Shown here one piece after another: positions 1-64,000 of a stretch of 64,000 bases of DNA. Every line of letters begins with the position of its first letter. The stretch's first letter is position 1. The stretch spans positions 713,579-777,578 of the forward strand of contig NC_007955.1 of NCBI RefSeq assembly GCF_000013725.1. Reading direction: 5' to 3'. The DNA is from Methanococcoides burtonii DSM 6242. GTDB lineage: Archaea; Halobacteriota; Methanosarcinia; Methanosarcinales; Methanosarcinaceae. The translations under genes and the position numbers were made by a program. The notes beneath the pieces are model-generated. The model was not told the origin of the DNA, searched no databases, and saw only the letters and a list, made by a program, of their open reading frames with translations.

Positions 1-62
1 TACTGGATTAAAATCAGACGAGTAATAACTTTACGACCTCTCTTTTTAGAGGGAGTCTTTGC

Positions 63-80
63 TATATGATATATATATAT
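63..80 (+). promoter_or_regulatory. TATA-box-like AT stretch upstream of the YjdF-like gene
   Basis: An alternating TA run lies about 50 bases before the ATG at 130, at a plausible distance for an archaeal TATA box. A purine-rich AAAGGGAT just before the ATG serves as ribosome binding site. Position and composition are the only evidence. Confidence 0.4.
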
Positions 81-129
81 TGAGAAAGAGCATTCAGGAC
101 ACAATGAAAGGGATTAGAAAGGGATACTC

Positions 130-783
130 ATGAACAGGGCTGAGATGGATAGAGTTGACAAGCTTGAATTCTGGATATCTTCAATATTCAGACTGCTGGT
201 GGTCATAGGCGGTGTAGTAGCAATATTGACAGGGAACTGGATACACTTAGGTTTCTTCATGTACGTCTTGGTCGTGACCTTCCTGCCAAGTATGATCGAG
301 AAAAAGTACAGGTTCGAGTTTCCCAGTGAGTTCGAAGTACTGATCATGCTCTATATTTATGCATCTCTCATGTTGGGTGAATATGGGGGGTATTTCGAAA
401 TATTCTGGTGGTGGGATGTATTCCTACACACATTCTTAGGCATAATCATTGCAAGCCTCGGTTTTATACTGGTGTATGTTTTGAATTCTGAACATAAGGT
501 AAATCTAAGCCCTTTTTTCGTAGCACTGTTTTCATTCAGCATTGCGGTGGCATTTGGGGCGATATGGGAGATATTTGAATATGCAATGGATGTGGTATTC
601 GGGCTCAATATGCAAACGTCAGGGTTGGTTGACACTATGTGGGATCTTATCGTTGAAACACTGAGTGCATTGTTGGTGTCTACACTGGGATACTTGTATT
701 TGAAGAAAGAGATTCATGTCCATCTGTTCGAGAAAGCTGAAAGAAAGTTCATCGAACGGAATCCGCATCTGTTCAGAAAATGA
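130..783 (+). CDS. YjdF/DUF2238-like integral membrane protein
   Basis: A 217-residue protein with about six hydrophobic helices (near residues 17-37, 40-58, 72-88, 98-120, 130-150, 175-193). Two motifs mark the DUF2238/YjdF family as I know it: WWWDVFLHTFLG near residue 95 and GAIWEIFEYAMD near 140, rich in Trp, Asp, His and Glu inside the membrane. The biochemical role of this family is not established; the buried acidic and His residues could bind metal or move protons, which is inference. The ATG at 130 follows a good ribosome binding site. The gene stands alone, and a tRNA on the opposite strand lies about 210 bases downstream. Confidence 0.75.
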   Translation: MNRAEMDRVDKLEFWISSIFRLLVVIGGVVAILTGNWIHLGFFMYVLVVTFLPSMIEKKYRFEFPSEFEVLIMLYIYASLMLGEYGGYFEIFWWWDVFLHTFLGIIIASLGFILVYVLNSEHKVNLSPFFVALFSFSIAVAFGAIWEIFEYAMDVVFGLNMQTSGLVDTMWDLIVETLSALLVSTLGYLYLKKEIHVHLFEKAERKFIERNPHLFRK

Positions 784-993
784 TATTCATGTTTTTGAGT
801 ACGAGGTTGCACACGTTTTTGAAACAGAGCACAACGGAAAACCTTTGTTTGTGATCTCTTTAGACGAAGACTTTGATAGCAGTGTAGTTGTACAACCCAA
901 CACTAACTCAGATCTCGAAAAACGCCTAGCTTCGCTGGAACAAAGGATCATTGAATTAGAAAAACCGCCATGCATCGACTCAGAAATGCCAGA
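784..993 (+). pseudogene. possible gene remnant with coiled-coil C-terminus abutting the tRNA 3' end
   Basis: One forward frame is open from inside the previous gene through the tRNA and reads protein-like between about 784 and 980. It has a beta-rich stretch (EYEVAHVFETEHNGK), then an acidic segment, then a heptad-like coiled coil (EKRLASLEQRIIELEKP). No start codon or ribosome binding site is found between the upstream stop and this stretch, and the frame ends only after crossing the tRNA on the other strand. It is most easily read as the tail of a vanished gene left next to the tRNA 3' end. It may also be chance coding potential. Confidence 0.25.
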
Positions 994-1067
994 TGGGCCC
1001 GCGGAGATTCGAACTCCGGAGCTCTGCCGTGTGAAGGCAACGTCATAACCAGCTAGACCACGAGCCC
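994..1067 (-). tRNA. tRNA-Val (anticodon CAC)
   Basis: The minus strand folds into a full cloverleaf. The seven-base acceptor arm starts GGGCTCG and pairs with CGGGCCC (one T-G pair), followed by discriminator A. The anticodon loop is TTCACAC, giving anticodon CAC for valine GTG codons, and the T-loop is GTTCGAATC. The 3' CCA is not encoded. No intron is visible. Confidence 0.93.
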
Positions 1068-1619
1068 ATATTGAAATAAAATTGTACCTGAGGAAATATT
1101 AACCGATTTTCAGGTGCTATAGGGCTTAAATAGAGTTGATGGGCTATAAGTTTAACGGGGGGCTGTGGTAGATTTATTAAAGTATTAGTATTTATATAAT
1201 CAATATATGAAAGAACCTGCCTATATATAGAAAGGTTTAAGTATTATTCATGTATTTAGAGAATTGTACATTGGACGAGAACTTTGGGCAGTTTCTTGAA
1301 TCAGATAAGTTACTACCCCTTGAACCACACACAAACCACCATACTCCCTTCCAGTCCAAAGTTCTCGCTGGTGGACATTCAACTCCTCCTTCGTGTTTTG
1401 AGGCAGGGTGTAAACTCGACCTTCAATTTCGTCCTTTTCAATTTGACATTTATTCTTAATATCATCTTATTTGATTGGTATTGAAAATAAGCTTTGTAAG
1501 GATAGAGCAATATCAGATGTGGAATTTGAAACACATGGCATGATATTTCATGCTAAAAAAAGAAAATCTATCAAATGAAATTAGAGGACAGGACGATCTT
1601 CAAGAAAAAGTGAGGAGCC
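1068..1619. other. gene-free stretch with a possible small transcribed RNA
   Basis: No convincing protein gene. A TATA-like CTATATATAG sits at about 1221-1230, followed by a purine-rich stretch. A 12-base inverted repeat, CGAGAACTTTGG at 1276-1287 and its complement at 1356-1367, encloses a C- and A-rich loop of about 68 bases. The short open frames here lack ribosome binding sites and family-like sequence. A small structured RNA from about 1250 to 1470 is possible but unproven. Confidence 0.3.
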
Positions 1620-2087
1620 TTATCTTTCAAGGGCTAATCGTTTTCGCATCTTTGGAGAATCGATCCACATACCTCTAAGCTCTCTTTCTCCATCCTGATC
1701 CTCTATGAATATCAATCGGAAAATTGCACCTTCCGGTTCCTTTTCGAATGCTACATTATATACAACAGCTGAATGTCTGTCAGTAACAGTGATCTCGGCA
1801 AGTTCCTTTGACGTATAATTTCCAACTTCCTCATGAACAATGGCTGTAAGTTCCAGGAACAGGTCTTCTGTTATGGCTTTTTTCATAGTTGGGTTAAAAT
1901 TAGCAGAGAATTTGGTATAGTTATTCTCATTAAGGCCCTGAAGTGTATTTTCTGCTATCGGCTCTGCATATTCGGTCAGGCCATCATCCTCAACGCTCGA
2001 TCCTTCAAGCTTAATGGATGCACATCCGCTGCAAATGATCACTACTAAAACAACAAGGCTCATCAATAATGCTGTTCTTACTTTCAT
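1620..2087 (-). CDS. small lipoprotein, DUF3887-like
   Basis: About 155 residues with a hydrophobic N-terminal signal ending in the lipobox ICSGC, so the mature protein should be lipid-anchored outside the membrane. The remainder (an N-terminal 'GLNENNYTKFSANFNPTM' stretch followed by a beta-rich half) resembles the DUF3887 fold, a small NTF2-like extracytoplasmic domain. An upstream in-frame GTG at 2096 touches the kinase stop codon, but the ATG at 2087 has a GTGAG ribosome binding site at proper spacing. It directly follows the histidine kinase gene, so it is probably co-transcribed and may serve as an accessory sensor or target of that system; the functional link is inference. Confidence 0.7.
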   Translation of the reverse strand: MKVRTALLMSLVVLVVIICSGCASIKLEGSSVEDDGLTEYAEPIAENTLQGLNENNYTKFSANFNPTMKKAITEDLFLELTAIVHEEVGNYTSKELAEITVTDRHSAVVYNVAFEKEPEGAIFRLIFIEDQDGERELRGMWIDSPKMRKRLALER

Positions 2088-2096
2088 GTTTCTCAC

Positions 2097-3875
2097 TTAA
2101 GTTCCCTCTATCTCGGTGAAATCGTCCTCTTTCAGCTCTTTAGGTAATCTGAAAGTGAATGTACTGCCCTTGCCTGTCTCGCTCTCAAGGTATATTTTCC
2201 CACCCTGTCCATCGATGATGCCCTTAATTATTGCAAGCCCAAGCCCTGTTCCTCCTGCTTTCCTTGTAGCAGTGCTGTCCACCTGATAGAACTTATCGAA
2301 TATCTTATCACGCTTTTCTTCGAGAATGCCGATGCCATTATCCTTTATACTGGTCTGTAAATAATCTTCATGATCTTCTACGATGACCGTCACTTCTCCC
2401 TCTTCCGGTGTGAACTTGATAGCATTTGTCAGCAGGTTCACAAAAATCCTTATGAGTTTGTCCTTATCCGTACTAATGGCCGGCACGTCATCCGGACAGT
2501 TCACCATGATCTTTATGCTCTTATCCTTTGCATGTTTTGTCACATTATGAAGGGATATCTCAATTATCTCTTTGATGTTCACATCTTCAGGTGTGAATTT
2601 CATCTTTCCTGATTCTATGCGGGAAATATCCAGCAGGTCATCGACCATTCTCGCCTGTCTGTCAATATTTCTGATAATAAGGTCCAGCATCTCTTCCTTG
2701 ATCTCCCTGCTGCATTCGCTTTCCCTCAAGAACTCACTTGATGTCTTCATAGCTGTCAGCGGTGTCTTTAGTTCATGGGAGACCATTGAAACAAAATCGT
2801 TTTTCAGGCGGTCAAGTTCCTTTAATTTCTTGTTCGCGTTCTGGAGATAATCGTTCGATCTTTCCAGCTCCGAGGTCTTGCTTTTGACCTCATCCTCAAG
2901 GGTCTTGTTCCATGAGAGCAGGATCAGGGCGATGAATGCACTGATAAAGAGAATGAATGCAATGGAGATCATCGCAAAAAGGCCCTGTTTGACATAGACT
3001 GACTGGATAAGTGATCCAACATACCACAACGGGGTAACAACACCTACGGACCATTGCTGGTTATACCAGTTCACAGGCACATAGGAGATTATCTTCTCTT
3101 CGAGGAAACCATTGGTGTTCCTCTCAGAGAACTGTCCGCTACCCGAAAGTCCTTCTGTCTGCATGCCGATGATATCAAGACGCCTGTGATCAGGTTCGTT
3201 TATAATATTGAAATAATTCTGTCCTACGAGGTGATCATCGGAACTGTCGTAAAGCAGTTTTGCATTATCATCGATCAGATAAATATATCCCGATTCATAT
3301 TCCGTTTTTATGGTCTGTTTCGTTATCTCATCGATCTCGATTACAGCAACTATGGCCCCTTCAAAACTGCCATTCTCAAGATAAAAAGGTATCCACACAA
3401 AAATTGCAAGTTTCCCTTCTAAAGTAGTGAGTGGATTAGTGATATGGGTCTCACCTGTCTCTTTTATTTGCTCAAAAACAGCAGCCTTATCCTTTTCATA
3501 AAGGTCGTATCCGAAAGGCACATTCTCTTCAGGATATCCCGAGACGATTATGCCGGTGCTGTTTATGTATTCGATAGCATGGAAGCCTTCCGACTCATTA
3601 TATACTATCGAAAAAATGGTATTGAAATTATCATCGGGGATACTGTTATGGTTCCTTGAGATTATCTCAAGCATTGTAATCTTTTCGTTCAGGAATGTGG
3701 TGATACCGGTCGATATTTGCTGTGCCTGGCTGGTCTGTTCCCGTGTGAACATCTCAACAAAAAGATCTTCGACCTCTGTATTTGCCCTGATTCCCAGAAA
3801 AAGGATCGAAGAAATGAAAAGCATCGTTACCATTACAACGATAATGACGTTCCATCTGCTTTTTGTGGCAAACAT
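2097..3875 (-). CDS. membrane-bound sensor histidine kinase with extracytoplasmic Cache domain
   Basis: 592 residues. A first membrane helix (about 10-29), an external sensing region (35-290) of the double-Cache type, a second helix (298-320), then a coiled-coil linker. The dimerisation/phosphoacceptor helix carries the H-box FVSMVSHELKTPLTAM with the phospho-acceptor His at 367. The ATPase domain shows the N-box NLLTNAIKFTP, the G1 box DNGIGI and the G2 box GTGLGLAI. It should phosphorylate the response regulator encoded just upstream in the same operon (33-base gap). The ligand is unknown; Cache domains often bind small organic molecules. Confidence 0.92.
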   Translation of the reverse strand: MFATKSRWNVIIVVMVTMLFISSILFLGIRANTEVEDLFVEMFTREQTSQAQQISTGITTFLNEKITMLEIISRNHNSIPDDNFNTIFSIVYNESEGFHAIEYINSTGIIVSGYPEENVPFGYDLYEKDKAAVFEQIKETGETHITNPLTTLEGKLAIFVWIPFYLENGSFEGAIVAVIEIDEITKQTIKTEYESGYIYLIDDNAKLLYDSSDDHLVGQNYFNIINEPDHRRLDIIGMQTEGLSGSGQFSERNTNGFLEEKIISYVPVNWYNQQWSVGVVTPLWYVGSLIQSVYVKQGLFAMISIAFILFISAFIALILLSWNKTLEDEVKSKTSELERSNDYLQNANKKLKELDRLKNDFVSMVSHELKTPLTAMKTSSEFLRESECSREIKEEMLDLIIRNIDRQARMVDDLLDISRIESGKMKFTPEDVNIKEIIEISLHNVTKHAKDKSIKIMVNCPDDVPAISTDKDKLIRIFVNLLTNAIKFTPEEGEVTVIVEDHEDYLQTSIKDNGIGILEEKRDKIFDKFYQVDSTATRKAGGTGLGLAIIKGIIDGQGGKIYLESETGKGSTFTFRLPKELKEDDFTEIEGT

Positions 3876-3908
3876 ATGAGGTCAGCACGAAAAGTGCGTT
3901 AAAAATAG

Positions 3909-4421
3909 TTAGTCCTGTGTTCTTCTCAACACAGTTTTGATCCTTGCTTTCAGTTCTTTCAGATTGAACGGTTTGGTCATGTAATCATCAGCGCCAATAT
4001 CCAGGCCTTCAACCTTGTCATTGATCTCTCCTTTTGCTGTGAGCATGATCACAGGTATGTTCTCATAGAGAGGTTCTTCTTTCAATCTTCTGCATACTTC
4101 AAAGCCATCCATGTCAGGCATCATAACGTCAAGAAGGATCACATCGGGTATGTCGGACTTAAGTGCATCAAATGCCATAGTTCCGTTGTTTGCTTCAATG
4201 ACATTGTATCCGTCTGCCTCGAGGGCTCTCTTGGTAGCAATGACAGCATCTGGCTCATCATCCACAATAAGGACCTTATGTCTTGTATCTGATAGGCTTT
4301 CAATGGTCCTGGTCACTATGTCCTCAGAAACCGAAAGTCGATCTGCTATCCCCTTTGCACTGATCTCAGGCTGCTGTTCGAGAAGTCTCATTATGTCTTT
4401 TTCAAGCTTTTCTCTTTCCAT
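3909..4421 (-). CDS. response regulator with N-terminal winged-helix-like segment
   Basis: About 170 residues. The first ~48 residues (EKDIMRLLEQQPEISAKGIA...SVSEDIVTRTIESL) look like a short helix-turn-helix. They are followed by a complete receiver domain with the acidic pair in VLIVDDEPD, the phospho-acceptor Asp in VILLDVMMPDMDG, the switch Thr in MLTAKGE and the Lys in TKPFN. The order DNA-binding-like then receiver is the reverse of classical bacterial regulators. The start ATG at 4421 is preceded by GTGGT; a GTG nine bases upstream is possible. It heads the operon with the Cache histidine kinase and is its likely partner. Confidence 0.9.
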   Translation of the reverse strand: MEREKLEKDIMRLLEQQPEISAKGIADRLSVSEDIVTRTIESLSDTRHKVLIVDDEPDAVIATKRALEADGYNVIEANNGTMAFDALKSDIPDVILLDVMMPDMDGFEVCRRLKEEPLYENIPVIMLTAKGEINDKVEGLDIGADDYMTKPFNLKELKARIKTVLRRTQD

Positions 4422-4570
4422 ATATACCACAACTTCAAATGTATCTAAACATAAATGGATGATATTATTAAAGCCTTTCTAAATATGATAAAGTCTATTC
4501 ATATATTGTACAAATAGCCAATTATGAGAAAGCCTTATAAATTATTATCGTATATTTAACGGTGATATCA

Positions 4571-4852
4571 ATGGACGCTCTTGAGAAAATATTTGGAAAG
4601 ACTGCACAGATAACGGTTCTAAAGAACCTAATTCAGCATAAAGGGGAATCTACTTATCTCTCCGGTATCGCAGAAGAGACTGGTCTCTCTCACTCGAGTG
4701 TTGCCAGGGTCATTGAGCCCCTTCTCAAATCCAACATTGTCATCGAAAAGCGTCTTGGGAAACAGATACGCACCTTCAGCCTTAATCTTGAAAGTGAACT
4801 CACTCATCATATCCTTGAGTTCTATGGACGACTTGAAAAAATGAAACTCTGA
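4571..4852 (+). CDS. small winged helix-turn-helix transcriptional regulator
   Basis: 93 residues (96 from a GTG at 4562). The sequence fits an archaeal ArsR/MarR-type winged helix: helix 1 ALEKIFGKTAQITVLKNLI, a recognition helix around TGLSHSSVARVIEPLLKSNI, and a wing KRLGKQIRTFSLN, then a C-terminal helix likely used in dimerisation. The ATG at 4571 is preferred because GGTGAT lies six bases before it. It is divergent from the response regulator operon and convergent with the ABC operon. What it controls is unknown; the neighbouring operons are obvious candidates. Confidence 0.8.
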   Translation: MDALEKIFGKTAQITVLKNLIQHKGESTYLSGIAEETGLSHSSVARVIEPLLKSNIVIEKRLGKQIRTFSLNLESELTHHILEFYGRLEKMKL

Positions 4853-4915
4853 TTTTTTCGTTTTTTCGTTCTATTTTCAACTCAACATTCATTATTCACA
4901 TTGCATATAGCTGTC

Positions 4916-5671
4916 TTATTCTTCAATATACTCTGTATCAATGGGTACAACTTTTTCAATGCATCCTATACTTTTTTCTTCATCCAGTTCAATATCATCA
5001 AAACTGGTGTAATTATTTTCATTGGTCATATCGGATCTTGTATTTCCAAGCAGGTTCTTTGCAAGAATTCCTGAAAGTTTTGCCATCCAATTCATAATAT
5101 GCAATGAAAAGACTCCGAAGATCATTCCAAAGAACATCATCATCAAAGCACCGGCTAAAGAATCGATGACGAACGTGCTGGTCCCACTACTGTATCCGAT
5201 TTCAGTAAGCTTATATACAAATGGTGTTGCAATAAAAACAAGAGTGATCCCTATCAATGTGAAGGAAACTATCAATGTGAATATCCCTAATGGGAACTTA
5301 ATGAAAAGGAAAACAAGTCCCTTCCATGTCACGGGATTCAGTATATAGCCTTTTATTTTCTCAAAGTTCTTCTGATATTTTATCCCGCGATTCTCCATAG
5401 GTGGTACATCCACTCCCAGAAGCCAGATCGCAAGCTGTCTTTCAAAAGCGGCAAGTTCCCACCATGCAACTAGCATCAGAATAAGGATCGGTAGTCCGAT
5501 TAGGGTTATGGATAGACCTAATCCCATGGAAAGTCCGGTCACAAGGAAAATGAAATAGGCTGTTCCGAGGGGGAATGTGAACAAAAGGTACGTCAGATTC
5601 AGATAGGTCTGTCTTTTAGTGACCACTCCGAAGAAATCACGTATCCATTTTGTTATGTCATTTAGATCCAT
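4916..5671 (-). CDS. multi-pass membrane protein of the putative 'sensor' domain family
   Basis: About 251 residues with four hydrophobic blocks arranged as two hairpin repeats (around 27-75 and 122-200). This matches the membrane 'sensor' domain seen in bacterial and archaeal signalling proteins (PF13796 as I remember it); family signatures include the WWELAAFERQLAIWLLG stretch. The acidic C-terminal tail of about 55 residues is cytoplasmic by the positive-inside rule. No kinase domain is attached. It is the last gene of the ABC export operon, so it may sense or stabilise the transporter, which is inference. A second ATG nine bases upstream overlaps the AAGGAGA ribosome binding site, hence the choice of 5671. 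Confidence 0.65.
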   Translation of the reverse strand: MDLNDITKWIRDFFGVVTKRQTYLNLTYLLFTFPLGTAYFIFLVTGLSMGLGLSITLIGLPILILMLVAWWELAAFERQLAIWLLGVDVPPMENRGIKYQKNFEKIKGYILNPVTWKGLVFLFIKFPLGIFTLIVSFTLIGITLVFIATPFVYKLTEIGYSSGTSTFVIDSLAGALMMMFFGMIFGVFSLHIMNWMAKLSGILAKNLLGNTRSDMTNENNYTSFDDIELDEEKSIGCIEKVVPIDTEYIEE

Positions 5672-5730
5672 GTGGAACATTCTCCTTTATGATAATAAAC
5701 TTCACATCATAAATCCGCTTTATGTGAAAC

Positions 5731-5955
5731 TTAATTGCGTTTTTGTCTTCTGAAAATGAAGTATGTCAGTGCACCTAATAATTGTGCAAATACTATAATA
5801 ATGATCCATATAAGTTTATCATTTCCATACGATGGCTCGTTCATAACACAATCGATAAGCATCCATGTCCAGAAAATAGTACTCCCTATTGCAATCCCTG
5901 CAAACAGCAGGAACAGCAAACAATTTACCGGCAAGAACATCCAGCCATCGAACAT
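5731..5955 (-). CDS. two-helix membrane protein with PLDc_N-like domain
   Basis: 74 residues, two membrane helices (about 8-32 and 47-66) ending in a basic tail RRQKRN. The pattern FWTWMLIDCVMNEPSYGNDKLIWIIIIVF...GALTYFIFRR is typical of the small phospholipase D N-terminal-like domain, which in archaea and bacteria often stands alone as a membrane module without any catalytic part. It lies between the ABC permease and the sensor-domain gene in the same direction with 36- and 59-base gaps, so it is probably part of the same operon. Function unknown. Confidence 0.7.
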   Translation of the reverse strand: MFDGWMFLPVNCLLFLLFAGIAIGSTIFWTWMLIDCVMNEPSYGNDKLIWIIIIVFAQLLGALTYFIFRRQKRN

Positions 5956-5991
5956 ATTATTTTCTCCTTTGCATTTTATATTTTAGTTCTT

Positions 5992-7206
5992 TCAATCATG
6001 TCTCAATGCATCGACCGGTTTCATCTTAGCAGCTTTGTTCGCAGGATATGCTCCGGCGATCAGGCCAACGAATATGGATACAACAAAGCCTGCAAATATC
6101 TTCGATGCAGGAAGTACGACTGGAAGGTTCATGAATGTTGCAGCCCCATATGCTCCGGCACAACCAAGTATCACTCCAAGGATGCCACCGATAGTTCCCA
6201 CGACCGCTGATTCAACGATGAACATCGTAAGGACATCGAAATTAGAATACCCTATGGATTTCATCAAACCTATCTCCGACGTACGTTCGGTAACGGTGAC
6301 CAGCATGATGTTCATGATCCCGATGGAACCTACAACAAGTGAAATGAATGCAACTGCTGTCAGCAGTCTGGAAAGGGCACTTGAAAGGGAGCCTGCATTC
6401 TCAAGTAATTCCTGCTGGTCCATGATGAAATACGGCTTGATGTCATCTTCCTCCATATCCCTTGATGAGATCCCCATATATCTTCCGAGTCTCTTATCTA
6501 TCTCCCCGGATGTTTCTGTGACTGTCTCAATTGATTCCCCTTCGGCGAAGATGGTGGAATAATCACTGACCGAGAGGATCTCGTTCATGGTGGGTATTGG
6601 AATGAATATCCTTTTATCAGGGACCATTCCTCCCGATATGAAGCTTGGTTCTGATTTTTGAACAATACCTTTGACCTGGAATGTCTGTGTTATTTCTTCT
6701 CCATCACGTGTTCGGAAATTTATCTCTATCGAATTCTTATTCGATAACTTCCGGTCAAAAGTATCTTCAGATACATCATAACCTATCACTGCTACATACT
6801 GATCATTGTCTTTGATGAAATTCCCTTCACTAAGTCCAATGTTTGCGACCTCATCATAGTCGCCTGTGACCCCCGTAATTGATACTCTCCGCGAATCTGA
6901 CATATAAGTGACTTCAGCTACCTGTTCATTGATAGGTGAAGCTCTCAGTACTCCCGGGGTTTTCCTGACAACCTCCAGTTCGTTATCAAAGAACGTGTTT
7001 GGTTCATTTGCACTCACATAGATGAAATTCGAGCCGATCGTTCCTATCTCTTCATCAAAATACTGATTAAAGCTCGCACCTAAGGAAACATTGGCAATAA
7101 CAGCAGCTACTCCTATGACGATCCCCAGAGTTGTAAGCGTGGAACGAAGCTTGGAGCTAAAAATACTTCCAAATGCAATTTCAAGTGACTGCTTCAGATC
7201 GACCAT
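5992..7206 (-). CDS. MacB/FtsX-type ABC transporter permease
   Basis: 404 residues with the MacB layout: an N-terminal membrane helix (about 18-42, TLGIVIGVAAVIANV), a large external MacB-PCD region (about 45-270), and three C-terminal helices near residues 283-305, 330-360 and 370-390. The conserved SEIGLMKSIGYSNFDVLTMFIVE coupling segment contacts the ATPase. Such permeases usually act mechanically, moving or releasing lipoproteins, peptides or envelope material rather than pumping through a channel. The start is supported by AAGGAGAT. It lies downstream of its ATPase and the S-layer-like protein in one operon. Confidence 0.9.
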   Translation of the reverse strand: MVDLKQSLEIAFGSIFSSKLRSTLTTLGIVIGVAAVIANVSLGASFNQYFDEEIGTIGSNFIYVSANEPNTFFDNELEVVRKTPGVLRASPINEQVAEVTYMSDSRRVSITGVTGDYDEVANIGLSEGNFIKDNDQYVAVIGYDVSEDTFDRKLSNKNSIEINFRTRDGEEITQTFQVKGIVQKSEPSFISGGMVPDKRIFIPIPTMNEILSVSDYSTIFAEGESIETVTETSGEIDKRLGRYMGISSRDMEEDDIKPYFIMDQQELLENAGSLSSALSRLLTAVAFISLVVGSIGIMNIMLVTVTERTSEIGLMKSIGYSNFDVLTMFIVESAVVGTIGGILGVILGCAGAYGAATFMNLPVVLPASKIFAGFVVSIFVGLIAGAYPANKAAKMKPVDALRHD

Positions 7207-7241
7207 TGTATATCTCCTTCTAATAGTGCACCTGATTTCAC

Positions 7242-8477
7242 TTAATCCTGTTTCCTTTTCTTGTAAATGAAGATCCCTGCTGCTGCCACTATCAAAAGTA
7301 CGAAAGCAATAGTTGAACTGCCAGCTTTGGTATCTGTTTTCTCTTCAACTATCTCAAGTTCGCCTACATCGGCAGATGTTGTGTGATCGTTAAACCCATT
7401 CCTGTATTCTGCTTCAAGGGTGAGTGGAGTTAGTTCTATTTCCTCTTCTGCAACAGCGCTAAATTCAATTGTAAAAAGTTCGTCCGGTTTCATCGAGCCG
7501 ATAAAATACTCTGCAGGGGAAAATTTGATTCCTTCAGCTATTGGTCTGACACTCACTGAAGATATCGTGTTCTGATGAAGATTCGCAATATCGAACTGTA
7601 TCTTCCCTTCACTGTTAGTTAATATCATGGACTTTGAGGGGATCATCTTGAGGGATGAACTGTCAATAGTGACCGGTACTCTCCAGATGGTGTTATAAGA
7701 ATATGAATTACCAATTATCGCAAGGTCCAGATAGTATGTTCCTTCCTGGACATCTTCCGGAACCTCTACATTGAATGTAAGGGTGACCGAATTACCTGGT
7801 CCGACTATCCCGGCTTCTTGAACTCCGCTGGTGACCTTGATGCTGTCAGCACCTGTAAGACTTGCCGACTGGATACGTGCATTAGTGTCGTAATCCTCCC
7901 CATCAATATTGATCGTATTCTCTGATGCAGTATTTGTCAATTTGAAACTTATGGTGCCTTTATCTCCGGGACTGAACATATTTGGGGTTGATGTGGTCTC
8001 AGTAAGTTCAAGAGTACCTTTACTATCAAAAGTGGTGGATCCTACCTTTATTTTAAATGTGTCCTTTATCCAGGGACTGTTATCCGTCCCTCTGTAATAT
8101 ACATCAAAAGAAGCTGTTCCGGGTTTTGCATTTTCATCTACATACAGGCGGAACTCCTGTACAGATGCACTGTCTGGTGAAAGTATACCGATATTATTCT
8201 CAGCATTTTTTTCAGAATCAAGGGACAAAGGATATTCAGGGACAATTTTTATTGTTACGTCATCGGACTGTCCTGACCTGAAGTTTTCCACCTTTACCCA
8301 TACATCTACATATTGTCCTATCTCTGCGGGAAATGGCTCATATTTCTGAATGCTGATATCCAGACTTGTTACGCTGTTCTCTTGTGCCGATACGGTAGGC
8401 ATTACCATTATTAAAAGGACTATCATAACTGCAAAGACCGTTATTTCCTTTGTAATTTCTGAACTATAATTTCCCAT
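7242..8477 (-). CDS. membrane-anchored surface protein with repeated beta-sandwich domains (COG1361-like)
   Basis: 411 residues: an N-terminal signal/membrane helix (about 12-31), an external part made of three or four Ig-like beta domains (for instance DISIQKYEPFPAEIGQYVDVWVKV and MFSPGDKGTISFKLTN), and a C-terminal helix (about 385-403) with basic tail KKRKQD. This is the COG1361 'S-layer-like' architecture often encoded between ATPase and permease of archaeal MacB-type transporters. It probably works as the external adaptor of the transporter, replacing the periplasmic MacA of bacteria; that role is inferred. GGTGAT precedes the start. Confidence 0.8.
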   Translation of the reverse strand: MGNYSSEITKEITVFAVMIVLLIMVMPTVSAQENSVTSLDISIQKYEPFPAEIGQYVDVWVKVENFRSGQSDDVTIKIVPEYPLSLDSEKNAENNIGILSPDSASVQEFRLYVDENAKPGTASFDVYYRGTDNSPWIKDTFKIKVGSTTFDSKGTLELTETTSTPNMFSPGDKGTISFKLTNTASENTINIDGEDYDTNARIQSASLTGADSIKVTSGVQEAGIVGPGNSVTLTFNVEVPEDVQEGTYYLDLAIIGNSYSYNTIWRVPVTIDSSSLKMIPSKSMILTNSEGKIQFDIANLHQNTISSVSVRPIAEGIKFSPAEYFIGSMKPDELFTIEFSAVAEEEIELTPLTLEAEYRNGFNDHTTSADVGELEIVEEKTDTKAGSSTIAFVLLIVAAAGIFIYKKRKQD

Positions 8478-8486
8478 GTTATCACC

Positions 8487-9212
8487 TTAATTATTTTCTA
8501 TATAGCCGTCTTTTACGTGGATGGTCCTGTCAGCATATGCTGATGTTTCAGGATCATGTGTTATCATTATTATTGTGCTTCCATTTTTGTGAAGCCCGGA
8601 AAAAAGTTCCATGATCTCAACACTCGTCTTCGAGTCTAGGTTCCCTGTAGGTTCATCTGCCAGTATGATGGCAGGTTCGTTAATGAGGGCTCTTGCAATA
8701 GCGACCCTCTGTGATTGTCCACCTGAAAGCTCAGTGGGTTTGTGTTCCATACGGTCATCCAATCCCATCAGTCCCAGAAGCTGTTTCGCACGTTCGTTCA
8801 CATCGATATCCGTTCTGCGGTTAGCATGTGTTGGTAATAGGACATTCTGTAAAGCTGTAAGTCTTGAAACAAGGTTGAAGTTCTGAAAAACAAAACCGAT
8901 CTCTAATCCCCGAAGTTTTGCAAGTTCAGTCTCGGAGATACTGTTGATGTCCTTGCCCATGACAAGGACCTGTCCTTCACTTGGTCTGTCAAGGCATCCA
9001 AGCAGGTTCATAAGAGTACTTTTGCCAGAACCCGATGGTCCCATAATTGCAATGAACTCACCCTTTTTGACAGTGATATTGATATCATGAAGGATCGGTA
9101 CTTCCGTGTCGGACAGATAATAACTTTTTTTCAGTCCAATGGTTTCCATGACCTTATCAGGTATGCCTTTCATTTTTTGTTTGGTCTGGTTGATAAATGC
9201 CTGTTCTTCCAT
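8487..9212 (-). CDS. ABC transporter ATP-binding protein (LolD/MacB type)
   Basis: About 241 residues. All nucleotide-binding motifs are intact: Walker A GPSGSGKST, Q-loop VFQNFNL, signature LSGGQSQR, Walker B AIILADEPTGNLDS and the switch His in MITHDPE. Similarity is greatest to the LolD/MacB/FtsE group that pairs with one-domain MacB permeases such as the one two genes downstream. It is the first gene of a five-gene operon (ATPase, beta-domain protein, permease, PLDc_N protein, sensor-domain protein). An upstream GTG at 9221 is possible. Confidence 0.93.
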   Translation of the reverse strand: MEEQAFINQTKQKMKGIPDKVMETIGLKKSYYLSDTEVPILHDINITVKKGEFIAIMGPSGSGKSTLMNLLGCLDRPSEGQVLVMGKDINSISETELAKLRGLEIGFVFQNFNLVSRLTALQNVLLPTHANRRTDIDVNERAKQLLGLMGLDDRMEHKPTELSGGQSQRVAIARALINEPAIILADEPTGNLDSKTSVEIMELFSGLHKNGSTIIMITHDPETSAYADRTIHVKDGYIENN

Positions 9213-9261
9213 GTGATACACGATCCTGTCTATTTATCGACGGGATTGACTATGCTCATAT

Positions 9262-9323
9262 TTCTATATATACTTTCCGACATTTTGCGATTTGTCCGAT
9301 AAATACTTTGAAATTTTCCGATA
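9262..9323. promoter_or_regulatory. divergent promoter region with three TCCGAY repeats
   Basis: A TATA-like TATATATAC at 9264-9273 suits transcription of the ABC operon on the minus strand. On the upstream side of it are three similar sites, TTTCCGACA, TTGTCCGATA and TTTTCCGATA, with their CC pairs at 9277, 9296 and 9318, i.e. about two helical turns apart. Their spacing suggests a bound regulator, possibly an activator of the ABC operon or a switch shared with the divergent serpin gene. No regulator is identified. Confidence 0.4.
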
Positions 9324-9385
9324 CATTTTAATGCAGATTACAAGAGCGTCACAAATTTTTTATACATGCACTTCTACTAAAGATT

Positions 9386-10648
9386 ATGAAAAAAATAAAA
9401 ACTTTGTTGGTAGTTACATTATGCATAGTTTCATCACTTTTTCTAGGTTGTATTGAAGATTCAACTGTAAACACAAAGAATACAATCAATGCAGATTCAG
9501 TTGAAGAGTATGATATTGCAACAGCAAACAATGCTTTTGCTTTTGACATGTATTCAATGATTGAAAGCGAAGATGAAAATATTTTCTTCTCACCGTACAG
9601 TATATTCACTGCAATGGCTATTTGTTATGATGGTGCAGAAGGTTCTACAAAAAAGCAGATTTCAAATGTTTTTTACTATCCTTTAAGCAAACCTGTTCTT
9701 GAAGAGAGTTCAAAAGAGATGATAGATACAATTAATTCTGCTAATGATGAATATGATCTAAAAACAGCCAATGCTCTCTGGATACGAAAGAATTATCCTT
9801 TGAATGAACAGTTTGCACATAACTTGAAGATTTACTATGATGGAAATGTAACAAATGTAGATTTTAGAAATGAACCAGAAAAGTCTAAAGACATCATCAA
9901 TGAATGGGTTTCAACAAACACCAATGGCAAGATTAAGGACATAATCTCGGATGAAATGATAGATCCCTACAACACAGCCATAATCATTACAAATGCAATT
10001 TACTTTAAAGGAAAATGGATTAATGAGTTTGACATAGAAAATACTCAAAAGGAACTTTTCTATAATTCATCTTCAAACGATGAAGGAACTCTCATAGACA
10101 TGATGTATACAAGGCAGTATTTTAATTACGGTGAGAGCGAAGATGCAAAAATCGTTGAACTGCCTTACAAGGGCAATGATTTATGTATGTATATTGTTCT
10201 TCCTGAAGAAAATAACATTGATGATTTTGAAAACAGATTTACTCTCTCTTATTATAACAAACTCAAGTCATCCATGGAATCAGAAAAGGATGTAAGGATC
10301 TGGTTGCCTAAATTCAAGTTTAATACAAAAAACGAATTATCAAACACATTGAGAAATATGGGAATAGTAGAAGCTTTTACGAGTAACGCAAATTTCTCAA
10401 GTATCAGTACCCGCGGTGATCTATCCATATCTGAAGTAATTCATCAGGCATACATCGATGTGAATGAAGAAGGTACTGAGGCAGCAGCAGCAACGGCTAT
10501 TGAAGCAACTGACAGTGCACCGATGCCTGGGCAGATAATGGAATTCAAGGCCGATCATCCTTTCATGTTCTTCATCGAAGATAAGAGAACAGGTTCCATA
10601 CTTTTTATGGGAAAAGTTGGAAGTCCTGAATCTGAGGAAATGTCATAA
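9386..10648 (+). CDS. serpin-family protease inhibitor, predicted lipoprotein
   Basis: 420 residues. An N-terminal signal ends in the lipobox LFLGC (Cys about 22), so the inhibitor should be anchored on the outer face of the cell. The serpin core is clear: NIFFSPYSIFTAMAICYDGA near residue 70, the NAIYFKGKW stretch, and the C-terminal DHPFMFFIEDKRTGSILFMGKV. The reactive loop starts at about residue 361 with the hinge EEGTEAAAATA, rich in small residues as in inhibitory serpins. By spacing, the scissile P1 residue is near Ser377. It is divergent from the ABC operon. Serpins are uncommon in archaea, but present in some methanogens. Confidence 0.93.
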   Translation: MKKIKTLLVVTLCIVSSLFLGCIEDSTVNTKNTINADSVEEYDIATANNAFAFDMYSMIESEDENIFFSPYSIFTAMAICYDGAEGSTKKQISNVFYYPLSKPVLEESSKEMIDTINSANDEYDLKTANALWIRKNYPLNEQFAHNLKIYYDGNVTNVDFRNEPEKSKDIINEWVSTNTNGKIKDIISDEMIDPYNTAIIITNAIYFKGKWINEFDIENTQKELFYNSSSNDEGTLIDMMYTRQYFNYGESEDAKIVELPYKGNDLCMYIVLPEENNIDDFENRFTLSYYNKLKSSMESEKDVRIWLPKFKFNTKNELSNTLRNMGIVEAFTSNANFSSISTRGDLSISEVIHQAYIDVNEEGTEAAAATAIEATDSAPMPGQIMEFKADHPFMFFIEDKRTGSILFMGKVGSPESEEMS

Positions 10649-10866
10649 TGGCATTTTCTCCAATATCTTTCTCACTTCCTCCGTATTCAGTTCAAAATCT
10701 CATTCTTTCATTCGTTGACCAATAATTCATATCGCTGACCGAAAATTCAAGTGGTTAAACGAAAAATACCCTATTTATCGATCAAAGCGGACATTTTGAC
10801 AAACAGGTCCTATAAAATTGGCAATATTTCAAAAAAAAGCATAAAGTTATTCTATCTCAGTAATTG

Positions 10867-10906
10867 TAAAAAAGAAAGATCTACAGAAAGATCAATTGTC
10901 TTTCTG
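10867..10906 (-). terminator. intrinsic-type terminator after thiC
   Basis: On the minus strand CAGAAAGA (10906-10899) pairs with TCTTTCTG (10891-10884), then a T-rich run ending TCTTTTTTAC. The stem overlaps the last codons of thiC. Confidence 0.5.
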
Positions 10907-12181
10907 CCTGCTCTCTTCAAGTGCACTTTTGACTATCTTCATGGCACAGAGTTCACCGCACATGGAACACGCATCAGTACCGGTGTTTCGGCTTTCCCTG
11001 ATCTTGCGTGCCTTTTCACTGTCAATGGCAACTTCGAATTGTGTCTCCCAATCGAGTTCAGCTCGGGCATGTGCCATCCTGTCATCCAGCTCACGTGCCT
11101 TTTCTTTCTGTCCCTCGCGAGTAAGATCGGCAGCGTGTGCAGCGATATTTGTGACAATAGCACCTTCGCGTATGTCATCTACGGTTGGCAATGCAAGATG
11201 TTCTGCCGGTGTTGTCATGCAAAGGAAATCCGCTCCGTACATTCCTGCCAGTGTGCCTCCGATAGCTCCTGTTATATGGTCATATCCTGGTGCAATATCG
11301 GTCACAAGAGGGCCAAGCAAGTAGAGGGGTGCACCGTGGCACAATTCCTTCATGGCCTTTACGCTAAGTTCGACTTCGTTCAAAGGTACATGTCCAGGAC
11401 CTTCCACAAAGGTCTGCACGTCTGATTCCCTTGCTTTGCTGACAAGTTCTCCGAGAGTTATGAACTCCATGAACTTTGGTGCATCGGATGCGTCATGGAT
11501 ACAGCCCGGTCTCATACCATCGCCAAGACTTATTGTCAGGTCGTATTCCTTAGCGATCTCCACAAGGTAGTCATATTCGGAATAGAATGGATTTTCCTGT
11601 TCATTGTGTATCATCCATGCAATGGTGAAAGAGCCGCCACGACTGACAACGTTTGTGATCCGGTCTCCCTTTTTGAGCCTTTCCAATGCATTGTAGTTGA
11701 CACCTGAATGGATAGTGACAAAATCAACCCCATCTTCAGCATGTTTGCGAACAGCATTGAACATGTCATCAGATGTCATATCGACCACAGTCTTATGAGA
11801 TGCTGCTGCCTGGTATATTGGCACGGTTCCAATAGGAACATCCACTGCATCCATTATCCTTGAACGTATAAGGTCGAGGTCTCCTCCGGTGGACAGGTCC
11901 ATAATGGTATCTGCTCCGTATTTTACCGCTGCTTTTGCTTTATCGACCTCTTCATCGATATTCACAAAATCCCTTGAGGTTCCGATATTGGCGTTTACCT
12001 TAACGCTCATATATTTCCCAATGCCGAATGCACGGGATTTACCTTTTATGTTCTTCGGGATGGTCACAAGTCCCTTTGCAACACAGGACCTTACAAGCTC
12101 TACATCTATCCCTTCAAGTTCGGCAACACTTCTAATCTCAGGGGTGATCAGTCCCTTCCTTGCATCTTCCATTAATGTCAT
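10892..12181 (-). CDS. thiC: phosphomethylpyrimidine synthase (ThiC)
   Basis: 429 residues, the full length of archaeal ThiC. It converts 5-aminoimidazole ribotide to hydroxymethylpyrimidine phosphate for thiamine synthesis, using a [4Fe-4S] cluster and S-adenosylmethionine. The cluster ligands are in the C-terminal [11 protein letters not shown] (Cys-X2-Cys-X4-Cys). Other family blocks are [31 protein letters not shown] and EGPGHVP. A GGAG six bases before the ATG fixes the start. No TPP riboswitch could be recognised in the 5' region, and it stands as a single gene. Confidence 0.96.
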
Positions 12182-12394
12182 AGTTACTCCGGCAAAATAG
12201 TCTGTACCTTAAGATATTATGATTTCAAGTCTCGTTTGTAGTTGCAATATAGCACAGGTGCATATATATGTTTCATATTCCTGTGGCCGAACTTTCTCAG
12301 GACATTTTAGTAAATATGATATACTATTGAAAAGTATATTTTACTTGGGTGAATGTCTTTTCAAAGAGCACCTATGTATTACTGGGGGTATTAA

Positions 12395-12841
12395 ATGGCA
12401 GGTAAAAGTTATAAGAAAATATTGATAGCTACCGACGGTTCTGATAATGCAAAGAATGCTATTTTTTCAGGAATTAACCTGGCAGGGCTGCTTGGAGCAA
12501 AGATCTATGCAGTTTGTGTCCTTCCGACACATCCCGCTTCTTCCATGCCTATAGGCTCAAGGATGATGCGATGGGAAATTCCATTTGATGTAATGAGGGA
12601 AGAAGGTACAAAGGCAGTGAACGAGGTTGTCGAACACGCCAAAATAAATGGTGTGGATGCAGAACCTGTTCTGCTTGAAGGACATCCTTCTGAAGAGATC
12701 CTCAGATATGCACAGGATAATGATATCGACCTGATCGTACTGGGAACTCTCGGCAAGACTGGTCTGACACGATTGCTTCTTGGAAGTGTGGCGGAAAATG
12801 TATTACGTCATTCTCCTGTGGAAGTTCTGGTAGTAAGGTGA
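12395..12841 (+). CDS. UspA-type universal stress protein
   Basis: 148 residues forming one Usp domain. The N-terminal strand KKILIATDGSDNAKNA and the C-terminal nucleotide-binding pattern GTLGKTGLTRLLLGSVAENVL...SPVEVLVV (G-X2-G-X9-G-S) are both present, so ATP binding is expected. GGGGGT precedes the ATG. It is monocistronic, divergent from thiC, and ends in a strong terminator. The role is general stress adaptation, as in other family members; no specific partner is visible. Confidence 0.93.
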   Translation: MAGKSYKKILIATDGSDNAKNAIFSGINLAGLLGAKIYAVCVLPTHPASSMPIGSRMMRWEIPFDVMREEGTKAVNEVVEHAKINGVDAEPVLLEGHPSEEILRYAQDNDIDLIVLGTLGKTGLTRLLLGSVAENVLRHSPVEVLVVR

Positions 12842-12875
12842 ACCTTTTGTTCACCTCTATTTTTATTTGTTTTCT
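12836..12875 (+). terminator. intrinsic-type terminator after the UspA gene
   Basis: AGGTGAAC (12836-12843) pairs with GTTCACCT (12849-12856) around a five-base loop, then a T-rich tract TCTATTTTTATTTG. The stem includes the gene's stop codon. Confidence 0.65.
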
Positions 12876-12991
12876 CTATTTTCCTCATTTTTAATCTCAG
12901 ATAACTTTAATGTAGTGTTAGCGATATGTAATGTCATACCTTTTTTAGGAACAGTATCGCGATTTGAACCAATTTATCCACTCGATTATCC

Positions 12992-15334
12992 ATGACCACA
13001 GTTGTATTCACCGAGAAGAACAAGGCCGCTGCACAGATATCTACCATCCTGTCCGGAGGTTCAGCAAAAAGAAGCATCGTGGATGGTGTTTCTGTATATG
13101 AGTTCCAGAGGGACGGTTCTCTCTGGAAGATCATGGGACTTGCAGGTCATATCATGGGGTATGATTATCCTGAGGAGTTTCACAATTGGAGGGATGTAGA
13201 CCCTGCTGCTCTGTTGGATACCGATCCTGTGAAGCAGATCAACAAAGCATCGTTTGGCAGTGCTATCCTGAAGATCTCCAAGGGTGCAGATCTTCTTGTG
13301 CTTGCTTGCGATTTTGATAGGGAAGGGGAGAATATAGGGTTCGAGGCGAAGTCCATTGCAGAGAAAGTATCCGATGCAACAGTTAAACGTGCACGTTTTT
13401 CTTCCCTCTCTAAAAGTGAGATCGAAAAGGCTTTTAATGACCTTGTGGAGCCTGATGAGAACATGGCGATGTCCGCAGAGGCAAGGCAGATCCTTGATCT
13501 CAAGATGGGTGCATCCTTTACTCGATTTGTGACCCTTTCGGTGCGGGAAAGAGCAAGGACCAAGGGTGTTCTCTCCATCGGACCATGTCAGACCCCGACA
13601 TGTGGTTTTGTTTATGAACGTGAACTTGCCATTCGTAAGTTCGATTCCCGGGATTTCTGGAAGATAGAGGGAGTGTTCACTGGAAAGGGTGCTGATATTA
13701 TAGGTGTGCACCGCGGTGGTCACATCTATGATAAAGAAAAAGCAGCTGCTATCTTTAAGAAACTGAAAGGTTGCAAGACTGCGGTCATTTCTAAAAAGAC
13801 AGTAAAGGAGATGAATACAAATCCTCCTTTCCCGCTCAACACCAATGAGTTCCTAAAACGTGCATCGAAATATCTGGGTGTGAGTCCTGATCAGGCTCTG
13901 GAGATCGCTGAACAGCTCTATCTTTCAGGCTTTACCAGCTATCCGAGGACAGAGACGAACATGTATGCTGATGACATGGATTTTGCCAGCATACTCAAAG
14001 GCTTTACTAAAGGGGATTATCAGGATTTTGCATTGCTACTACTGTCACAAAAGGCCATAGTTCCCCGTAATGGTAAAAAGGACGGTCATGACCACCCGCC
14101 TATACATCCTATCAAGGCAGGTTCACGCATGGAGGTCGAAAGAGCTATCAAGATGCCGCGTGCATGGGATGTATATGATCTTATTGTAAGACATTTCATT
14201 GCGAACTTACTTCCGCCGGCGGTATTTGAAAAGACACGGTTCGAGATCACCATGGAGGATGAACTGTTCGATTCTACGGGCTCGATACAGAAGAACGCCG
14301 GATGGCTTGCTGTTTATCCTTTTGAGAAGCCACAGGACAAGATATTACCTGCTCTTGATCTGGGTGAGGTTCTCGATGTCAAGAAGATCACTAATATAAA
14401 GTCACAGACCACACCTCCGAAAAGGCTAACTGAGGCCGAACTCCTTACGCTTATGGATAAGCATGGTATCGGCACCAAAGCAACTGCTCCGAGTCACATA
14501 GAGACCAACAAGAAACGTGGTTATTTCGAGGTCAAGGGAAAGACCATTGCCATACTGGATACTGGTTTTACTTTGATGGATGCGCTGAACAGTTCCGTTC
14601 CCATCCTTGTCAAACCTGATATTCGTTCAAGTATAGAATCTCTCATACAGGATGTTGAGGACGGCAACAAGAAGTTCGAGCTGGCCCTTGAAGAAGGTAC
14701 TTCGCTTATCAAGGAGATGTATTCCCAGCTTCTGAGCAATCGTGATCTTATGGTCACTCGTATAGCAGGGACCATTACAGATGAAGCGGTCGAGGCGGAT
14801 AAGAAGAGCCATATTGGTAAATGTAATGAATGCGAACGGGTGCTTCGTATCGTCAGTACGGATAAGGGGCGTTTTGTAGGCTGTACAGGTTATCCACAGT
14901 GCAAGAACACTTTCCCTTTGCCGAAAACAGGTGCTTTGGCCGTGCAGAGGTCACGTACTTGCAAGAAAGGCGGAGCGGCTGTTTTGAAGGTGGGGAGTAA
15001 ATATTTCTGGGCTGTGGGTATAGGACCTTGCTTTTCATGCGATATGGAAAAGGAATGCTATCCACCGGAAATTGTGGGTGAGTGTCCTGCCTGTGATGGT
15101 CAGACATTTTTGATCACTACCAAGGACTCACGTTTCCTTGGCTGTACAAAACGTTGTGGTCATACTCAGTCTGTTCCAAAGAACGGCAGGCTGACCATCA
15201 CCGATAAGGTGTGTGAAGGATGTGGATGGCGATTATTGCGTGTCAAAGAGCAGGGCAAGGATGCGAAGGAATATTGTGCCAATCGTAAATGTGAGGTTGC
15301 TGCACAGATGCGAAGCAGTTACAGGAAAAAATAA
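12992..15334 (+). CDS. topA: DNA topoisomerase I, archaeal type IA
   Basis: 780 residues. The Toprim domain (1-150) shows TEKNKAA and the metal-binding ACDFDREGENIG. The type IA core carries the active-site Tyr317 in FTSYPRTETNMY and the HDHPPIHP block. The C-terminus has several four-Cys zinc modules from about residue 614 (CNECERVL...CTGYPQC), then CFSCDMEKEC, CPACDG and a last CEGCGW...CANRKC. It relaxes negatively supercoiled DNA by single-strand passage. No ribosome binding site is visible before the ATG, so a leaderless transcript is likely. No reverse-gyrase helicase part is attached, consistent with a non-hyperthermophile. Confidence 0.95.
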   Translation: MTTVVFTEKNKAAAQISTILSGGSAKRSIVDGVSVYEFQRDGSLWKIMGLAGHIMGYDYPEEFHNWRDVDPAALLDTDPVKQINKASFGSAILKISKGADLLVLACDFDREGENIGFEAKSIAEKVSDATVKRARFSSLSKSEIEKAFNDLVEPDENMAMSAEARQILDLKMGASFTRFVTLSVRERARTKGVLSIGPCQTPTCGFVYERELAIRKFDSRDFWKIEGVFTGKGADIIGVHRGGHIYDKEKAAAIFKKLKGCKTAVISKKTVKEMNTNPPFPLNTNEFLKRASKYLGVSPDQALEIAEQLYLSGFTSYPRTETNMYADDMDFASILKGFTKGDYQDFALLLLSQKAIVPRNGKKDGHDHPPIHPIKAGSRMEVERAIKMPRAWDVYDLIVRHFIANLLPPAVFEKTRFEITMEDELFDSTGSIQKNAGWLAVYPFEKPQDKILPALDLGEVLDVKKITNIKSQTTPPKRLTEAELLTLMDKHGIGTKATAPSHIETNKKRGYFEVKGKTIAILDTGFTLMDALNSSVPILVKPDIRSSIESLIQDVEDGNKKFELALEEGTSLIKEMYSQLLSNRDLMVTRIAGTITDEAVEADKKSHIGKCNECERVLRIVSTDKGRFVGCTGYPQCKNTFPLPKTGALAVQRSRTCKKGGAAVLKVGSKYFWAVGIGPCFSCDMEKECYPPEIVGECPACDGQTFLITTKDSRFLGCTKRCGHTQSVPKNGRLTITDKVCEGCGWRLLRVKEQGKDAKEYCANRKCEVAAQMRSSYRKK

Positions 15335-15449
15335 GCTGGCAAATACTGTTGCTTGATAGTAATATCATTAAATGAGCTTGGCAAGTACACAATCATGCTA
15401 CCTGAAGATTATTGACAAAGTTTTAGCTATTCTCTTTTCCTAAGATATT

Positions 15450-16536
15450 TCAGTACTTACTGCATAGTTTGCTTGCGATTTTATTTATGTGTGCAGTAGT
15501 TAACAACCATTTACTCTTTTCAATATGTGATGGAATTTGATTGTAACGTGCTACTCTAACAAATCTATGTTTTTCGAAGGGAATAGTAGAACCAGTTATT
15601 GCAAGTATTGATTTGACTTTAACTTCACTATTTGCAAGGTTGTGGTATGTTTTTTGAATTGCATTACCATATTTGTTATCGTTCAAATACCGATATACAA
15701 TGTAACTACTTCTCTGTATTTGGTCATACGGTGTATATGAACCTTCATTAAAAACAGTTTGAGTATAGTTTTTACTCCAATTTTTTGTTTCAATTACAAA
15801 TACTCCTGTAGGGCCAACTACAAGATGATCAATTTGAGCAGATTTTAAAGAGGAACCGTTAAACTTTATGTATTCGTTTAATTCAAGATATACATCGTTG
15901 AATTGAAAATAATCATCAGAAAGTTCAGTTAGTTTTTTTATAACAGCTATTTCTCCCAATGCTCCTTTGTATTCATTTGAATTTTTTAAATCTTCTAATT
16001 TATTAAGTTGGGATACTAAGTGAGATAACCTTGATTCTGCTTCCACATCAATATTATTTTCGAGCCTATCAAGTTTATGTTTCAACATTTTAAACGAAGA
16101 TTTTTCGATTTCAAGTCGCTTATTTAATTCAATATGTATATCTTGCGTTAGGTAGTATAATCTCTTATTATGACGACGTAATTTTAGTTTACTTGAAAGA
16201 TATTGAAGCAGGTGCGTTACACTAATTTTGATTGAATACAAATCTTCGATTTCATCGATTAAGTTCTCAGATTCGAGTTCAATTTCTTTCAATATTTTAG
16301 ATTTTTTTAATTCTATAGTGTTTTCAGCAGTTTCAATTTCTATATGAAGGTTATTGATTTCTGATTTAATTTGAGCACAAATAATTGGCTTTTGTTCCTC
16401 ATATTGATTTTGAATCTCCTCTAAAAGATTATCAATTTCAGTTAAATCTGTTATACGAAATCCTATGTCTCTTGCAAAATTGATTAAATCCTTCTACGCC
16501 CCTGACTTTCCCTATTGAATTACCAAACTTGTTCAC
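15450..16536 (-). pseudogene. NERD-domain protein gene, apparently frameshifted near its 5' end
   Basis: The long open part (15450-16292, from a TTG) encodes a coiled coil followed by a NERD nuclease-related domain. The latter shows GEIAVIKKL, IDHLVVGPTGVFVIETKNW and a late QTV/TPYDQIQRSSYIVYRYL region, with the catalytic-like Asp, Glu and Lys retained. The same frame stays open and coiled-coil-like up to a TAG at 16494-16496 without any ATG, GTG or TTG further up. A GTG at 16536 with a CAGGTGA ribosome binding site opens a second frame (NKFGNSIGKVRGVE) that runs straight into it if one G near 16490 is removed. The intact protein would be about 360 residues. Either a real frameshift or a sequence error. 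Confidence 0.7.
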
Positions 16537-16791
16537 CTGAAATAACTTTTAAACACAGAAATTGATTACTAATATGACATCTGCCAAAATTTCATTTGCT
16601 TTTATTATTGATGTTTATTTCTGTATTAAGTTTTATTCTGTTGTCATTTAGGAGTAGTGAAAACAATACCAATGATATTCATAAAATAAAAACTAATTAA
16701 TTCATCATTCTTCTCGTTTTTACAATTTCTATATATGTTGAGTAATTTCCCCATCATTCTTATATTGGAAGTGAAGATATCTGTGGAGGGT

Positions 16792-17325
16792 TCAGTTAGA
16801 ACCTGTCCACTTATTATCGAATTTGTTTTTGAAAGTAAGCTCTGAAACACTTTTCCTACTGGACGTTCTTTCCTTTTTCACTGGTTTTCCAATAGCTATC
16901 ACTGCCATAAGCTCATAAATTTCCGGTACCTCAAGGATAGAATTGACCTTTTCCGCCTGTTTGAGTATTTCACCAAGCCATACCGAGCCAAGTCCAAGTT
17001 CGACACATGCAAGCAACATGTTCTGTATTGATGCTCCGATGGCCATCACATCTTTGTCATGGTGGTACATTTCGGAATTATCAAGATAAACTGCGATCAA
17101 TAGTTTTGAGCCTAGTACAATGGTCGAGTAATGGGTGCATTGTGCCAGGTCCTTGATGGTGTTCTCATCTTGTATGACAATGAATTTCCAGGGCTGGTTG
17201 TTAAGACCCGATGGTGCCCATCTGGCACAGTCAAGGATGGTATTGATATCTTTTTCACTGACCGGTTCATCGGTGTATTCTCTGACACTTCGACGGCTAA
17301 GAATGGTTTCTATGGTAGTTGACAT
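16792..17325 (-). CDS. nitroreductase-family FMN oxidoreductase
   Basis: 177 residues from the ATG at 17325 (180 from a GTG at 17334). Family features are the N-terminal SRRSVREYTDEPVSEKDI, the FMN-binding ARWAPSGLNNQPWKF and the GLGSVWLGE segment. Such proteins use FMN to reduce nitroaromatics, quinones or flavins; the natural substrate here is unknown. It is encoded downstream of ilvC in the same direction, but a terminator-like hairpin separates them, so it is probably transcribed on its own. Confidence 0.88.
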   Translation of the reverse strand: MSTTIETILSRRSVREYTDEPVSEKDINTILDCARWAPSGLNNQPWKFIVIQDENTIKDLAQCTHYSTIVLGSKLLIAVYLDNSEMYHHDKDVMAIGASIQNMLLACVELGLGSVWLGEILKQAEKVNSILEVPEIYELMAVIAIGKPVKKERTSSRKSVSELTFKNKFDNKWTGSN

Positions 17326-17334
17326 AAGGATCAC

Positions 17335-17373
17335 AAAAAAAGAAGGTTTTTCAGGACATAATGCCCTGAAAAA
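17335..17373 (-). terminator. terminator after ilvC
   Basis: TTTTTCAGG (minus strand from 17373) pairs with CCTGAAAAA (to 17347) across a nine-base loop, followed by CCTTCTTTTTTTG. It would end the ilvBNC transcript. Confidence 0.6.
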
Positions 17374-17396
17374 GTATTTAGTTTATATTTATAAGC

Positions 17397-18404
17397 TTAC
17401 TCTTCGTTGAGTTCGCTGTTAAGCCATGGCATCATTGCCCTGAGCTTCTTACCAACGACCTCTACAGGGTGTTCCTTTTCAAGGCGTTCCATGGAGGTAA
17501 GTACAGCATGGTTTGTCTGTCCTTCAAGGACAAACTCACGTGCGAACTCACCATTCTGGATCCTCTCGAGTGCAACATACATTGCTTCACGGGACTCTTC
17601 GTTGATGATCTGTGGGCCTACTGTAAGACCGCCATATTCTGCGGTGTTGGATACTGAATACCACATCTTCTCAAGACCGCCCTCGTGGATGAGGTCGACA
17701 ATGAGCTTGAGCTCGTGTAGTGTCTCGAAATATGCCATCTCCGGCTGGTATCCTGCTTCGACAAGAACTTCGAAGGATGTCTTGATAAGACTTGCGACAC
17801 CGCCACAAAGATCAACCTGCTCTCCGAAAAGGTCGGTCTCTGTCTCTTCACGGAATGTTGTCTCGATGACACCGGCTCTTGTACATCCGACACCCTTTGC
17901 GTGTGCAAGTGCCATTTCAAGTGCATTTCCGCTTGCGTCCTGATAGACTGCGATAAGACCTGGAACGCCAGCTCCTTCTTTGTATGTTCTTCTTACAAGG
18001 TGACCTGGGCTCTTTGGTGCTACCATGTAGACATCAAGGTCCTTTGATGGTACGATCTGGTTGTAGTGGATGTTGAATCCGTGTGAGAACACAAGGGAGT
18101 TTCCTGCTTCAAGTCCTGGCTCTATTTCTGAATAATATACCTTTGACTGGATCTCATCAGGAAGGAGGATCTGGACAACATCTGCAGCTTTTGCAGCGTC
18201 TGCTACGGTCATGACCTTAAGGCCATCGTCTTCTGCCTGTTTCCAGCGGCGGCTTCCTTCTCTGAGGCCGATAACGACATCAAGGCCGGAGTCATGCAGG
18301 TTCTGTGCCTGAGCATGACCCTGGCTACCATAGCCCATTACAGCAATTATTTTACCTTTAAGTGCGCCAAGATCGGCGTCTTTGTCATAGAACATTTCTA
18401 CCAT
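17397..18404 (-). CDS. ilvC: ketol-acid reductoisomerase
   Basis: 335 residues, the short class I form. It isomerises and reduces acetolactate or acetohydroxybutyrate with NAD(P)H in valine, leucine and isoleucine synthesis. The Rossmann motif is [13 protein letters not shown] near residue 25. The metal-binding residues sit in the knotted C-terminal domain ([33 protein letters not shown]). It is the last gene of the ilvBNC operon, 43 bases after ilvN. Confidence 0.97.
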
Positions 18405-18447
18405 GTTTATTTCTCCTGATTCTGAAAAGATTAAAATGAATGATCGT

Positions 18448-18933
18448 TTATTGGCTCTTTGAGCCTCTGTTAAGTGCTACGATTCCTGTTCTTGCCAGTT
18501 CTTTGATTCCGAATGGCTTAAGCAATGTCTGAATAGCCTTTATCTTTTCAACGTCGCCGGTAACTTCAATGGTCAATGACTTTGAAGCGACATCGATGGT
18601 CCTTGCCCTGAATATATTGACTATTTGTATTATCTCTGCACGATTGCTGGCATCGGTATTAACTTTTATGAGGGCAAGTTCTCTTTCTACGAATTCCTCG
18701 GAACTGAGATCGATCACACGAATGACATCTATCAGCTTGTTAAGCTGCTTCATGACCTGTTCAAGCACGTGATCATCACCACTAACAATGATGGTCATTC
18801 TTGAGAGGGTCGGGTCTTCAGTTGTCCCTACTGCAAGGCTGTCAATGTTGAAACCACGGCGTGAAAAGAGTCCGGCAACCCTTGCCAGTACTCCGTATTT
18901 GTTCTCCACCAGAACTGCAAGCGTGTGTCTCAT
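18448..18933 (-). CDS. ilvN: acetolactate synthase regulatory (small) subunit
   Basis: 161 residues. An N-terminal ACT domain begins [31 protein letters not shown], the valine-binding part that gives feedback inhibition, and the C-terminal half activates the catalytic subunit. Its ATG overlaps the stop of ilvB by four bases, so translation is probably coupled. Length and domain order are typical of the IlvN/IlvH family (called ilvH in some genomes). Confidence 0.96.
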
Positions 18934-20621
18934 TGTATGTCCTCCAGATCGAGTATTTCGTTTATTGCAGCACCTGCCGGGACCATAGGGGATACATTCT
19001 CCTCACGCTCGATGATGAAATCGATAAGTACCGGCGCATTGGCCTCAACCGCTTTTTCGATGGCAGCTTTCACTTCGGATGGCTTTGTTACGCGTATTCC
19101 CATTGCACCGTATGCTTCTGCCAGCTTGACGAAGTCAACACTGTTCTCAATGGTGGTGTGTGAATAGCGGTGTTCGAAGAACAATGCCTGCCATTGTCTG
19201 ACCATTCCAAGATAACCATTGTTGAAAATTGCAATGATTATTGGGATATTGTTCTGGACAATGGTTGCCATTTCCTGTGAGTTCATCTGAAATGAACCGT
19301 CACCTGAAACATCGAATACGACCTTGTCGGGTCTGCCGATCTTGGCACCGATAGCTGCCGGAAATCCATAGCCCATTGTTCCGAGTCCACCTGAGGATAT
19401 GAATGTACGTGGTTCGGTGTAGTTAAAATACTGGGCAGCCCACATCTGGTGTTGTCCGACCTCGGTGACGATGATCGCATCAGGACATACTTCATTTATC
19501 TGTTCGAGTATATACTGTGGCTTGATGACATCATCTCTGTTTACATAGAACAATGGGAAATCCCTCTTCCATGTAGCAATTTTGTCTAGCCATTCTTTGG
19601 TATCGCATTCGGAAACATGTTTAAGCAGTGCACCCAGGATCTGCTTTGCATCACCGACTATGGGGACATCTACCTTTATGATCTTTGATATTTCCGCAGG
19701 GTCGATATCAATGTGGATAACTGTTGCGTTTGGTGCGAAAGATGTTGTCTTTCCGGTTACTCTGTCATCGAAACGTACGCCTACTGCTATGAGAACATCG
19801 CTTTCCTGAATTGCATAGTTCGCATATTTCGTACCGTGCATTCCAGGCATTCCGAGATAAAGTTCATTATCGTTCGGAAATCCTCCGATACCGGTAAGTG
19901 TCGTCGTAACAGGTGCTTTGAGCTTCTCGGCAAATGCCAGCAGCTCTTTGCTTCCTTCAGATCCGATCACACCGCCTCCGGCATAGATCACAGGTCTTTT
20001 TGCATCTTTAAGGACGGCTGCAGCTCTCTTTATTTGCTGTGCATTGCCTTTGAATGTTGGCTTATATCCACGCAGTTCGACTGTGTCAGGGTATACAAAA
20101 TCAATTTCGTCTGTGGTAATATCCTTTGGAAGATCTATGAGCACTGGTCCGGGTCTGCCTGTGGAAGCAATATGGAATGCTTCTTTGATGATCCTTGGCA
20201 GGTCCTTTACATCCTGTACGAGGTAATTGTGTTTTGTTATAGGCATTGTAATGCCAGTAATGTTAGCTTCCTGGAAGGCATCATTACCTATCATTGAGCT
20301 TGGTACTTGTCCGGTGAATGCTACCATTGGAACTGAATCCATGTATGCGTTTGCAATACCTGTTACAAGGTTCGTTGCTCCCGGGCCTGATGTCGCGAGG
20401 CACACCCCTACTTTACCTGTGGCTCTTGCGTATCCTTCGGCTGCATGGACTGCTGCCTGCTCGTGTCTGACGAGTAGATGGTGCAGATGTGCATCATAAA
20501 GTTCATCATAGATATGGAGCAGCACGCCACCCGGATATCCAAAAATAACTTCAACATTTTCCCGATACAGGCACTCGACAAATGCTCTTGCGCCTGTCAT
20601 TCTTTCTGCTTTTCCGGTCAT
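18930..20621 (-). CDS. ilvB: acetolactate synthase catalytic (large) subunit
   Basis: 563 residues with the three domains of TPP-dependent acetohydroxyacid synthases. The catalytic Glu54 lies in [15 protein letters not shown], the middle domain has [11 protein letters not shown] (FAD-binding region), and the TPP/Mg site is [22 protein letters not shown]. It condenses two pyruvates, or pyruvate with 2-oxobutyrate, at the entry of branched-chain amino-acid synthesis. It is followed by ilvN and ilvC, and preceded by the citramalate/isopropylmalate synthase gene with a 146-base gap. Confidence 0.97.
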
Positions 20622-20767
20622 TCTATCTTTTCCTTTTAATTGATCGGTAAGATATGATCGATATGTGTTCGTTAAGTGTGTTAAGAACTGCTATTCAAAT
20701 AGCTATCATCAATACTGACTATCAATTTGATATTGAAATCTTTTAATTATCAATAAATTATCTGTTC

Positions 20768-22225
20768 TTAATCCTGTATTAACTGGTTGATACCGTTTAT
20801 AACAGCTTCTACAGATGCCATTATTATATCTGTTCGTGCACCCCTTGAGGTGACCATTTTTCCATCCTTTGAAAGTTTAACCAGCACTTCGACGAGTGCA
20901 TCTGTGCCACCTGTAATGGCATCGACATGGTACTCTTCAAGATGGATGTCAGCGACACCAGAGACAGCTTTGCGAATCCCTTCAAAGGCTGCATCAACAG
21001 GTCCGTCTCCGGTAGCAGCTTCAACGATTTCCTTCCCATCGACTATCAGTCTTACAGAAGCAGTTGGGGTCGCTCTGTTCCCGGATACGACAGTTAAATC
21101 TTCTAATTTGACCTTTGACTCGCGGTATATGTCAAGCACAGTTTCCGCAATTGTCTGGAGGTCTGCATCTGTAACACGTTTTCCGTGGTCGCCTAATTCC
21201 TTCACACGTGAGACGATCTCATTGAGCTGTGAATCATCCACGTTCAGTCCCTGTTCTTTCAGTGCAAGTGTGACTGAACTCTTTCCTGCATGTTTTCCAA
21301 GCACTATCTGTCTTTCACGGCCGATACTTTCCGGAGTTATCGGCTCATAGGTGGAAGTGTCTGCGAGCAAACCGTGAACATGGATGCCTGCTTCATGGGT
21401 GAAAGCATTTCCACCGACCAGTGACTTATTTGGTGCAACGGCAAGCCCTGTAAGGCGACTAACCAGCCTTGAGACCTTGTACAGTTCATTGGTCTTGATA
21501 CTGGTCTCACGCTTATAGAGCCATTCAAGGATCATGGCAACCTCTTCAAGTGCTGCGTTCCCTGCTCTTTCGCCAATGCCGTTTATGGTCATATGTGCTT
21601 CCCTTGCGCCTGCATTGAGCGCTGCTACTGTATTTGAGACTGCAAGACCAAAGTCATTATGGCAGTGAACAGCTACTGGCACGTCAATTGATGATGATAG
21701 ATCTTTAAATATCTCGGTTGTTCTTTCAGGCACAAGCAATCCTACAGTATCACAGAAACACACTCTGTCAGCACCTACTTCAACGCCGGACTTGTACAGG
21801 TCTTTCAGGAAGTCTAAGTCTGCCCTTGAAGCATCCTCTCCGCTAAGCTCCACTATAAGACCATGGTCCTTTGCATATTCCACGGCACTTAATGCCATTT
21901 CTTTCAATGCTTCCCTGTCTTTTTTCAGCTTCACACTAATATGTAGGTCAGATACTGGTGCCACCAGGTGAATTGAATCCACATCACATTCTAATGCGAA
22001 ATCCACATCCTGCTGCATGATACGGCAATAGCTGCAGATCTCTGCGTCCAGTCCTTCTGCGGCTACAGCACGGATGGCCTCTCGCTCACCTTCAGAAGTA
22101 ATTGCTGAACCAGCTTCGATAATGTCTACTCCAAGCTCATCAAGCTTGCGTGCTATCCATACCTTCTCTTCTGTTTTCAGTGCGACACCAGGTGTCTGTT
22201 CGCCGTCTCTTAATGTTGTGTCCAA
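20768..22225 (-). CDS. cimA: 2-isopropylmalate synthase family, probably (R)-citramalate synthase
   Basis: 485 residues from the first possible standard start, a TTG. A DRE-TIM metallolyase barrel with [33 protein letters not shown]-like and [13 protein letters not shown], the HEAGIHVHG block, and a C-terminal regulatory domain ([20 protein letters not shown]). These features fit archaeal CimA, which makes citramalate from pyruvate and acetyl-CoA for isoleucine, better than LeuA, but the two are hard to separate by eye. The frame stays conserved upstream ([13 protein letters not shown]) to a TGA with no ATG, GTG or TTG in it; see the findings. Next to ilvBNC, it supplies 2-oxobutyrate or 2-oxoisocaproate precursors. 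Confidence 0.85.
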
Positions 22226-22246
22226 AAACCGGATATTTTCAAATAA

Positions 22247-22763
22247 TGCAATCCCTCAGTTTATTTTTTAATTTTCAGTTTTAATTATCGATTATTTCTG
22301 ATCAGTGACCTGCATATTCATCACTAATAATAAAGATATTATTTACGGATGCATGCCGCTGACTATAACAGCCAAAATAATACTCCTATTGCTTTTAGTC
22401 CTTTTGGTGTGAATAAATTCTCATATGCGATATGGCTGCCTGCATATCTTTTAATATTAGAAAATCCGGCAATATTTCTGTGCGTAAATTCCAATGAAAT
22501 AAAAAGTGAAGGATCTTTTCAACATCGAGTGGGTAACTTAATTTATTTATATCTACCTTTCAATCGTCATGGAATTCAAAGAACTAATGCAAATCACAAT
22601 CGTATGAGCAAAAATACCACATCACAATTTAAAGGATTGTGCAGGAAGATGATCTAGAATTGTGAACATTTGCTTGCAGGACGTTAAAATTACCCACTCG
22701 ATGTTAATGAGACCCAAAGTAAATTATTATTTTAAAAAACAGGAGGAAGTATTCTGATATTTA
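22247..22763. other. gene-free stretch between cimA and the M42 peptidase gene
   Basis: No supported gene: the forward frame from 22349 has no ribosome binding site and no recognisable features. The stretch carries the promoter of cimA on its left and a 185-base inverted-repeat element at 22521-22705, listed separately. Confidence 0.5.
22521..22705. repeat. element bounded by perfect 16-bp inverted repeats
   Basis: AACATCGAGTGGGTAA (22521-22536) and its exact complement (22690-22705) enclose 153 bases without a gene. The left copy with its preceding TTTTC closely resembles the sequence just before the group II intron at 41325. A miniature transposable element is the simplest reading; no clear target duplication is seen. 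Confidence 0.5.
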
Positions 22764-23816
22764 TCAGAAATACTTGTCAATGTTCTGAACAGCTTTTGCT
22801 ATGAGATCGGCACAGGATCTCAGGTCTTCAAGGGATAGGACCTCCACAGGTGAGTGGATGTATCTTGTAGGTACGCTAATTGTGCTTGAGGGGATACCTT
22901 CTCTTGTGAGATGTATCGCAGTCGCATCGGTCGTTCCGCCACAACCTACATTGAGCTGGTATGGTATGTCGTTCTCTTCAGCGGTCTCTTTTAGCCATTT
23001 TACTACGTTTTTGTCCGCAATAAGTCCTCTGCCGGATGCATCAACGACTGTGATGACGGCACCTTTTCCCATTTCCAGTGCAGAATCGTTCTTGCTTATT
23101 CCGGGATGGTCTCCGGGGAATGTTACATCTACTGCAATGGCGACATCCGGATTAAGTCCGAAGGCAGATGTGCGTGCACCTTTGAGCCCGACCTCTTCCT
23201 GAACTGTCCCTACGGCATATATGGTCGCATTTACTTTTGTTTCGGATATCTGCTTCATGGCATCAATGAGCATTGCTACTCCTGCCCTGTTGTCGAATGC
23301 TTTACATGTGACCAGGCCGTTGGCGAGGGTTGCAAAATCCCTGTCCATTGATATGGCGGTTCCTACATCCACTCCCATCTTCATGGCATCTTCTTTGTCC
23401 TTTGCCCCGATATCAATGAACATGTCCTCTGCCTTTACCGGTTTATTTCTGTCTTCCTCTTTCATCACATGTGGTGGCTTTGAGCCGATAACACCTGTAA
23501 GCTGGGCATTGCTTCCGTGGACTATGACTCTCTGGCTGTGTAGTGTCTGGTCGAACCAGCCGCCGATCATCACAAAGTGCAGGAATCCCTTGTCATCAAT
23601 ATATTGCACCATCAGGCCGATCTCATCCATGTGTGCTGCCAGCATGACCGTAGGTCCATCACCTTTTTTTGTGGCGATGAGATTTCCCATCTTATCTGTT
23701 CTGGTCTCATCAACGTATGGTCTGATCTCGTCTTCCATTATCTGTTTGACGTTATTCTCATACCCTGATATTCCATGTGCATTAGATAATTTTTCAAGTA
23801 GTTTCTCAAGTTCCAT
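22764..23816 (-). CDS. M42-family metalloaminopeptidase
   Basis: 350 residues, the usual length of archaeal tetrahedral (TET-type) aminopeptidases. Zinc-binding and catalytic residues are visible: His62 and Asp64 in AHMDEIG, Asp in CKAFDNRAG, the Glu pair in TVQEEVGLKGA, Asp in AVDVTFPGDHP and His in RYIHSPVE. These complexes trim peptides released by the proteasome; the exact residue preference cannot be told. Monocistronic, cytoplasmic. Confidence 0.95.
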   Translation of the reverse strand: MELEKLLEKLSNAHGISGYENNVKQIMEDEIRPYVDETRTDKMGNLIATKKGDGPTVMLAAHMDEIGLMVQYIDDKGFLHFVMIGGWFDQTLHSQRVIVHGSNAQLTGVIGSKPPHVMKEEDRNKPVKAEDMFIDIGAKDKEDAMKMGVDVGTAISMDRDFATLANGLVTCKAFDNRAGVAMLIDAMKQISETKVNATIYAVGTVQEEVGLKGARTSAFGLNPDVAIAVDVTFPGDHPGISKNDSALEMGKGAVITVVDASGRGLIADKNVVKWLKETAEENDIPYQLNVGCGGTTDATAIHLTREGIPSSTISVPTRYIHSPVEVLSLEDLRSCADLIAKAVQNIDKYF

Positions 23817-23931
23817 AGCTGATCGCTGGTAGATTGGCTTTCGAGAATATAAAGGTTTGAGTAGGAAAGCTGAATAGTGTAGAATTAATAAATGGATTCA
23901 GGGGATTGTGCTAATTTAAAAAAACAATTAT

Positions 23932-24468
23932 TTACACATTTATTTCAATGCCACGCTGACGTAACGCATTGCAAATTTTTGAAAAAATAATGGACTCGTA
24001 TTTGTTGTTAAATCCAATATATTCTCTGATATTTTTTTCAATTTCAGCATATAATACATAATTTTTATTAGACTGATAATTGACGATGTTTTTTATTACG
24101 GAGAAGAAATTTTTAATTCCTTCTATATCATTGAATTCGTTTTTTCGAATGAAAAAATCGATACCTTCCTTTTTAACATGGAGGACATTATCGATGGTAG
24201 TATGTGATTTTGATAAAAGTGATACCGTAAAATCATCATTTGTGAGGGTTTCCATTATCTTAGTTATATAAATTTCGTATCCCAGATTATAAGCTACTAA
24301 CTCATTGTCAATATTTATCCGAGTTGCTTTAGCCTCTATTTTTGGTTTAATTGAAATATATTTTCGACATAGTTTACCGTTTTGCTCGACAATTATTTGA
24401 AAATTCTCATCATACTCCGCTATTGGGGCATAACAGCTTTTTGCTTTTATTGTATCAATCGTATTCAT
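23932..24468 (-). CDS. hypothetical protein, 178 residues
   Basis: Not recognised. A soluble, lysine- and asparagine-rich protein with no signal or membrane segment. The middle part (LHVKKEGIDFFIRKNEF) and the C-terminal helix (YESIIFSKICNALRQRGIEI) look like a compact alpha/beta fold. Base composition is more AT-rich than the neighbours, hinting at recent arrival. A family link cannot be made from sequence alone, and flanking genes do not suggest a job. Confidence 0.55.
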   Translation of the reverse strand: MNTIDTIKAKSCYAPIAEYDENFQIIVEQNGKLCRKYISIKPKIEAKATRINIDNELVAYNLGYEIYITKIMETLTNDDFTVSLLSKSHTTIDNVLHVKKEGIDFFIRKNEFNDIEGIKNFFSVIKNIVNYQSNKNYVLYAEIEKNIREYIGFNNKYESIIFSKICNALRQRGIEINV

Positions 24469-24539
24469 TCACTCCACCACACAGTGACTATTGAACCCAC
24501 TCTACAAAGTTTCAGAAATTATATCAAAGAAAATAAAAA

Positions 24540-24570
24540 AGTATGTAAGAAGAGTAAGCTTACTCTTCTT
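24540..24570 (-). terminator. 24-bp perfect palindrome and T-run after the PEF-CTERM gene
   Basis: 24547-24570 is a perfect palindrome centred on AAGCTT, overlapping the last codons and the stop of the PEF-CTERM gene. On the minus strand it is followed by ACATACTTTTTTATTTTC. Confidence 0.6.
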
Positions 24571-25063
24571 TGCGGCGCTGAAGGAAGAATGCCAGACCAA
24601 TGATCGCTGCTACAGGGAGTGCGATTGTTGGGAATTCCGGTACTTCGATTGTTCTTGATGCAGAGTCAACTTCTACTGAACTGTCGCCTGCAACTACCTT
24701 TATTGTGTATACAGTGTCCATTGGTGCATTTATATCCTTGGTAACGGTTATAATGCCTACGTCAGTATATGGATTTGTTGTTGGTATCACGCTTGCTGGT
24801 ACTGTTACTGCAATATCACTTGGTGACCCTGTTCCTGATTTTACAACTACTGAATAGCTGTATGGGAACGTCTTATTCAGGTCAGCAGGATTCATGTTCT
24901 CCATGTAATAACTCAGCGTTACTGTCTCTCCTGGCTGGATTATCATTGGGTTTGGTGCTGCAGCTGTTCCTGCAGCGTTATAAAGGTTCCCATCATATGC
25001 CATTGCTGTGCCAGCTGTAGCAATAATTGCTACTAATAGATATATTAATATTTTACTTTTCAT
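24560..25063 (-). CDS. secreted protein with PEF-CTERM sorting signal
   Basis: 167 residues. An N-terminal signal peptide (1-22, cleaved after AMA) is followed by one beta-sandwich domain (about 30-138) and the C-terminal signal at 141-167. That signal is VPEFPT, a hydrophobic helix and the basic tail QRRKEE. This tripartite ending is the PEF-CTERM motif, cut and probably lipid-linked by archaeosortase C; the sortase gene lies 4.2 kb away at 29256. AGGTGG precedes the ATG. It is the only PEF-CTERM substrate visible in the window. Confidence 0.88.
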   Translation of the reverse strand: MKSKILIYLLVAIIATAGTAMAYDGNLYNAAGTAAAPNPMIIQPGETVTLSYYMENMNPADLNKTFPYSYSVVVKSGTGSPSDIAVTVPASVIPTTNPYTDVGIITVTKDINAPMDTVYTIKVVAGDSSVEVDSASRTIEVPEFPTIALPVAAIIGLAFFLQRRKEE

Positions 25064-25206
25064 GATTGTACCACCTCTCTATTACTACAGTTGTTCTTTG
25101 TACTGTATGGTATTTAAACATTGTGAATAACTGGTGACAGTGATGATTATCATTATGATGATGCACATCAATTTGTATAACTGCAAAATGTTTGTGTAAT
25201 AGTCTT

Positions 25207-25240
25207 AAAAAAAAACAAAAGTTGATATTTCGATATCAAC
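25207..25240 (-). terminator. terminator after the DUF1616 gene
   Basis: GTTGATAT and ATATCAAC (25221-25240) pair around a four-base loop. On the minus strand the hairpin is followed by TTTTGTTTTTTTTTAAG. Confidence 0.65.
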
Positions 25241-25257
25241 AACTTAATATCTCGAAA

Positions 25258-27582
25258 TTAACTGCGTTTAATGCTAAAGTCGTCTGTGATCGTCAACTTT
25301 TCAGAGTTTACTGTATAAGCCGTAACATAAACATAGGCTTTACCATCTTTTATAGAGCTATTGATTCTGGTCTGGTATGTGTAAGTATTATCTTTTATTT
25401 CTGGTCCAGTTAGCAATATCTGTTTATCATCTCTTACGACTTTGACAGTCGGATTCTCCTTTAGGCCGGCAGACGATGTTATTATAATTTTCACATTGTC
25501 CGCAGTTTCTTTTTCAGAGATCTCTAATATCAGATCTTCAAGGGATGTGTCGACAGTAAGATAGTCCAGAACTGTTTTTTGATGATATGCAAGATCAGTT
25601 GCAGTCATTTCCAACTTATATGTGTTGTCAGCACTTGCTACATAATAGCCTGACCAGTTGTATGAATCAGTAGAACTCATTTTTACCGTTGACTTCTGAT
25701 ACTGGAAATTCTCATTATCAGGTGCTATCAGACATTCAATTCCGGCTAATGGTTCTTCCGCCTTTACAACAAATAATGTTGGTCCATTTGAAGGATTTGG
25801 TGAGATCTCCAAATCAAATTCCGGTTCAGTGAGGTCAACTGTGGTGTTCGTATCAGGTATGGTATGGGCAATTTCCCAGTTTCCTGCTCCATCGATCGCC
25901 TGGGTTCGGAAATAATAATTCTTTCCTTCAATGCCTGTGAATACTGCGGAAGTTTCTTTTGATTCGGGTAACCATGCCTGCCAGTTAACTCCGTCATTAC
26001 TATATTCCACATAAAAATGATCAATGCCACTTCCAATGTCGGTGCCATTCCATTCAACTTCAAAATCGGTTGTATTTATTCGTATTGGCAATGGAACCAT
26101 TTCGGATGTCGGGAGGTCAAACTCAAGAAGTCCATCCCCTGTGACATAAGGTGAAAGTTCTGATATTGAAAGAACTGTTACTTCGTCCCATATTATTTCC
26201 ACAGGATGAACGTCAGTATTACCTTTCTGCATAGCTCTTAATGTTATGAGATTGTTTCCTTCGTTCAATATAACTGGTAAATGGACGTGTTGCCAATCAT
26301 CATCTCCGCCAATCCCATTTTCCCATACTAAAATATTGTTGATCAATATTTGTTTAAGTTGGGTCTCTGCATTGTTTTCAATGGTTTGGGTGTACGTATC
26401 TTTCACAAAAAGGGAAAGTACAACAGTTCCTTTTTTATTGGATATGATATTTTGAGATATGTCATAATACTGGTCATTATAGAATGGTAATTTTCTTTCG
26501 TATGGAAGCTTGAAAACTACTGCCCGGGAATCATATATTCCTTTTCCTTCAAGGTATGCCCCATTGATATTCGTATCAGTGGTCTTAAAGATCCAACTGC
26601 TGTTTTGCTCCATGTCATAATTCCCGAGCATCTGAAGATTATCTGGTGATCCTTTTTCCTCTTCTTCTGCCAGTTCCTGCAAATATCCGACTGGATAGTC
26701 ATGTGTGATCCACAGATGTACGGAACGATATGGATTAAATGATATCTCTTCTTTGAAAAGAGCATATTCAAGTTTAGACCTGCCAACTCGTATCTGTTCA
26801 GGTTTGTATGTCAGCTCATCTTCCCATTTTTCTTCATCAGATAAAGTGATGTTCAGAGTCTGAAGAACCTTACCGTCAAGCCGCATTTGAAGGATGTAGT
26901 CTACATCCTGTTTCTCATAGTTCTCGATCCCAACGGTAACTTTGAGGGGATTTTCAATTGAGGCGTTCGTGGGGTAATTCTCAGCCATCCCTTCAGGTCC
27001 GAGTATGTATAATGCGGTAAACTGTTCTTTTTCTTGTGTGACCTTTGCATAAACGAGCATCCCTGATGCTATTATGATCGACCCCACAAGGGCTATTATC
27101 AGCGCTTTCTCGATCTCGGGCGGGATGCGGTCTTTTTTTGGAATATTCTCATCATCTGACCGGATCGATTCTATGAAACCGTGAACTGAAAATGTGAATT
27201 GGTCTTCTTCCGGATGCCTTCGTCTGGCAATATACGCAAGTAATGCAAAAATGGCTGTTAGCAGAAGTAATGATATTGATATTGAGTTTGGGCGGAAGAG
27301 CCATTGCGTGAGGCTCACCGCAAAACCATCAAATACAGTGATGGCAATGCTGAAACCAACACTTAACGTAAAACGCTCGATGTTGCTGATGTCTCCCTTT
27401 TTGGGGAACATCATGGCGATAAATGTGTAACCTGGTATGAAAAATATCAGGGGTAAGGCAAAAAATATTCGCAGCGGTGTTTCATTCAGTGGCGGAACAA
27501 GAATGAATATCACTGCAAGCATTGCAAAAACTACAGTTGCTATGAGATCCTGCGTATAAAGGCATTTATCCGATTTGAACAT
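25258..27582 (-). CDS. DUF1616 membrane protein with large external beta-domain region
   Basis: 774 residues. The first ~120 residues form four membrane helices typical of DUF1616 (for example IFFALPLIFFIPGYTFIAMMFPKK), and a further helix lies at about 160-182. The rest is external: a DUF1616-type beta domain (IENYEKQDVDYILQMRLDG), a carbohydrate-binding-like stretch around 300-460, and a fibronectin-like repeat with IDHFYVEYSNDGVNWQAW near 520. DUF1616 proteins are known neighbours of archaeosortases and surface-polysaccharide genes, which agrees with this locus. Function unproven; a role in glycan export or surface attachment is inference. Confidence 0.8.
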   Translation of the reverse strand: MFKSDKCLYTQDLIATVVFAMLAVIFILVPPLNETPLRIFFALPLIFFIPGYTFIAMMFPKKGDISNIERFTLSVGFSIAITVFDGFAVSLTQWLFRPNSISISLLLLTAIFALLAYIARRRHPEEDQFTFSVHGFIESIRSDDENIPKKDRIPPEIEKALIIALVGSIIIASGMLVYAKVTQEKEQFTALYILGPEGMAENYPTNASIENPLKVTVGIENYEKQDVDYILQMRLDGKVLQTLNITLSDEEKWEDELTYKPEQIRVGRSKLEYALFKEEISFNPYRSVHLWITHDYPVGYLQELAEEEEKGSPDNLQMLGNYDMEQNSSWIFKTTDTNINGAYLEGKGIYDSRAVVFKLPYERKLPFYNDQYYDISQNIISNKKGTVVLSLFVKDTYTQTIENNAETQLKQILINNILVWENGIGGDDDWQHVHLPVILNEGNNLITLRAMQKGNTDVHPVEIIWDEVTVLSISELSPYVTGDGLLEFDLPTSEMVPLPIRINTTDFEVEWNGTDIGSGIDHFYVEYSNDGVNWQAWLPESKETSAVFTGIEGKNYYFRTQAIDGAGNWEIAHTIPDTNTTVDLTEPEFDLEISPNPSNGPTLFVVKAEEPLAGIECLIAPDNENFQYQKSTVKMSSTDSYNWSGYYVASADNTYKLEMTATDLAYHQKTVLDYLTVDTSLEDLILEISEKETADNVKIIITSSAGLKENPTVKVVRDDKQILLTGPEIKDNTYTYQTRINSSIKDGKAYVYVTAYTVNSEKLTITDDFSIKRS

Positions 27583-27669
27583 CTTTTGACTCTATTCTTT
27601 TAAATGATATAACTGTTTTCTACATTTATGATATGAGTCGTTTGATGAATTGTATTATACTGTTTTTTC

Positions 27670-27800
27670 GGCTTTGTGGAAATCCTCAATATTCGGATAA
27701 TAATCAAATATAATTATATTATTGAATGTGTTGCACGATATTGGATTATAATTTCAATTCCAGTTTATGAATGTGGATTTTAATCGGATTTCTACAGAGC
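27670..27800 (+). repeat. MITE-like repeat, copy A (131 bp)
   Basis: Ends are imperfect 16-base inverted repeats: GGCTTTGTGGAAATCC on the left and the complement of AGCTCTGTAGAAATCC on the right. The interior is closely matched, on the opposite strand, by 46923-47053. There is no coding capacity. Size and ends fit a miniature inverted-repeat element mobilised by a transposase elsewhere. Confidence 0.8.
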
Positions 27801-28184
27801 TGTTTTTTCAACCCTGAGTTTTCACTTTGATATCATCAACTTTAAAGGCTGCAATTTCTTTTTCGTAAGCTGAGCTATTCGTTTGTGAGCTGATATTGTT
27901 CGAGTACATGTTTGAAAGGGTTAGCAACAGGCACGCATAAAATAATAATGTTCATGTCGGTCTATGGATTTCATTCATATCGACCGCTACACAGATATAC
28001 CCGTGGATTTTGCTTCGTTTATGCTTAAGCTCCATTCATACATATTTTGAACAGACTTGATCTTAATATGATTAGATTTTAGCTTCACAAATATTGTCGT
28101 TCTCTCCTATATCGATTAGAAACTTTTTAAACCATGAGGTACTTTATGGACATTATATTATCATCGGTACAGTGAGGGATATTC
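27801..28184. other. gene-free stretch before the M48-like gene
   Basis: No coding frame or RNA gene could be supported. Only weak short inverted segments are seen (around 27960-28000). It probably holds the promoter of the M48-like gene; a GAGGG ribosome binding site lies at 28174-28178. Confidence 0.4.
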
Positions 28185-28196
28185 ATTAAGAACAAA

Positions 28197-29012
28197 TTGA
28201 AGATAATCTTTCTTTTTGCATTGATCAGTATTCCTGCTCCTGTGATAGCGTTTTTGCTTCTAGGTCCGGTTGGCTTTGTAGCCACGCTTGCTTTGTTTAT
28301 ATTGCTAAGTTATGTTCTATACAGTTATAGTGGCAAGATATTGCTTAAATGGTACAAAGCTAAAAAGGTAGGTTCATTGGAAAACCTTGCAGTAAAGGCG
28401 GGTGTGGTCACGCCGGACATGTATATGTTCGATCACCATCTACCAATGATCTTCACAGCAGGAACAAGGGGGAAATTCGATATTGCTGTCTCGAGTGGCG
28501 CTATGGGTCTATTTGATGCATCGGAACTTGAAGTCATGCTTGCTCGTGAGATCGGGCATATTCTAAATAATGATGTTCCAATGAATACTATGGTTGCTTT
28601 ATTTGCAGGTTCACTTGCTTCTGTATCCACTTTTGCATTATGGGGCGCCTTGTTGGGCGGATTTGGGCAGGATTATGACCCTGCACCAAGATTTATTCGC
28701 TTTCTTGGTATGGGACTTGTCGCAGTTCCTTCGGCTCTGATAGCACAACTTGCATTATCTCCTTCACGGGAAATAATGGTGGATGCTGTTTCTGTAGAAC
28801 TTACGAAAGAACCGAAATTGCTTGCTGACACGCTGGAGTATATGCAGAAGTATGTTGGACACTACCCAATGTCACTTAATCCGGGACATGCACATCTATT
28901 TCCATTGAACTTGCTGTCTATGGAAGAATTCTATGATATGCATCTGTCACTTTTCAATACTCATCCTGATGTGGATATAAGGGTAAAACAAATTATGAGT
29001 AAGGTGAATTAA
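28197..29012 (+). CDS. M48/HtpX-like membrane protein with degenerate zinc motif
   Basis: 271 residues from a TTG. Two N-terminal helices and two more near 128-150 and 165-185 give the HtpX topology, and the region LEVMLAREIGHILNND aligns with the HtpX block 'AHELGHIKN'. The first zinc-ligand His of HEXXH is replaced by Arg (codon CGT), while Glu118, His121 and the later Glu in SREIMVDA remain. Loss of one ligand should abolish normal zinc proteolysis, so this may be a pseudo-enzyme or scaffold. GAGGG six bases before an ATT at 28185 suggests the true start could be that ATT. The 77-aa gene follows after one base. Confidence 0.75.
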   Translation: MKIIFLFALISIPAPVIAFLLLGPVGFVATLALFILLSYVLYSYSGKILLKWYKAKKVGSLENLAVKAGVVTPDMYMFDHHLPMIFTAGTRGKFDIAVSSGAMGLFDASELEVMLAREIGHILNNDVPMNTMVALFAGSLASVSTFALWGALLGGFGQDYDPAPRFIRFLGMGLVAVPSALIAQLALSPSREIMVDAVSVELTKEPKLLADTLEYMQKYVGHYPMSLNPGHAHLFPLNLLSMEEFYDMHLSLFNTHPDVDIRVKQIMSKVN

Positions 29013-29013
29013 G

Positions 29014-29247
29014 ATGATCGAAACGATCCTGATGAAAAAGTTCAGTACCTGGAAGCTATCACTTTTGTTCAGTTTTTTCTCATATTCGGCAGTACTTTTC
29101 TTCATTATTGTAATAGATGTCTTTGGAAGACGGGACTTTGATCCTGTGGAAGTAGGGCTGATCACTGGTGGCTATATGGGTATTGTAGTTACAATGCTAG
29201 CTGTCGGTTTCATCATATTCAGAAAAAAATTGAATAGCAGGGTATGA
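29014..29247 (+). CDS. small two-helix membrane protein
   Basis: 77 residues with two membrane helices (about 16-36 and 48-68) separated by a short charged loop FGRRDFDPVEVG, ending in RKKLNSRV. It starts one base after the stop of the M48-like gene, so the two are surely co-transcribed, and it converges on the archaeosortase gene with an eight-base gap. I do not recognise the family. Position suggests a partner of the pseudo-protease or the sortase, which is inference. Confidence 0.7.
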   Translation: MIETILMKKFSTWKLSLLFSFFSYSAVLFFIIVIDVFGRRDFDPVEVGLITGGYMGIVVTMLAVGFIIFRKKLNSRV

Positions 29248-29255
29248 TATTTTAC

Positions 29256-30089
29256 TCAACGTCTGCTTTTTATATCCATAATGTACATGATCGCACCTGC
29301 TACGATGGCGAATATGATCCATCCCAGATGTGTGTGGACGACCCGCATGGCTTCCAGTCCGTAGTAATATGCTGCAAGGTAAAGGATTGTAACACGCACA
29401 AGGTTTGCAATGTATGATACAATTATTGCAAATCCAAGTAGATTGAGTGTTTGACCGAGTTTCATTTTTTCCATTCGGCTGTAGCCAGCGACTATGCCGA
29501 TCAGAAGGAACATGGAATAAAGTCCGGAGCATGGACCTCCGATAATTATTGTAAGATCTTCAACTCCGGCGAGATAGACCGTTTCAATGCCTACAACATC
29601 AACTGGTATTCCGAACAACTGAATGATCGTAACTGTTGGTATCAATACTAAATAGTGATCGAACACATGGAGAAATCCAATGTCCAACATCCCGAACAAG
29701 GAGTAAAAGATCAGGTACAGTACGGTGAATACGCCTGAAATATAAGCACCAAATTCTCCGAGGTGTCGAAGTTGTGGTCTGTCAGTTCCATATGCTACAA
29801 GTGATGCTCCAAAGAAGAAGGTCATTGAATCGAGAGTGCCAAGATCGCTGCCTGCTCTGAAATTGTAGAACAGATCCGCAAAGACGATCAGTGCTCCAAT
29901 TAGTATATAAAATTTTGAAGCTCGAATGTCCTTTCTTTCTGACATTCGTATCTGTGTGATCGCAGCAACAGCAGCCAGAAGCAATATCACGCCTATGGTT
30001 GTCGACCCTTCACTAAGTTCTATGGTGGCACCTATGAAAAGTGCAAGTGTCAAAAGGATGAAGAGTAAAGTTTTATCGCTTTTTATCAT
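29256..30089 (-). CDS. artC: archaeosortase C, PEF-CTERM processing enzyme
   Basis: 277 residues, about eight membrane helices. The exosortase/archaeosortase triad is visible: Cys187 in GGPCSGLYSM, Arg232 in ANLVRVTIL and a His in VHTHLGW (252 or 254). The family cleaves C-terminal sorting signals and probably transfers the protein to a lipid anchor. Pairing with the PEF-CTERM protein at 24560 points to the ArtC type. GTGATA precedes the start. Next genes on the other side are glycan genes, the usual context of exosortase-like systems. Confidence 0.9.
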   Translation of the reverse strand: MIKSDKTLLFILLTLALFIGATIELSEGSTTIGVILLLAAVAAITQIRMSERKDIRASKFYILIGALIVFADLFYNFRAGSDLGTLDSMTFFFGASLVAYGTDRPQLRHLGEFGAYISGVFTVLYLIFYSLFGMLDIGFLHVFDHYLVLIPTVTIIQLFGIPVDVVGIETVYLAGVEDLTIIIGGPCSGLYSMFLLIGIVAGYSRMEKMKLGQTLNLLGFAIIVSYIANLVRVTILYLAAYYYGLEAMRVVHTHLGWIIFAIVAGAIMYIMDIKSRR

Positions 30090-30370
30090 GATTTTATCAC
30101 TTGATCATTTTATAGTTGAGCATGTATACTTTAATTAACATAAGTGTGTAAATAACAAGTATCCCTCTGTGATATCTTGGTGCTCCCCTCTCTCTACCTT
30201 GGTTATATTGTTATATTAATATTTAGGTTGTAACATTTCATAACGCAATAATTATATGGGTTGAATATTATATATGTGATACTAATGCTTATTATGTTTA
30301 CAGTATATAATCTAATTTCAAATGCCTTATGCTTATAATAAAACGAATGTTTACAACGTTGGTGGTGAAA

Positions 30371-31171
30371 ATGATCCGTGATTTTACCTTATCTAAATAC
30401 AGGGAACTTCTTGAAACAATAGTAGATACGGAATATGAGCCAATCGCTGTAATTGATCATTTTAATTCTGGCCGGGTGGATAACAAATGCATCATTTTAA
30501 GGCATGATGTGGACAGGGTTGTGCAGCGATCTCTGGATATGGCCCGACTGGAAAATGAATATGGCATTCGTTCGACCTATTATTTCCGGCATACTCCTGA
30601 TGTGTTCAAACCTGAGTTCATGCACAAAATTGCAGATCTTGGTCATGAGGTAGGTTTTCACTATGAAGTTATGGATAAGGCAAAGGGTGATACTTCTGCA
30701 GCGATCAGGATATTTGAGGATGAGCTTCGTGAACTAAGGGAAATTGAGCCTATACTGACTGCATGCATGCATGGTAATCCTCTGGCATCATGGTCAAATC
30801 GTGATCTTTGGGAAGATCATGACATAAAGGATTTTGGGATCGTGGCAGAACCTTATTTATCCATCGATTATAGCAAGGTTCTCTATTTGACGGATACCGG
30901 AAGAACCTGGGCAGATCAGAAGATCAGGGTAAAGGATGTTCTGGACGATGTAGCCAACACTCTTTCATATTCTGGTGGTTCTATCGCTACAACAGATGAT
31001 GTTATCGATCTTGTTAGAAAAGAAGAAATACCTCAGATGTGTATACTTGCACATCCAAATCGTTGGTGTGATGGGAGTATTGGGTGGACAAAGGAATTGC
31101 TTATGCAGAATCTGAAGAATGTCGGAAAAGCTGGCATTGTCTGGTACAGAGGCCGAAAACCTGAGGTCTGA
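30371..31171 (+). CDS. polysaccharide deacetylase-like (NodB homology) protein
   Basis: 266 residues. The NodB-fold signatures are ILRHDVDR (metal-binding Asp pair) near residue 43, TYYFRHTPD, and GHEVGFHYE (metal-binding His). A later HGNPL and an ILAHPNRW block complete the active-site region. Such enzymes remove N-acetyl groups from surface polysaccharides using Zn or another divalent metal. The ATG at 30371 with GGTGGTGA is preferred over an ATG 42 bases upstream. No signal peptide, so it acts in the cytoplasm. First gene of the forward glycan cluster. Confidence 0.85.
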   Translation: MIRDFTLSKYRELLETIVDTEYEPIAVIDHFNSGRVDNKCIILRHDVDRVVQRSLDMARLENEYGIRSTYYFRHTPDVFKPEFMHKIADLGHEVGFHYEVMDKAKGDTSAAIRIFEDELRELREIEPILTACMHGNPLASWSNRDLWEDHDIKDFGIVAEPYLSIDYSKVLYLTDTGRTWADQKIRVKDVLDDVANTLSYSGGSIATTDDVIDLVRKEEIPQMCILAHPNRWCDGSIGWTKELLMQNLKNVGKAGIVWYRGRKPEV

Positions 31172-31186
31172 ACACGGTATAATTAT

Positions 31187-32188
31187 ATGATCGAGATAAC
31201 TGATTCACTTGACCCTGAAGTATGGGATGAATTCGTCTATGAGCACCCTCATGGCAATATCTTCCAGACATCTTCTATGGCTAATGTTTACCGACAGGCT
31301 AAGAACTATGTCCCACTCTCATTAGCTGCGATTGATCCTGGTAATGGTGAAGTTCTGGCCATTTTACAGGCATCCATCATAAGTGAGCTGAGTGGTATTG
31401 CAGGAAGCTTTACCGGCAGGAGTGTCATTATAGGTGGTCCCCTTGTGAAGGATGGGAAAAGGGGAAATGAAGCATTGTCTCTTTTACTGAAAGAGTACAA
31501 TAGTTCAGTCAAAAGCAAAGTGGTCTATTCGCAGATGAGGAATATAAGGGATACATCTGAGATCAAAGAGACTATTTTGTCATACGGATATGAGTATGAT
31601 CAACATCTGGATTTCCTTATTGATCTGGACCGGGACGAAGCAGAGATATGGTCTGATATAAGTAAATCCCGCCGGAAAGGTGTCAATCGCGCAGAAAAGT
31701 CCGGTATCATCATCCAAAAAGTAAAAAATGATGCCGAACTGCAAGCGTCTTATGATCTGATCCATCAAACTTATCTAAATGTGAAAATGCCGGTTGCTGA
31801 TTTTTCACTTTTCAAAGCAATCTATGATGAGTTCGTTCCAAAGGATATGGCTGACTTCTTCATTGCCCTGCAGAACGATATCCCTGTAGGTGCACGTATA
31901 ACTCTTAATTACAAAGACCTTGTATATGATTGGTATGCAGGCTCATTGGCAGATGTCCCTTATGTAGATGAAGCACTTGTATGGAAGATACTGAGTGAGA
32001 ACGCTGGTAAATATAAAGTGTTCGATTTCGGTGGTGCCGGTCATCCTGATAAGCCGTATGGTGTCAGGGAATTTAAGAGGCGCTTTGGTGGGGAACAGGT
32101 GAATTATGGTAGGTATAAGAAGGTGCATGGGAAAGTTAGGGGTAAGATGGCTGAGGTTGGATATGGAGTTTATAGGGGATTGAAGTGA
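31187..32188 (+). CDS. FemAB/GNAT-type aminoacyl or acyl transferase
   Basis: 333 residues composed of two GNAT-like halves as in FemAB proteins: DEFVYEHPHGNIFQTSSMANVYR at the N-terminus and, in the second half, FFIALQNDIPVGARITLNYKDLVYDWYAGS and FDFGGAGHPDKPYGVREFKRRFGGE. Bacterial relatives add amino acids to peptidoglycan, but related proteins occur in exopolysaccharide loci. Here an acyl or aminoacyl transfer to a surface glycan is likely. It follows the deacetylase by 15 bases, the same gene pair as in bacterial PEP-CTERM/exosortase loci. Confidence 0.85.
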   Translation: MIEITDSLDPEVWDEFVYEHPHGNIFQTSSMANVYRQAKNYVPLSLAAIDPGNGEVLAILQASIISELSGIAGSFTGRSVIIGGPLVKDGKRGNEALSLLLKEYNSSVKSKVVYSQMRNIRDTSEIKETILSYGYEYDQHLDFLIDLDRDEAEIWSDISKSRRKGVNRAEKSGIIIQKVKNDAELQASYDLIHQTYLNVKMPVADFSLFKAIYDEFVPKDMADFFIALQNDIPVGARITLNYKDLVYDWYAGSLADVPYVDEALVWKILSENAGKYKVFDFGGAGHPDKPYGVREFKRRFGGEQVNYGRYKKVHGKVRGKMAEVGYGVYRGLK

Positions 32189-32231
32189 TGTTTATTATTT
32201 CTGTATATGTTGACAATGGTGGTATCAAACA

Positions 32232-33266
32232 ATGAAGATACTTCTTGATATAGGTCATCCCAAAGATTTTAATGTCTTTAAAAATGTCATTATTTCACTT
32301 GAAGAGATGGGTCATACAGTTAAGATTTTTGTGCGTGCAAAAGAAAGCACTAAAAGAATGCTTGATGATGCAGGATTTGAGTATGATGTATGCCCTTATT
32401 ATAAAAGTATGGCTGGAAAAGCATTAGGAATTTTTGCTAACGATCTTCGCCTTTATAAAATTGCTAGAAAGTTCAAGCCAGATGTATTTATCAGTCCTGG
32501 ATCCCCATATTCTGCTCATGTAAGTACTTTAATGAGGAGACCCCATTTGGCATTTTCTGATACTGAAATTGCCGGTCTTGTCACTATGTTGACATTACCT
32601 TTTACAGATAAGATATACACTTCAACATCATTTTATCTTGACCTTGGTCCTAAGCAGGAACGCTTTAAAGGTTATTATGAGTTGGCTTATCTCCATCCAA
32701 AGTACTTCAAACCCAATAAAAATATTTTAGATAAATATGGTCTGGAAGAAGGCTACATTCTATTAAGATTATCTGCACTTGCTTCTCATCATGATCTTCA
32801 TGCAAGTGGCTTTAACTTTGAGACTGAGGATGATCTAAAGGATTATATTTCTTCTTTAGAGAAATATGGTAAAGTAATTATTTCTTCTGAAAAGTCGGAT
32901 TGGAATACAATTAAAGATTACCAGCTAGAATTCGATCCGGATGATCTGCATGATCTTATCGATTGCGCATCCATCTGTTTGAGTGAAGGTGCCACAATGG
33001 CTTCAGAAGCTGCAGTGCTAGGAATTCCTTCGATATATGTTTCAAATACTGAAAGAGGGTACTTGAATGAATTAGAGATGGAGTATGGCCTTGTTTATAA
33101 TATTCCTGATCGGGAAAAAGCTTTGAAAAAAGCAATAAGTTTGTTAAATGAAGTATCTACTAAAGATATTTGGAGACTTAAAAAAGAGAATATGCTCGAG
33201 AATACTGATGATATAGTTGAATTTATTATAGAAAAAACCTTATCTCATGTTTCATCTCCAAATTAA
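32232..33266 (+). CDS. DUF354 protein, glycosyltransferase/epimerase-like
   Basis: 344 residues with the GT-B-like fold of the DUF354 family: N-terminal MKILLDIGHPKDFNVFKNVI, KPDVFISPGSPYSAHVS and the C-terminal DLIDCASICLSEGATMASEAAVLGIPSI, which resembles the UDP-sugar binding site of UDP-GlcNAc 2-epimerases. Probably acts on a nucleotide sugar in surface-glycan synthesis; the exact reaction is unknown. From this gene on, the DNA becomes clearly more AT-rich than the two preceding genes. Confidence 0.82.
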   Translation: MKILLDIGHPKDFNVFKNVIISLEEMGHTVKIFVRAKESTKRMLDDAGFEYDVCPYYKSMAGKALGIFANDLRLYKIARKFKPDVFISPGSPYSAHVSTLMRRPHLAFSDTEIAGLVTMLTLPFTDKIYTSTSFYLDLGPKQERFKGYYELAYLHPKYFKPNKNILDKYGLEEGYILLRLSALASHHDLHASGFNFETEDDLKDYISSLEKYGKVIISSEKSDWNTIKDYQLEFDPDDLHDLIDCASICLSEGATMASEAAVLGIPSIYVSNTERGYLNELEMEYGLVYNIPDREKALKKAISLLNEVSTKDIWRLKKENMLENTDDIVEFIIEKTLSHVSSPN

Positions 33267-33312
33267 TTTATTCAATTATAATTCATTCATATTTATTAGA
33301 TTGGTGAGATCA

Positions 33313-33762
33313 ATGATAGTACGCAAATTTAAAAAAAAAATACTGAAATATTTTGCAAAAAATCTCCCTTCTTATAAATTAAGAATTCGGATGTACAAAA
33401 GTTGTGGCTATTCAATTGGTAAACAGGTATACATTGCAGAAGGTTTAACAATTGCTGAAAAGTTAGAAGATTCGGATAATCTTCGTATTGATGACAGGGT
33501 TGCAATTGGGCCCAATGTTATTTTGGTCACTTCATCTGATCCAAATTTTTCAAAAATTTGGGATTCTGTAAAAATTCAACGAGGTAAAATTATTATTAAT
33601 AGTGATGCATGGATTGGGGCAGGTGCAATAATCTTGCCTGATATTACAATTGGAGAAGGAGCTATTGTTGGTGCTGGTGCTGTTGTGACTAAAGATGTTG
33701 AAGCATTTACTAAAGTTGCTGGGGTTCCGGCAAAAATAATTGGTTTAATATCTTTGAAATAA
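33313..33762 (+). CDS. hexapeptide-repeat (left-handed beta-helix) acyltransferase
   Basis: 149 residues. Repeated hexapeptides (AIGPNVILV, IIINSDAWIGAGAIILPDITIGEGAIVGAGAVV split over the middle and C-terminal parts) and the ending KVAGVPAKIIG are typical of WbbJ/LacA-type O-acetyltransferases that form trimers and use acetyl-CoA. A GGTGA ribosome binding site selects the ATG at 33313; the longer frame from 33247 overlaps the DUF354 gene. Probably acetylates a sugar of the glycan assembled by this cluster. Confidence 0.88.
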   Translation: MIVRKFKKKILKYFAKNLPSYKLRIRMYKSCGYSIGKQVYIAEGLTIAEKLEDSDNLRIDDRVAIGPNVILVTSSDPNFSKIWDSVKIQRGKIIINSDAWIGAGAIILPDITIGEGAIVGAGAVVTKDVEAFTKVAGVPAKIIGLISLK

Positions 33763-33867
33763 TTATTGTGTTGATTGTTGGTTCTCATACACATTTTACG
33801 ATATAATAAATAGTATTAATTTGTATAAGTATACTAAAATGATTAGAACTATAAGGAATGCTTATTG

Positions 33868-34752
33868 ATGAACTCTAATTATATTGTTGTAACTCCGTGC
33901 AAAAATGAAGAAGCAAATTTGCCACATCTTGCACAATCTATAATTAAAAATACAATTCATCCAGTTCTATGGGTAATTTATAATGATGGGAGTACTGACT
34001 CGACAGGAGATGTTATTTCCAATTTAGAAGGATCGCATGCATGGATAAAAGGGCTTGAAGGTGCAATTTCAAAACGTGATCTTGGATTCCATTATTCTGA
34101 TATAGTTGAATATGCGATTCGATATGCTATCAATAAATGCGACAACAATAATATAGACTTTGAATATATCGGTTTAATTGATGCAGATATGATATTGGAT
34201 CTGGATTTTTTTGAAAAAATGTTAATTAGATTTGAAAACAATCCTAAAATTGGAATATGTAGTGGAACGGTAGCTTATCTTAATAATGGCATAAAAGTTC
34301 TTGAGAAAGGTCGGTCCAATCATCCACTTGGTGGATTGCGTATGTGGAGCAAAAAATGCTATTATGACACTGGTGGCTTCCCGAAAAGTTACTCTGCAGA
34401 TTCGGTATCAAATGTATCAGCGATGTTGCATGGGTGGGAAACCAAGAAATATGATGATGTTGTTGGGGTTCAGACCAGAAGAACAAGTAGTGCAGAAGGT
34501 CTTTGGAAAGGCTATGGAGTAAAAGGAACATCTGATTATTTCAGGGATTATCATCCAATTTATGTCCTGTTCAAGTTTTTGAAGTATTCTCTTAGCTATC
34601 CCTTTTATACTGGAGTTGCTTATTTGTCTGGGTACATTAATGGAATTGCTTGCGTTAAGAATAAATTGGATAATCCTGAAATCAGATCATATTATAGGAA
34701 TAAGCATATTGAGGTCATGAGGTATTATTTTGAAAAATTTAAAAATAGCTAA
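33868..34752 (+). CDS. family 2 glycosyltransferase
   Basis: 294 residues with a GT-A fold: YIVVTPCKNEEANLPHLAQSI at the N-terminus, YNDGSTDSTGDVI, and the metal-binding IGLIDADMILD near residue 108. An aromatic C-terminal half without clear membrane spans follows. It transfers a sugar from a nucleotide or lipid-linked donor onto the growing surface glycan; acceptor unknown. Its end overlaps the start of the GT-C membrane gene by 23 bases. Confidence 0.9.
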   Translation: MNSNYIVVTPCKNEEANLPHLAQSIIKNTIHPVLWVIYNDGSTDSTGDVISNLEGSHAWIKGLEGAISKRDLGFHYSDIVEYAIRYAINKCDNNNIDFEYIGLIDADMILDLDFFEKMLIRFENNPKIGICSGTVAYLNNGIKVLEKGRSNHPLGGLRMWSKKCYYDTGGFPKSYSADSVSNVSAMLHGWETKKYDDVVGVQTRRTSSAEGLWKGYGVKGTSDYFRDYHPIYVLFKFLKYSLSYPFYTGVAYLSGYINGIACVKNKLDNPEIRSYYRNKHIEVMRYYFEKFKNS

Positions 34753-36283
34753 TGATGTAAGTTTATTAGTTTCAAAAAAAACTCAAGCAACCTTACTTAG
34801 TTTACTCTTACTGCTGAATTTTGTAATTAGGATTCCGAGCATACCTCATGAAAAAGGATATGATTCTTTTTTCATTCATACACTGGCTAACTCAATTACT
34901 ATTAATGGCACTTGTGAATGGTGGATCAATTGGTTATCTGTGTTTGGTTTATATCCATATTCCTATGCAAGTGCGGTTCCATTTATGCTTTCAGAAATTG
35001 CACAGATGACTGGGCTGGAAATGGAAAAAGCAATTTTGGTGTATTGCATAATAGCTGGCTTGCTTGGAATGTTTACTTCATATCTTTTAGCTGGGCAGAT
35101 ATACAATGATTTCAAATTTAAGTATATTATGTCATTATTTTTCTCGTTAGCACCAGGAGTTATGGTTTTTACTACTTGGGAAGTAAGTACAAGAGGTTTA
35201 TTCATTGTATTATTCCCATTTTTTATTTACTTACTGCTAAGAATTGATAAAACAATCAAAAAATATATTTTATTAACAATTTGCTTTGTTTTGCTTTTTG
35301 CAACACATCATTATGCTTATTTTTTAATTCCTGTTATTGTAGTATATTTTTCACTCAATATATTGAAAAAAGTGAATATTCCACATTTCAAAAAAAATCA
35401 TCTGAATTACATATTTTCATTTGCAATAATTGCACTTATTCTTGTTCCTTTTTTTGAACGTTCGTTGGTAGAATCTGGTTCGAGATATGCATGGTTGATT
35501 GATGCTTTAATTACAAATATAAGATACACAGGTCCAGCATTGATTTTGGCATTTGGGGGGTTGGTATATTTACTGCAAAAAAAGAAAAGTTTCAACGAAA
35601 TCATATTTCTTTCGTTATTAATACTATTTCTACCCACAATATATTCTCTTACATACGGTCCGTATTTTTTAGTTTTATTTATTGTTTTTTTAGCATCTAT
35701 TTCATTTGGTAACATATTAAATTCACTGGCTATTCATAAAAATAAGCTGTTTGCTTTATTTGTCATTTCTATCATTGTTTTTTCGGTAGCATTTTCTAGC
35801 TTTTATAACCATAATAGAACGGGAGATTCGGAATCTTATTGGTATATGCCACATGAAACATATACTGCAGGAATATGGGGTAAGAACTATATTCCGGACA
35901 ATTCGTATGGGTTGGATACAGCTTTTGAAACAGGGCGATTGTTTGCTATTTCTGAAGGTCACCCAATTACTCCATCACTTGGCCCGGGTAATCTTGCATA
36001 TGGATTTATTGACAAAAATGATATACAATATACAAAAAATTCACCGTTTAGCAAACAGTACTATTTTGATGGTCCATATTCATCGAAGGGGAGTACTTAC
36101 TCTGGTCGCGTTGAATGGTTGAGACAGTACGGAAAAAATATAGAGGATTTAGAAGAATATACTTATTTTGTAGAAGATAAGTATTATTACAAACCAATAG
36201 TAAATATTATTCATTCAGAGTCTAACAAAATATATGATGCTACCCGTATTGCATTGTGGGAAATAGATGTTGAAAGGAAGTGA
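34730..36283 (+). CDS. polytopic GT-C-type glycosyltransferase / oligosaccharyl-transferase-like protein
   Basis: 517 residues with about eleven membrane helices up to residue 365, then an external domain of about 150 residues. The first external loop carries RIPSIPHEKGYDSFF, where the acidic motif of GT-C enzymes (STT3, PMT, ArnT) is expected. It should use a lipid-linked sugar donor outside the membrane. The start is a TTG at 34730 with TGAGGT six bases upstream, inside the preceding gene. Whether it modifies protein or glycan lipid cannot be told. Confidence 0.75.
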   Translation: MKNLKIANDVSLLVSKKTQATLLSLLLLLNFVIRIPSIPHEKGYDSFFIHTLANSITINGTCEWWINWLSVFGLYPYSYASAVPFMLSEIAQMTGLEMEKAILVYCIIAGLLGMFTSYLLAGQIYNDFKFKYIMSLFFSLAPGVMVFTTWEVSTRGLFIVLFPFFIYLLLRIDKTIKKYILLTICFVLLFATHHYAYFLIPVIVVYFSLNILKKVNIPHFKKNHLNYIFSFAIIALILVPFFERSLVESGSRYAWLIDALITNIRYTGPALILAFGGLVYLLQKKKSFNEIIFLSLLILFLPTIYSLTYGPYFLVLFIVFLASISFGNILNSLAIHKNKLFALFVISIIVFSVAFSSFYNHNRTGDSESYWYMPHETYTAGIWGKNYIPDNSYGLDTAFETGRLFAISEGHPITPSLGPGNLAYGFIDKNDIQYTKNSPFSKQYYFDGPYSSKGSTYSGRVEWLRQYGKNIEDLEEYTYFVEDKYYYKPIVNIIHSESNKIYDATRIALWEIDVERK

Positions 36284-36288
36284 TCTGG

Positions 36289-37404
36289 ATGAAGCTTGTT
36301 TATTACTACCCTATGTCAAAAGGTGCCCCTTCTAATGTTGCAAGAAACGTCTTTGAAGCGTTAATTGCCAAAAAAGATAAATTACCTTTTGATGAAATTA
36401 TCCTTTATACGAATAATAAAAATAAAGTCATATTGGGTAAAAAATATAGTGATATAAAAATCTTTACTGGTAAAGATATTCTTAAAATAAAAAACAGTAT
36501 TGTTCATATCCCGACAACTCCTTTAGTTTTTCCAAACAGTAAATTTTTACTTCATGTCTTTGCAAAAATTAAGAAAAATAAATTAATTTTGAATTATCAT
36601 GGGGATATTTGTAAAGAACTTGTTTTGAGATACAAATATGATCATAAATTAGAGCTTTCTAAAATACCGACTTGTATTTTACTACCTATTTTATTATTTA
36701 GTTCAAACAAAAATATTGTAAACTCATATTCACTTGCAAATATATTTAAACATAGATATGGGCTTGGTAATATAGAGGTTGTACCAAATGCTATAGATAA
36801 TTGTTGGTTTTTGAAAAGACATGAATTTATTAAAAAAAGTGATAATTCGATCAAAATATTTTACCATGGACGTTTATCTCCGGAAAAAGGAGTTGATTTG
36901 CTAATTAAGGGATTAAAGTTATTTTTATCTACAAAGTCGGGTTCAACTAAAATTTACCTTTATATAGCAGGAGACGGTCCACAGATGCAATATTTAAAAG
37001 CATTGTCAATACAATTAGATATAGTTGACAATGTGATTTTTCTGGGGAATCTCAACCAAAAAATGATTATAAAATACTTACAAAAGGTTGATGCTGCCAT
37101 TTATCCATCGATTTTGGATACTTTTGCTCTAGCTATTTTAGAAGCTTTTGCTTGTGCAGAATGTCCTGTATATTTTTCAAAAAAAGCTGGTATTTATGAT
37201 TTTATTATTGATGATGGATATGTACTTGGTGCATTTGAACCGAATGTCGAAAATATATCAAACATAGTTAGTTCTATTTTCGAAAAGTCAAATAAAAACG
37301 ATAATATAATTGAGCATCAGAAAAAGTTTGCTGAAAAATATAATTGGACATCTGTCATAGATTATTATATCTCGATTTATCGAGAAATGTATCATGCTAA
37401 TTAA
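36289..37404 (+). CDS. family 4 glycosyltransferase (1)
   Basis: 371 residues, GT-B fold. The C-terminal donor-binding half has IKIFYHGRLSPEKGVDLLIKG, LYIAGDGPQMQYLKAL and AAIYPSILDTFALAILEAFAC, with the catalytic-type Glu in the E-X7-E pattern slightly altered. The N-terminal acceptor half is divergent. Extremely AT-rich. It overlaps the GT-C gene if translated from the GTG at 36280, so the ATG at 36289 is preferred. Sugar specificity unknown. Confidence 0.88.
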   Translation: MKLVYYYPMSKGAPSNVARNVFEALIAKKDKLPFDEIILYTNNKNKVILGKKYSDIKIFTGKDILKIKNSIVHIPTTPLVFPNSKFLLHVFAKIKKNKLILNYHGDICKELVLRYKYDHKLELSKIPTCILLPILLFSSNKNIVNSYSLANIFKHRYGLGNIEVVPNAIDNCWFLKRHEFIKKSDNSIKIFYHGRLSPEKGVDLLIKGLKLFLSTKSGSTKIYLYIAGDGPQMQYLKALSIQLDIVDNVIFLGNLNQKMIIKYLQKVDAAIYPSILDTFALAILEAFACAECPVYFSKKAGIYDFIIDDGYVLGAFEPNVENISNIVSSIFEKSNKNDNIIEHQKKFAEKYNWTSVIDYYISIYREMYHAN

Positions 37405-37431
37405 ATTCATTCAAAGTATGGGTCGATAAAT

Positions 37432-38565
37432 ATGCTTCATAAAAAGTCTCAAAATTGTGTTCTTTCGATTTGCGATATATCCCCAATTCGTTTTGGTTCA
37501 TTTGAGGATTTTTTAGTCGTAATGACTGATGAATTAAATAAAAAAGGATTTAAACATGTTATTATATTCAGAGATAGGCCTATAAAATGCGTAGAGGATA
37601 CTCTTTTAGCATCTAATGCAGAAATAAAAATATTGAAGCCAACAAGATCAAATATTTATATTTTTATGGAATTATATCAAATTCTAAAAGAAATTCGCCC
37701 AAATATTGTACATTTTCATTTTTATCCAATTTATTCAAGTCTCAATTATTTGAAGTTTTTCTTCAGTATCAAAATTGTATATACTGATCATATGGGTAGT
37801 AGAGAACTAAAAACACCTTTTAAAAAAGCACTTCGAAAATTATATTATAAAACCCACTCTATTTTGTTCAATTGTGGTATTGATAAAATCGTTTGCGTTT
37901 CGAATTATATAAAATTGAAATATTCCAAAGAATATAATATACATTCTAGTAAATTACTTGTAATCTACAATGGGGTTAATTTAAGAAAGTTCCAACAAAA
38001 TATAGATACAACAAAGTTAAAAGAAAAATTGAATATTAAAGATGAATTTGTGGTTTCAACTGTAGGTCTAAGGGCTGACAAAGGTGTGAACTGCTTAATT
38101 AAAGCTATACCAAATATCATAAAATCTATGCCGAATACTAAATTTATTTTGGTGGGTGAAGGTGAATGCCGAAGTTATTTAGAAAGAATGGTAGATAACC
38201 TCAAGCTAAATAATTACGTTGTGTTCACAGGTAATATGGTGGATATATCGGGTATATACCAAATATCTTCCTGTGTAGTAGTTTCATCGTTGGTTGAAGA
38301 AGCATTTTGTTTTGTTGCAGTAGAAGCAATGGCTGCAGGAACACAAGTAATAGCATTTGATTCGGGTGCACTTCGGGAAGTTCTTTATGATTTAGATCAA
38401 TTGATTCCAAAAAATTATACTTTATTATCTCAGAAAATAATTAAATGTCTTAAAACGAATAATATTAATAATAATGTGATGATGCAATATGTCGGCAGTA
38501 ATTATTCTCTTGATAAATGTGTTTATAATTACATGCAATTATATGATGAAATATTAAAAAAATAA
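37432..38565 (+). CDS. family 4 glycosyltransferase (2)
   Basis: 377 residues, GT-B fold. Features are an N-terminal SICDISPIRFGSFEDFL, the middle KLLVIYNGVNLRKF, and donor-site blocks VVSTVGLRADKGVNCLIKAI, FILVGEGECRSYLE and VVSSLVEEAFCFVAVEAMAAG (E-X7-E). It resembles GT4 enzymes that use UDP- or GDP-sugars in capsule and lipopolysaccharide synthesis. Codon use is heavily AT-biased, as in the rest of the cluster. Confidence 0.9.
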   Translation: MLHKKSQNCVLSICDISPIRFGSFEDFLVVMTDELNKKGFKHVIIFRDRPIKCVEDTLLASNAEIKILKPTRSNIYIFMELYQILKEIRPNIVHFHFYPIYSSLNYLKFFFSIKIVYTDHMGSRELKTPFKKALRKLYYKTHSILFNCGIDKIVCVSNYIKLKYSKEYNIHSSKLLVIYNGVNLRKFQQNIDTTKLKEKLNIKDEFVVSTVGLRADKGVNCLIKAIPNIIKSMPNTKFILVGEGECRSYLERMVDNLKLNNYVVFTGNMVDISGIYQISSCVVVSSLVEEAFCFVAVEAMAAGTQVIAFDSGALREVLYDLDQLIPKNYTLLSQKIIKCLKTNNINNNVMMQYVGSNYSLDKCVYNYMQLYDEILKK

Positions 38566-38709
38566 TGTCATTTGGCATTTATTCTCACAGTAAGTTCTTA
38601 ACAATAATTATCTATAGTTTACTGGTCATGATATCCTATCAATTATGTTGTGATTAACTTTCTAGATTCATAATTTGAATTACACTTTACATTTTATCGT
38701 GGTGTTGGT

Positions 38710-39831
38710 ATGAAACCTATTAAATTAGTATATGTTGCAGATTGGAACCCCTTAACAGGTGGTGCTTTCACGGTTTTAGATAATTTAATTAATACTATTT
38801 TAAAATATAAGTATCCAATAGAAATTCATGTTGTTTCATTTGGAAATAAAAATGAAACTAAACATCAAAAGGGCTATACTATTCATTTAGTAAAAAATTG
38901 TATCTTTCCAACTTCTCAATATTGGTACTCTCCTAAGCTTTTAGAAAAAAAGATTGTTGAAATTAATCCTGATTTAATTCACTTGCATTTTACTTATCCC
39001 CCCTATTCATTTATATGCCGCTTGCCTATTCCTACTGTAGTCACTACTCATGGTTTAGTTTCTCTTCGAATTAAAGGAGCACATTCAAAAAGAAGTCAGT
39101 TGTCTCCTTTTTTCATTCTTGGACCTTATTTTGAAAAAAAAGCACTCAAAAAGGTGGGGAAAGTGATTGCAGTATCTACATATATGAAAAATGAAGTGGA
39201 AAAACTGATTGGTCCTAATCAAAAAACAGTTTACATACCAAATGGTATTAATTATGAAGAATATACCAATCCAGATGTTATTAACGATATTACTCATCCA
39301 TCTATCTTTTGTGCTGGTCGATTTATTAAAATGAAAGGTATTGATGTTCTCATCAAAGCTTTACCTATTATTAAATTATCAATTCCTGATATACACTTAT
39401 ATATTGCTGGAGATGGTGATCAATATAAGTATCTTCAGTCATTAACTTTCAAATTAGATTTACAAAAAAATATTACATTTTTAAATTTCATCGCGAAATC
39501 TAAAATGATCCAGATGTTTGCTTCAACTGACTTGGTTGTTGTTCCTTCGAGATACGAAAGTTTTGGTATGGTCGCGTTAGAAGCCTTATCATCTGGTAGT
39601 CCAGTTGTAGCATCAAGTGTGGGTGGCATTCCTGAAATGTTAGATAATGGAAGATATGGGATGTTAGTGAAACCTAATGATCCAAAAGAATTAGCACAAC
39701 AAATAATATATATTTTTAATAATTCAAATATAAGGAAAAAAATGAGTTATGCTGGAAAACAAAGATCACAAGATTATTTATGGGATGATATTGCAAAAAG
39801 AACAATTGAAGTGTACTTATCGCTTCTGTAA
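38710..39831 (+). CDS. family 4 glycosyltransferase (3)
   Basis: 373 residues, GT-B fold, with VADWNPLTGGAFTVLDNLI at the N-terminus, TVVTTHGLVSLRIKGAHSKR, then ERFIKMKG-like donor region (CAGRFIKMKGIDVLIKALPI), LYIAGDGDQYKYL and VPSRYESFGMVALEALSSGSPV carrying the E-X7-E pair. A 144-base gap separates it from the previous gene; the next, a flippase gene, follows after 14 bases. Sugar specificity unknown. Confidence 0.92.
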   Translation: MKPIKLVYVADWNPLTGGAFTVLDNLINTILKYKYPIEIHVVSFGNKNETKHQKGYTIHLVKNCIFPTSQYWYSPKLLEKKIVEINPDLIHLHFTYPPYSFICRLPIPTVVTTHGLVSLRIKGAHSKRSQLSPFFILGPYFEKKALKKVGKVIAVSTYMKNEVEKLIGPNQKTVYIPNGINYEEYTNPDVINDITHPSIFCAGRFIKMKGIDVLIKALPIIKLSIPDIHLYIAGDGDQYKYLQSLTFKLDLQKNITFLNFIAKSKMIQMFASTDLVVVPSRYESFGMVALEALSSGSPVVASSVGGIPEMLDNGRYGMLVKPNDPKELAQQIIYIFNNSNIRKKMSYAGKQRSQDYLWDDIAKRTIEVYLSLL

Positions 39832-39845
39832 TTGCCAGGTTTCAA

Positions 39846-41282
39846 ATGTCTACTATTGAAAATATTGTAAAGAATACTAGTTTTTTACTTGTAGGTAGGT
39901 TATCGACTAAAATTATTAGTTTTTTTATTTTGCTTTATATAGCGCGTTATCTAGGCCCAGACGATTTTGGAAAATTTTCGTTTGTTTTTGCATTTGTATA
40001 CTTTTTTGCTTTCATCCCAGATTTAGGTATTCATAATATACTTGTTCGTGAAGCTGCAAAGGAACCGGCAAATGCTGGCATATTAATAGGAAATGCTACT
40101 GCAATAAAAATAGTACTTTCGTTAATCGCTATTTTTCTGGCATTTTTCACAATAAATTTAATGGATTATCCTATTTCTACAAAAAATGCGTTATACTTAG
40201 CTTCGATTGGATTACTAATTACCAATCTGAGTGCATTTGGAATTATATATGAAATTAAGCTCAGAATGGAGTACTCAGCACTTTTTAGTGTGACGAGTAG
40301 GATAATTTTCTTAATGCTGGTTCTTTATGGTGTCCTCCAGAACTCAACTTTACTTTTTTTTGTATTTGCCTCGATTTCAGCTGATTTTGTACATAACATA
40401 TTAATGGTTGTGTTTTCAAAAAGGTTCGTCAATGTACAATTTAATTTTGATTACAAACTAATTAAACAGATTTTACATGAAGCATTACCGATAGCATTGG
40501 CTAGTGTTTTTGTTATGATTTATTTTAGAGTTGATATATTAATGTTATCTTTTTTAAAAAATGATGTTGATGTGGGACTTTACAGTGCTGCCTACCGTTT
40601 TACGGAAGCTTTCATATTTGTACCTTCTATATTGATGACTTCAATGTTTCCATTAATGTCGAAATATTTCAAAGAATCATTTAATCTATTTGTTTATTCA
40701 TATGTCAAATCCTTTAAGTACCTCTTTGCTTCCGGTTTGATACTTGCAATCATAGTATCCTTCCTGGCTGATGTCATTATTTTAAAAGTGTATGGATTAG
40801 AATATAGTGGTTCGATATCTGCATTACAAATTTTGATATGGGCAACTTCGATTATGTTTATAAATATTCTTCTTAGCTTTACGTATATCTCAAGTGGAAA
40901 CCAGGGTGTAATGGCAAAGTTGACAGCTTTTGCAGCGTTTTTCAATATAGCATTAAATTTCATATTCATTCCATCTTTCAGTTACAATGGAGCAGCAATT
41001 TCGACTATGATTACTGAACTTGTAGTAATGGTATTTGGAATATATTGGATCAACAAAAACATTTGCCATAAAAGTTTGTTTAATGAGGGTGTTTATCCCT
41101 TGATTGGTGTTCTTATAATACTGTTATTTTACACAATGTTCAAATTATATGTTAATAATTTTATTCTTTGTGCAGTATCAATATTAATCTATATTGGTGT
41201 ACTTTATGGCACAGGATGGATTGATTCAGATGATAAAAACTTCGTAATAAAAGTGATCAACCACCTAAAAACTTATTTATAA
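39846..41282 (+). CDS. Wzx-type polysaccharide flippase (MATE/MVF superfamily)
   Basis: 478 residues with twelve to fourteen membrane helices. The N-terminal SFLLVGRLSTKIISFFILLYIARYLGPDDFGKFSFVFAF is the classical start of O-antigen/teichoic-acid exporters, and YFRVDILMLSFLKNDVDVGLYSAAYRF is the conserved motif of helix 7. It should flip the lipid-linked glycan built by the cluster across the membrane. It is the last gene of the cluster, closed by a strong terminator. Confidence 0.93.
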   Translation: MSTIENIVKNTSFLLVGRLSTKIISFFILLYIARYLGPDDFGKFSFVFAFVYFFAFIPDLGIHNILVREAAKEPANAGILIGNATAIKIVLSLIAIFLAFFTINLMDYPISTKNALYLASIGLLITNLSAFGIIYEIKLRMEYSALFSVTSRIIFLMLVLYGVLQNSTLLFFVFASISADFVHNILMVVFSKRFVNVQFNFDYKLIKQILHEALPIALASVFVMIYFRVDILMLSFLKNDVDVGLYSAAYRFTEAFIFVPSILMTSMFPLMSKYFKESFNLFVYSYVKSFKYLFASGLILAIIVSFLADVIILKVYGLEYSGSISALQILIWATSIMFINILLSFTYISSGNQGVMAKLTAFAAFFNIALNFIFIPSFSYNGAAISTMITELVVMVFGIYWINKNICHKSLFNEGVYPLIGVLIILLFYTMFKLYVNNFILCAVSILIYIGVLYGTGWIDSDDKNFVIKVINHLKTYL

Positions 41283-41308
41283 TTCAATTTGTTTTTAGGT
41301 TTTTTTTT
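41263..41308 (+). terminator. strong intrinsic-type terminator at the end of the glycan cluster
   Basis: ACCTAAAAAC (41263-41272) pairs perfectly with GTTTTTAGGT (41291-41300) and is followed by eight T. The group II intron begins 17 bases after the T-run. Confidence 0.75.
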
Positions 41309-41324
41309 AAACATTGAGTGGGTA

Positions 41325-42033
41325 GTGCGACAAGAAAGCTATAATGTGAATTGCAGAAAAGCTATCCCTTCCATTTGGGATAATCCTACTATGACATGCA
41401 TTGATGGTGACGTCAATGTGTGAAGCTCATAGGACAATAGAGGGAAGTTCGGAAATCCATTCAAACAATCTGTTAGGATACGAATACCATGAAGAAACGA
41501 AAGTTGAACCATTGTAAGAGTCGTTACGATGAACAAGCGAAAATATATTGGCACGCTTGAACCAAAGGGTATAGAATCAGACCATTATGGCCTATCCAAC
41601 GTAATGGTAAATGGACGAATGATTCTCGGTTTATAGATGGTTTCTAAGGTATTCACAAGAATTGTATAAAGGTTCTAAATTTGCCCTGATTCTAAAGGAT
41701 GCAGACTTACTTTATGGTATCGAAACGTAAGAATGAAGGTATAACTATGAATGTAAGATATTCAAAGACATCAAATAATGAAGCAGGAGCCTTTAGTGTT
41801 CATGCTGAATTAAATGATGAGAAAATTACAGACATGCAACAACTCAATTGGAATCACATCGATTGGAAATTAGTTGAATCACATGTTAATAGAATACAAG
41901 TCAGGATTACGAAAGCAGTTATTGAATAACTGTTGCCTGAAAAGGTTAAGAGATGCTTGAGCTATATGAGGTGAAAGTCTCACGTATAGTTCTTAGGCGA
42001 GAAAGAGGGAGTAATCCCTCTAACTTAGCCGAC
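41325..42033 (+). mobile_element. group II intron with a truncated intron-encoded protein
   Basis: The 5' end GTGCGACAAGAAAG is the group II consensus. Domain V is present at 41959-41992: GAGCTATA pairs with TATAGTTC, and the catalytic AGC triad and GTGAAAGT tetraloop region are intact. Domain VI follows as a hairpin (GAGGGA/TCCCTC) with a nearby unpaired A, and the intron probably ends GAC at 42033. Only an N-terminal stub of the reverse transcriptase remains inside. At about 709 bases it could splice, but would need a maturase in trans. It is not in a gene but just after the flippase terminator. Confidence 0.85.
41747..41929 (+). pseudogene. N-terminal stub of group II intron reverse transcriptase/maturase
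   Basis: 60 residues ending LNWNHIDWKLVESHVNRIQVRITKAVIE, which fits the start of LtrA-type proteins (W-X-I-[DN]-W ... V ... L-Q-X-R-I). Everything from the catalytic reverse transcriptase domain on is missing: the stop codon is followed after only about 30 bases by intron domain V. The internal deletion removed the RT, X and endonuclease parts. Confidence 0.75.
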
Positions 42034-42309
42034 ACCTCAATTTACCCGGCATCAAAAATATCATTGTATCTCTCTAAATATCTGTTTTTATATTAAAATA
42101 TATATTTTAAAAGTAATCTTTAGAAAGCCTTTTGTATTTGGCCATGCATGGATTGCTTAAAAAATGTTTAATAAATATACAATAATAAATAGTATTATAA
42201 TACCATGTGTCCATAATATGTTCAAAAATCCGTTTTATGTAATCATTCATCTTATATGTGTGGTCAAACGGTTAATTATTTGTTCAAACATTTTTGGAGG
42301 AATGATTAT
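42034..42309. other. AT-rich leader region of the beta-helix/dockerin gene
   Basis: No gene. A TATA-like region lies around 42170-42200 and a GGAGG ribosome binding site at 42296-42300. An open frame from 42256 continues into the next gene but its ATG has no ribosome binding site. Confidence 0.4.
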
Positions 42310-45300
42310 ATGAAAAAGGTTACAAAATTATTCTTTTTATTAGGGTTGTTATTAGCTACGATTGATATTGGTTCTGCATCGATTTCGTATAATTCTGATT
42401 ATAATCAAATTTTAGTCAAAGACGAAGTGTCTATTAATTTAACAGATATTTATGATGCTTTGTATCCAACATATGGTGATCAGCTTATTTCAAATGCTGG
42501 AAATGGGATTTGGTACTTAAATAAGACACTACTTGTTGATAGGTCTACGGTCTATATTACTTCTCCAGAAGTGACTGAATTAAGGGTAAGTGGGTCTACA
42601 GGAGTACATTTGCATGGAACTTCTACTGGTAGTGATGGTAAAGGGTATATTATTGAAAATGTTACTATTGTTGGTTGGCTAAAAGATTTTAATATGCCTG
42701 ACAACACGGTTTCAAAAAAATCGATTAATATTGACAAAGGTCATGTTTCAAATTCGGTTTTTAAGAATGTGTCTACACTAAAACTTTACAATGTATATGA
42801 TACTGATATAAATAATATTGAAATGGAATCTACTTCGGGTTCACTTGAAATCGCAGACGGTAACAATAGTACAGTTCATGAGATTGCACTTTATAATACT
42901 TCGGGATTTTACACTTATGATCTTGAAAATTTTATTTTTCATAATATTACAGTAAAGGACGTGCACTCTATTGGAACCATTAGGTTCACAAGAACAAGCC
43001 ACAGCTTATTCTATGATTTTGTAATCGAAAGAATAGGCAGTTATTTGAAGCCTGGCTCAGGTGGGGGATTATATTGGTATGACTCGTCCTACAACACTGG
43101 ATCTGATTTTTATATAAATGATACTGGGTGGAGTAGTTTTGCACCAGGAAACAATTATGGTAATTGGTCGGATTTAACTATACTTAATTCTGGACACAAT
43201 GGTATCGATTTGCACAACATCAAAAATACGATAATAAATAATGTACATGTTTATGATAGTGTTAGTAATAATATCCTATTAACCGCGGGTCTTTCAGATA
43301 GTCCTTCAACTGAAAATATCACAATTACAAATGTTTATTCAAAAAATTCGGGTATTGTCTCTCAGCAAAATGTTTCGGATATTTATTTAGCTAATATATA
43401 TCAGGAAGGTGATAGAGATGGTATGGGAATCTCTGTTCAAAATTTTACACTAATTAATGCAACTTTTGCATCTCTTAATAGTGATGCTCAAGTAAGTATT
43501 TATGATTCATTTGGATTTGAAAATACAAATTGTAATTTAATTGATACATCATTTTATCACTTAAATGTAGTTGCGGATAGAAGGATTAATTTGATAAATT
43601 CTGAATATCAAACCACCTATCATAAAAATCATGTTACACATTACTATTCTGATTTATTTGTTACATATTCAAATGATATTCCAGCAGCAGGTGCAACTAT
43701 TGCAGTTGAAAATACAGTAGATTCGTCACATTCGAGTTTGAATGGTTTTGGTAATGACAAGTCCATGTTTTTAACTACATCGAATGGTCATACTGAATTA
43801 CCAAATGAGAATCGTAGTGAATCTCCTGCTATGCCTGAATATTATAAAAGTTCGGCTGGAACTCAGACTTTCTCCCACACAGCTACCATCACTACTCAAG
43901 ATGGGCAAACTCTCACCCTTCCAAATATCACTCCAGATTCATCATGGTATCGTCCAGATCCAAACACGCCAACCTATTCCATAACGGCAATAATGCCAGA
44001 TGAATCTGCAGGACCCCACCTCACAGGGTTTGCACCAAGTGAAAGTAATCCTTTCAACATTGGTAACACTAAAAAATTCCAGGTATGGTCTGATGAGGAT
44101 ATGACATCAATGAAATGGATCGTTGATGGTGAAACAAAGCAATCAACTTCTCTTGAATATGCATGGACAGTACCGGATGAGAATGGACACACTATCATAT
44201 TTGAAGGTACCAATGCGAATGGCATAATAACTAAAACGTGGGACATCAATGGCGGCTCAGGAAGTGTGTTGCCAGCCATTACCGGCGCATTTCCGGGAAC
44301 TTCTTCACGATCTCAGGAGCTTGGCAGTTCCACTGATTTCAGTGTAACTGCTGATCAATCCATGACCTCTATGGTCTGGTACAAGAATGATGCTGTCATT
44401 GCAGATGGTGTTATGAGTACTACAGTTGATTGGAATGAACCGGGCACTTATAATATCAGGTTTACTGCTTCAAATGATAATGGAGAGGTCTCTAGATCAT
44501 GGGAAGTGGTTTCTAATGAAGGTGCTCCTATCCTAAGTGATGATCTCTCAGTAAATAACGCACCTGTCATTACTACATTCGGACCTGCTAACAATACGGT
44601 CTTCCAGGAAGGAAACGTTATAAATATTGGTGTAATCGCTTCTGATGCAGATGGAGATGAACTCACTTATCTTCTGAAGGTCGATGGTGCTACTGTCAGT
44701 ACAACCTCTGGTTATGTGTGGACTACTGATAGTTCGAACATAGGTGCTCATACAATTGGAGTTGTTGTGAGTGATGGTGTTGAACAGGTTACAGACCAAC
44801 ATACTATCATTGTACAGAATATTGTTGATGTTGGAGTTACTCCAGTAGTTATGTCCTCTTCAGCTCAGATCGTTTCTCCGGGACAACCTTTCAGCATCGG
44901 GATCTCTATTGACCCATCTGAACCTGTCTCAGGTGCTCAATTAGACCTCCTCTTTGATGAACAACTGGTATCTGCAGAAGGTACAATAGAAGGTGACCTG
45001 TTTAATCTGAATGGTGCATCTACTCTGTTCAATAGTGGTACGATAGGCGACAGTGGAGTAATTACAGATATCTACTGCTCTATCATAGGTGCAGCCCCTG
45101 TATCATCAAAAGGAACTATGGCAACAATTGCTTTTACTGCAGGCAATACTGCCGGAGTTGCAGAATTTAGCTTGTCAGATGTAGTGATCAGTAATGCAAG
45201 ATCAGAAGGAACTCCTTATACTGTCACTGATACAATGGTCGTTATCGATACTGCACCTGTCTTGAATTCTATCGGTGATAAGACCGTGGATGAGGAAAAC

Positions 45301-45690
45301 GCACTGACCTTTGTGACCAGTGCCTCGGACGCAGACGGTGATAGCCTTACATACTCAGCTACAGGTCTGCCTGTTGGTGCAAGCTTTGATACTGCATCAG
45401 GTGCATTCAGCTGGACACCTTCAGAGGGTCAGGAAGGTACCTATGCCATTGCTTTTGAAGTGAGTGATAGCTACCTTACAGATTCAGAAACCATTAGTAT
45501 CGCTGTAAAATCACATCCAAGGTGGGATATTAACAGGGATTGTGCAGTGAATATTCTGGATATTACTCTGGTGAGTCAGAAGATTGGAACTGATGGTGCA
45601 GGTACAGATCAGGACGTAAATCAGGATGGTGTAGTGAACATCCAGGATCTTACTCTGGTAGCCCAACACTTTGGCGAAACAGTAGAATGA
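42310..45690 (+). CDS. large secreted protein: beta-helix, Ig-like repeats, cohesin and dockerin
   Basis: 1126 residues. A signal peptide (1-22, cleaved near GSAS) precedes a parallel beta-helix-like region (about 40-560) with many N-glycosylation sequons. Three Ig-like domains follow (about 567-837; e.g. ITTFGPANNTVFQEGN). A cohesin-like domain covers 847-980 (PFSIGISIDPSEPVSGAQLDL), then a cadherin/He_PIG domain 982-1067. The C-terminus is a type I dockerin with two calcium-binding repeats, DINRDCAVNILDITLVSQ and DVNQDGVVNIQDLTLVAQ. It lacks a membrane anchor, so the dockerin should hold it on a cohesin partner; one is encoded next door. Confidence 0.9.
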   Translation: MKKVTKLFFLLGLLLATIDIGSASISYNSDYNQILVKDEVSINLTDIYDALYPTYGDQLISNAGNGIWYLNKTLLVDRSTVYITSPEVTELRVSGSTGVHLHGTSTGSDGKGYIIENVTIVGWLKDFNMPDNTVSKKSINIDKGHVSNSVFKNVSTLKLYNVYDTDINNIEMESTSGSLEIADGNNSTVHEIALYNTSGFYTYDLENFIFHNITVKDVHSIGTIRFTRTSHSLFYDFVIERIGSYLKPGSGGGLYWYDSSYNTGSDFYINDTGWSSFAPGNNYGNWSDLTILNSGHNGIDLHNIKNTIINNVHVYDSVSNNILLTAGLSDSPSTENITITNVYSKNSGIVSQQNVSDIYLANIYQEGDRDGMGISVQNFTLINATFASLNSDAQVSIYDSFGFENTNCNLIDTSFYHLNVVADRRINLINSEYQTTYHKNHVTHYYSDLFVTYSNDIPAAGATIAVENTVDSSHSSLNGFGNDKSMFLTTSNGHTELPNENRSESPAMPEYYKSSAGTQTFSHTATITTQDGQTLTLPNITPDSSWYRPDPNTPTYSITAIMPDESAGPHLTGFAPSESNPFNIGNTKKFQVWSDEDMTSMKWIVDGETKQSTSLEYAWTVPDENGHTIIFEGTNANGIITKTWDINGGSGSVLPAITGAFPGTSSRSQELGSSTDFSVTADQSMTSMVWYKNDAVIADGVMSTTVDWNEPGTYNIRFTASNDNGEVSRSWEVVSNEGAPILSDDLSVNNAPVITTFGPANNTVFQEGNVINIGVIASDADGDELTYLLKVDGATVSTTSGYVWTTDSSNIGAHTIGVVVSDGVEQVTDQHTIIVQNIVDVGVTPVVMSSSAQIVSPGQPFSIGISIDPSEPVSGAQLDLLFDEQLVSAEGTIEGDLFNLNGASTLFNSGTIGDSGVITDIYCSIIGAAPVSSKGTMATIAFTAGNTAGVAEFSLSDVVISNARSEGTPYTVTDTMVVIDTAPVLNSIGDKTVDEENALTFVTSASDADGDSLTYSATGLPVGASFDTASGAFSWTPSEGQEGTYAIAFEVSDSYLTDSETISIAVKSHPRWDINRDCAVNILDITLVSQKIGTDGAGTDQDVNQDGVVNIQDLTLVAQHFGETVE

Positions 45691-45717
45691 GATGCAGAGA
45701 GTGCATCTCTTTTTTTC
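45689..45717 (+). terminator. terminator after the dockerin gene
   Basis: GAGATGCA (45689-45696) and TGCATCTC (45702-45709) form a perfect eight-base-pair stem with a five-base loop, followed by seven T. Confidence 0.7.
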
Positions 45718-46018
45718 GTTATGGTCTACTAATTCGAAGGCTGTTTTCCATACATATTTCTTTTAATTTTAATCTCAAAGTAAATATTACTGCATAAGAT
45801 TATACTGTTTTTTGAATTTAGTTTAGTAGGTCAAATATATATTGATCCTGATCATTGAAGATCGAGCAGGTAAAGGATAAATCTCATTATAATTATGTTA
45901 ATAACAGTCATGTTTATCTCACAATGTTTATATGGCACCAACACATTAGGGATTTCAAATATCTTGATCCGTGGTGATCATAATTCTGTTATCAGCACAT
46001 TTCAATAAGGGATAAAAT
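45718..46018. other. intergenic region upstream of the cohesin gene
   Basis: No coding frame. A TATA-like GTTTATATGG lies at about 45924-45933, a usable promoter for the cohesin gene; AAGGGAT at 46007-46013 is the ribosome binding site. Confidence 0.4.
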
Positions 46019-46699
46019 ATGTTTAGCATAAGAAAAGTCCTCTCAATAGTTGCTATAATCGCATTGGTGGTAGTTTTAAGCAATATTTCTGCAGCTTCTA
46101 CAGATGTAATTCTGAATCCATCGTCACAGATAAATGAACCTGGAAGTGCTGGTACTTCTTCACCGGGCATGGCTTTTACTGTTTCATCAGGTGAAGTTTT
46201 AAATGTTGCACCTGGCGAGACTTTCAATGTCGATGTCTTCGTTTCTCCGGATGTTGATATTGCAGGAATGCAGTTCGATCTGCTTTTTGATAGTTCCAAG
46301 TTCCAGATCGACAGTGTAACTGAAGGGAACCTGTTCAAACAAAGTGGAATGGGTACTTTTTTTGTTGCTGCGTCTGTAACACCGGGTTTACTCGATAATA
46401 CCTACGGTTGTATTCTGGGTAATGCAGCTGTCTTAACACCAGCAAACTTTGCCACTATCACAATTACAGCAAATGAACATGCAAGTGGAAGATCAGCGTT
46501 CATCTTAAAAGATGTTATTGTCAGTGATCCAAAAGGCAATGCTGTTAATGTTGGAATATTAAACACAGAAGTTGCCATCCTGGTTTTCGATATTTCTTCG
46601 GAGCATGTGGTCGAATACAATGATTTCGATAGAGTTCAGGAGAATTCCGACGTGATTCCCGGGTCAATAACTGTGCCTGGAACTGTACCCGGAACATGA
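46019..46699 (+). CDS. secreted cohesin-domain protein
   Basis: 226 residues. A signal peptide (1-26, ending ISAAS) is followed by a short linker and one cohesin domain (about 60-190), with VAPGETFNVDVFVSPDVDIAGMQFDLLFD, VTEGNLFKQSG and ATITITANEHASGRSAFILKDVIVSD matching the family pattern and the neighbouring cohesin in the dockerin protein. The end SITVPGTVPGT is Pro/Thr-rich, with no anchor. It is a plausible receptor for the dockerin of the upstream protein. Its own promoter and the terminator before it suggest separate transcription. Confidence 0.85.
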   Translation: MFSIRKVLSIVAIIALVVVLSNISAASTDVILNPSSQINEPGSAGTSSPGMAFTVSSGEVLNVAPGETFNVDVFVSPDVDIAGMQFDLLFDSSKFQIDSVTEGNLFKQSGMGTFFVAASVTPGLLDNTYGCILGNAAVLTPANFATITITANEHASGRSAFILKDVIVSDPKGNAVNVGILNTEVAILVFDISSEHVVEYNDFDRVQENSDVIPGSITVPGTVPGT

Positions 46700-46922
46700 C
46701 TTTGCAATCTTGAATATTCGGATAGAATATTCATAATATTTTGAATGAATATTTATTACCATCAAATTTTTTAGTTTATTAGTTTTTCTAAATATTTCTT
46801 TATTTCAAGATTTGAATATAATCACAAAAGTTAATATATCATTTTCAACCTTTTACAATTGTCACTATTCCTAAGTAGGAATTCTGCAATAGGAATTAAT
46901 CCATTAAGTATGGCAACTTTGT

Positions 46923-47053
46923 GCTCTGTAGAAAGCCTATCAAAATCCACATACATAAACTGGAATTGAGATTATAATCCAATATCGTGCAACACATTCA
47001 ATAATATTTTTGTATTTGATTATTGTCCAAATATTAAGGATTTCTACAGAGCC
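46923..47053 (-). repeat. MITE-like repeat, copy B (131 bp)
   Basis: Reverse-complement copy of 27670-27800. By eye about nine of ten bases agree, and the core ATTATTGAATGTGTTGCACG is identical. Ends are GCTCTGTAGAAAGCC and GGATTTCTACAGAGCC. The rest of the 46700-47245 gap holds no gene. Confidence 0.8.
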
Positions 47054-47245
47054 TATTCTGTATTATTTTAAGTTGTTAACAATTTAAGGAAGAATGTGAT
47101 CATTATAATTTAGAGCAGTTTAGCAATACTACCTTGGGTAGAGTAATGGGTAAAGTTATTATTAATGTAATCCAAACTATTATTATCTGGATCTTAATAT
47201 CAAATCTTCTCTTTTACACCACAAGAACAACACAAAGGTGACACA

Positions 47246-47644
47246 ATGCTCGATCGCTTAATCCCCCAACAAAAAGCAACTTCTACCCGCCTTGGCGGTC
47301 TCCTCATACTCGTAGGTGAGACCATGTTCCTTTTCTCTCTCCTGAACTTCCTTATGATAACCCGTATCCAGTATTACAGTTCGAACGATACGTTGTTCAG
47401 GACACTATTTCCTGAATACACGTTCTTCCTTGTAGGGATGATAGTTGTTGCTTTTATCGGCATGTGGCTAACCTATGTCTATATCTTTCCTAGTAAACAG
47501 AAGTTCTCGCAGGAACAGGCTATCAAAGACGGTAGAAGCCCGATGTATGACAAACTTGTGCAGATGCATGAGGAAATGCATCAGATGCAAAGCACGATCG
47601 ATGATCTTCAGGAACAAGTTGGGACCTTGACCAGGGACAAATAA
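47246..47644 (+). CDS. two-helix membrane protein with C-terminal coiled coil
   Basis: 132 residues: a first helix at about 17-38, a second at 58-82, and a soluble C-terminal half (about 100-130, YDKLVQMHEEMHQMQSTIDDLQEQVGTL) with heptad spacing of a coiled coil. I do not recognise the family. It ends two bases before the metallophosphoesterase gene, so all three genes to the helicase are likely one operon. A membrane tether for a nucleic-acid machine would be speculation. Confidence 0.75.
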   Translation: MLDRLIPQQKATSTRLGGLLILVGETMFLFSLLNFLMITRIQYYSSNDTLFRTLFPEYTFFLVGMIVVAFIGMWLTYVYIFPSKQKFSQEQAIKDGRSPMYDKLVQMHEEMHQMQSTIDDLQEQVGTLTRDK

Positions 47645-47646
47645 AA

Positions 47647-48510
47647 ATGGTGATCTCTATAGACCCTGTTATTGATGAGCCTGCACTTGTAGTATCCGGA
47701 GAGTTCACATCTCTTGTACTGGCTGACATCCATCTGGGGATCGAGTGGGATCTTTATCAGAGTGGTTTTTCCATACCCAGCCAGATAGAGCAACGCCTTG
47801 AACGCATAATGGGCCTTGTTGAGCAGACATCTCCTGATCACATAATTCTTCTCGGTGACATCAAGCACAACGTTCCGCAGGTCTCGTGGCAGGAGAGGGA
47901 TGAGATCCCCTATTTCATCAGTACCCTTGCAGAGCGAGCAACAGTTGATATTTTCCCCGGTAATCATGATGGAGGGATAGAATTCTTACTTCCCAAAGGT
48001 TGTGATGTAAAGCTACATTCTCCAAGGGGTGCCATCATCGATGGGGTGGGATATTTTCATGGCCACACGTGGCCATCGATCGAGATCTTATCTGCAGAAC
48101 AAGTAATTGTAGCTCATAATCACCCCACGGTACGGTTTACTGATGCAATGGGTTATTCAGTGGTCGAACAGGTTTGGTTAAAGACACACTTCAAAAAGGA
48201 AGTATTTGTGGACCACTTCAAAAACTCTTTCCTTGATGAGGAAAGTGGGAATTGGTCTGATCCTGAAGTTCTGGTAATACCAGCATTCAACGAGCTTTGT
48301 GGTGGTGTGGCATTTAATGAATCTGTGCGTGATGACCTCCTCGGTCCCATTTTTTCTTCAGGAGCGGTCGAGCTTGATGATTCCGAAATATACATGCTTG
48401 ATGGGACATTTCTCGGAATACTGAAAAATATAAGGAAACTTGATGAAACGAAACCACGGACCGGCAAAAAGTGGTCAAGGAAAAAACGTTCGGTCAGAGG
48501 TGGCAAATGA
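47647..48510 (+). CDS. metallophosphoesterase of the Lhr-associated type (COG1407-like)
   Basis: 287 residues. The five metal-binding blocks of calcineurin-like phosphoesterases are present: LADIHLG (Asp27, His29), [21 protein letters not shown] and HGHTWP. The archaeal group to which it belongs is regularly encoded next to Lhr helicases, as here, where the stop and the helicase ATG overlap (ATGA). It probably has nuclease or phosphodiesterase activity on nucleic acid in DNA repair; not demonstrated by sequence. The C-terminal tail is very basic ([14 protein letters not shown]). Confidence 0.88.
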
Positions 48511-51341
48511 GCTTTGACAATATGTTCAACAAATTTCACCCTGCGATCCAGGCAGCTCTGGAAAAACAGGGATTCAAAGCACCTACGCAGCCTCAGGAAA
48601 TGTCCTTCCCTCACATCCTTGCAGGTGAACACACATTCCTCATAGCCCCAACAGGCTCAGGAAAGACCGAATCAGCAGTGTTGCCGATGTTCGATCATAT
48701 TCTTCGCAAGAGCGAAGAGGACCGTGTCGGTATGTCTGCTCTTTACATTACACCGCTGCGTGCACTCAACCGGGACATGCTGACACGTATCCAGTGGTGG
48801 GGACAAGAGCTGGGGCTTGATGTGCAGGTACGTCATGGAGATACTACTCCGTATCAGCGGCAAAAACAATCCAAAAATCCGCCGGATCTTCTGATAACAA
48901 CTCCTGAAACTCTCCAGGCAATGTTCACAGGTTCACGTTTGAGGAAAAATCTCGAATGTGTAAGTTATGTTGTTGTTGACGAGATACACGAGCTTGCTTC
49001 TTCCAAGCGAGGCGCTCAGCTTTCAGTCGGACTTGAGCGTCTTGTCGAAATATCCGGTGAGTTCCAGAGGGTCGGCCTGTCAGCTACAGTAGGGAACCCC
49101 GATGTTGTTGCTCATTTTCTTGCAGGTGCAAAACGGGAAGTTGCAATCGTACAGGTTTCCATGCTAAGCCTTCTTGAGTTCAATATTATATATCCGCAAG
49201 TCACAGATGAAGACATCGAGATCGGAAAGAAGCTCGGATGCGAACCGGAATTTGCATCCCACCTTCGATCCATCAGGGAGATAGTTGAAACCCATATATC
49301 TACCCTCATCTTCGTGAACACACGACAAAGCGCCGAAGCTCTCGCATCAGGATTCAAATTGCTCGGAGCATCCGTTGGTGTACATCACGGCTCTCTCTCA
49401 GTGGATGCCCGTATAGAAGCCGAAGAATCCTTCAAAGCAGGTGACCTTCGGGGACTCATATGTACTTCATCAATGGAGCTGGGTATCGATATCGGTAAAG
49501 TTGACCACGTTGTCCAGTATGGTTCCCCCAGACAGGTTTCCCGATTGTTACAACGTGTGGGGCGTGCAGGCCACAGAATACACGAAATATCCCGGGGTAC
49601 GATCCTCACAATGGGAACCGATGATATTGCGGAAAGTATGGCCATAGCCAAAGCAGCTCTGCGGGGGGAAGTTGAGGATATAATCCCGCACACAGGCTCC
49701 CTTGATGTTGTCGCAAACCAGATATCCGGGATGGTGATCGATTTCGGGGATGTCGAGATCGAAAAGATCCATTCCATCCTGAATCGCACATATCCTTTCC
49801 GCGATCTTTCTCTTGAGCAGCTAAAACGTGTCATCGAACAGATCACCGAATATCGCATGGTCTGGCGTGAGGAAGGTTCTAACACTATCAGCAGGAGAAA
49901 GAAAAGCTGGCAGTATTATTATGACAACCTTTCCATGATACCGGATGAAAGGAAGTTCGAGATATTCGACATTGTCTCCGGCAGGTCTGTCGGAGTGCTT
50001 GATGAGGCCTTTGTAGTAAACTTCGCATCTCCCGGTGCGGTCTTCATAACTAAAGGCGAAATGTGGCGTGTTATCGAGATGAACACCGACAGGGACAGGA
50101 TAAAGGTCGAGCCCATAAAGGCCATGGGCGAGATCCCAAGCTGGGTCGGTGAGGAGATCCCTGTTCCGTTCGATGTTGCACAGGAAGTAGGTAGGATCAG
50201 ATTCAGGATATCGTTCCTTATTCATGATGGAAAAGATGATGCTGAGATCGTTGAAGACCTAATGAAAGACTATCCGGTGGATGTTCCCAGTGCTCTTACG
50301 ATCATCGAGCTGGTGCGTGAACACATCTCAAAAGGCTGCCCTCTTCCTGATAATGATACAATTGTAGTTGAAGACGAAGGTGAAGCCGTAATAATCAATT
50401 CCTGTTTCGGACACAATGTCAACGAGACGCTTGGAAAGGTTATCACTTCTCTTCTGGCTGCCCGGTTTGGGGGCAGTGTTGGACAGGAGGTCGATCCATA
50501 CAGGATCAGATTGCAGCTTCCAAGACGCATGAAAGCCTTGCATATTCAGGAGATGATCTATGATCTTCAGCCTGAACATATTGAACCTATAATCGAGATG
50601 ACCCTTAAGAACACCTCGGTCATGAAATGGAAAATGGTTCATGTGGCACGGAAGTTCGGTGCATTAAGTCGTGAGATCGATTATGATCGTATCAGTATGA
50701 AGAAGCTCCTCGAGATCTACAAGGGGACGGCCATGTATGATGAGGTCATACGTGAGATATTCCACAACATGCTCGATGTGGATAAAGCCTCTGAGGTACT
50801 GGGACTGATAGCATCCGAGGAAATGGTCATACTTTCAAGTCCTGTACCAACTCCTATCGGAGGTGCGGGATTTGCAATGAAACGTGATCTTGTGGCACCG
50901 GAAAAAGCGGACCGATCCATCGTCCTTGCATTAAAGGACAGGATAATGCATGACCGGATCATCCTTTTCTGTGTAAATTGCAAGAAATGGGTGTCCCGAA
51001 GGAAAGTGATGAACGTACCTGATGAGATCATATGTCCGGTATGTGATTCAAAAATGATAGCTGCTCTCAAACCATGGGAAGAGGATGAGATAAAGCTGGT
51101 CAAAAAACAGGATAAGGTGACCGCAAAAGAGGACGTGAAACGTATTCAGAGGGTCTATCGTAATTCTCACATTGTAATGGCCAGTGGAAAACTTGCTGTC
51201 ATTGCTCTTGCAAGCAGGGGTATAGGTCCTGAGACAGCTTCAAGGGTCATCGAGAAGATGCGGGTGGATGAGGAAACCTTTTACAGGGATATCATGGCGG
51301 CTGAAAGGAATTATGCCAAGAACAAGCAGTTCTGGAAATAA
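48507..51341 (+). CDS. Lhr-type superfamily 2 DNA helicase
   Basis: 944 residues. Motifs: Walker [12 protein letters not shown] (about 48-58), DEIH box [12 protein letters not shown], motif [12 protein letters not shown], motif [16 protein letters not shown], motif [11 protein letters not shown]. Then comes the winged-helix and Lhr-core C-terminal region. A Cys4 zinc ribbon near residue 820-845 (CVNCKKW...CPVCDS) is the variant seen in many archaea. These enzymes unwind DNA and DNA-RNA hybrids at stalled forks and in repair. The ATG at 48507 with GAGGTGG is preferred to a GTG 36 bases upstream. Confidence 0.93.
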
Positions 51342-51394
51342 AATGCTTTTTTTGTTTTTATTTTCGCCACAATATACTTATACTTTGCAAAGCC

Positions 51395-53149
51395 ATGAAT
51401 TTCTTTATGGATATAAGGGACAAGGTCTTTGCAGCTACCGGTAAGGTCAAAGCCGATACTATCTTTTTCGGCGGTCTTCTGATCAATGTCAACACAAAAG
51501 AGATGTTGTATCGGGATATTGCGGTAAAGGAGGGCTATATCGTTGGCATCGGGGATGTTTCTTCCCTTAAAGGTGATGAGACCGAAATGATCGATGTGAC
51601 CGGCAAGCATCTTTGTCCCGGGCTAATGGATGGTCATGTTCACTTTGAATCCAGTATGGTGACCTTAAGTCAGTTCGCAGTACCGGCACTGGCACACGGA
51701 ACCACTTCGGTCGTTATAGATCCTCATGAGATAGCTAATGTTCTTGGCAGAGGTGGTATTGAACTTGTCCTCGATGAAGCAGCTACTCTTCCGCTAAATG
51801 CTTTTGTTGCTGTCTCTTCCTGTGTCCCTGCAACTTCCTTTGAGACTGCTGGAGCTTCCATCGATGTTGATGATATTGTATCCCTGATAGCTAATGAGAA
51901 CGTTGTCGGACTTGGCGAGATGATGGACTATCCCGGAGTTGTCTTTTGTGATGAGACAAAGCTTTCAATGATACGGACAGCCCTCAAAGAGCGGTTGGTC
52001 GTTGATGGCCACTGTCCTGCACTTTCCAGAGAACAGCTATTCGGTTATATGTGTGCCGGAATATCAACTGACCACGAATCCATCGAGTATGAAGAAGCTC
52101 TTGAAAAGCTGCGTCTTGGGATGAAACTTATGATACGGGAAGGTTCGGCTGCAAAAGCCCTTGATAAATTCCTTCCCCGCCTGATCGGGGATGGTGTTTC
52201 CCTTGAAAATGTGTTCTTTGTAACGGATGACAAACACCCATCTGACCTGTTAAAAGGCTATATGGATGTGATCGTCAGAAGGGCGATAGAACTGGGACTT
52301 TCACCTCTGGATGCTATTTCGATGTGTACCATCAATGCTGCGAAACATTATCGTGTGGACCATATTGTCGGTTCGCTTTCCATGGGAAGAAAAGCTGACA
52401 TTATCGTATTGGAAGATCTTGAAAAATTCATTATAGATTCGGTCTATGCATCTGGCAGACCGGTGGAAAGTTTTGTTCCTTCGTACGAATATCCGGACAC
52501 AGTTTTCAATACTGTGAAATTTGATGCAGTTACTGCCACAGACCTACAGATAATGTCCGATGCGGATAAAGATCATAGAGTACGGGTCATCAAAGTAGTT
52601 CCTGACCTTATCGTGACAGAGAATGAGACCTTTGTTCTGCATTCTGATCGACATGGGATATTAATGCCGGATGTTGAAAATGATGTGCTTTCAGTTGCTG
52701 TTATTGAAAGGCATGGGAAAAACGGGAACATTGGTACAGGTTTCATTAAAGGAATGGGTCTCAGGAACGGTGCTATCGGACAGAGCATTGGTCATGACAG
52801 TCATAATGTGGTCGTTACGGGTGTAGACCATTCGGACATGGCATTATGTGCCAATACGATACGTAGCATGAATGGTGGGATCTGTGTGGTCAGTAATGGT
52901 AAGGTTGTGGAACAGCTTGAGCTTCCGTTTGCAGGGTTGTTGAGCACATTGCCTGCGGAAGAGGTTGAAAAAAAACTCACTGATCTTCATAAAGCAGTAA
53001 AAGAGATAGGTTGTGCTCTTCCTGCTCCGTTTATTACACATTCTTTCATAGCCCTTCCTGTAATACCTTCTTTACGGCTTACTGACATGGGGCTTTTTGA
53101 TGTGGATAAGTTCAGTCTTGTATCCCCAATAGATGAGGTCATGGAGTGA
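51395..53149 (+). CDS. ade: adenine deaminase
   Basis: 584 residues, full length for the amidohydrolase-type adenine deaminases. It converts adenine to hypoxanthine in purine salvage. Metal-binding and family blocks: LMDGHVHFESSMV, VIDPHEIANVLG, GLGEMMDYPGV, VDGHCPAL, STDHESIEYEEAL and FVTDDKHPSDLL, then NAAKHY and the C-terminal domain. A TATA-like TATACTTATAC lies just upstream and no clear ribosome binding site is seen, so a leaderless mRNA is likely. Confidence 0.95.
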   Translation: MNFFMDIRDKVFAATGKVKADTIFFGGLLINVNTKEMLYRDIAVKEGYIVGIGDVSSLKGDETEMIDVTGKHLCPGLMDGHVHFESSMVTLSQFAVPALAHGTTSVVIDPHEIANVLGRGGIELVLDEAATLPLNAFVAVSSCVPATSFETAGASIDVDDIVSLIANENVVGLGEMMDYPGVVFCDETKLSMIRTALKERLVVDGHCPALSREQLFGYMCAGISTDHESIEYEEALEKLRLGMKLMIREGSAAKALDKFLPRLIGDGVSLENVFFVTDDKHPSDLLKGYMDVIVRRAIELGLSPLDAISMCTINAAKHYRVDHIVGSLSMGRKADIIVLEDLEKFIIDSVYASGRPVESFVPSYEYPDTVFNTVKFDAVTATDLQIMSDADKDHRVRVIKVVPDLIVTENETFVLHSDRHGILMPDVENDVLSVAVIERHGKNGNIGTGFIKGMGLRNGAIGQSIGHDSHNVVVTGVDHSDMALCANTIRSMNGGICVVSNGKVVEQLELPFAGLLSTLPAEEVEKKLTDLHKAVKEIGCALPAPFITHSFIALPVIPSLRLTDMGLFDVDKFSLVSPIDEVME

Positions 53150-53228
53150 ACTTTATCTCATGGTAAATATCTGAAAATGTGAGGGCTGTAGAAAGGTCGG
53201 GCTAAATAGTCCTTTCGTACCTCATACA

Positions 53229-53278
53229 AAAAAAGTGGCATGCAACATATCATATACTAAATTAATGCGAGCATGCCA
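53229..53278 (-). terminator. terminator after the GH15-like gene
   Basis: TGGCATGC (minus strand, 53278-53271) pairs with GCATGCCA (53243-53236) around a 27-base loop, followed by CTTTTTTTG. Confidence 0.55.
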
Positions 53279-53292
53279 TTTGCTAAAATGTC

Positions 53293-54525
53293 TTATCCGA
53301 ATTTTTCAATGTAGTCTTTGTAGGCTCTGATATATTCTGCGTGTGGCCAGATAAGCGGAATGGTGACATAAGCCATACCATCCTTCCATTTAGGGTGGTT
53401 ACGCACGTTCTCTATCATCGTTAGTTTACTATCTCTTAAGATCTTTGCATTGGTATAATCCTCTAACCACATCTCGAAACGTTCTATGGTTGAAATGTGT
53501 TCAGGCAGGAGATAGTTGTGTGCCATATCGACCACCCAACCAAGATACATTTCTGCCATGTCCTGATCATCAATAGCAATGTAATGGCTTGCCAGTTGGC
53601 AGGTAAAATGGCACCATGGTCCATATCCACCATTGTTCCTCCCCCACATCTCAGGGTAACGGTTCAATCCGCCTATTTCTTTATCCCAGAGATTTTCATG
53701 GATCCTCCTGACAGTATAACGGTTCTTTATGTCCTGTTGTTCAATGATGCCAAAGTAAGCAGGAGCGTATTCAACTACATCTACATCAATGACAGTAGAT
53801 GCAAAAGCATCGTAACCGATAGGATTGCTGTTCTTTTCTTTTACACGTATGCACTTGATGAACGTTCGCCTTCTCGGGCTGTACATTCGGGTGAGGATCG
53901 CCTCTTTTATCTTTTCAGCTTCCATTTCCCATGTAGTAACATCCTTACCCAACGCTGCCCCCATTTTCACTGCAGCTTGTATTCCGGCACAACAGGCGCA
54001 ATTCGCGTATATCTCGAATCCGTGCTCGTATGCCGGATATTCGTGAATGCTGTTTATGGTATGTACAAGATCCACTTCTTCGTTCTTGTTCATAAGAATG
54101 AATTCGACTGCTTTTGAAATGGTGTCCCAGTGTTTTTCAACAAATTTTTTGTCTGCCAGTTTTTCAAAGAACATCCCGCCAGTAGCTTCAAAATATTTTC
54201 CCATGGAATAAAGGACCAAACCATTTCCATCTATCTGAAGGTCTTTATAACTGGCATCATTTCCATCTACGTCATATCTCTGAGAAAATTCTCCAAGAGG
54301 CTTTTGTGAATTAAGTACAAATTCAAGTCCTTTCTTTGCTTCATCCATCATGTCTGCTGCAATACATCCCAGAATATCTACAGAGTGATCCCGGGGGTAA
54401 ATGAAAGGGTAACGTGTTCCTGGAGGACTTGCATAGAATCCTCCTTTCTCATGCTGGTTGTTTTTCAGTATCTTCACGCTGTTCTCGTAAAGTCTTTCTG
54501 CTTCGATCAGATTCAATGTTTTCAC
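53293..54525 (-). CDS. GH15-like glycoside hydrolase
   Basis: 410 residues forming one (alpha/alpha)6-barrel-like domain with no signal peptide, so cytoplasmic. GH15-type marks: RYPFIYPRDHSVDILG near residue 38, GGYGPWCHFTCQLASHYI and LLPEHIS near 345, where the catalytic base of glucoamylase-like enzymes sits. It lacks the N-terminal beta domain of full glucoamylases. Third gene of an operon starting with gpgP, overlapping the previous gene by four bases (GTGA). A role in breaking down a glucosyl compound such as glucosylglycerate, trehalose or glycogen is inference. Confidence 0.8.
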   Translation of the reverse strand: MKTLNLIEAERLYENSVKILKNNQHEKGGFYASPPGTRYPFIYPRDHSVDILGCIAADMMDEAKKGLEFVLNSQKPLGEFSQRYDVDGNDASYKDLQIDGNGLVLYSMGKYFEATGGMFFEKLADKKFVEKHWDTISKAVEFILMNKNEEVDLVHTINSIHEYPAYEHGFEIYANCACCAGIQAAVKMGAALGKDVTTWEMEAEKIKEAILTRMYSPRRRTFIKCIRVKEKNSNPIGYDAFASTVIDVDVVEYAPAYFGIIEQQDIKNRYTVRRIHENLWDKEIGGLNRYPEMWGRNNGGYGPWCHFTCQLASHYIAIDDQDMAEMYLGWVVDMAHNYLLPEHISTIERFEMWLEDYTNAKILRDSKLTMIENVRNHPKWKDGMAYVTIPLIWPHAEYIRAYKDYIEKFG

Positions 54526-55052
54526 TCCTTGTCAGGATTCTGGATCTTGCAAACGTAATACGATCTTTCGAGGTATTTATCTACTTCTTCTTTATTCATC
54601 CCGGCTCTTTCAAGGGCTTTTTCGTTATACACATTGTTATGTGTTCGAGGACATTTTGCGCCTACATTAAGAAGTTCGACACCAGCGAGCTCAGCACGCT
54701 TTGTGGTATAACTGTGATAAAGGATTCCGGTAACGGATGTAAGTGCCGGATATTTCCATCCATCTTCAGCTTCCTCCATTTTCCGGTTGGAGAGATTTAC
54801 AAGTTCGATGAACTGTGAAGGACGCTCGCCATACATCTGGAGGAAATCCAAAAGCATGTTGGAGAACGGGCAGAGTGGTATATAATTGACATCATCTTCA
54901 CGTGCACCTTCAAAGCCAGGTCCTTCTATCTCTGCAAGTTTTATACCTATCTTTTGGAGCCAGTCAGTTGTTTCTTCCAGCCCGTCTTTGTCAACCATCC
55001 CGATGATGCCCAGCAAAAAGGCCTTTGATATCATATTTTCAACGCGTATCAA
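54522..55052 (-). CDS. conserved-looking protein of unknown function in the glucosylglycerate operon
   Basis: 176 residues, unknown to me. Soluble, with three spaced Cys (PLCPFSNML, GAKCPRTH, YYVCKIQ) that could hold a metal or cluster, and an alpha-helical N-terminal half. The TTG at 55052 is preceded by AGGGGGG at good spacing; an ATG 18 bases later is possible. It sits between gpgP (30-base gap) and the GH15-like gene (four-base overlap), so it should be part of the compatible-solute operon. A regulator, sensor or missing enzyme of that pathway could be guessed but not shown. Confidence 0.7.
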   Translation of the reverse strand: MIRVENMISKAFLLGIIGMVDKDGLEETTDWLQKIGIKLAEIEGPGFEGAREDDVNYIPLCPFSNMLLDFLQMYGERPSQFIELVNLSNRKMEEAEDGWKYPALTSVTGILYHSYTTKRAELAGVELLNVGAKCPRTHNNVYNEKALERAGMNKEEVDKYLERSYYVCKIQNPDKE

Positions 55053-55082
55053 TTAATTACCCCCCTTTATTCTCAAGTATGA

Positions 55083-55901
55083 TCAAATATTATTGTTTTT
55101 TCCAATAAGGTCCATTATCGCATTGTTCCAGCCGACAGGCCCGATACCTTCAGCATGCTTTATCTCTGTCAGTATTATCGATGGATCATATTTACCATCC
55201 GGCTTTTGCACAAGGAATGGGATATCCACGGCTTTTAACATTGGAAGGTCGTTCAGGCTGTCTCCGAGTGCTATTGTGACAACTTCTGTGAACTGTTGCC
55301 TGTAGATCTCAGTCAAAGCCCTGACAGCTTTTCCTTTGTCATTGTCTCCCATAATATGCCAGTAGCGTCCCCCTTTTGTATAATTCAGTCCGGCAGCGTG
55401 TATCAGTTCAATGACCTTTGCAGTCGCATTCTCATCTTCTTCAAGCCTGAACGCTTCATCATATTCTCGCAGTTTGGCAAGTTTTGCAGATCGGATGTCA
55501 AGGCCTGTGTCCTTGCTCACACCCTCAGCATCGAGGTCACCAAATCCTGTGATCTTAAAACCGGTCTTCTTGCGGATATCTTCAAGCACTCCCCTGATCC
55601 TGGTATAAGATGTTCCAAATTCTATAACTTTATAGTTACCAATTTCATGTACATCTTTCAGTTCAATACTGAAATGATCCTTTGGTATGAAAATTGCTCC
55701 TCCGTTCTCTGATATGAACGGATGGTGGCATTCAAGTTCATCAACATATACTTCAAGTTCTGCACGTGTCTTGCTTGTACAGAATATTAATGGTATCTCT
55801 TTCTCTTTTAAGAGATCAAGTGCTGGTCTTGCAGCATCGTATGAGTATGTGTCATGGTCTATCAGCGTGCCATCAAGATCTGTAAAGATGATGTGTTTCA
55901 A
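55083..55901 (-). CDS. gpgP: glucosyl-3-phosphoglycerate phosphatase (HAD family, MpgP-like)
   Basis: 272 residues. HAD motifs are intact: FTDLDGTLID (nucleophile Asp8), FCTSKTRAEL, a Lys in KGKAVRAL and GDSLNDLPMLKA. The C2B cap and SENGGAIFIPKDHF block match mannosyl-3-phosphoglycerate phosphatases. Because the divergent gene encodes a glucosyl-transferring synthase, the glucosyl substrate is more likely; both activities are known in such enzymes. The start is a TTG after a run of G's. The product glucosylglycerate is a compatible solute. First gene of the minus-strand operon. Confidence 0.92.
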   Translation of the reverse strand: MKHIIFTDLDGTLIDHDTYSYDAARPALDLLKEKEIPLIFCTSKTRAELEVYVDELECHHPFISENGGAIFIPKDHFSIELKDVHEIGNYKVIEFGTSYTRIRGVLEDIRKKTGFKITGFGDLDAEGVSKDTGLDIRSAKLAKLREYDEAFRLEEDENATAKVIELIHAAGLNYTKGGRYWHIMGDNDKGKAVRALTEIYRQQFTEVVTIALGDSLNDLPMLKAVDIPFLVQKPDGKYDPSIILTEIKHAEGIGPVGWNNAIMDLIGKNNNI

Positions 55902-56138
55902 AATACGCCCCCCGGCAAATATTATGTATACAGTTTCTGTTGCTGCTGCTTATACTGTATAATATCATTTGAAATTCCCTTTATTATAAAAGCTTATATT
56001 GTATGTCCTATATATAGATACTCTAGTCATTAACATTATATTCCTTAATATCGTCAATGTGGGGGTTGGCATCCTTATAAAGGGTTACATGGGAGTTAAC
56101 TCTTGAATTATGGGTGCTTTCGCTATTCGGGGAGTTAA
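55902..56138. promoter_or_regulatory. divergent promoter region of gpgP and gpgS
   Basis: Two AT-rich TATA-like segments are seen: CTATATATAGATA at 56009-56021 for gpgS, and TGTATAATATCA around 55956-55967 on the gpgP side. GGGGAG at 56129-56134 is the gpgS ribosome binding site. The divergent layout would allow joint control of synthesis and maturation. Confidence 0.45.
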
Positions 56139-57353
56139 ATGGATTTTTATCAAGAATACATTACAACGATTCATGATTTTTGTATCGACAAAGAACAGCT
56201 TGTTAAAAGAATAGAGGGGCTAAAGGTCAGCAGACCTGCTTCACTTATCATTCCTATTCTTTATAAGGAAGTTGAGAACCCGCCTCTCAAAAAGATAATC
56301 ACAGACCTTAATGAATGCACTTACCTAAGTCAGGTTGTGATCGCTCTGGCGGCTGAAACCACTGAGCAGTACGTGCATGTGGTCGAATATTTTAAAGACC
56401 TTAAACTTCCCCATATTGTTGTATGGTGCGATGGTCCACGGATAAAGCAGATCATTTTCGATATGAAAAAGAAAGGTATCGATCTTACATCTTTTAAAGG
56501 AAAGGGAAAAGATGTCTGGATAGCTACTGGCATAGCAACTCTTGAATCGTATGCCATTGCTTACCACGATGCGGACATTGTGACCTATTCGGTGGATCTT
56601 CCGGCAAAGCTCCTTTATCCTATTGTCGAGACCGAACTTAATTTCTTTTTCAATAAAGGCTACTATGCAAGGATTAATCTGGATTCTATGACCATGCATG
56701 GTCGTGTTTTCCGGCTCTTTGTCCGTCCTTTGCTCGATACTCTGCAATCCGAGTCTAATGCAGATATTTTGAGATATTTCCTCGCTTTCAGGTATACTCT
56801 TGCAGGGGAGTTCGCTATGACCAGTGACCTTGCCATGAACATACGCATTCCTGCTGACTGGGGGCTTGAAGTTGGTCTTCTTGCAGAGGTTTACAGGAAC
56901 GCTACAACAAAAAAGATATGTCAGATCGATCTGGGTTATTATGACCACAAACATCAGGAACTGGGTGTAAATAGATCAGAAGGTCTTTGTAAGATGGTGA
57001 GTGATATTTTCACGACATTTATGCGCGTTGTGACAGAGTCTACGGATAACCGCATTTCAGAGTCATATCTCCATGGGATACATGTCAGGTATAAGCGATT
57101 AGGTCAGGACCTTATCCGAAGATATCATGCGGATGCTCTTTGCAATGGGCTTTATTATAACAGGCATGAGGAAGAAATATATGTGGATATGTTCGCCCGT
57201 GTGATAAGAAAGGCTGGTGATGATTACAGACATGATCCTTCTGACGTACTGATGCCGGACTGGACACGGGCCCTTTCTGCTGTACCGGATCTCAGGGAAA
57301 AATTATACGAAGCATGTATTGCTGATGTCAAGGAGTATTGTGAAAAGAAGTGA
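56139..57353 (+). CDS. gpgS: glucosyl-3-phosphoglycerate synthase (GT81-like)
   Basis: 404 residues with a GT-A fold: ASLIIPILYKEVENPPLKKII near residue 35, the YHDADIVTYS block with its metal-binding acidic cluster near 146, and a long C-terminal half with YYARINLDSMTMHGRV and AGEFAMTSDLAMNIRIPADWGLEVG. This matches archaeal GpgS, which joins glucose from an NDP-glucose to 3-phosphoglycerate. The phosphatase GpgP, encoded divergently, then releases glucosylglycerate. Cytoplasmic, osmo- and salt-protection role. Confidence 0.92.
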   Translation: MDFYQEYITTIHDFCIDKEQLVKRIEGLKVSRPASLIIPILYKEVENPPLKKIITDLNECTYLSQVVIALAAETTEQYVHVVEYFKDLKLPHIVVWCDGPRIKQIIFDMKKKGIDLTSFKGKGKDVWIATGIATLESYAIAYHDADIVTYSVDLPAKLLYPIVETELNFFFNKGYYARINLDSMTMHGRVFRLFVRPLLDTLQSESNADILRYFLAFRYTLAGEFAMTSDLAMNIRIPADWGLEVGLLAEVYRNATTKKICQIDLGYYDHKHQELGVNRSEGLCKMVSDIFTTFMRVVTESTDNRISESYLHGIHVRYKRLGQDLIRRYHADALCNGLYYNRHEEEIYVDMFARVIRKAGDDYRHDPSDVLMPDWTRALSAVPDLREKLYEACIADVKEYCEKK

Positions 57354-57411
57354 TATCCTTCTCCTTAATATATTTACTTTTTCGAATGACATAAAGCCAT
57401 CCTTAAATATT

Positions 57412-58689
57412 GAGATTATCAAATTAGCTTTTCGCTTTAAAAACGTAACTCTTTTTTCAAGACTACTGGCACCACTCTGAGCATAGCTTATGCATTGCAT
57501 TTATATAGCAGAAAATGTGCCAGTCCATGAAATATTATTACGATGTTTCGGACGGAATCTGTACCAGAGATTCAATTGCTAACTATCTGAACACAGATAA
57601 TGCATCAATATGCCAATTTTTGTATTTCTTAGATATCGATGACATTGCTTCTTATGTTGAAAGTAGCTATTATGCCGATAAGGACTGGCACTTTCGGTAT
57701 AAGGTTTCGTCAATGATAAAGCTCATCGTTGTGAAATGTTATAGAAACCTCTCATTTGAGAAAACAATATCGACCTTAACAAAAGAAGAAGCGCAGCTTC
57801 TTTCTTTTGAAGACAATAACGGCATTATGAATCTTCCATCCCCTGCAACACTGCATCATTTTGTAAAATACAGACTTGGAAAAACTGGACTCGATGAAGT
57901 AATGTTCAAAATTGGAAAGAATATCTCCAAAAATACAAAGATTAGAGATGCGAAAACAGATTCAACTCCACTTGAAGCATCAAGATATGACAAGTATGCA
58001 GATTACAATCCGCATTATAATTGTAAGATGGACAAAGCTCACATCACCATGATTGGACCACTTCCAATCTACATGACTCATACAAAAGGTGCTTCTCACG
58101 ATTCTCCTGAATTGAAGAAACATATTGATGCATTGGTAGAAATGGGAGTTGACATTGACACTTATGCATTGGATGGAGGTTATGATTCATTCAGGAATCA
58201 TGCAGATATCTGGTATAAGTTGAATGCAAAACCAGTGATTGCATACTCTTCGGATTCTAAAGTTCAATACGAGGGAATGATGGAAAGAATTGATCACTGG
58301 GTTAACAAAATGTGGAAACTTGGTGGATCTATTCATATGAAATATGAAGAAAAACTTCATTTCCTCTATGAAAATGGAAGAGAAAAACAGGTAGGTATGC
58401 ACTTGCGAAACAAGAATATCAAAGATGATGGATTCGATGAAGATTATTCGCACAGGGGTGAATGTGAACGAGTACACAATCATATTAAGTGGACTGTAAA
58501 GTTTGACATCAGAGGAATGAAAAATAGCAGTAAGAAACTGTATTCAGTTATGAATTTCGTTGCATATCAATTGCTTGTAGCTACAAATTTGCAAAATGGA
58601 GTTAAAGAAACTAACTCGTTTGCAAATTATGTATGAGGTAATGTCATCAAATTAGAATGGGAGGATTTATGAGCTAATTTGATAATCTC
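57412..58689 (+). mobile_element. complete insertion sequence with 18-bp inverted repeats
   Basis: The left end GAGATTATCAAATTAGCT (57412-57429) has its perfect complement at 58672-58689. The 1278-base unit contains one transposase gene. Target duplication is not obvious. It has landed within the right end of an older IS66-type element, of which only 22 bases (58690-58711) remain. Confidence 0.85.
57515..58636 (+). CDS. DDE transposase (IS4/IS5 superfamily)
   Basis: 373 residues (369 from a second ATG at 57527). The catalytic triad is visible as Asp in DAKTDSTPLE, Asp in YALDGGYDS and Glu in ECERVHNHIKW, the Y-(2)-R-(3)-E-(6)-K-type ending being only partly conserved. An N-terminal helical DNA-binding part (1-130) precedes it. 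The frame is intact, so the element may be active. Confidence 0.9.
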   Translation: MCQSMKYYYDVSDGICTRDSIANYLNTDNASICQFLYFLDIDDIASYVESSYYADKDWHFRYKVSSMIKLIVVKCYRNLSFEKTISTLTKEEAQLLSFEDNNGIMNLPSPATLHHFVKYRLGKTGLDEVMFKIGKNISKNTKIRDAKTDSTPLEASRYDKYADYNPHYNCKMDKAHITMIGPLPIYMTHTKGASHDSPELKKHIDALVEMGVDIDTYALDGGYDSFRNHADIWYKLNAKPVIAYSSDSKVQYEGMMERIDHWVNKMWKLGGSIHMKYEEKLHFLYENGREKQVGMHLRNKNIKDDGFDEDYSHRGECERVHNHIKWTVKFDIRGMKNSSKKLYSVMNFVAYQLLVATNLQNGVKETNSFANYV

Positions 58690-58711
58690 TATAGGTAGGC
58701 TGAATAGTTAC
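58690..58711. mobile_element. right-end scrap of an IS66-type element
   Basis: GGCTGAATAGTTAC at 58698-58711 is the exact complement of the left end of the IS66-type element at 63115-63128 (GTAACTATTCAGCC). The body of this second element is gone, replaced on the left by the insertion sequence ending at 58689. Confidence 0.65.
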
Positions 58712-58873
58712 AATAAAACTATATGTAACCCAATACGTAAGAATCCAGAAGATACAGGATTTGACATATCACTGGAAGATAAAGCCCATGTAGATTTATT
58801 TTTAAAGGTTTTTTTCATGGTGTTCTCGAATATAAAATGCTTAATGAAGCAGTTAGACGATTTGGTTAAATAA
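58712..58873 (+). pseudogene. 3' fragment of an unidentified gene
   Basis: About 53 codons directly after the IS66-type end read NKTICNPIRKNPEDTG...CLMKQLDDLVK and stop. There is no start codon outside the mobile elements, so it is likely the tail of a gene cut by the IS66-type insertion. Family unknown. Confidence 0.45.
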
Positions 58874-58950
58874 AAATAGAAACTTGTACTAAAAAAGTTA
58901 TAAGTTATTACTTCTAATTTATCTTTTTTTTGGGGAACTTAGTTATTGAT

Positions 58951-60085
58951 TTATCTTCTCACCGCCGGAGTATTCAGATTAAGATTTCCATCCCTTATTC
59001 TTTGTTTGATTCCCTGAGATCGACTCCTAGAAACACCCAAAGCTTCAGCTTCCTTTTGAGATATGTTGAGAATATTCTCCATTATCTCTTGCTTATTAAT
59101 GAACTCTTGAGCTTTCTTCACATCTAATTCCTGTTCATCAATATTATTTGCTTCCTTGCCAATGTAAACAACACCATCAGCATGAACATGTTTCCTTTCA
59201 AGTACTCCAATCTCACCATCAAACTTATGCTCAAGATGTTCCACATACTGCATTATTGTCCTGCTTAATGGTTTGAAATAATGAGATCCTTGTTTAATTT
59301 CACCAGTTCCATAATCAATAAATGCCTCATAAACAATACTTTGAGGGTCATTCGAGAAAGGAGCTAATGGCTTGACTGATTTACCATCTTCTTCAGCAAC
59401 TTGAAACCCAACATGATAGAAATTGAATGGTTTTATCTGGCATTTCCATTCCTTCCCTTTGTTAATAGTATCAAATCTATGCAACACATTTGCAGTTGAA
59501 ACTGTAAGCCTTGAAATAGCATACATGTTTGAATACTTTTCTTCATTATCCAATTCAGAGATTGTTCCATAATGCAACTTGAGAATATCTTCCCATATTT
59601 CAGCCTGCCAATCTTCAACATCTTTTGGAAATGGATTTGTTAAATGCCCAAGTTCATGCAACTTGAATGATCTCTCTCCTTCCATGAACTTTATTTCTTC
59701 ATTCTCATAAGTGTAAAGAGCATAACGCTTTGAAGAAATCCCATAAAACCACATGTCTTCTTTCTCAGGCTTCAAAAGATCAATATCAAGGCTATAAGGA
59801 TTTAAGAGGTTGGAAATAATCAATAATCTCTTGAGCATGTTCAGGAGGAACAAAGATAGAATCTGTATCCATATACGCATGACCTGAACCAAGATCTTTT
59901 AATTTGGCTTCTGCCATTGCCAAGAACAATTTAGATCCTGCTGTAATCATGACAGCAAGTAAAGGATGAAAATAGTTACCTGCTTTCTCAAACCTGTTCT
60001 CAGAAGTATTGAAATCATCCAAGCCATAAACTTGAATATCACTTTTCTTATCTTCAGGATTAAGCTCAATGAAAATTCCATATAG
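58951..60085 (-). pseudogene. family B DNA polymerase-like gene, frameshifted and 5'-truncated
   Basis: The upstream part (60085-59792) contains HPLLAVMITAGSKLFLA and YMDTDSIFV, the palm motif C of family B polymerases with its two catalytic Asp. The rest (59825-58951) continues in another frame with NPYSLDIDLL and FYGISSKRYALY and ends in an HTH-like SQKEAEALGVSRSRSQG. Removing one A from the AAA run near 59805 joins PLNPY and restores one frame. The N-terminal half (exonuclease and first palm motifs) is missing, and the DNA switches to the PglX fragment at about 60090. Probably from a virus- or plasmid-like element. Confidence 0.7.
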
Positions 60086-60090
60086 ATATT

Positions 60091-61095
60091 CTCACACAAC
60101 AATGTATCGACATATCCCGCGAAGAATGTGATTCCCGAGAAAACTCATGGGATTTCAAGATAAACGAACTTCTGCATCATAAAACGACGTCCAGACCAGA
60201 AGACGCATATAACAATTACTGCACATACTGGGAAAAGAAGTTCTATCAGCTCTATAGAAACGAGGAAGAACTTAACCGAATCTTTATTGACATCTACGAC
60301 CTTGAGGGTGAACTCACACCTGATGTGCTACTGGAGGAGATAACTATCCTCAAGACCGAGTCGGAAATCAAGGATGATGAATTGGTATTCAAGAAGGAAG
60401 ATATTGTGAAGCAGTTAATTTCCTACGCCTTAGGCTGCATGTTTGGTCGATATTCACCTGAAAAGCCGGGACTGATCTTTGCAAACCACGGAGAAAAGCT
60501 CGCAGACTTCAAGGCAAAAATGCCAGATGCAGGTTTCCTTCCAGACGAAGATAATATTATTCCGGTGCTTTATAGGGAGTATTTCTCAGATGACATTATG
60601 GGCAGGTTCAAGGACTTCCTGAAATTAACCTTTGGAGCGGAGACCGCTATCAGAGAATCTGGACTTTATTGCCAAGGTGTTGTCGAAGAAGGGAAATAAG
60701 GGGTCTGAGGAGGTCATTCGGGATTACGTTATCAAGGAATTCTACAAGGATCATCTGAAGATGTATAAGAAGCGACCGATTACTGGATGTTCACGTCGGT
60801 TAAGGGGAAGGCGTTCAATGCTCTGGTTTATATGCATCAGTATGACAAGACGACCCTTGCTAAGATGAGGATGGATTATTTGCTGGAGCTTGAGGCTAAG
60901 ATCGATGCACAGAGGGAGATGCTTGATAGTAGCAAGGATGCTCAAGAGAAGGCGAAGCTGAGTTCGAAGATTGAGGAGATCATGGCTTATGATGAGCTGT
61001 TGAAGAACAAGGCAGATGCTTATGTGGAGATCGATCTTGATGATGGGGTCAAGGTCAATTATAGGAAGTTTGAAGGATTGGTTGGGAAGCTGTGA
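60091..61095 (+). pseudogene. pglX: decayed C-terminal fragment of BREX methyltransferase PglX
   Basis: Conserved PglX blocks appear in order: [98 protein letters not shown] and [21 protein letters not shown], ending ...[11 protein letters not shown]. The frame is broken twice: near 60645 and at about 60785, where one T is missing before ACTGG. The N-terminal two thirds with the methyltransferase catalytic motif are absent. No other BREX gene is visible nearby, so this is a relic of an anti-phage system. Confidence 0.82.
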
Positions 61096-61310
61096 CCATT
61101 GGGTGAGTTGTGATCATGGATAAATCTAAAATGATGCAATTTTCGAACACGATAAGAGACAAGCTTCTCAAAAAGTAAGAAAATATCATTAAGAATAGAA
61201 ATTGTTAAGATTGTTTTATTCGATGAAGAATTATTTAATAGCTTGATCTATAGTATATCCTATGATCTGCCTGCTAGTGAAAATTACTTGGTTAAAAGAG
61301 TGTGGTAAAT

Positions 61311-62255
61311 ATGAATGATAAAAACAACATTATTGATATCGATAAATATTCTTTATTAGACCTGTTTGAGCTGGACAATACCGAAATACTGAAACTGAAA
61401 AGTATTGAAGGTAAAGAAGAAGAATATAGCATGTTCCTTGGTACATTTGAATTTACCATTGCCCATTACTACCACGATAATGACAAAAAAATAACTGATA
61501 AAGAAGTAGTTAATCTATTAAAAGATATAAAAGCAAATCTTGACAAGAAGATGAACTATTTCCAACATCTGCTTGGAGCATTGTTGATCGATAATCTGAT
61601 CGAAATATTTGACGAGGAAAATATTACCGTTCATGAATTTAATCTTGTGATAGACTATGTCCTTGAATCCATCGAGAATCACTCATGGATGTCAGACTGA
61701 CAGGCATATTTGAAATGGATCTGTTACTATATTGATATCACAACAGAACAAGAAGATCGACAATACGAAAAACGAGTCGAACGACTAGCAAAAATGTATG
61801 ACATGCCTCCGGGAGCAATTGATGATCTTTTAGAAAAATTCCCTGATTTAATCTGGGGAGAAGCACCCGATCCACTAACACTTAACAGTGAATTTATCGC
61901 AATGAATGATGATGAAAAGTATGAATACTTAGCAGTAAATGCACCCAATGACTTTAACCTGTTTCTGGCATATCTTTCAGAACTTGAGAGTAACGGAAAT
62001 ATCGATATTGCAATAAAACTTGCAAAAAGAGCAAGTAAGAGATTTGGTGAAATGTTCTCATTACACATGAAGATCGGAGACTATTTCCTGCACTTTGATC
62101 CAAACATCTCAAAAGGATACTATAACCGTGCAATTTCATCTCTGGAAAAAGTAGAACTGATACCAGATGAGATGAAAAAAGATATAGCTGAATCCATCAA
62201 AGAGGACATTAGATTGTGTGATAAGATGTTTTCTGAAGATTATACATTATTCTAA
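61311..62255 (+). pseudogene. paralogue 1: unknown protein interrupted by an in-frame TGA
   Basis: Two open parts (61311-61697 and 61701-62255) are in the same frame, separated only by a TGA at 61698-61700. At this point paralogue 2 reads WIPDKQAYLKWINYF and this one WMSD-stop-QAYLKWICYY, so the TGA stands for a Lys codon. The combined product would be about 314 residues: an N-terminal domain sharing KSIEGKEEEYS and a C-terminal helical part resembling tetratricopeptide repeats (DFNLFLAYLSELESNGNIDIAIKLAK). Function unknown. Nonsense mutation is the simplest explanation. Confidence 0.7.
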
Positions 62256-62273
62256 CGATCAACGGTAATTGGT

Positions 62274-63143
62274 ATGAACGATTTTAATGATGATACTAAG
62301 ATAAAATTTTCAGATCTGCTTAAAAAAGACGAGACAGATACTCTGAAAATTAAAAGTATTGAAGGTAAGGAAGAAGAATACTCATTATATCTTGGTGCAA
62401 TCGAAGATACAATTGCTGAATATTACAATTACCGTAACAAGAATCTGAAGGACAGAGATGTTATTGCCATATTAGTAAATATCTCAAGTGATTATAATAA
62501 TACGTTCAAATATAATAATACTGAACTTGGTTTTGAGATCATCAGTAGTTTAGTAGAAGCACTTGAATATAAACCGATCACTGCCCATGAACTTACTATG
62601 GTGATCGATTATCTGCTCACATCAATTGAGAACAGGTCATGGATCCCAGATAAGCAGGCATATCTAAAGTGGATTAATTATTTTGTTGGTCTTAATACAG
62701 AAGCAGAAGAAGCCAGCTATGTAAAGAAGATTAAACAATATGTGAAGAGGAGGGGAATTCCTGATGGCATAGTTAAAGATCTTTTTGTCAAGATCGATGA
62801 TCAGGACATGAACTACCATAAAAACTATCATGAATTTGTACATGATGATGGATGCGAGAGCGATTTTCAGAAAATATACACTCCAGAAGAAGAAGCTCGT
62901 ATTGATGAATTTTCATTAAATACTGACGAAGAGAAATTTGACTACCTGATCCAAAACAGTCCTGATAATGCTGATTTTCTCGCAGCATACCTTTTTATTC
63001 TTGAAGAGAACGGAGATTCTGGAACTGCTCAGGAACTGGCGGAACAGTTCTGCAAAAAATGTGCAGACCCATTTGAGATATATGACTCTGTCGGAGACTT
63101 TATTTTAAAAATATGTAACTATTCAGCCACCTTTGCGTGCTAA
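62274..63143 (+). pseudogene. paralogue 2: same family, 3' end cut off by IS66-type insertion
   Basis: Starts 18 bases after paralogue 1 and is similar throughout (KIKSIEGKEEEYSLYLGA, HELTMVIDYLLTSIENRSW, DKQAYLKWINYF, ADFLAAYLFILEENGD). The similarity ends at DFILKI where the element's end GTAACTATTCAGCC begins, and the last nine residues are encoded by the element. About 50-60 C-terminal residues present in paralogue 1 are lost. The protein may still be made. Tandem arrangement suggests recent duplication. Function unknown. Confidence 0.72.
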
Positions 63144-64000
63144 AATCCCCCCACCTCAATTTATTTCATCTTCTGACATGGATTTTTACGAAAAAAGTAA
63201 GTAGTAGCATTCTATTTAAGTTCACACCCAAAAAATCAATTGGTTTTGCCAAACAGGAGGTGAATGAACACGAAACGCAAAGAAATCCTAGCAGTTTATG
63301 AACAAGGTCCCGAAGCAGTTGTCACTCTTGTCACTACATTGTACGACATCATTGCTGAACAACAAAGGATCATAGAACTACAAGCTGCCAGAATAACCGA
63401 ACTCGAAGAACGAGTTAAAAAATTGGAAGAGCAACTCAAAAAAAACAGCCGAAACAGCAGTAAACCACCTTCAACTGATGTTTTTATTAATGAGAAACCA
63501 AAAACAAAAAGCAGACGAAAAAAGAGTGGAAAGAAACCAGGTGGTCAGAAAGACCATCCTGGAACTACTCTCAGAATGGTAGATGTTCCTGACGAAGTTA
63601 TAATTCACAAAGTACACAAATGTAGCAATTGTGAAAGATCGCTTGAAGATATAGAAGTTAAAGATCATGAAAAAAGGCAAGTATTTGACATACCTCCCAT
63701 TAAACTTCAAGTAACAGAACATCGTGCTGAAATCAAGTCCTGTCCTCACTGCGGTTGCAAGAACAAAGCTACTTTTTCAGAAAAGGTTAAACAACCCACG
63801 CAATATGGCTTGCGTCTTGCATCATTAGCAGTCTACTTACATGATTATCAATTACTTCCTTATGAACGCAGCTGTGAATTGCTAGCTGATGTTTGTGGAT
63901 GTGAAATAAGTCCCGCTACTTTGGCCAGGGCAGAAAAGACATGTTTTGAAAAACTTGAAGATTTCGAACAGCAGATCAAGAACTTCTTAATAGAATCTCC
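63115..64000 (+). mobile_element. IS66-type element, left part (continues past the window)
   Basis: Left end GTAACTATTCAGCC at 63115. The transposase gene begins 149 bases in. The right end is outside the window. It interrupts paralogue 2. Confidence 0.82.
63264..64000 (+). CDS. IS66-family transposase, N-terminal part
   Basis: 245 codons to the window edge. A strong AGGAGGTGA precedes the ATG. Residues about 30-70 form a leucine-zipper-like coiled coil (RITELEERVKKLEEQLKKN), followed by SRNSSKPPSTD and a basic KSRRKKSGKKPGGQ, then a zinc-binding CSNCERSL ... CPHCGC domain, and YGLRLASLAVYLHDYQLLPYER at the start of the catalytic domain. This order is typical of IS66 TnpC proteins. The DDE residues lie beyond the window. 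Confidence 0.9.
   Translation, partial: MNTKRKEILAVYEQGPEAVVTLVTTLYDIIAEQQRIIELQAARITELEERVKKLEEQLKKNSRNSSKPPSTDVFINEKPKTKSRRKKSGKKPGGQKDHPGTTLRMVDVPDEVIIHKVHKCSNCERSLEDIEVKDHEKRQVFDIPPIKLQVTEHRAEIKSCPHCGCKNKATFSEKVKQPTQYGLRLASLAVYLHDYQLLPYERSCELLADVCGCEISPATLARAEKTCFEKLEDFEQQIKNFLIES

Follow-up and report, generated by a model that had tools for sequence, protein, structure and literature searches.

What do cohesin and dockerin domains do in the methanogen Methanococcoides burtonii DSM 6242, where two neighbouring genes encode them? Archaeal and non-cellulolytic cohesins and dockerins have been catalogued for years with their role left open (PMC9012536; PMC5244752), and archaeal versions have been verified to bind (PMC9012536). 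We analysed a 64,000-nucleotide window that holds both genes, here called ORFs A and B, together with cohesins and dockerins across the genome. The whole is best read as a cohesin-dockerin device, minimal and not cellulolytic, by which a beta-helix protein of enzyme-like type would be docked at the surface of the cell. The surface assembly without cellulose degradation of the original prediction is supported; the label scaffoldin-like does not hold, as each protein bears a single cohesin.

ORF A and the Polysaccharide Cluster

ORF A (42310..45690; all window coordinates are on the plus strand) has a Shine-Dalgarno-like GGAGG upstream of its start at 42310 and encodes a secreted protein of 1126 aa, which runs from a beta-helix through Ig/PKD domains, a cohesin and a He_PIG domain to a C-terminal dockerin. 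A putative signal peptide (42310..42372), recognized by inspection from its charged start and hydrophobic core, leads into the right-handed beta-helix at residues about 22-452 (42373..43665), placed by an AF2 model (pTM 0.70), fold matches and conservation. The domain scan gives PKD and Big_7 Ig-like domains (44308..44763) and a He_PIG Ig-like domain (45253..45507), the cohesin (residues 855-965; 44872..45204) was located by six-frame search and structure superposition, and Pfam and a family profile place the dockerin at residues 1070-1124 (45517..45681).

A is the closing gene of a polysaccharide-synthesis cluster, which lies upstream of it (30329..41282) and comprises FemAB-like, DUF354, hexapeptide transferase, GT2, multi-TM, three GT1/GT4 and Wzx-type flippase genes. 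Genome comparison finds the multi-TM protein (34730..36283) in single copy, and its gene lies 2.0-11.3 kb from an A-type gene in all 14 of the 14 genomes with a full-length copy. With this position and a predicted beta-helix of polysaccharide-enzyme type at the start of A, the earlier claim that the locus holds no polymer enzyme becomes doubtful.

One Dockerin and Three Cohesins

The protein scan matches residues 1073-1120 of A to Pfam Dockerin_1 (E 2.4e-7; 31.3 bits, where the cut-off is 22.9), and both calcium loops, DINRDCAVNILD and DVNQDGVVNIQD, are complete, none of the calcium-ligand residues being missing. With two loops of the form D-x-N-x-D...D and a score over the cut-off, the domain is a type I dockerin (PF00404); an AF2 single-chain model of the C-terminus shows it at low confidence only. 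It is the sole dockerin recognizable in the genome by the Pfam cut-off and the family profile: no other exceeds the cut-off genome-wide, and a 14-row Methanosarcinaceae dockerin profile, run genome-wide at E up to 10, returns only that of A. A weak Pfam dockerin match at 1363 kb was rejected, as it sits in a PKD-type repeat protein.

Cohesins (PF00963) were defined by a score over 24.1 bits and a cohesin fold. That of A scores 32.5 bits in the six-frame search and is unlisted in the protein scan; its predicted structure superposes on cohesins of known structure (Z about 12, 129 residues at 2.6 Å), so A pairs a cohesin with a two-repeat dockerin, as originally predicted. The cohesin of B scores 52.8 bits in the protein scan (E 6.1e-14) and 53.5 bits in the six-frame search, and a third, in a protein C encoded at about 108.0-109.3 kb of the genome, scores 41.8 bits in the latter; A is classed by score and modelled fold, B and C by score alone. 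The genome total over the cut-off is therefore three cohesins, in three separate ORFs, and one dockerin. A fourth candidate at 1763 kb was left out of this count as weak (12 bits), and Table 2 of a published inventory gives, as counts of domain hits for M. burtonii DSM6242, 4 for cohesin and 2 for dockerin (PMC5244752). Since the sole dockerin shares a stretch of 4.4 kb with two of the genome's three cohesins, their clustering is not due to chance.

C carries, besides its cohesin, a PGF-pre-PGF match (E 3e-54) and a C-terminal hydrophobic segment, and by these sequence features would be an anchor of the cellulosome type, with a cohesin on a predicted membrane-anchored protein. Its gene is intact in M. 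burtonii and not adjacent to A. For two congeners, a TAG in the C gene was considered as a pyrrolysine codon and dropped, its position being upstream of the likely start. C, absent from the original prediction, is the more likely docking site for A.

Conservation among the Methanosarcinales

A dockerin follows the A-type beta-helix in 16 of the 16 Methanosarcinales genomes that carry this helix, although one of these A-type genes is broken and has its dockerin in the next ORF. Congener dockerins stand behind beta-helices, several with Disaggr_assoc, and also occur with CBM9 or CBM96/Disaggr_repeat. Genes for a cohesin with a PGF-pre-PGF anchor directly adjoin A-type genes in several genomes, including those of other genera. 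In raw counts that ignore relatedness, 43 genomes have a C-type anchor and 40 of these a dockerin, versus 25 of the 69 without the anchor; a strong dockerin occurs in the absence of this anchor in 16 genomes.

These comparisons bear on a self-assembling surface fibre, in which the dockerin of each A would bind the cohesin of the next, head-to-tail, with B as a cap and the beta-helix structural or adhesive and not catalytic. Self-chaining is possible because A carries the genome's only recognizable dockerin; cohesin and dockerin occur together in A, as they do in 13 of the 16 members of its beta-helix family, and the Ig/PKD/cadherin-like repeats of A would suit an adhesin. Nevertheless, the cohesin is missing from the other three members and from most A-type dockerin proteins of congeners, so that chaining is not the conserved part, and a fibre leaves the linkage to the polysaccharide cluster unexplained; we consider it unlikely. 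Docking of A at the surface remains our preferred reading.

The Beta-Helix of A

Fold comparison suggests that the first half of A is a right-handed beta-helix of polysaccharide-enzyme type, as in AlgG/AlgE epimerases, polygalacturonases and tailspikes, a likeness of fold only. Foldseek ranks AlgG at the top (E 4e-5), and the model superposes on AlgG and on the Sf6 tailspike with VIA Z 27-28 at 3.1-3.7 Å over 315-328 residues; the fold matches also include the non-enzyme NosD. A conserved GHNGIDLH stretch at residues 295-302 contributes the invariant, clustered polar residues H296, N297, D300 and H302, which look like a candidate active or binding site.

Several enzyme assignments were considered. 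The family profile of the beta-helix matches GH28 polygalacturonases, but A was ruled out as one, since the profile alignment shows no Asp at the sites of the catalytic NTD and DD motifs and the GH of GHG alone is shared. Equating GHNGhDhH with the DPH catalytic motif of AlgE was dropped, the two being several rungs apart as estimated from aligned ranges. No glycoside hydrolase Pfam model matches A at E up to 1. Disaggr_assoc (PF08480) has no match in the whole M. burtonii genome at E up to 10; A matches no disaggregatase Pfam model and was rejected as a disaggregatase in this species, and profile comparison with the disaggregatase-type helices of congeners gives a weak match (76% probability over 123 columns).

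The helix might instead be a non-catalytic, polysaccharide-binding or S-layer-like tether that joins the coat to the membrane through the dockerin and anchor C, neither cutting nor epimerizing. A does not retain the catalytic residues of its closest enzyme family, NosD and tailspikes illustrate that the fold can serve binding, and the linkage to the polysaccharide cluster would suit such a role; set against this are the resemblance of the invariant polar cluster to a possible active site and the disaggregatase-related helices of congeners. We regard a purely binding tether as improbable, and retain an enzyme-like helix docked at the surface.

ORF B, a Shortened Adaptor

ORF B (46019..46699) encodes a secreted cohesin protein of 226 aa. 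Its counterparts in most other Methanococcoides are cohesin+dockerin adaptors, and it retains a decayed first dockerin repeat (DISSEHVVEYND; 46586..46660), the second being lost. B was described earlier as a lone cohesin, which is true of the protein today and not of its origin: it is a secondarily shortened adaptor whose dockerin decayed in M. burtonii. The cohesin itself (residues 63-176; 46205..46546) is under purifying selection (dN/dS about 0.27 versus M. alaskense). A PDB sequence search with B returned one unrelated weak match and nothing else. A terminator-like stem-loop with a T tract (45689..45709), identified by consensus match only, lies immediately 3' of A and suggests that A and B may be separate transcripts.

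That the locus is a decaying remnant in which A and B no longer share a function would fit the loss in M. burtonii of both the B dockerin and the adjacent anchor gene, but is very unlikely given the complete dockerin loops of A, the intact C and the constraint on the B cohesin.

A Model of Surface Docking

In the preferred reading, A would be secreted and then held at the surface through its calcium-dependent dockerin, for which the cohesin of the PGF-pre-PGF protein C is the likely socket. Thus placed, A may act upon the extracellular polysaccharide that the cell itself makes through the adjacent cluster, or may bind it. As the sole recognizable dockerin is that of A, its own cohesin has no other recognizable partner and could accept further A molecules, giving short chains, while B, a cohesin without a dockerin, might cap or compete for the dockerin of A. 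The domains and their copy numbers, the genomic linkage, the decay of B and the constraint on its cohesin are observed; from these we infer both the pairing partners and the action of A on polysaccharide, and judge the chances of this account to be evenly balanced.

More tentatively, and with rather less than even confidence, we extend it to a cellulosome-like, modular editing of the capsule in Methanosarcinaceae, whereby cluster-encoded beta-helix enzymes would plug by their dockerins into membrane-anchored PGF-pre-PGF cohesins and cohesin+dockerin adaptors would serve as extenders. The linkage offers a concrete, testable role for these domains: they would keep at the surface a protein that acts on polysaccharide. 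M. burtonii, with three cohesins to a single dockerin, is the simplest case, and all of its conceivable pairings lie within reach of bench assays.

Comparison with Known Systems

In Archaeoglobus fulgidus, two neighbouring genes encode a protein with cohesin and dockerin and another with a cohesin; we know of no report of a polysaccharide cluster or a PGF-pre-PGF anchor in this system. Like M. burtonii, A. fulgidus is an archaeon that is not cellulolytic and has both kinds of protein, a likeness drawn by description and not by sequence (PMC9012536, citing Bayer 1999; Haimovitz 2008). Inventories of ANME archaea and methanogens record the same domains in related archaea (PMC9012536; PMC5244752), with up to five cohesins on ANME dockerin proteins (PMC9012536). 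In their available portions these are domain lists, without the beta-helix/polysaccharide-cluster linkage, the PGF-pre-PGF cohesin anchor or the decayed adaptor (PMC9012536; PMC5244752). The domains of M. burtonii have thus been counted before, whereas their ties to a polysaccharide-making cluster and to a membrane-anchored cohesin appear undescribed in those portions.

AlgG alginate epimerase and RbmB polysaccharide lyase share a right-handed beta-helix with A, matched by fold alone at 9-14% sequence identity. Both are encoded alongside exopolysaccharide or biofilm-matrix genes, and to our knowledge neither has a dockerin. Pfam domains related to those of Methanosarcina disaggregatase and its kin occur in the A-type dockerin proteins of congeners, whereas M. 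burtonii A matches neither model.

The clostridial cellulosome with an anchoring scaffoldin likewise combines a dockerin-bearing protein of enzyme type with a surface-anchored cohesin, and cohesin+dockerin adaptors occur in the congeners of M. burtonii. A cellulosome has several dockerin-borne plant-polymer enzymes; M. burtonii, unlike the clostridial system, has one dockerin protein, no multi-cohesin scaffoldin, and as presumed target its own polysaccharide. Archaeal cohesin-dockerin proteins are already known, but the layout in M. burtonii looks like a new variation on them.

Domain organization of ORF A

ORF A runs from an ATG at 42310, with GGAGG upstream, to 45690 (+) and encodes 1126 aa comprising, from N- to C-terminus, a signal peptide, a beta-helix (~22–452), a stretch that modelled poorly, PKD and Big_7 Ig-like domains, a cohesin (855–965), He_PIG, and a dockerin (1070–1124). 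The original prediction that this protein combines a cohesin with a C-terminal two-repeat dockerin is borne out. The cohesin, absent from the listing of the protein domain scan, scores 32.5 bits against a cut-off of 24.1 in a six-frame search and can be superposed on solved cohesins; a loss of calcium-ligand residues, named as evidence against the prediction, is not seen, as both calcium loops of the dockerin are complete.

Linkage to a polysaccharide cluster

The genes upstream of A (30329–41282, +) encode a FemAB-like protein, a DUF354 protein, a hexapeptide transferase, a GT2, a multi-TM protein, three GT1/GT4 glycosyltransferases, and a Wzx-type flippase. Archaeosortase C (29256–30089, −) lies at the edge, just ahead of the cluster genes. 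A is probably transcribed on its own, since 1027 bases lie between it and the flippase gene and it is directly followed by a terminator-like stem. A belongs to this polysaccharide cluster. The beta-helix of A is present in 16 of 186 Methanosarcinales genomes. A dockerin comes after it in all 16, once in the following ORF of a disrupted gene, and a cohesin is present as well in 13. The multi-TM gene (34730–36283) has a single match per genome in 15 of 16 genomes searched: where the match is full-length (14 genomes), its distance from the A gene is always 2.0–11.3 kb, and in the fifteenth a partial match (29%) lies ~29 kb away. Random placement would give such a neighbour in ~1% of genomes; multiplying this figure across genomes would leave shared ancestry out of account and yields no true probability.

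In other genera, small lone cohesins and cohesin+PGF-pre-PGF anchors adjoin A-type genes (G006, G007, G083, G084, G096); in G083 this anchor is broken. Some of these small cohesins (L133:12612-13196, L134:12017-12769, L142:3316-3846, L145:9024-9587) terminate in short tails resembling amphipathic helices, which could let them rest on the membrane.

The beta-helix and a candidate site

An AF2 model of residues 22–545 (pTM 0.70, from an input alignment of three sequences) has the alginate epimerase AlgG as its top Foldseek match (E 4e-5). VIA Z values are 27–28 against Sf6 tailspike and AlgG, 22–27 against AlgE, polygalacturonases, RbmB, and PL6 lyases, and 25 against NosD, which is not a sugar enzyme. 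A profile of ten beta-helix members also matches polygalacturonases by sequence (E 2e-5), with the GH28 catalytic aspartates not conserved in the family. Five residues (W274, H296, N297, D300, and H302) do not vary among the ten members, and S275, S317, N320, and N321 are almost invariant; in three further members, E replaces D300 and H302. As the conserved groups are spaced ~21–24 residues apart, or one helix rung, they may form one site.

Predicted anchored cohesin C and shortened adaptor B

A search of the whole genome (one contig of 2,575,032 bases; the window is G000:C1:713579-777578), as the original prediction had proposed, returned three cohesins above cut-off and one dockerin, that of A; searching again with a profile built from 14 Methanosarcinaceae dockerins added no other at E values up to 10. 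The third cohesin (C1:108794-109102) belongs to C, a protein of 429 aa with a signal peptide, the cohesin, PGF-pre-PGF (E 3e-54), and a C-terminal hydrophobic segment. C is a predicted anchored cohesin that lay beyond the original prediction. Among 112 genomes of the family, a dockerin is present in 40 of 43 with a C-type anchor and in 25 of 69 without one, counts that ignore relatedness. The C-type anchor gene is frameshifted in Methanococcoides seepicolus (G021) and a Methanococcoides MAG (G023) (L151, L152), which retain the anchor next to B, the opposite pattern to that in the window genome; both are draft assemblies in which sequencing error is possible.

The neighbour of A, ORF B (46019–46699, +), is indeed a secreted cohesin protein, of 226 aa. 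Its description as a lone cohesin fits its present form only: at eight other Methanococcoides loci, B combines its cohesin with a two-repeat dockerin, and downstream of it come another cohesin+PGF-pre-PGF gene and then the same three conserved genes (window 47246, 47647, 48471). In the window genome, dockerin repeat 1 lacks some ligands (DISSEHVVEYND), the second repeat has disappeared, and no anchor gene lies next to B, which here is a shortened cohesin+dockerin adaptor. Close relatives of this genome include M. alaskense, M. seepicolus, and M. vulcani. Repeat 2 of B is still recognisable in another frame in M. alaskense, and the B genes of this species and of the window genome seem to stop at the same TGA; this fits a single frameshift common to the two, though the DNA past the TGA has diverged too far to show this firmly. 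Between them, the B cohesin has dS 0.55 and dN 0.146 (ratio ~0.27), which indicates purifying selection since the dockerin loss, if that loss is shared.

Proposed mechanism

Building on the observed parts, copy numbers, linkage, decay, and selection, we infer a model in which A would be exported, would dock through its dockerin, most likely onto C, and would act on or bind polysaccharide from the adjacent cluster. B could cap the A dockerin. As no dockerin other than that of A was found, the A cohesin could accept only another A, making chains of A possible.

Comparison with known systems

Archaeal cohesins and dockerins have long been known: archaeal pairs bind (PMC9012536), and four cohesin and two dockerin domain matches were counted in M. 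burtonii (PMC5244752). Neither paper assigns them a function. In our literature search, of limited coverage, neither the linkage to a polysaccharide cluster nor a cohesin anchor of the PGF-pre-PGF type nor an adaptor with a decayed dockerin was described.

Other layouts occur in the comparison loci. In Methanosarcinaceae genus g10 (L096-L100, L103), proteins of ~640–765 aa have three cohesins each, and a ~500 aa one-cohesin protein, often with a C-terminal hydrophobic segment, lies ~4–5 kb away; the former are scaffoldin-like proteins with several cohesins, here in methanogens that are not ANME. At L101, L102, L104, and L105, cohesin proteins of ~180–192 aa with a C-terminal hydrophobic segment (mini-anchors) adjoin large cohesin proteins, and one neighbour at L105 matches Laminin_G_3. 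In a Dehalococcoidia MAG (L112:71-7668), three neighbouring proteins each have, by inspection, dockerin-like repeats at the C-terminal end, two of them also with a cohesin-like domain.

The matrix polysaccharide methanochondroitin is degraded by the disaggregatase of Methanosarcina mazei (PMC12369344). A itself has no match to either disaggregatase model. In other Methanococcoides, a dockerin of this type follows beta-helices, several of them with Disaggr_assoc, and the proteins bear Disaggr_repeat/CBM96 or CBM9 domains as well.
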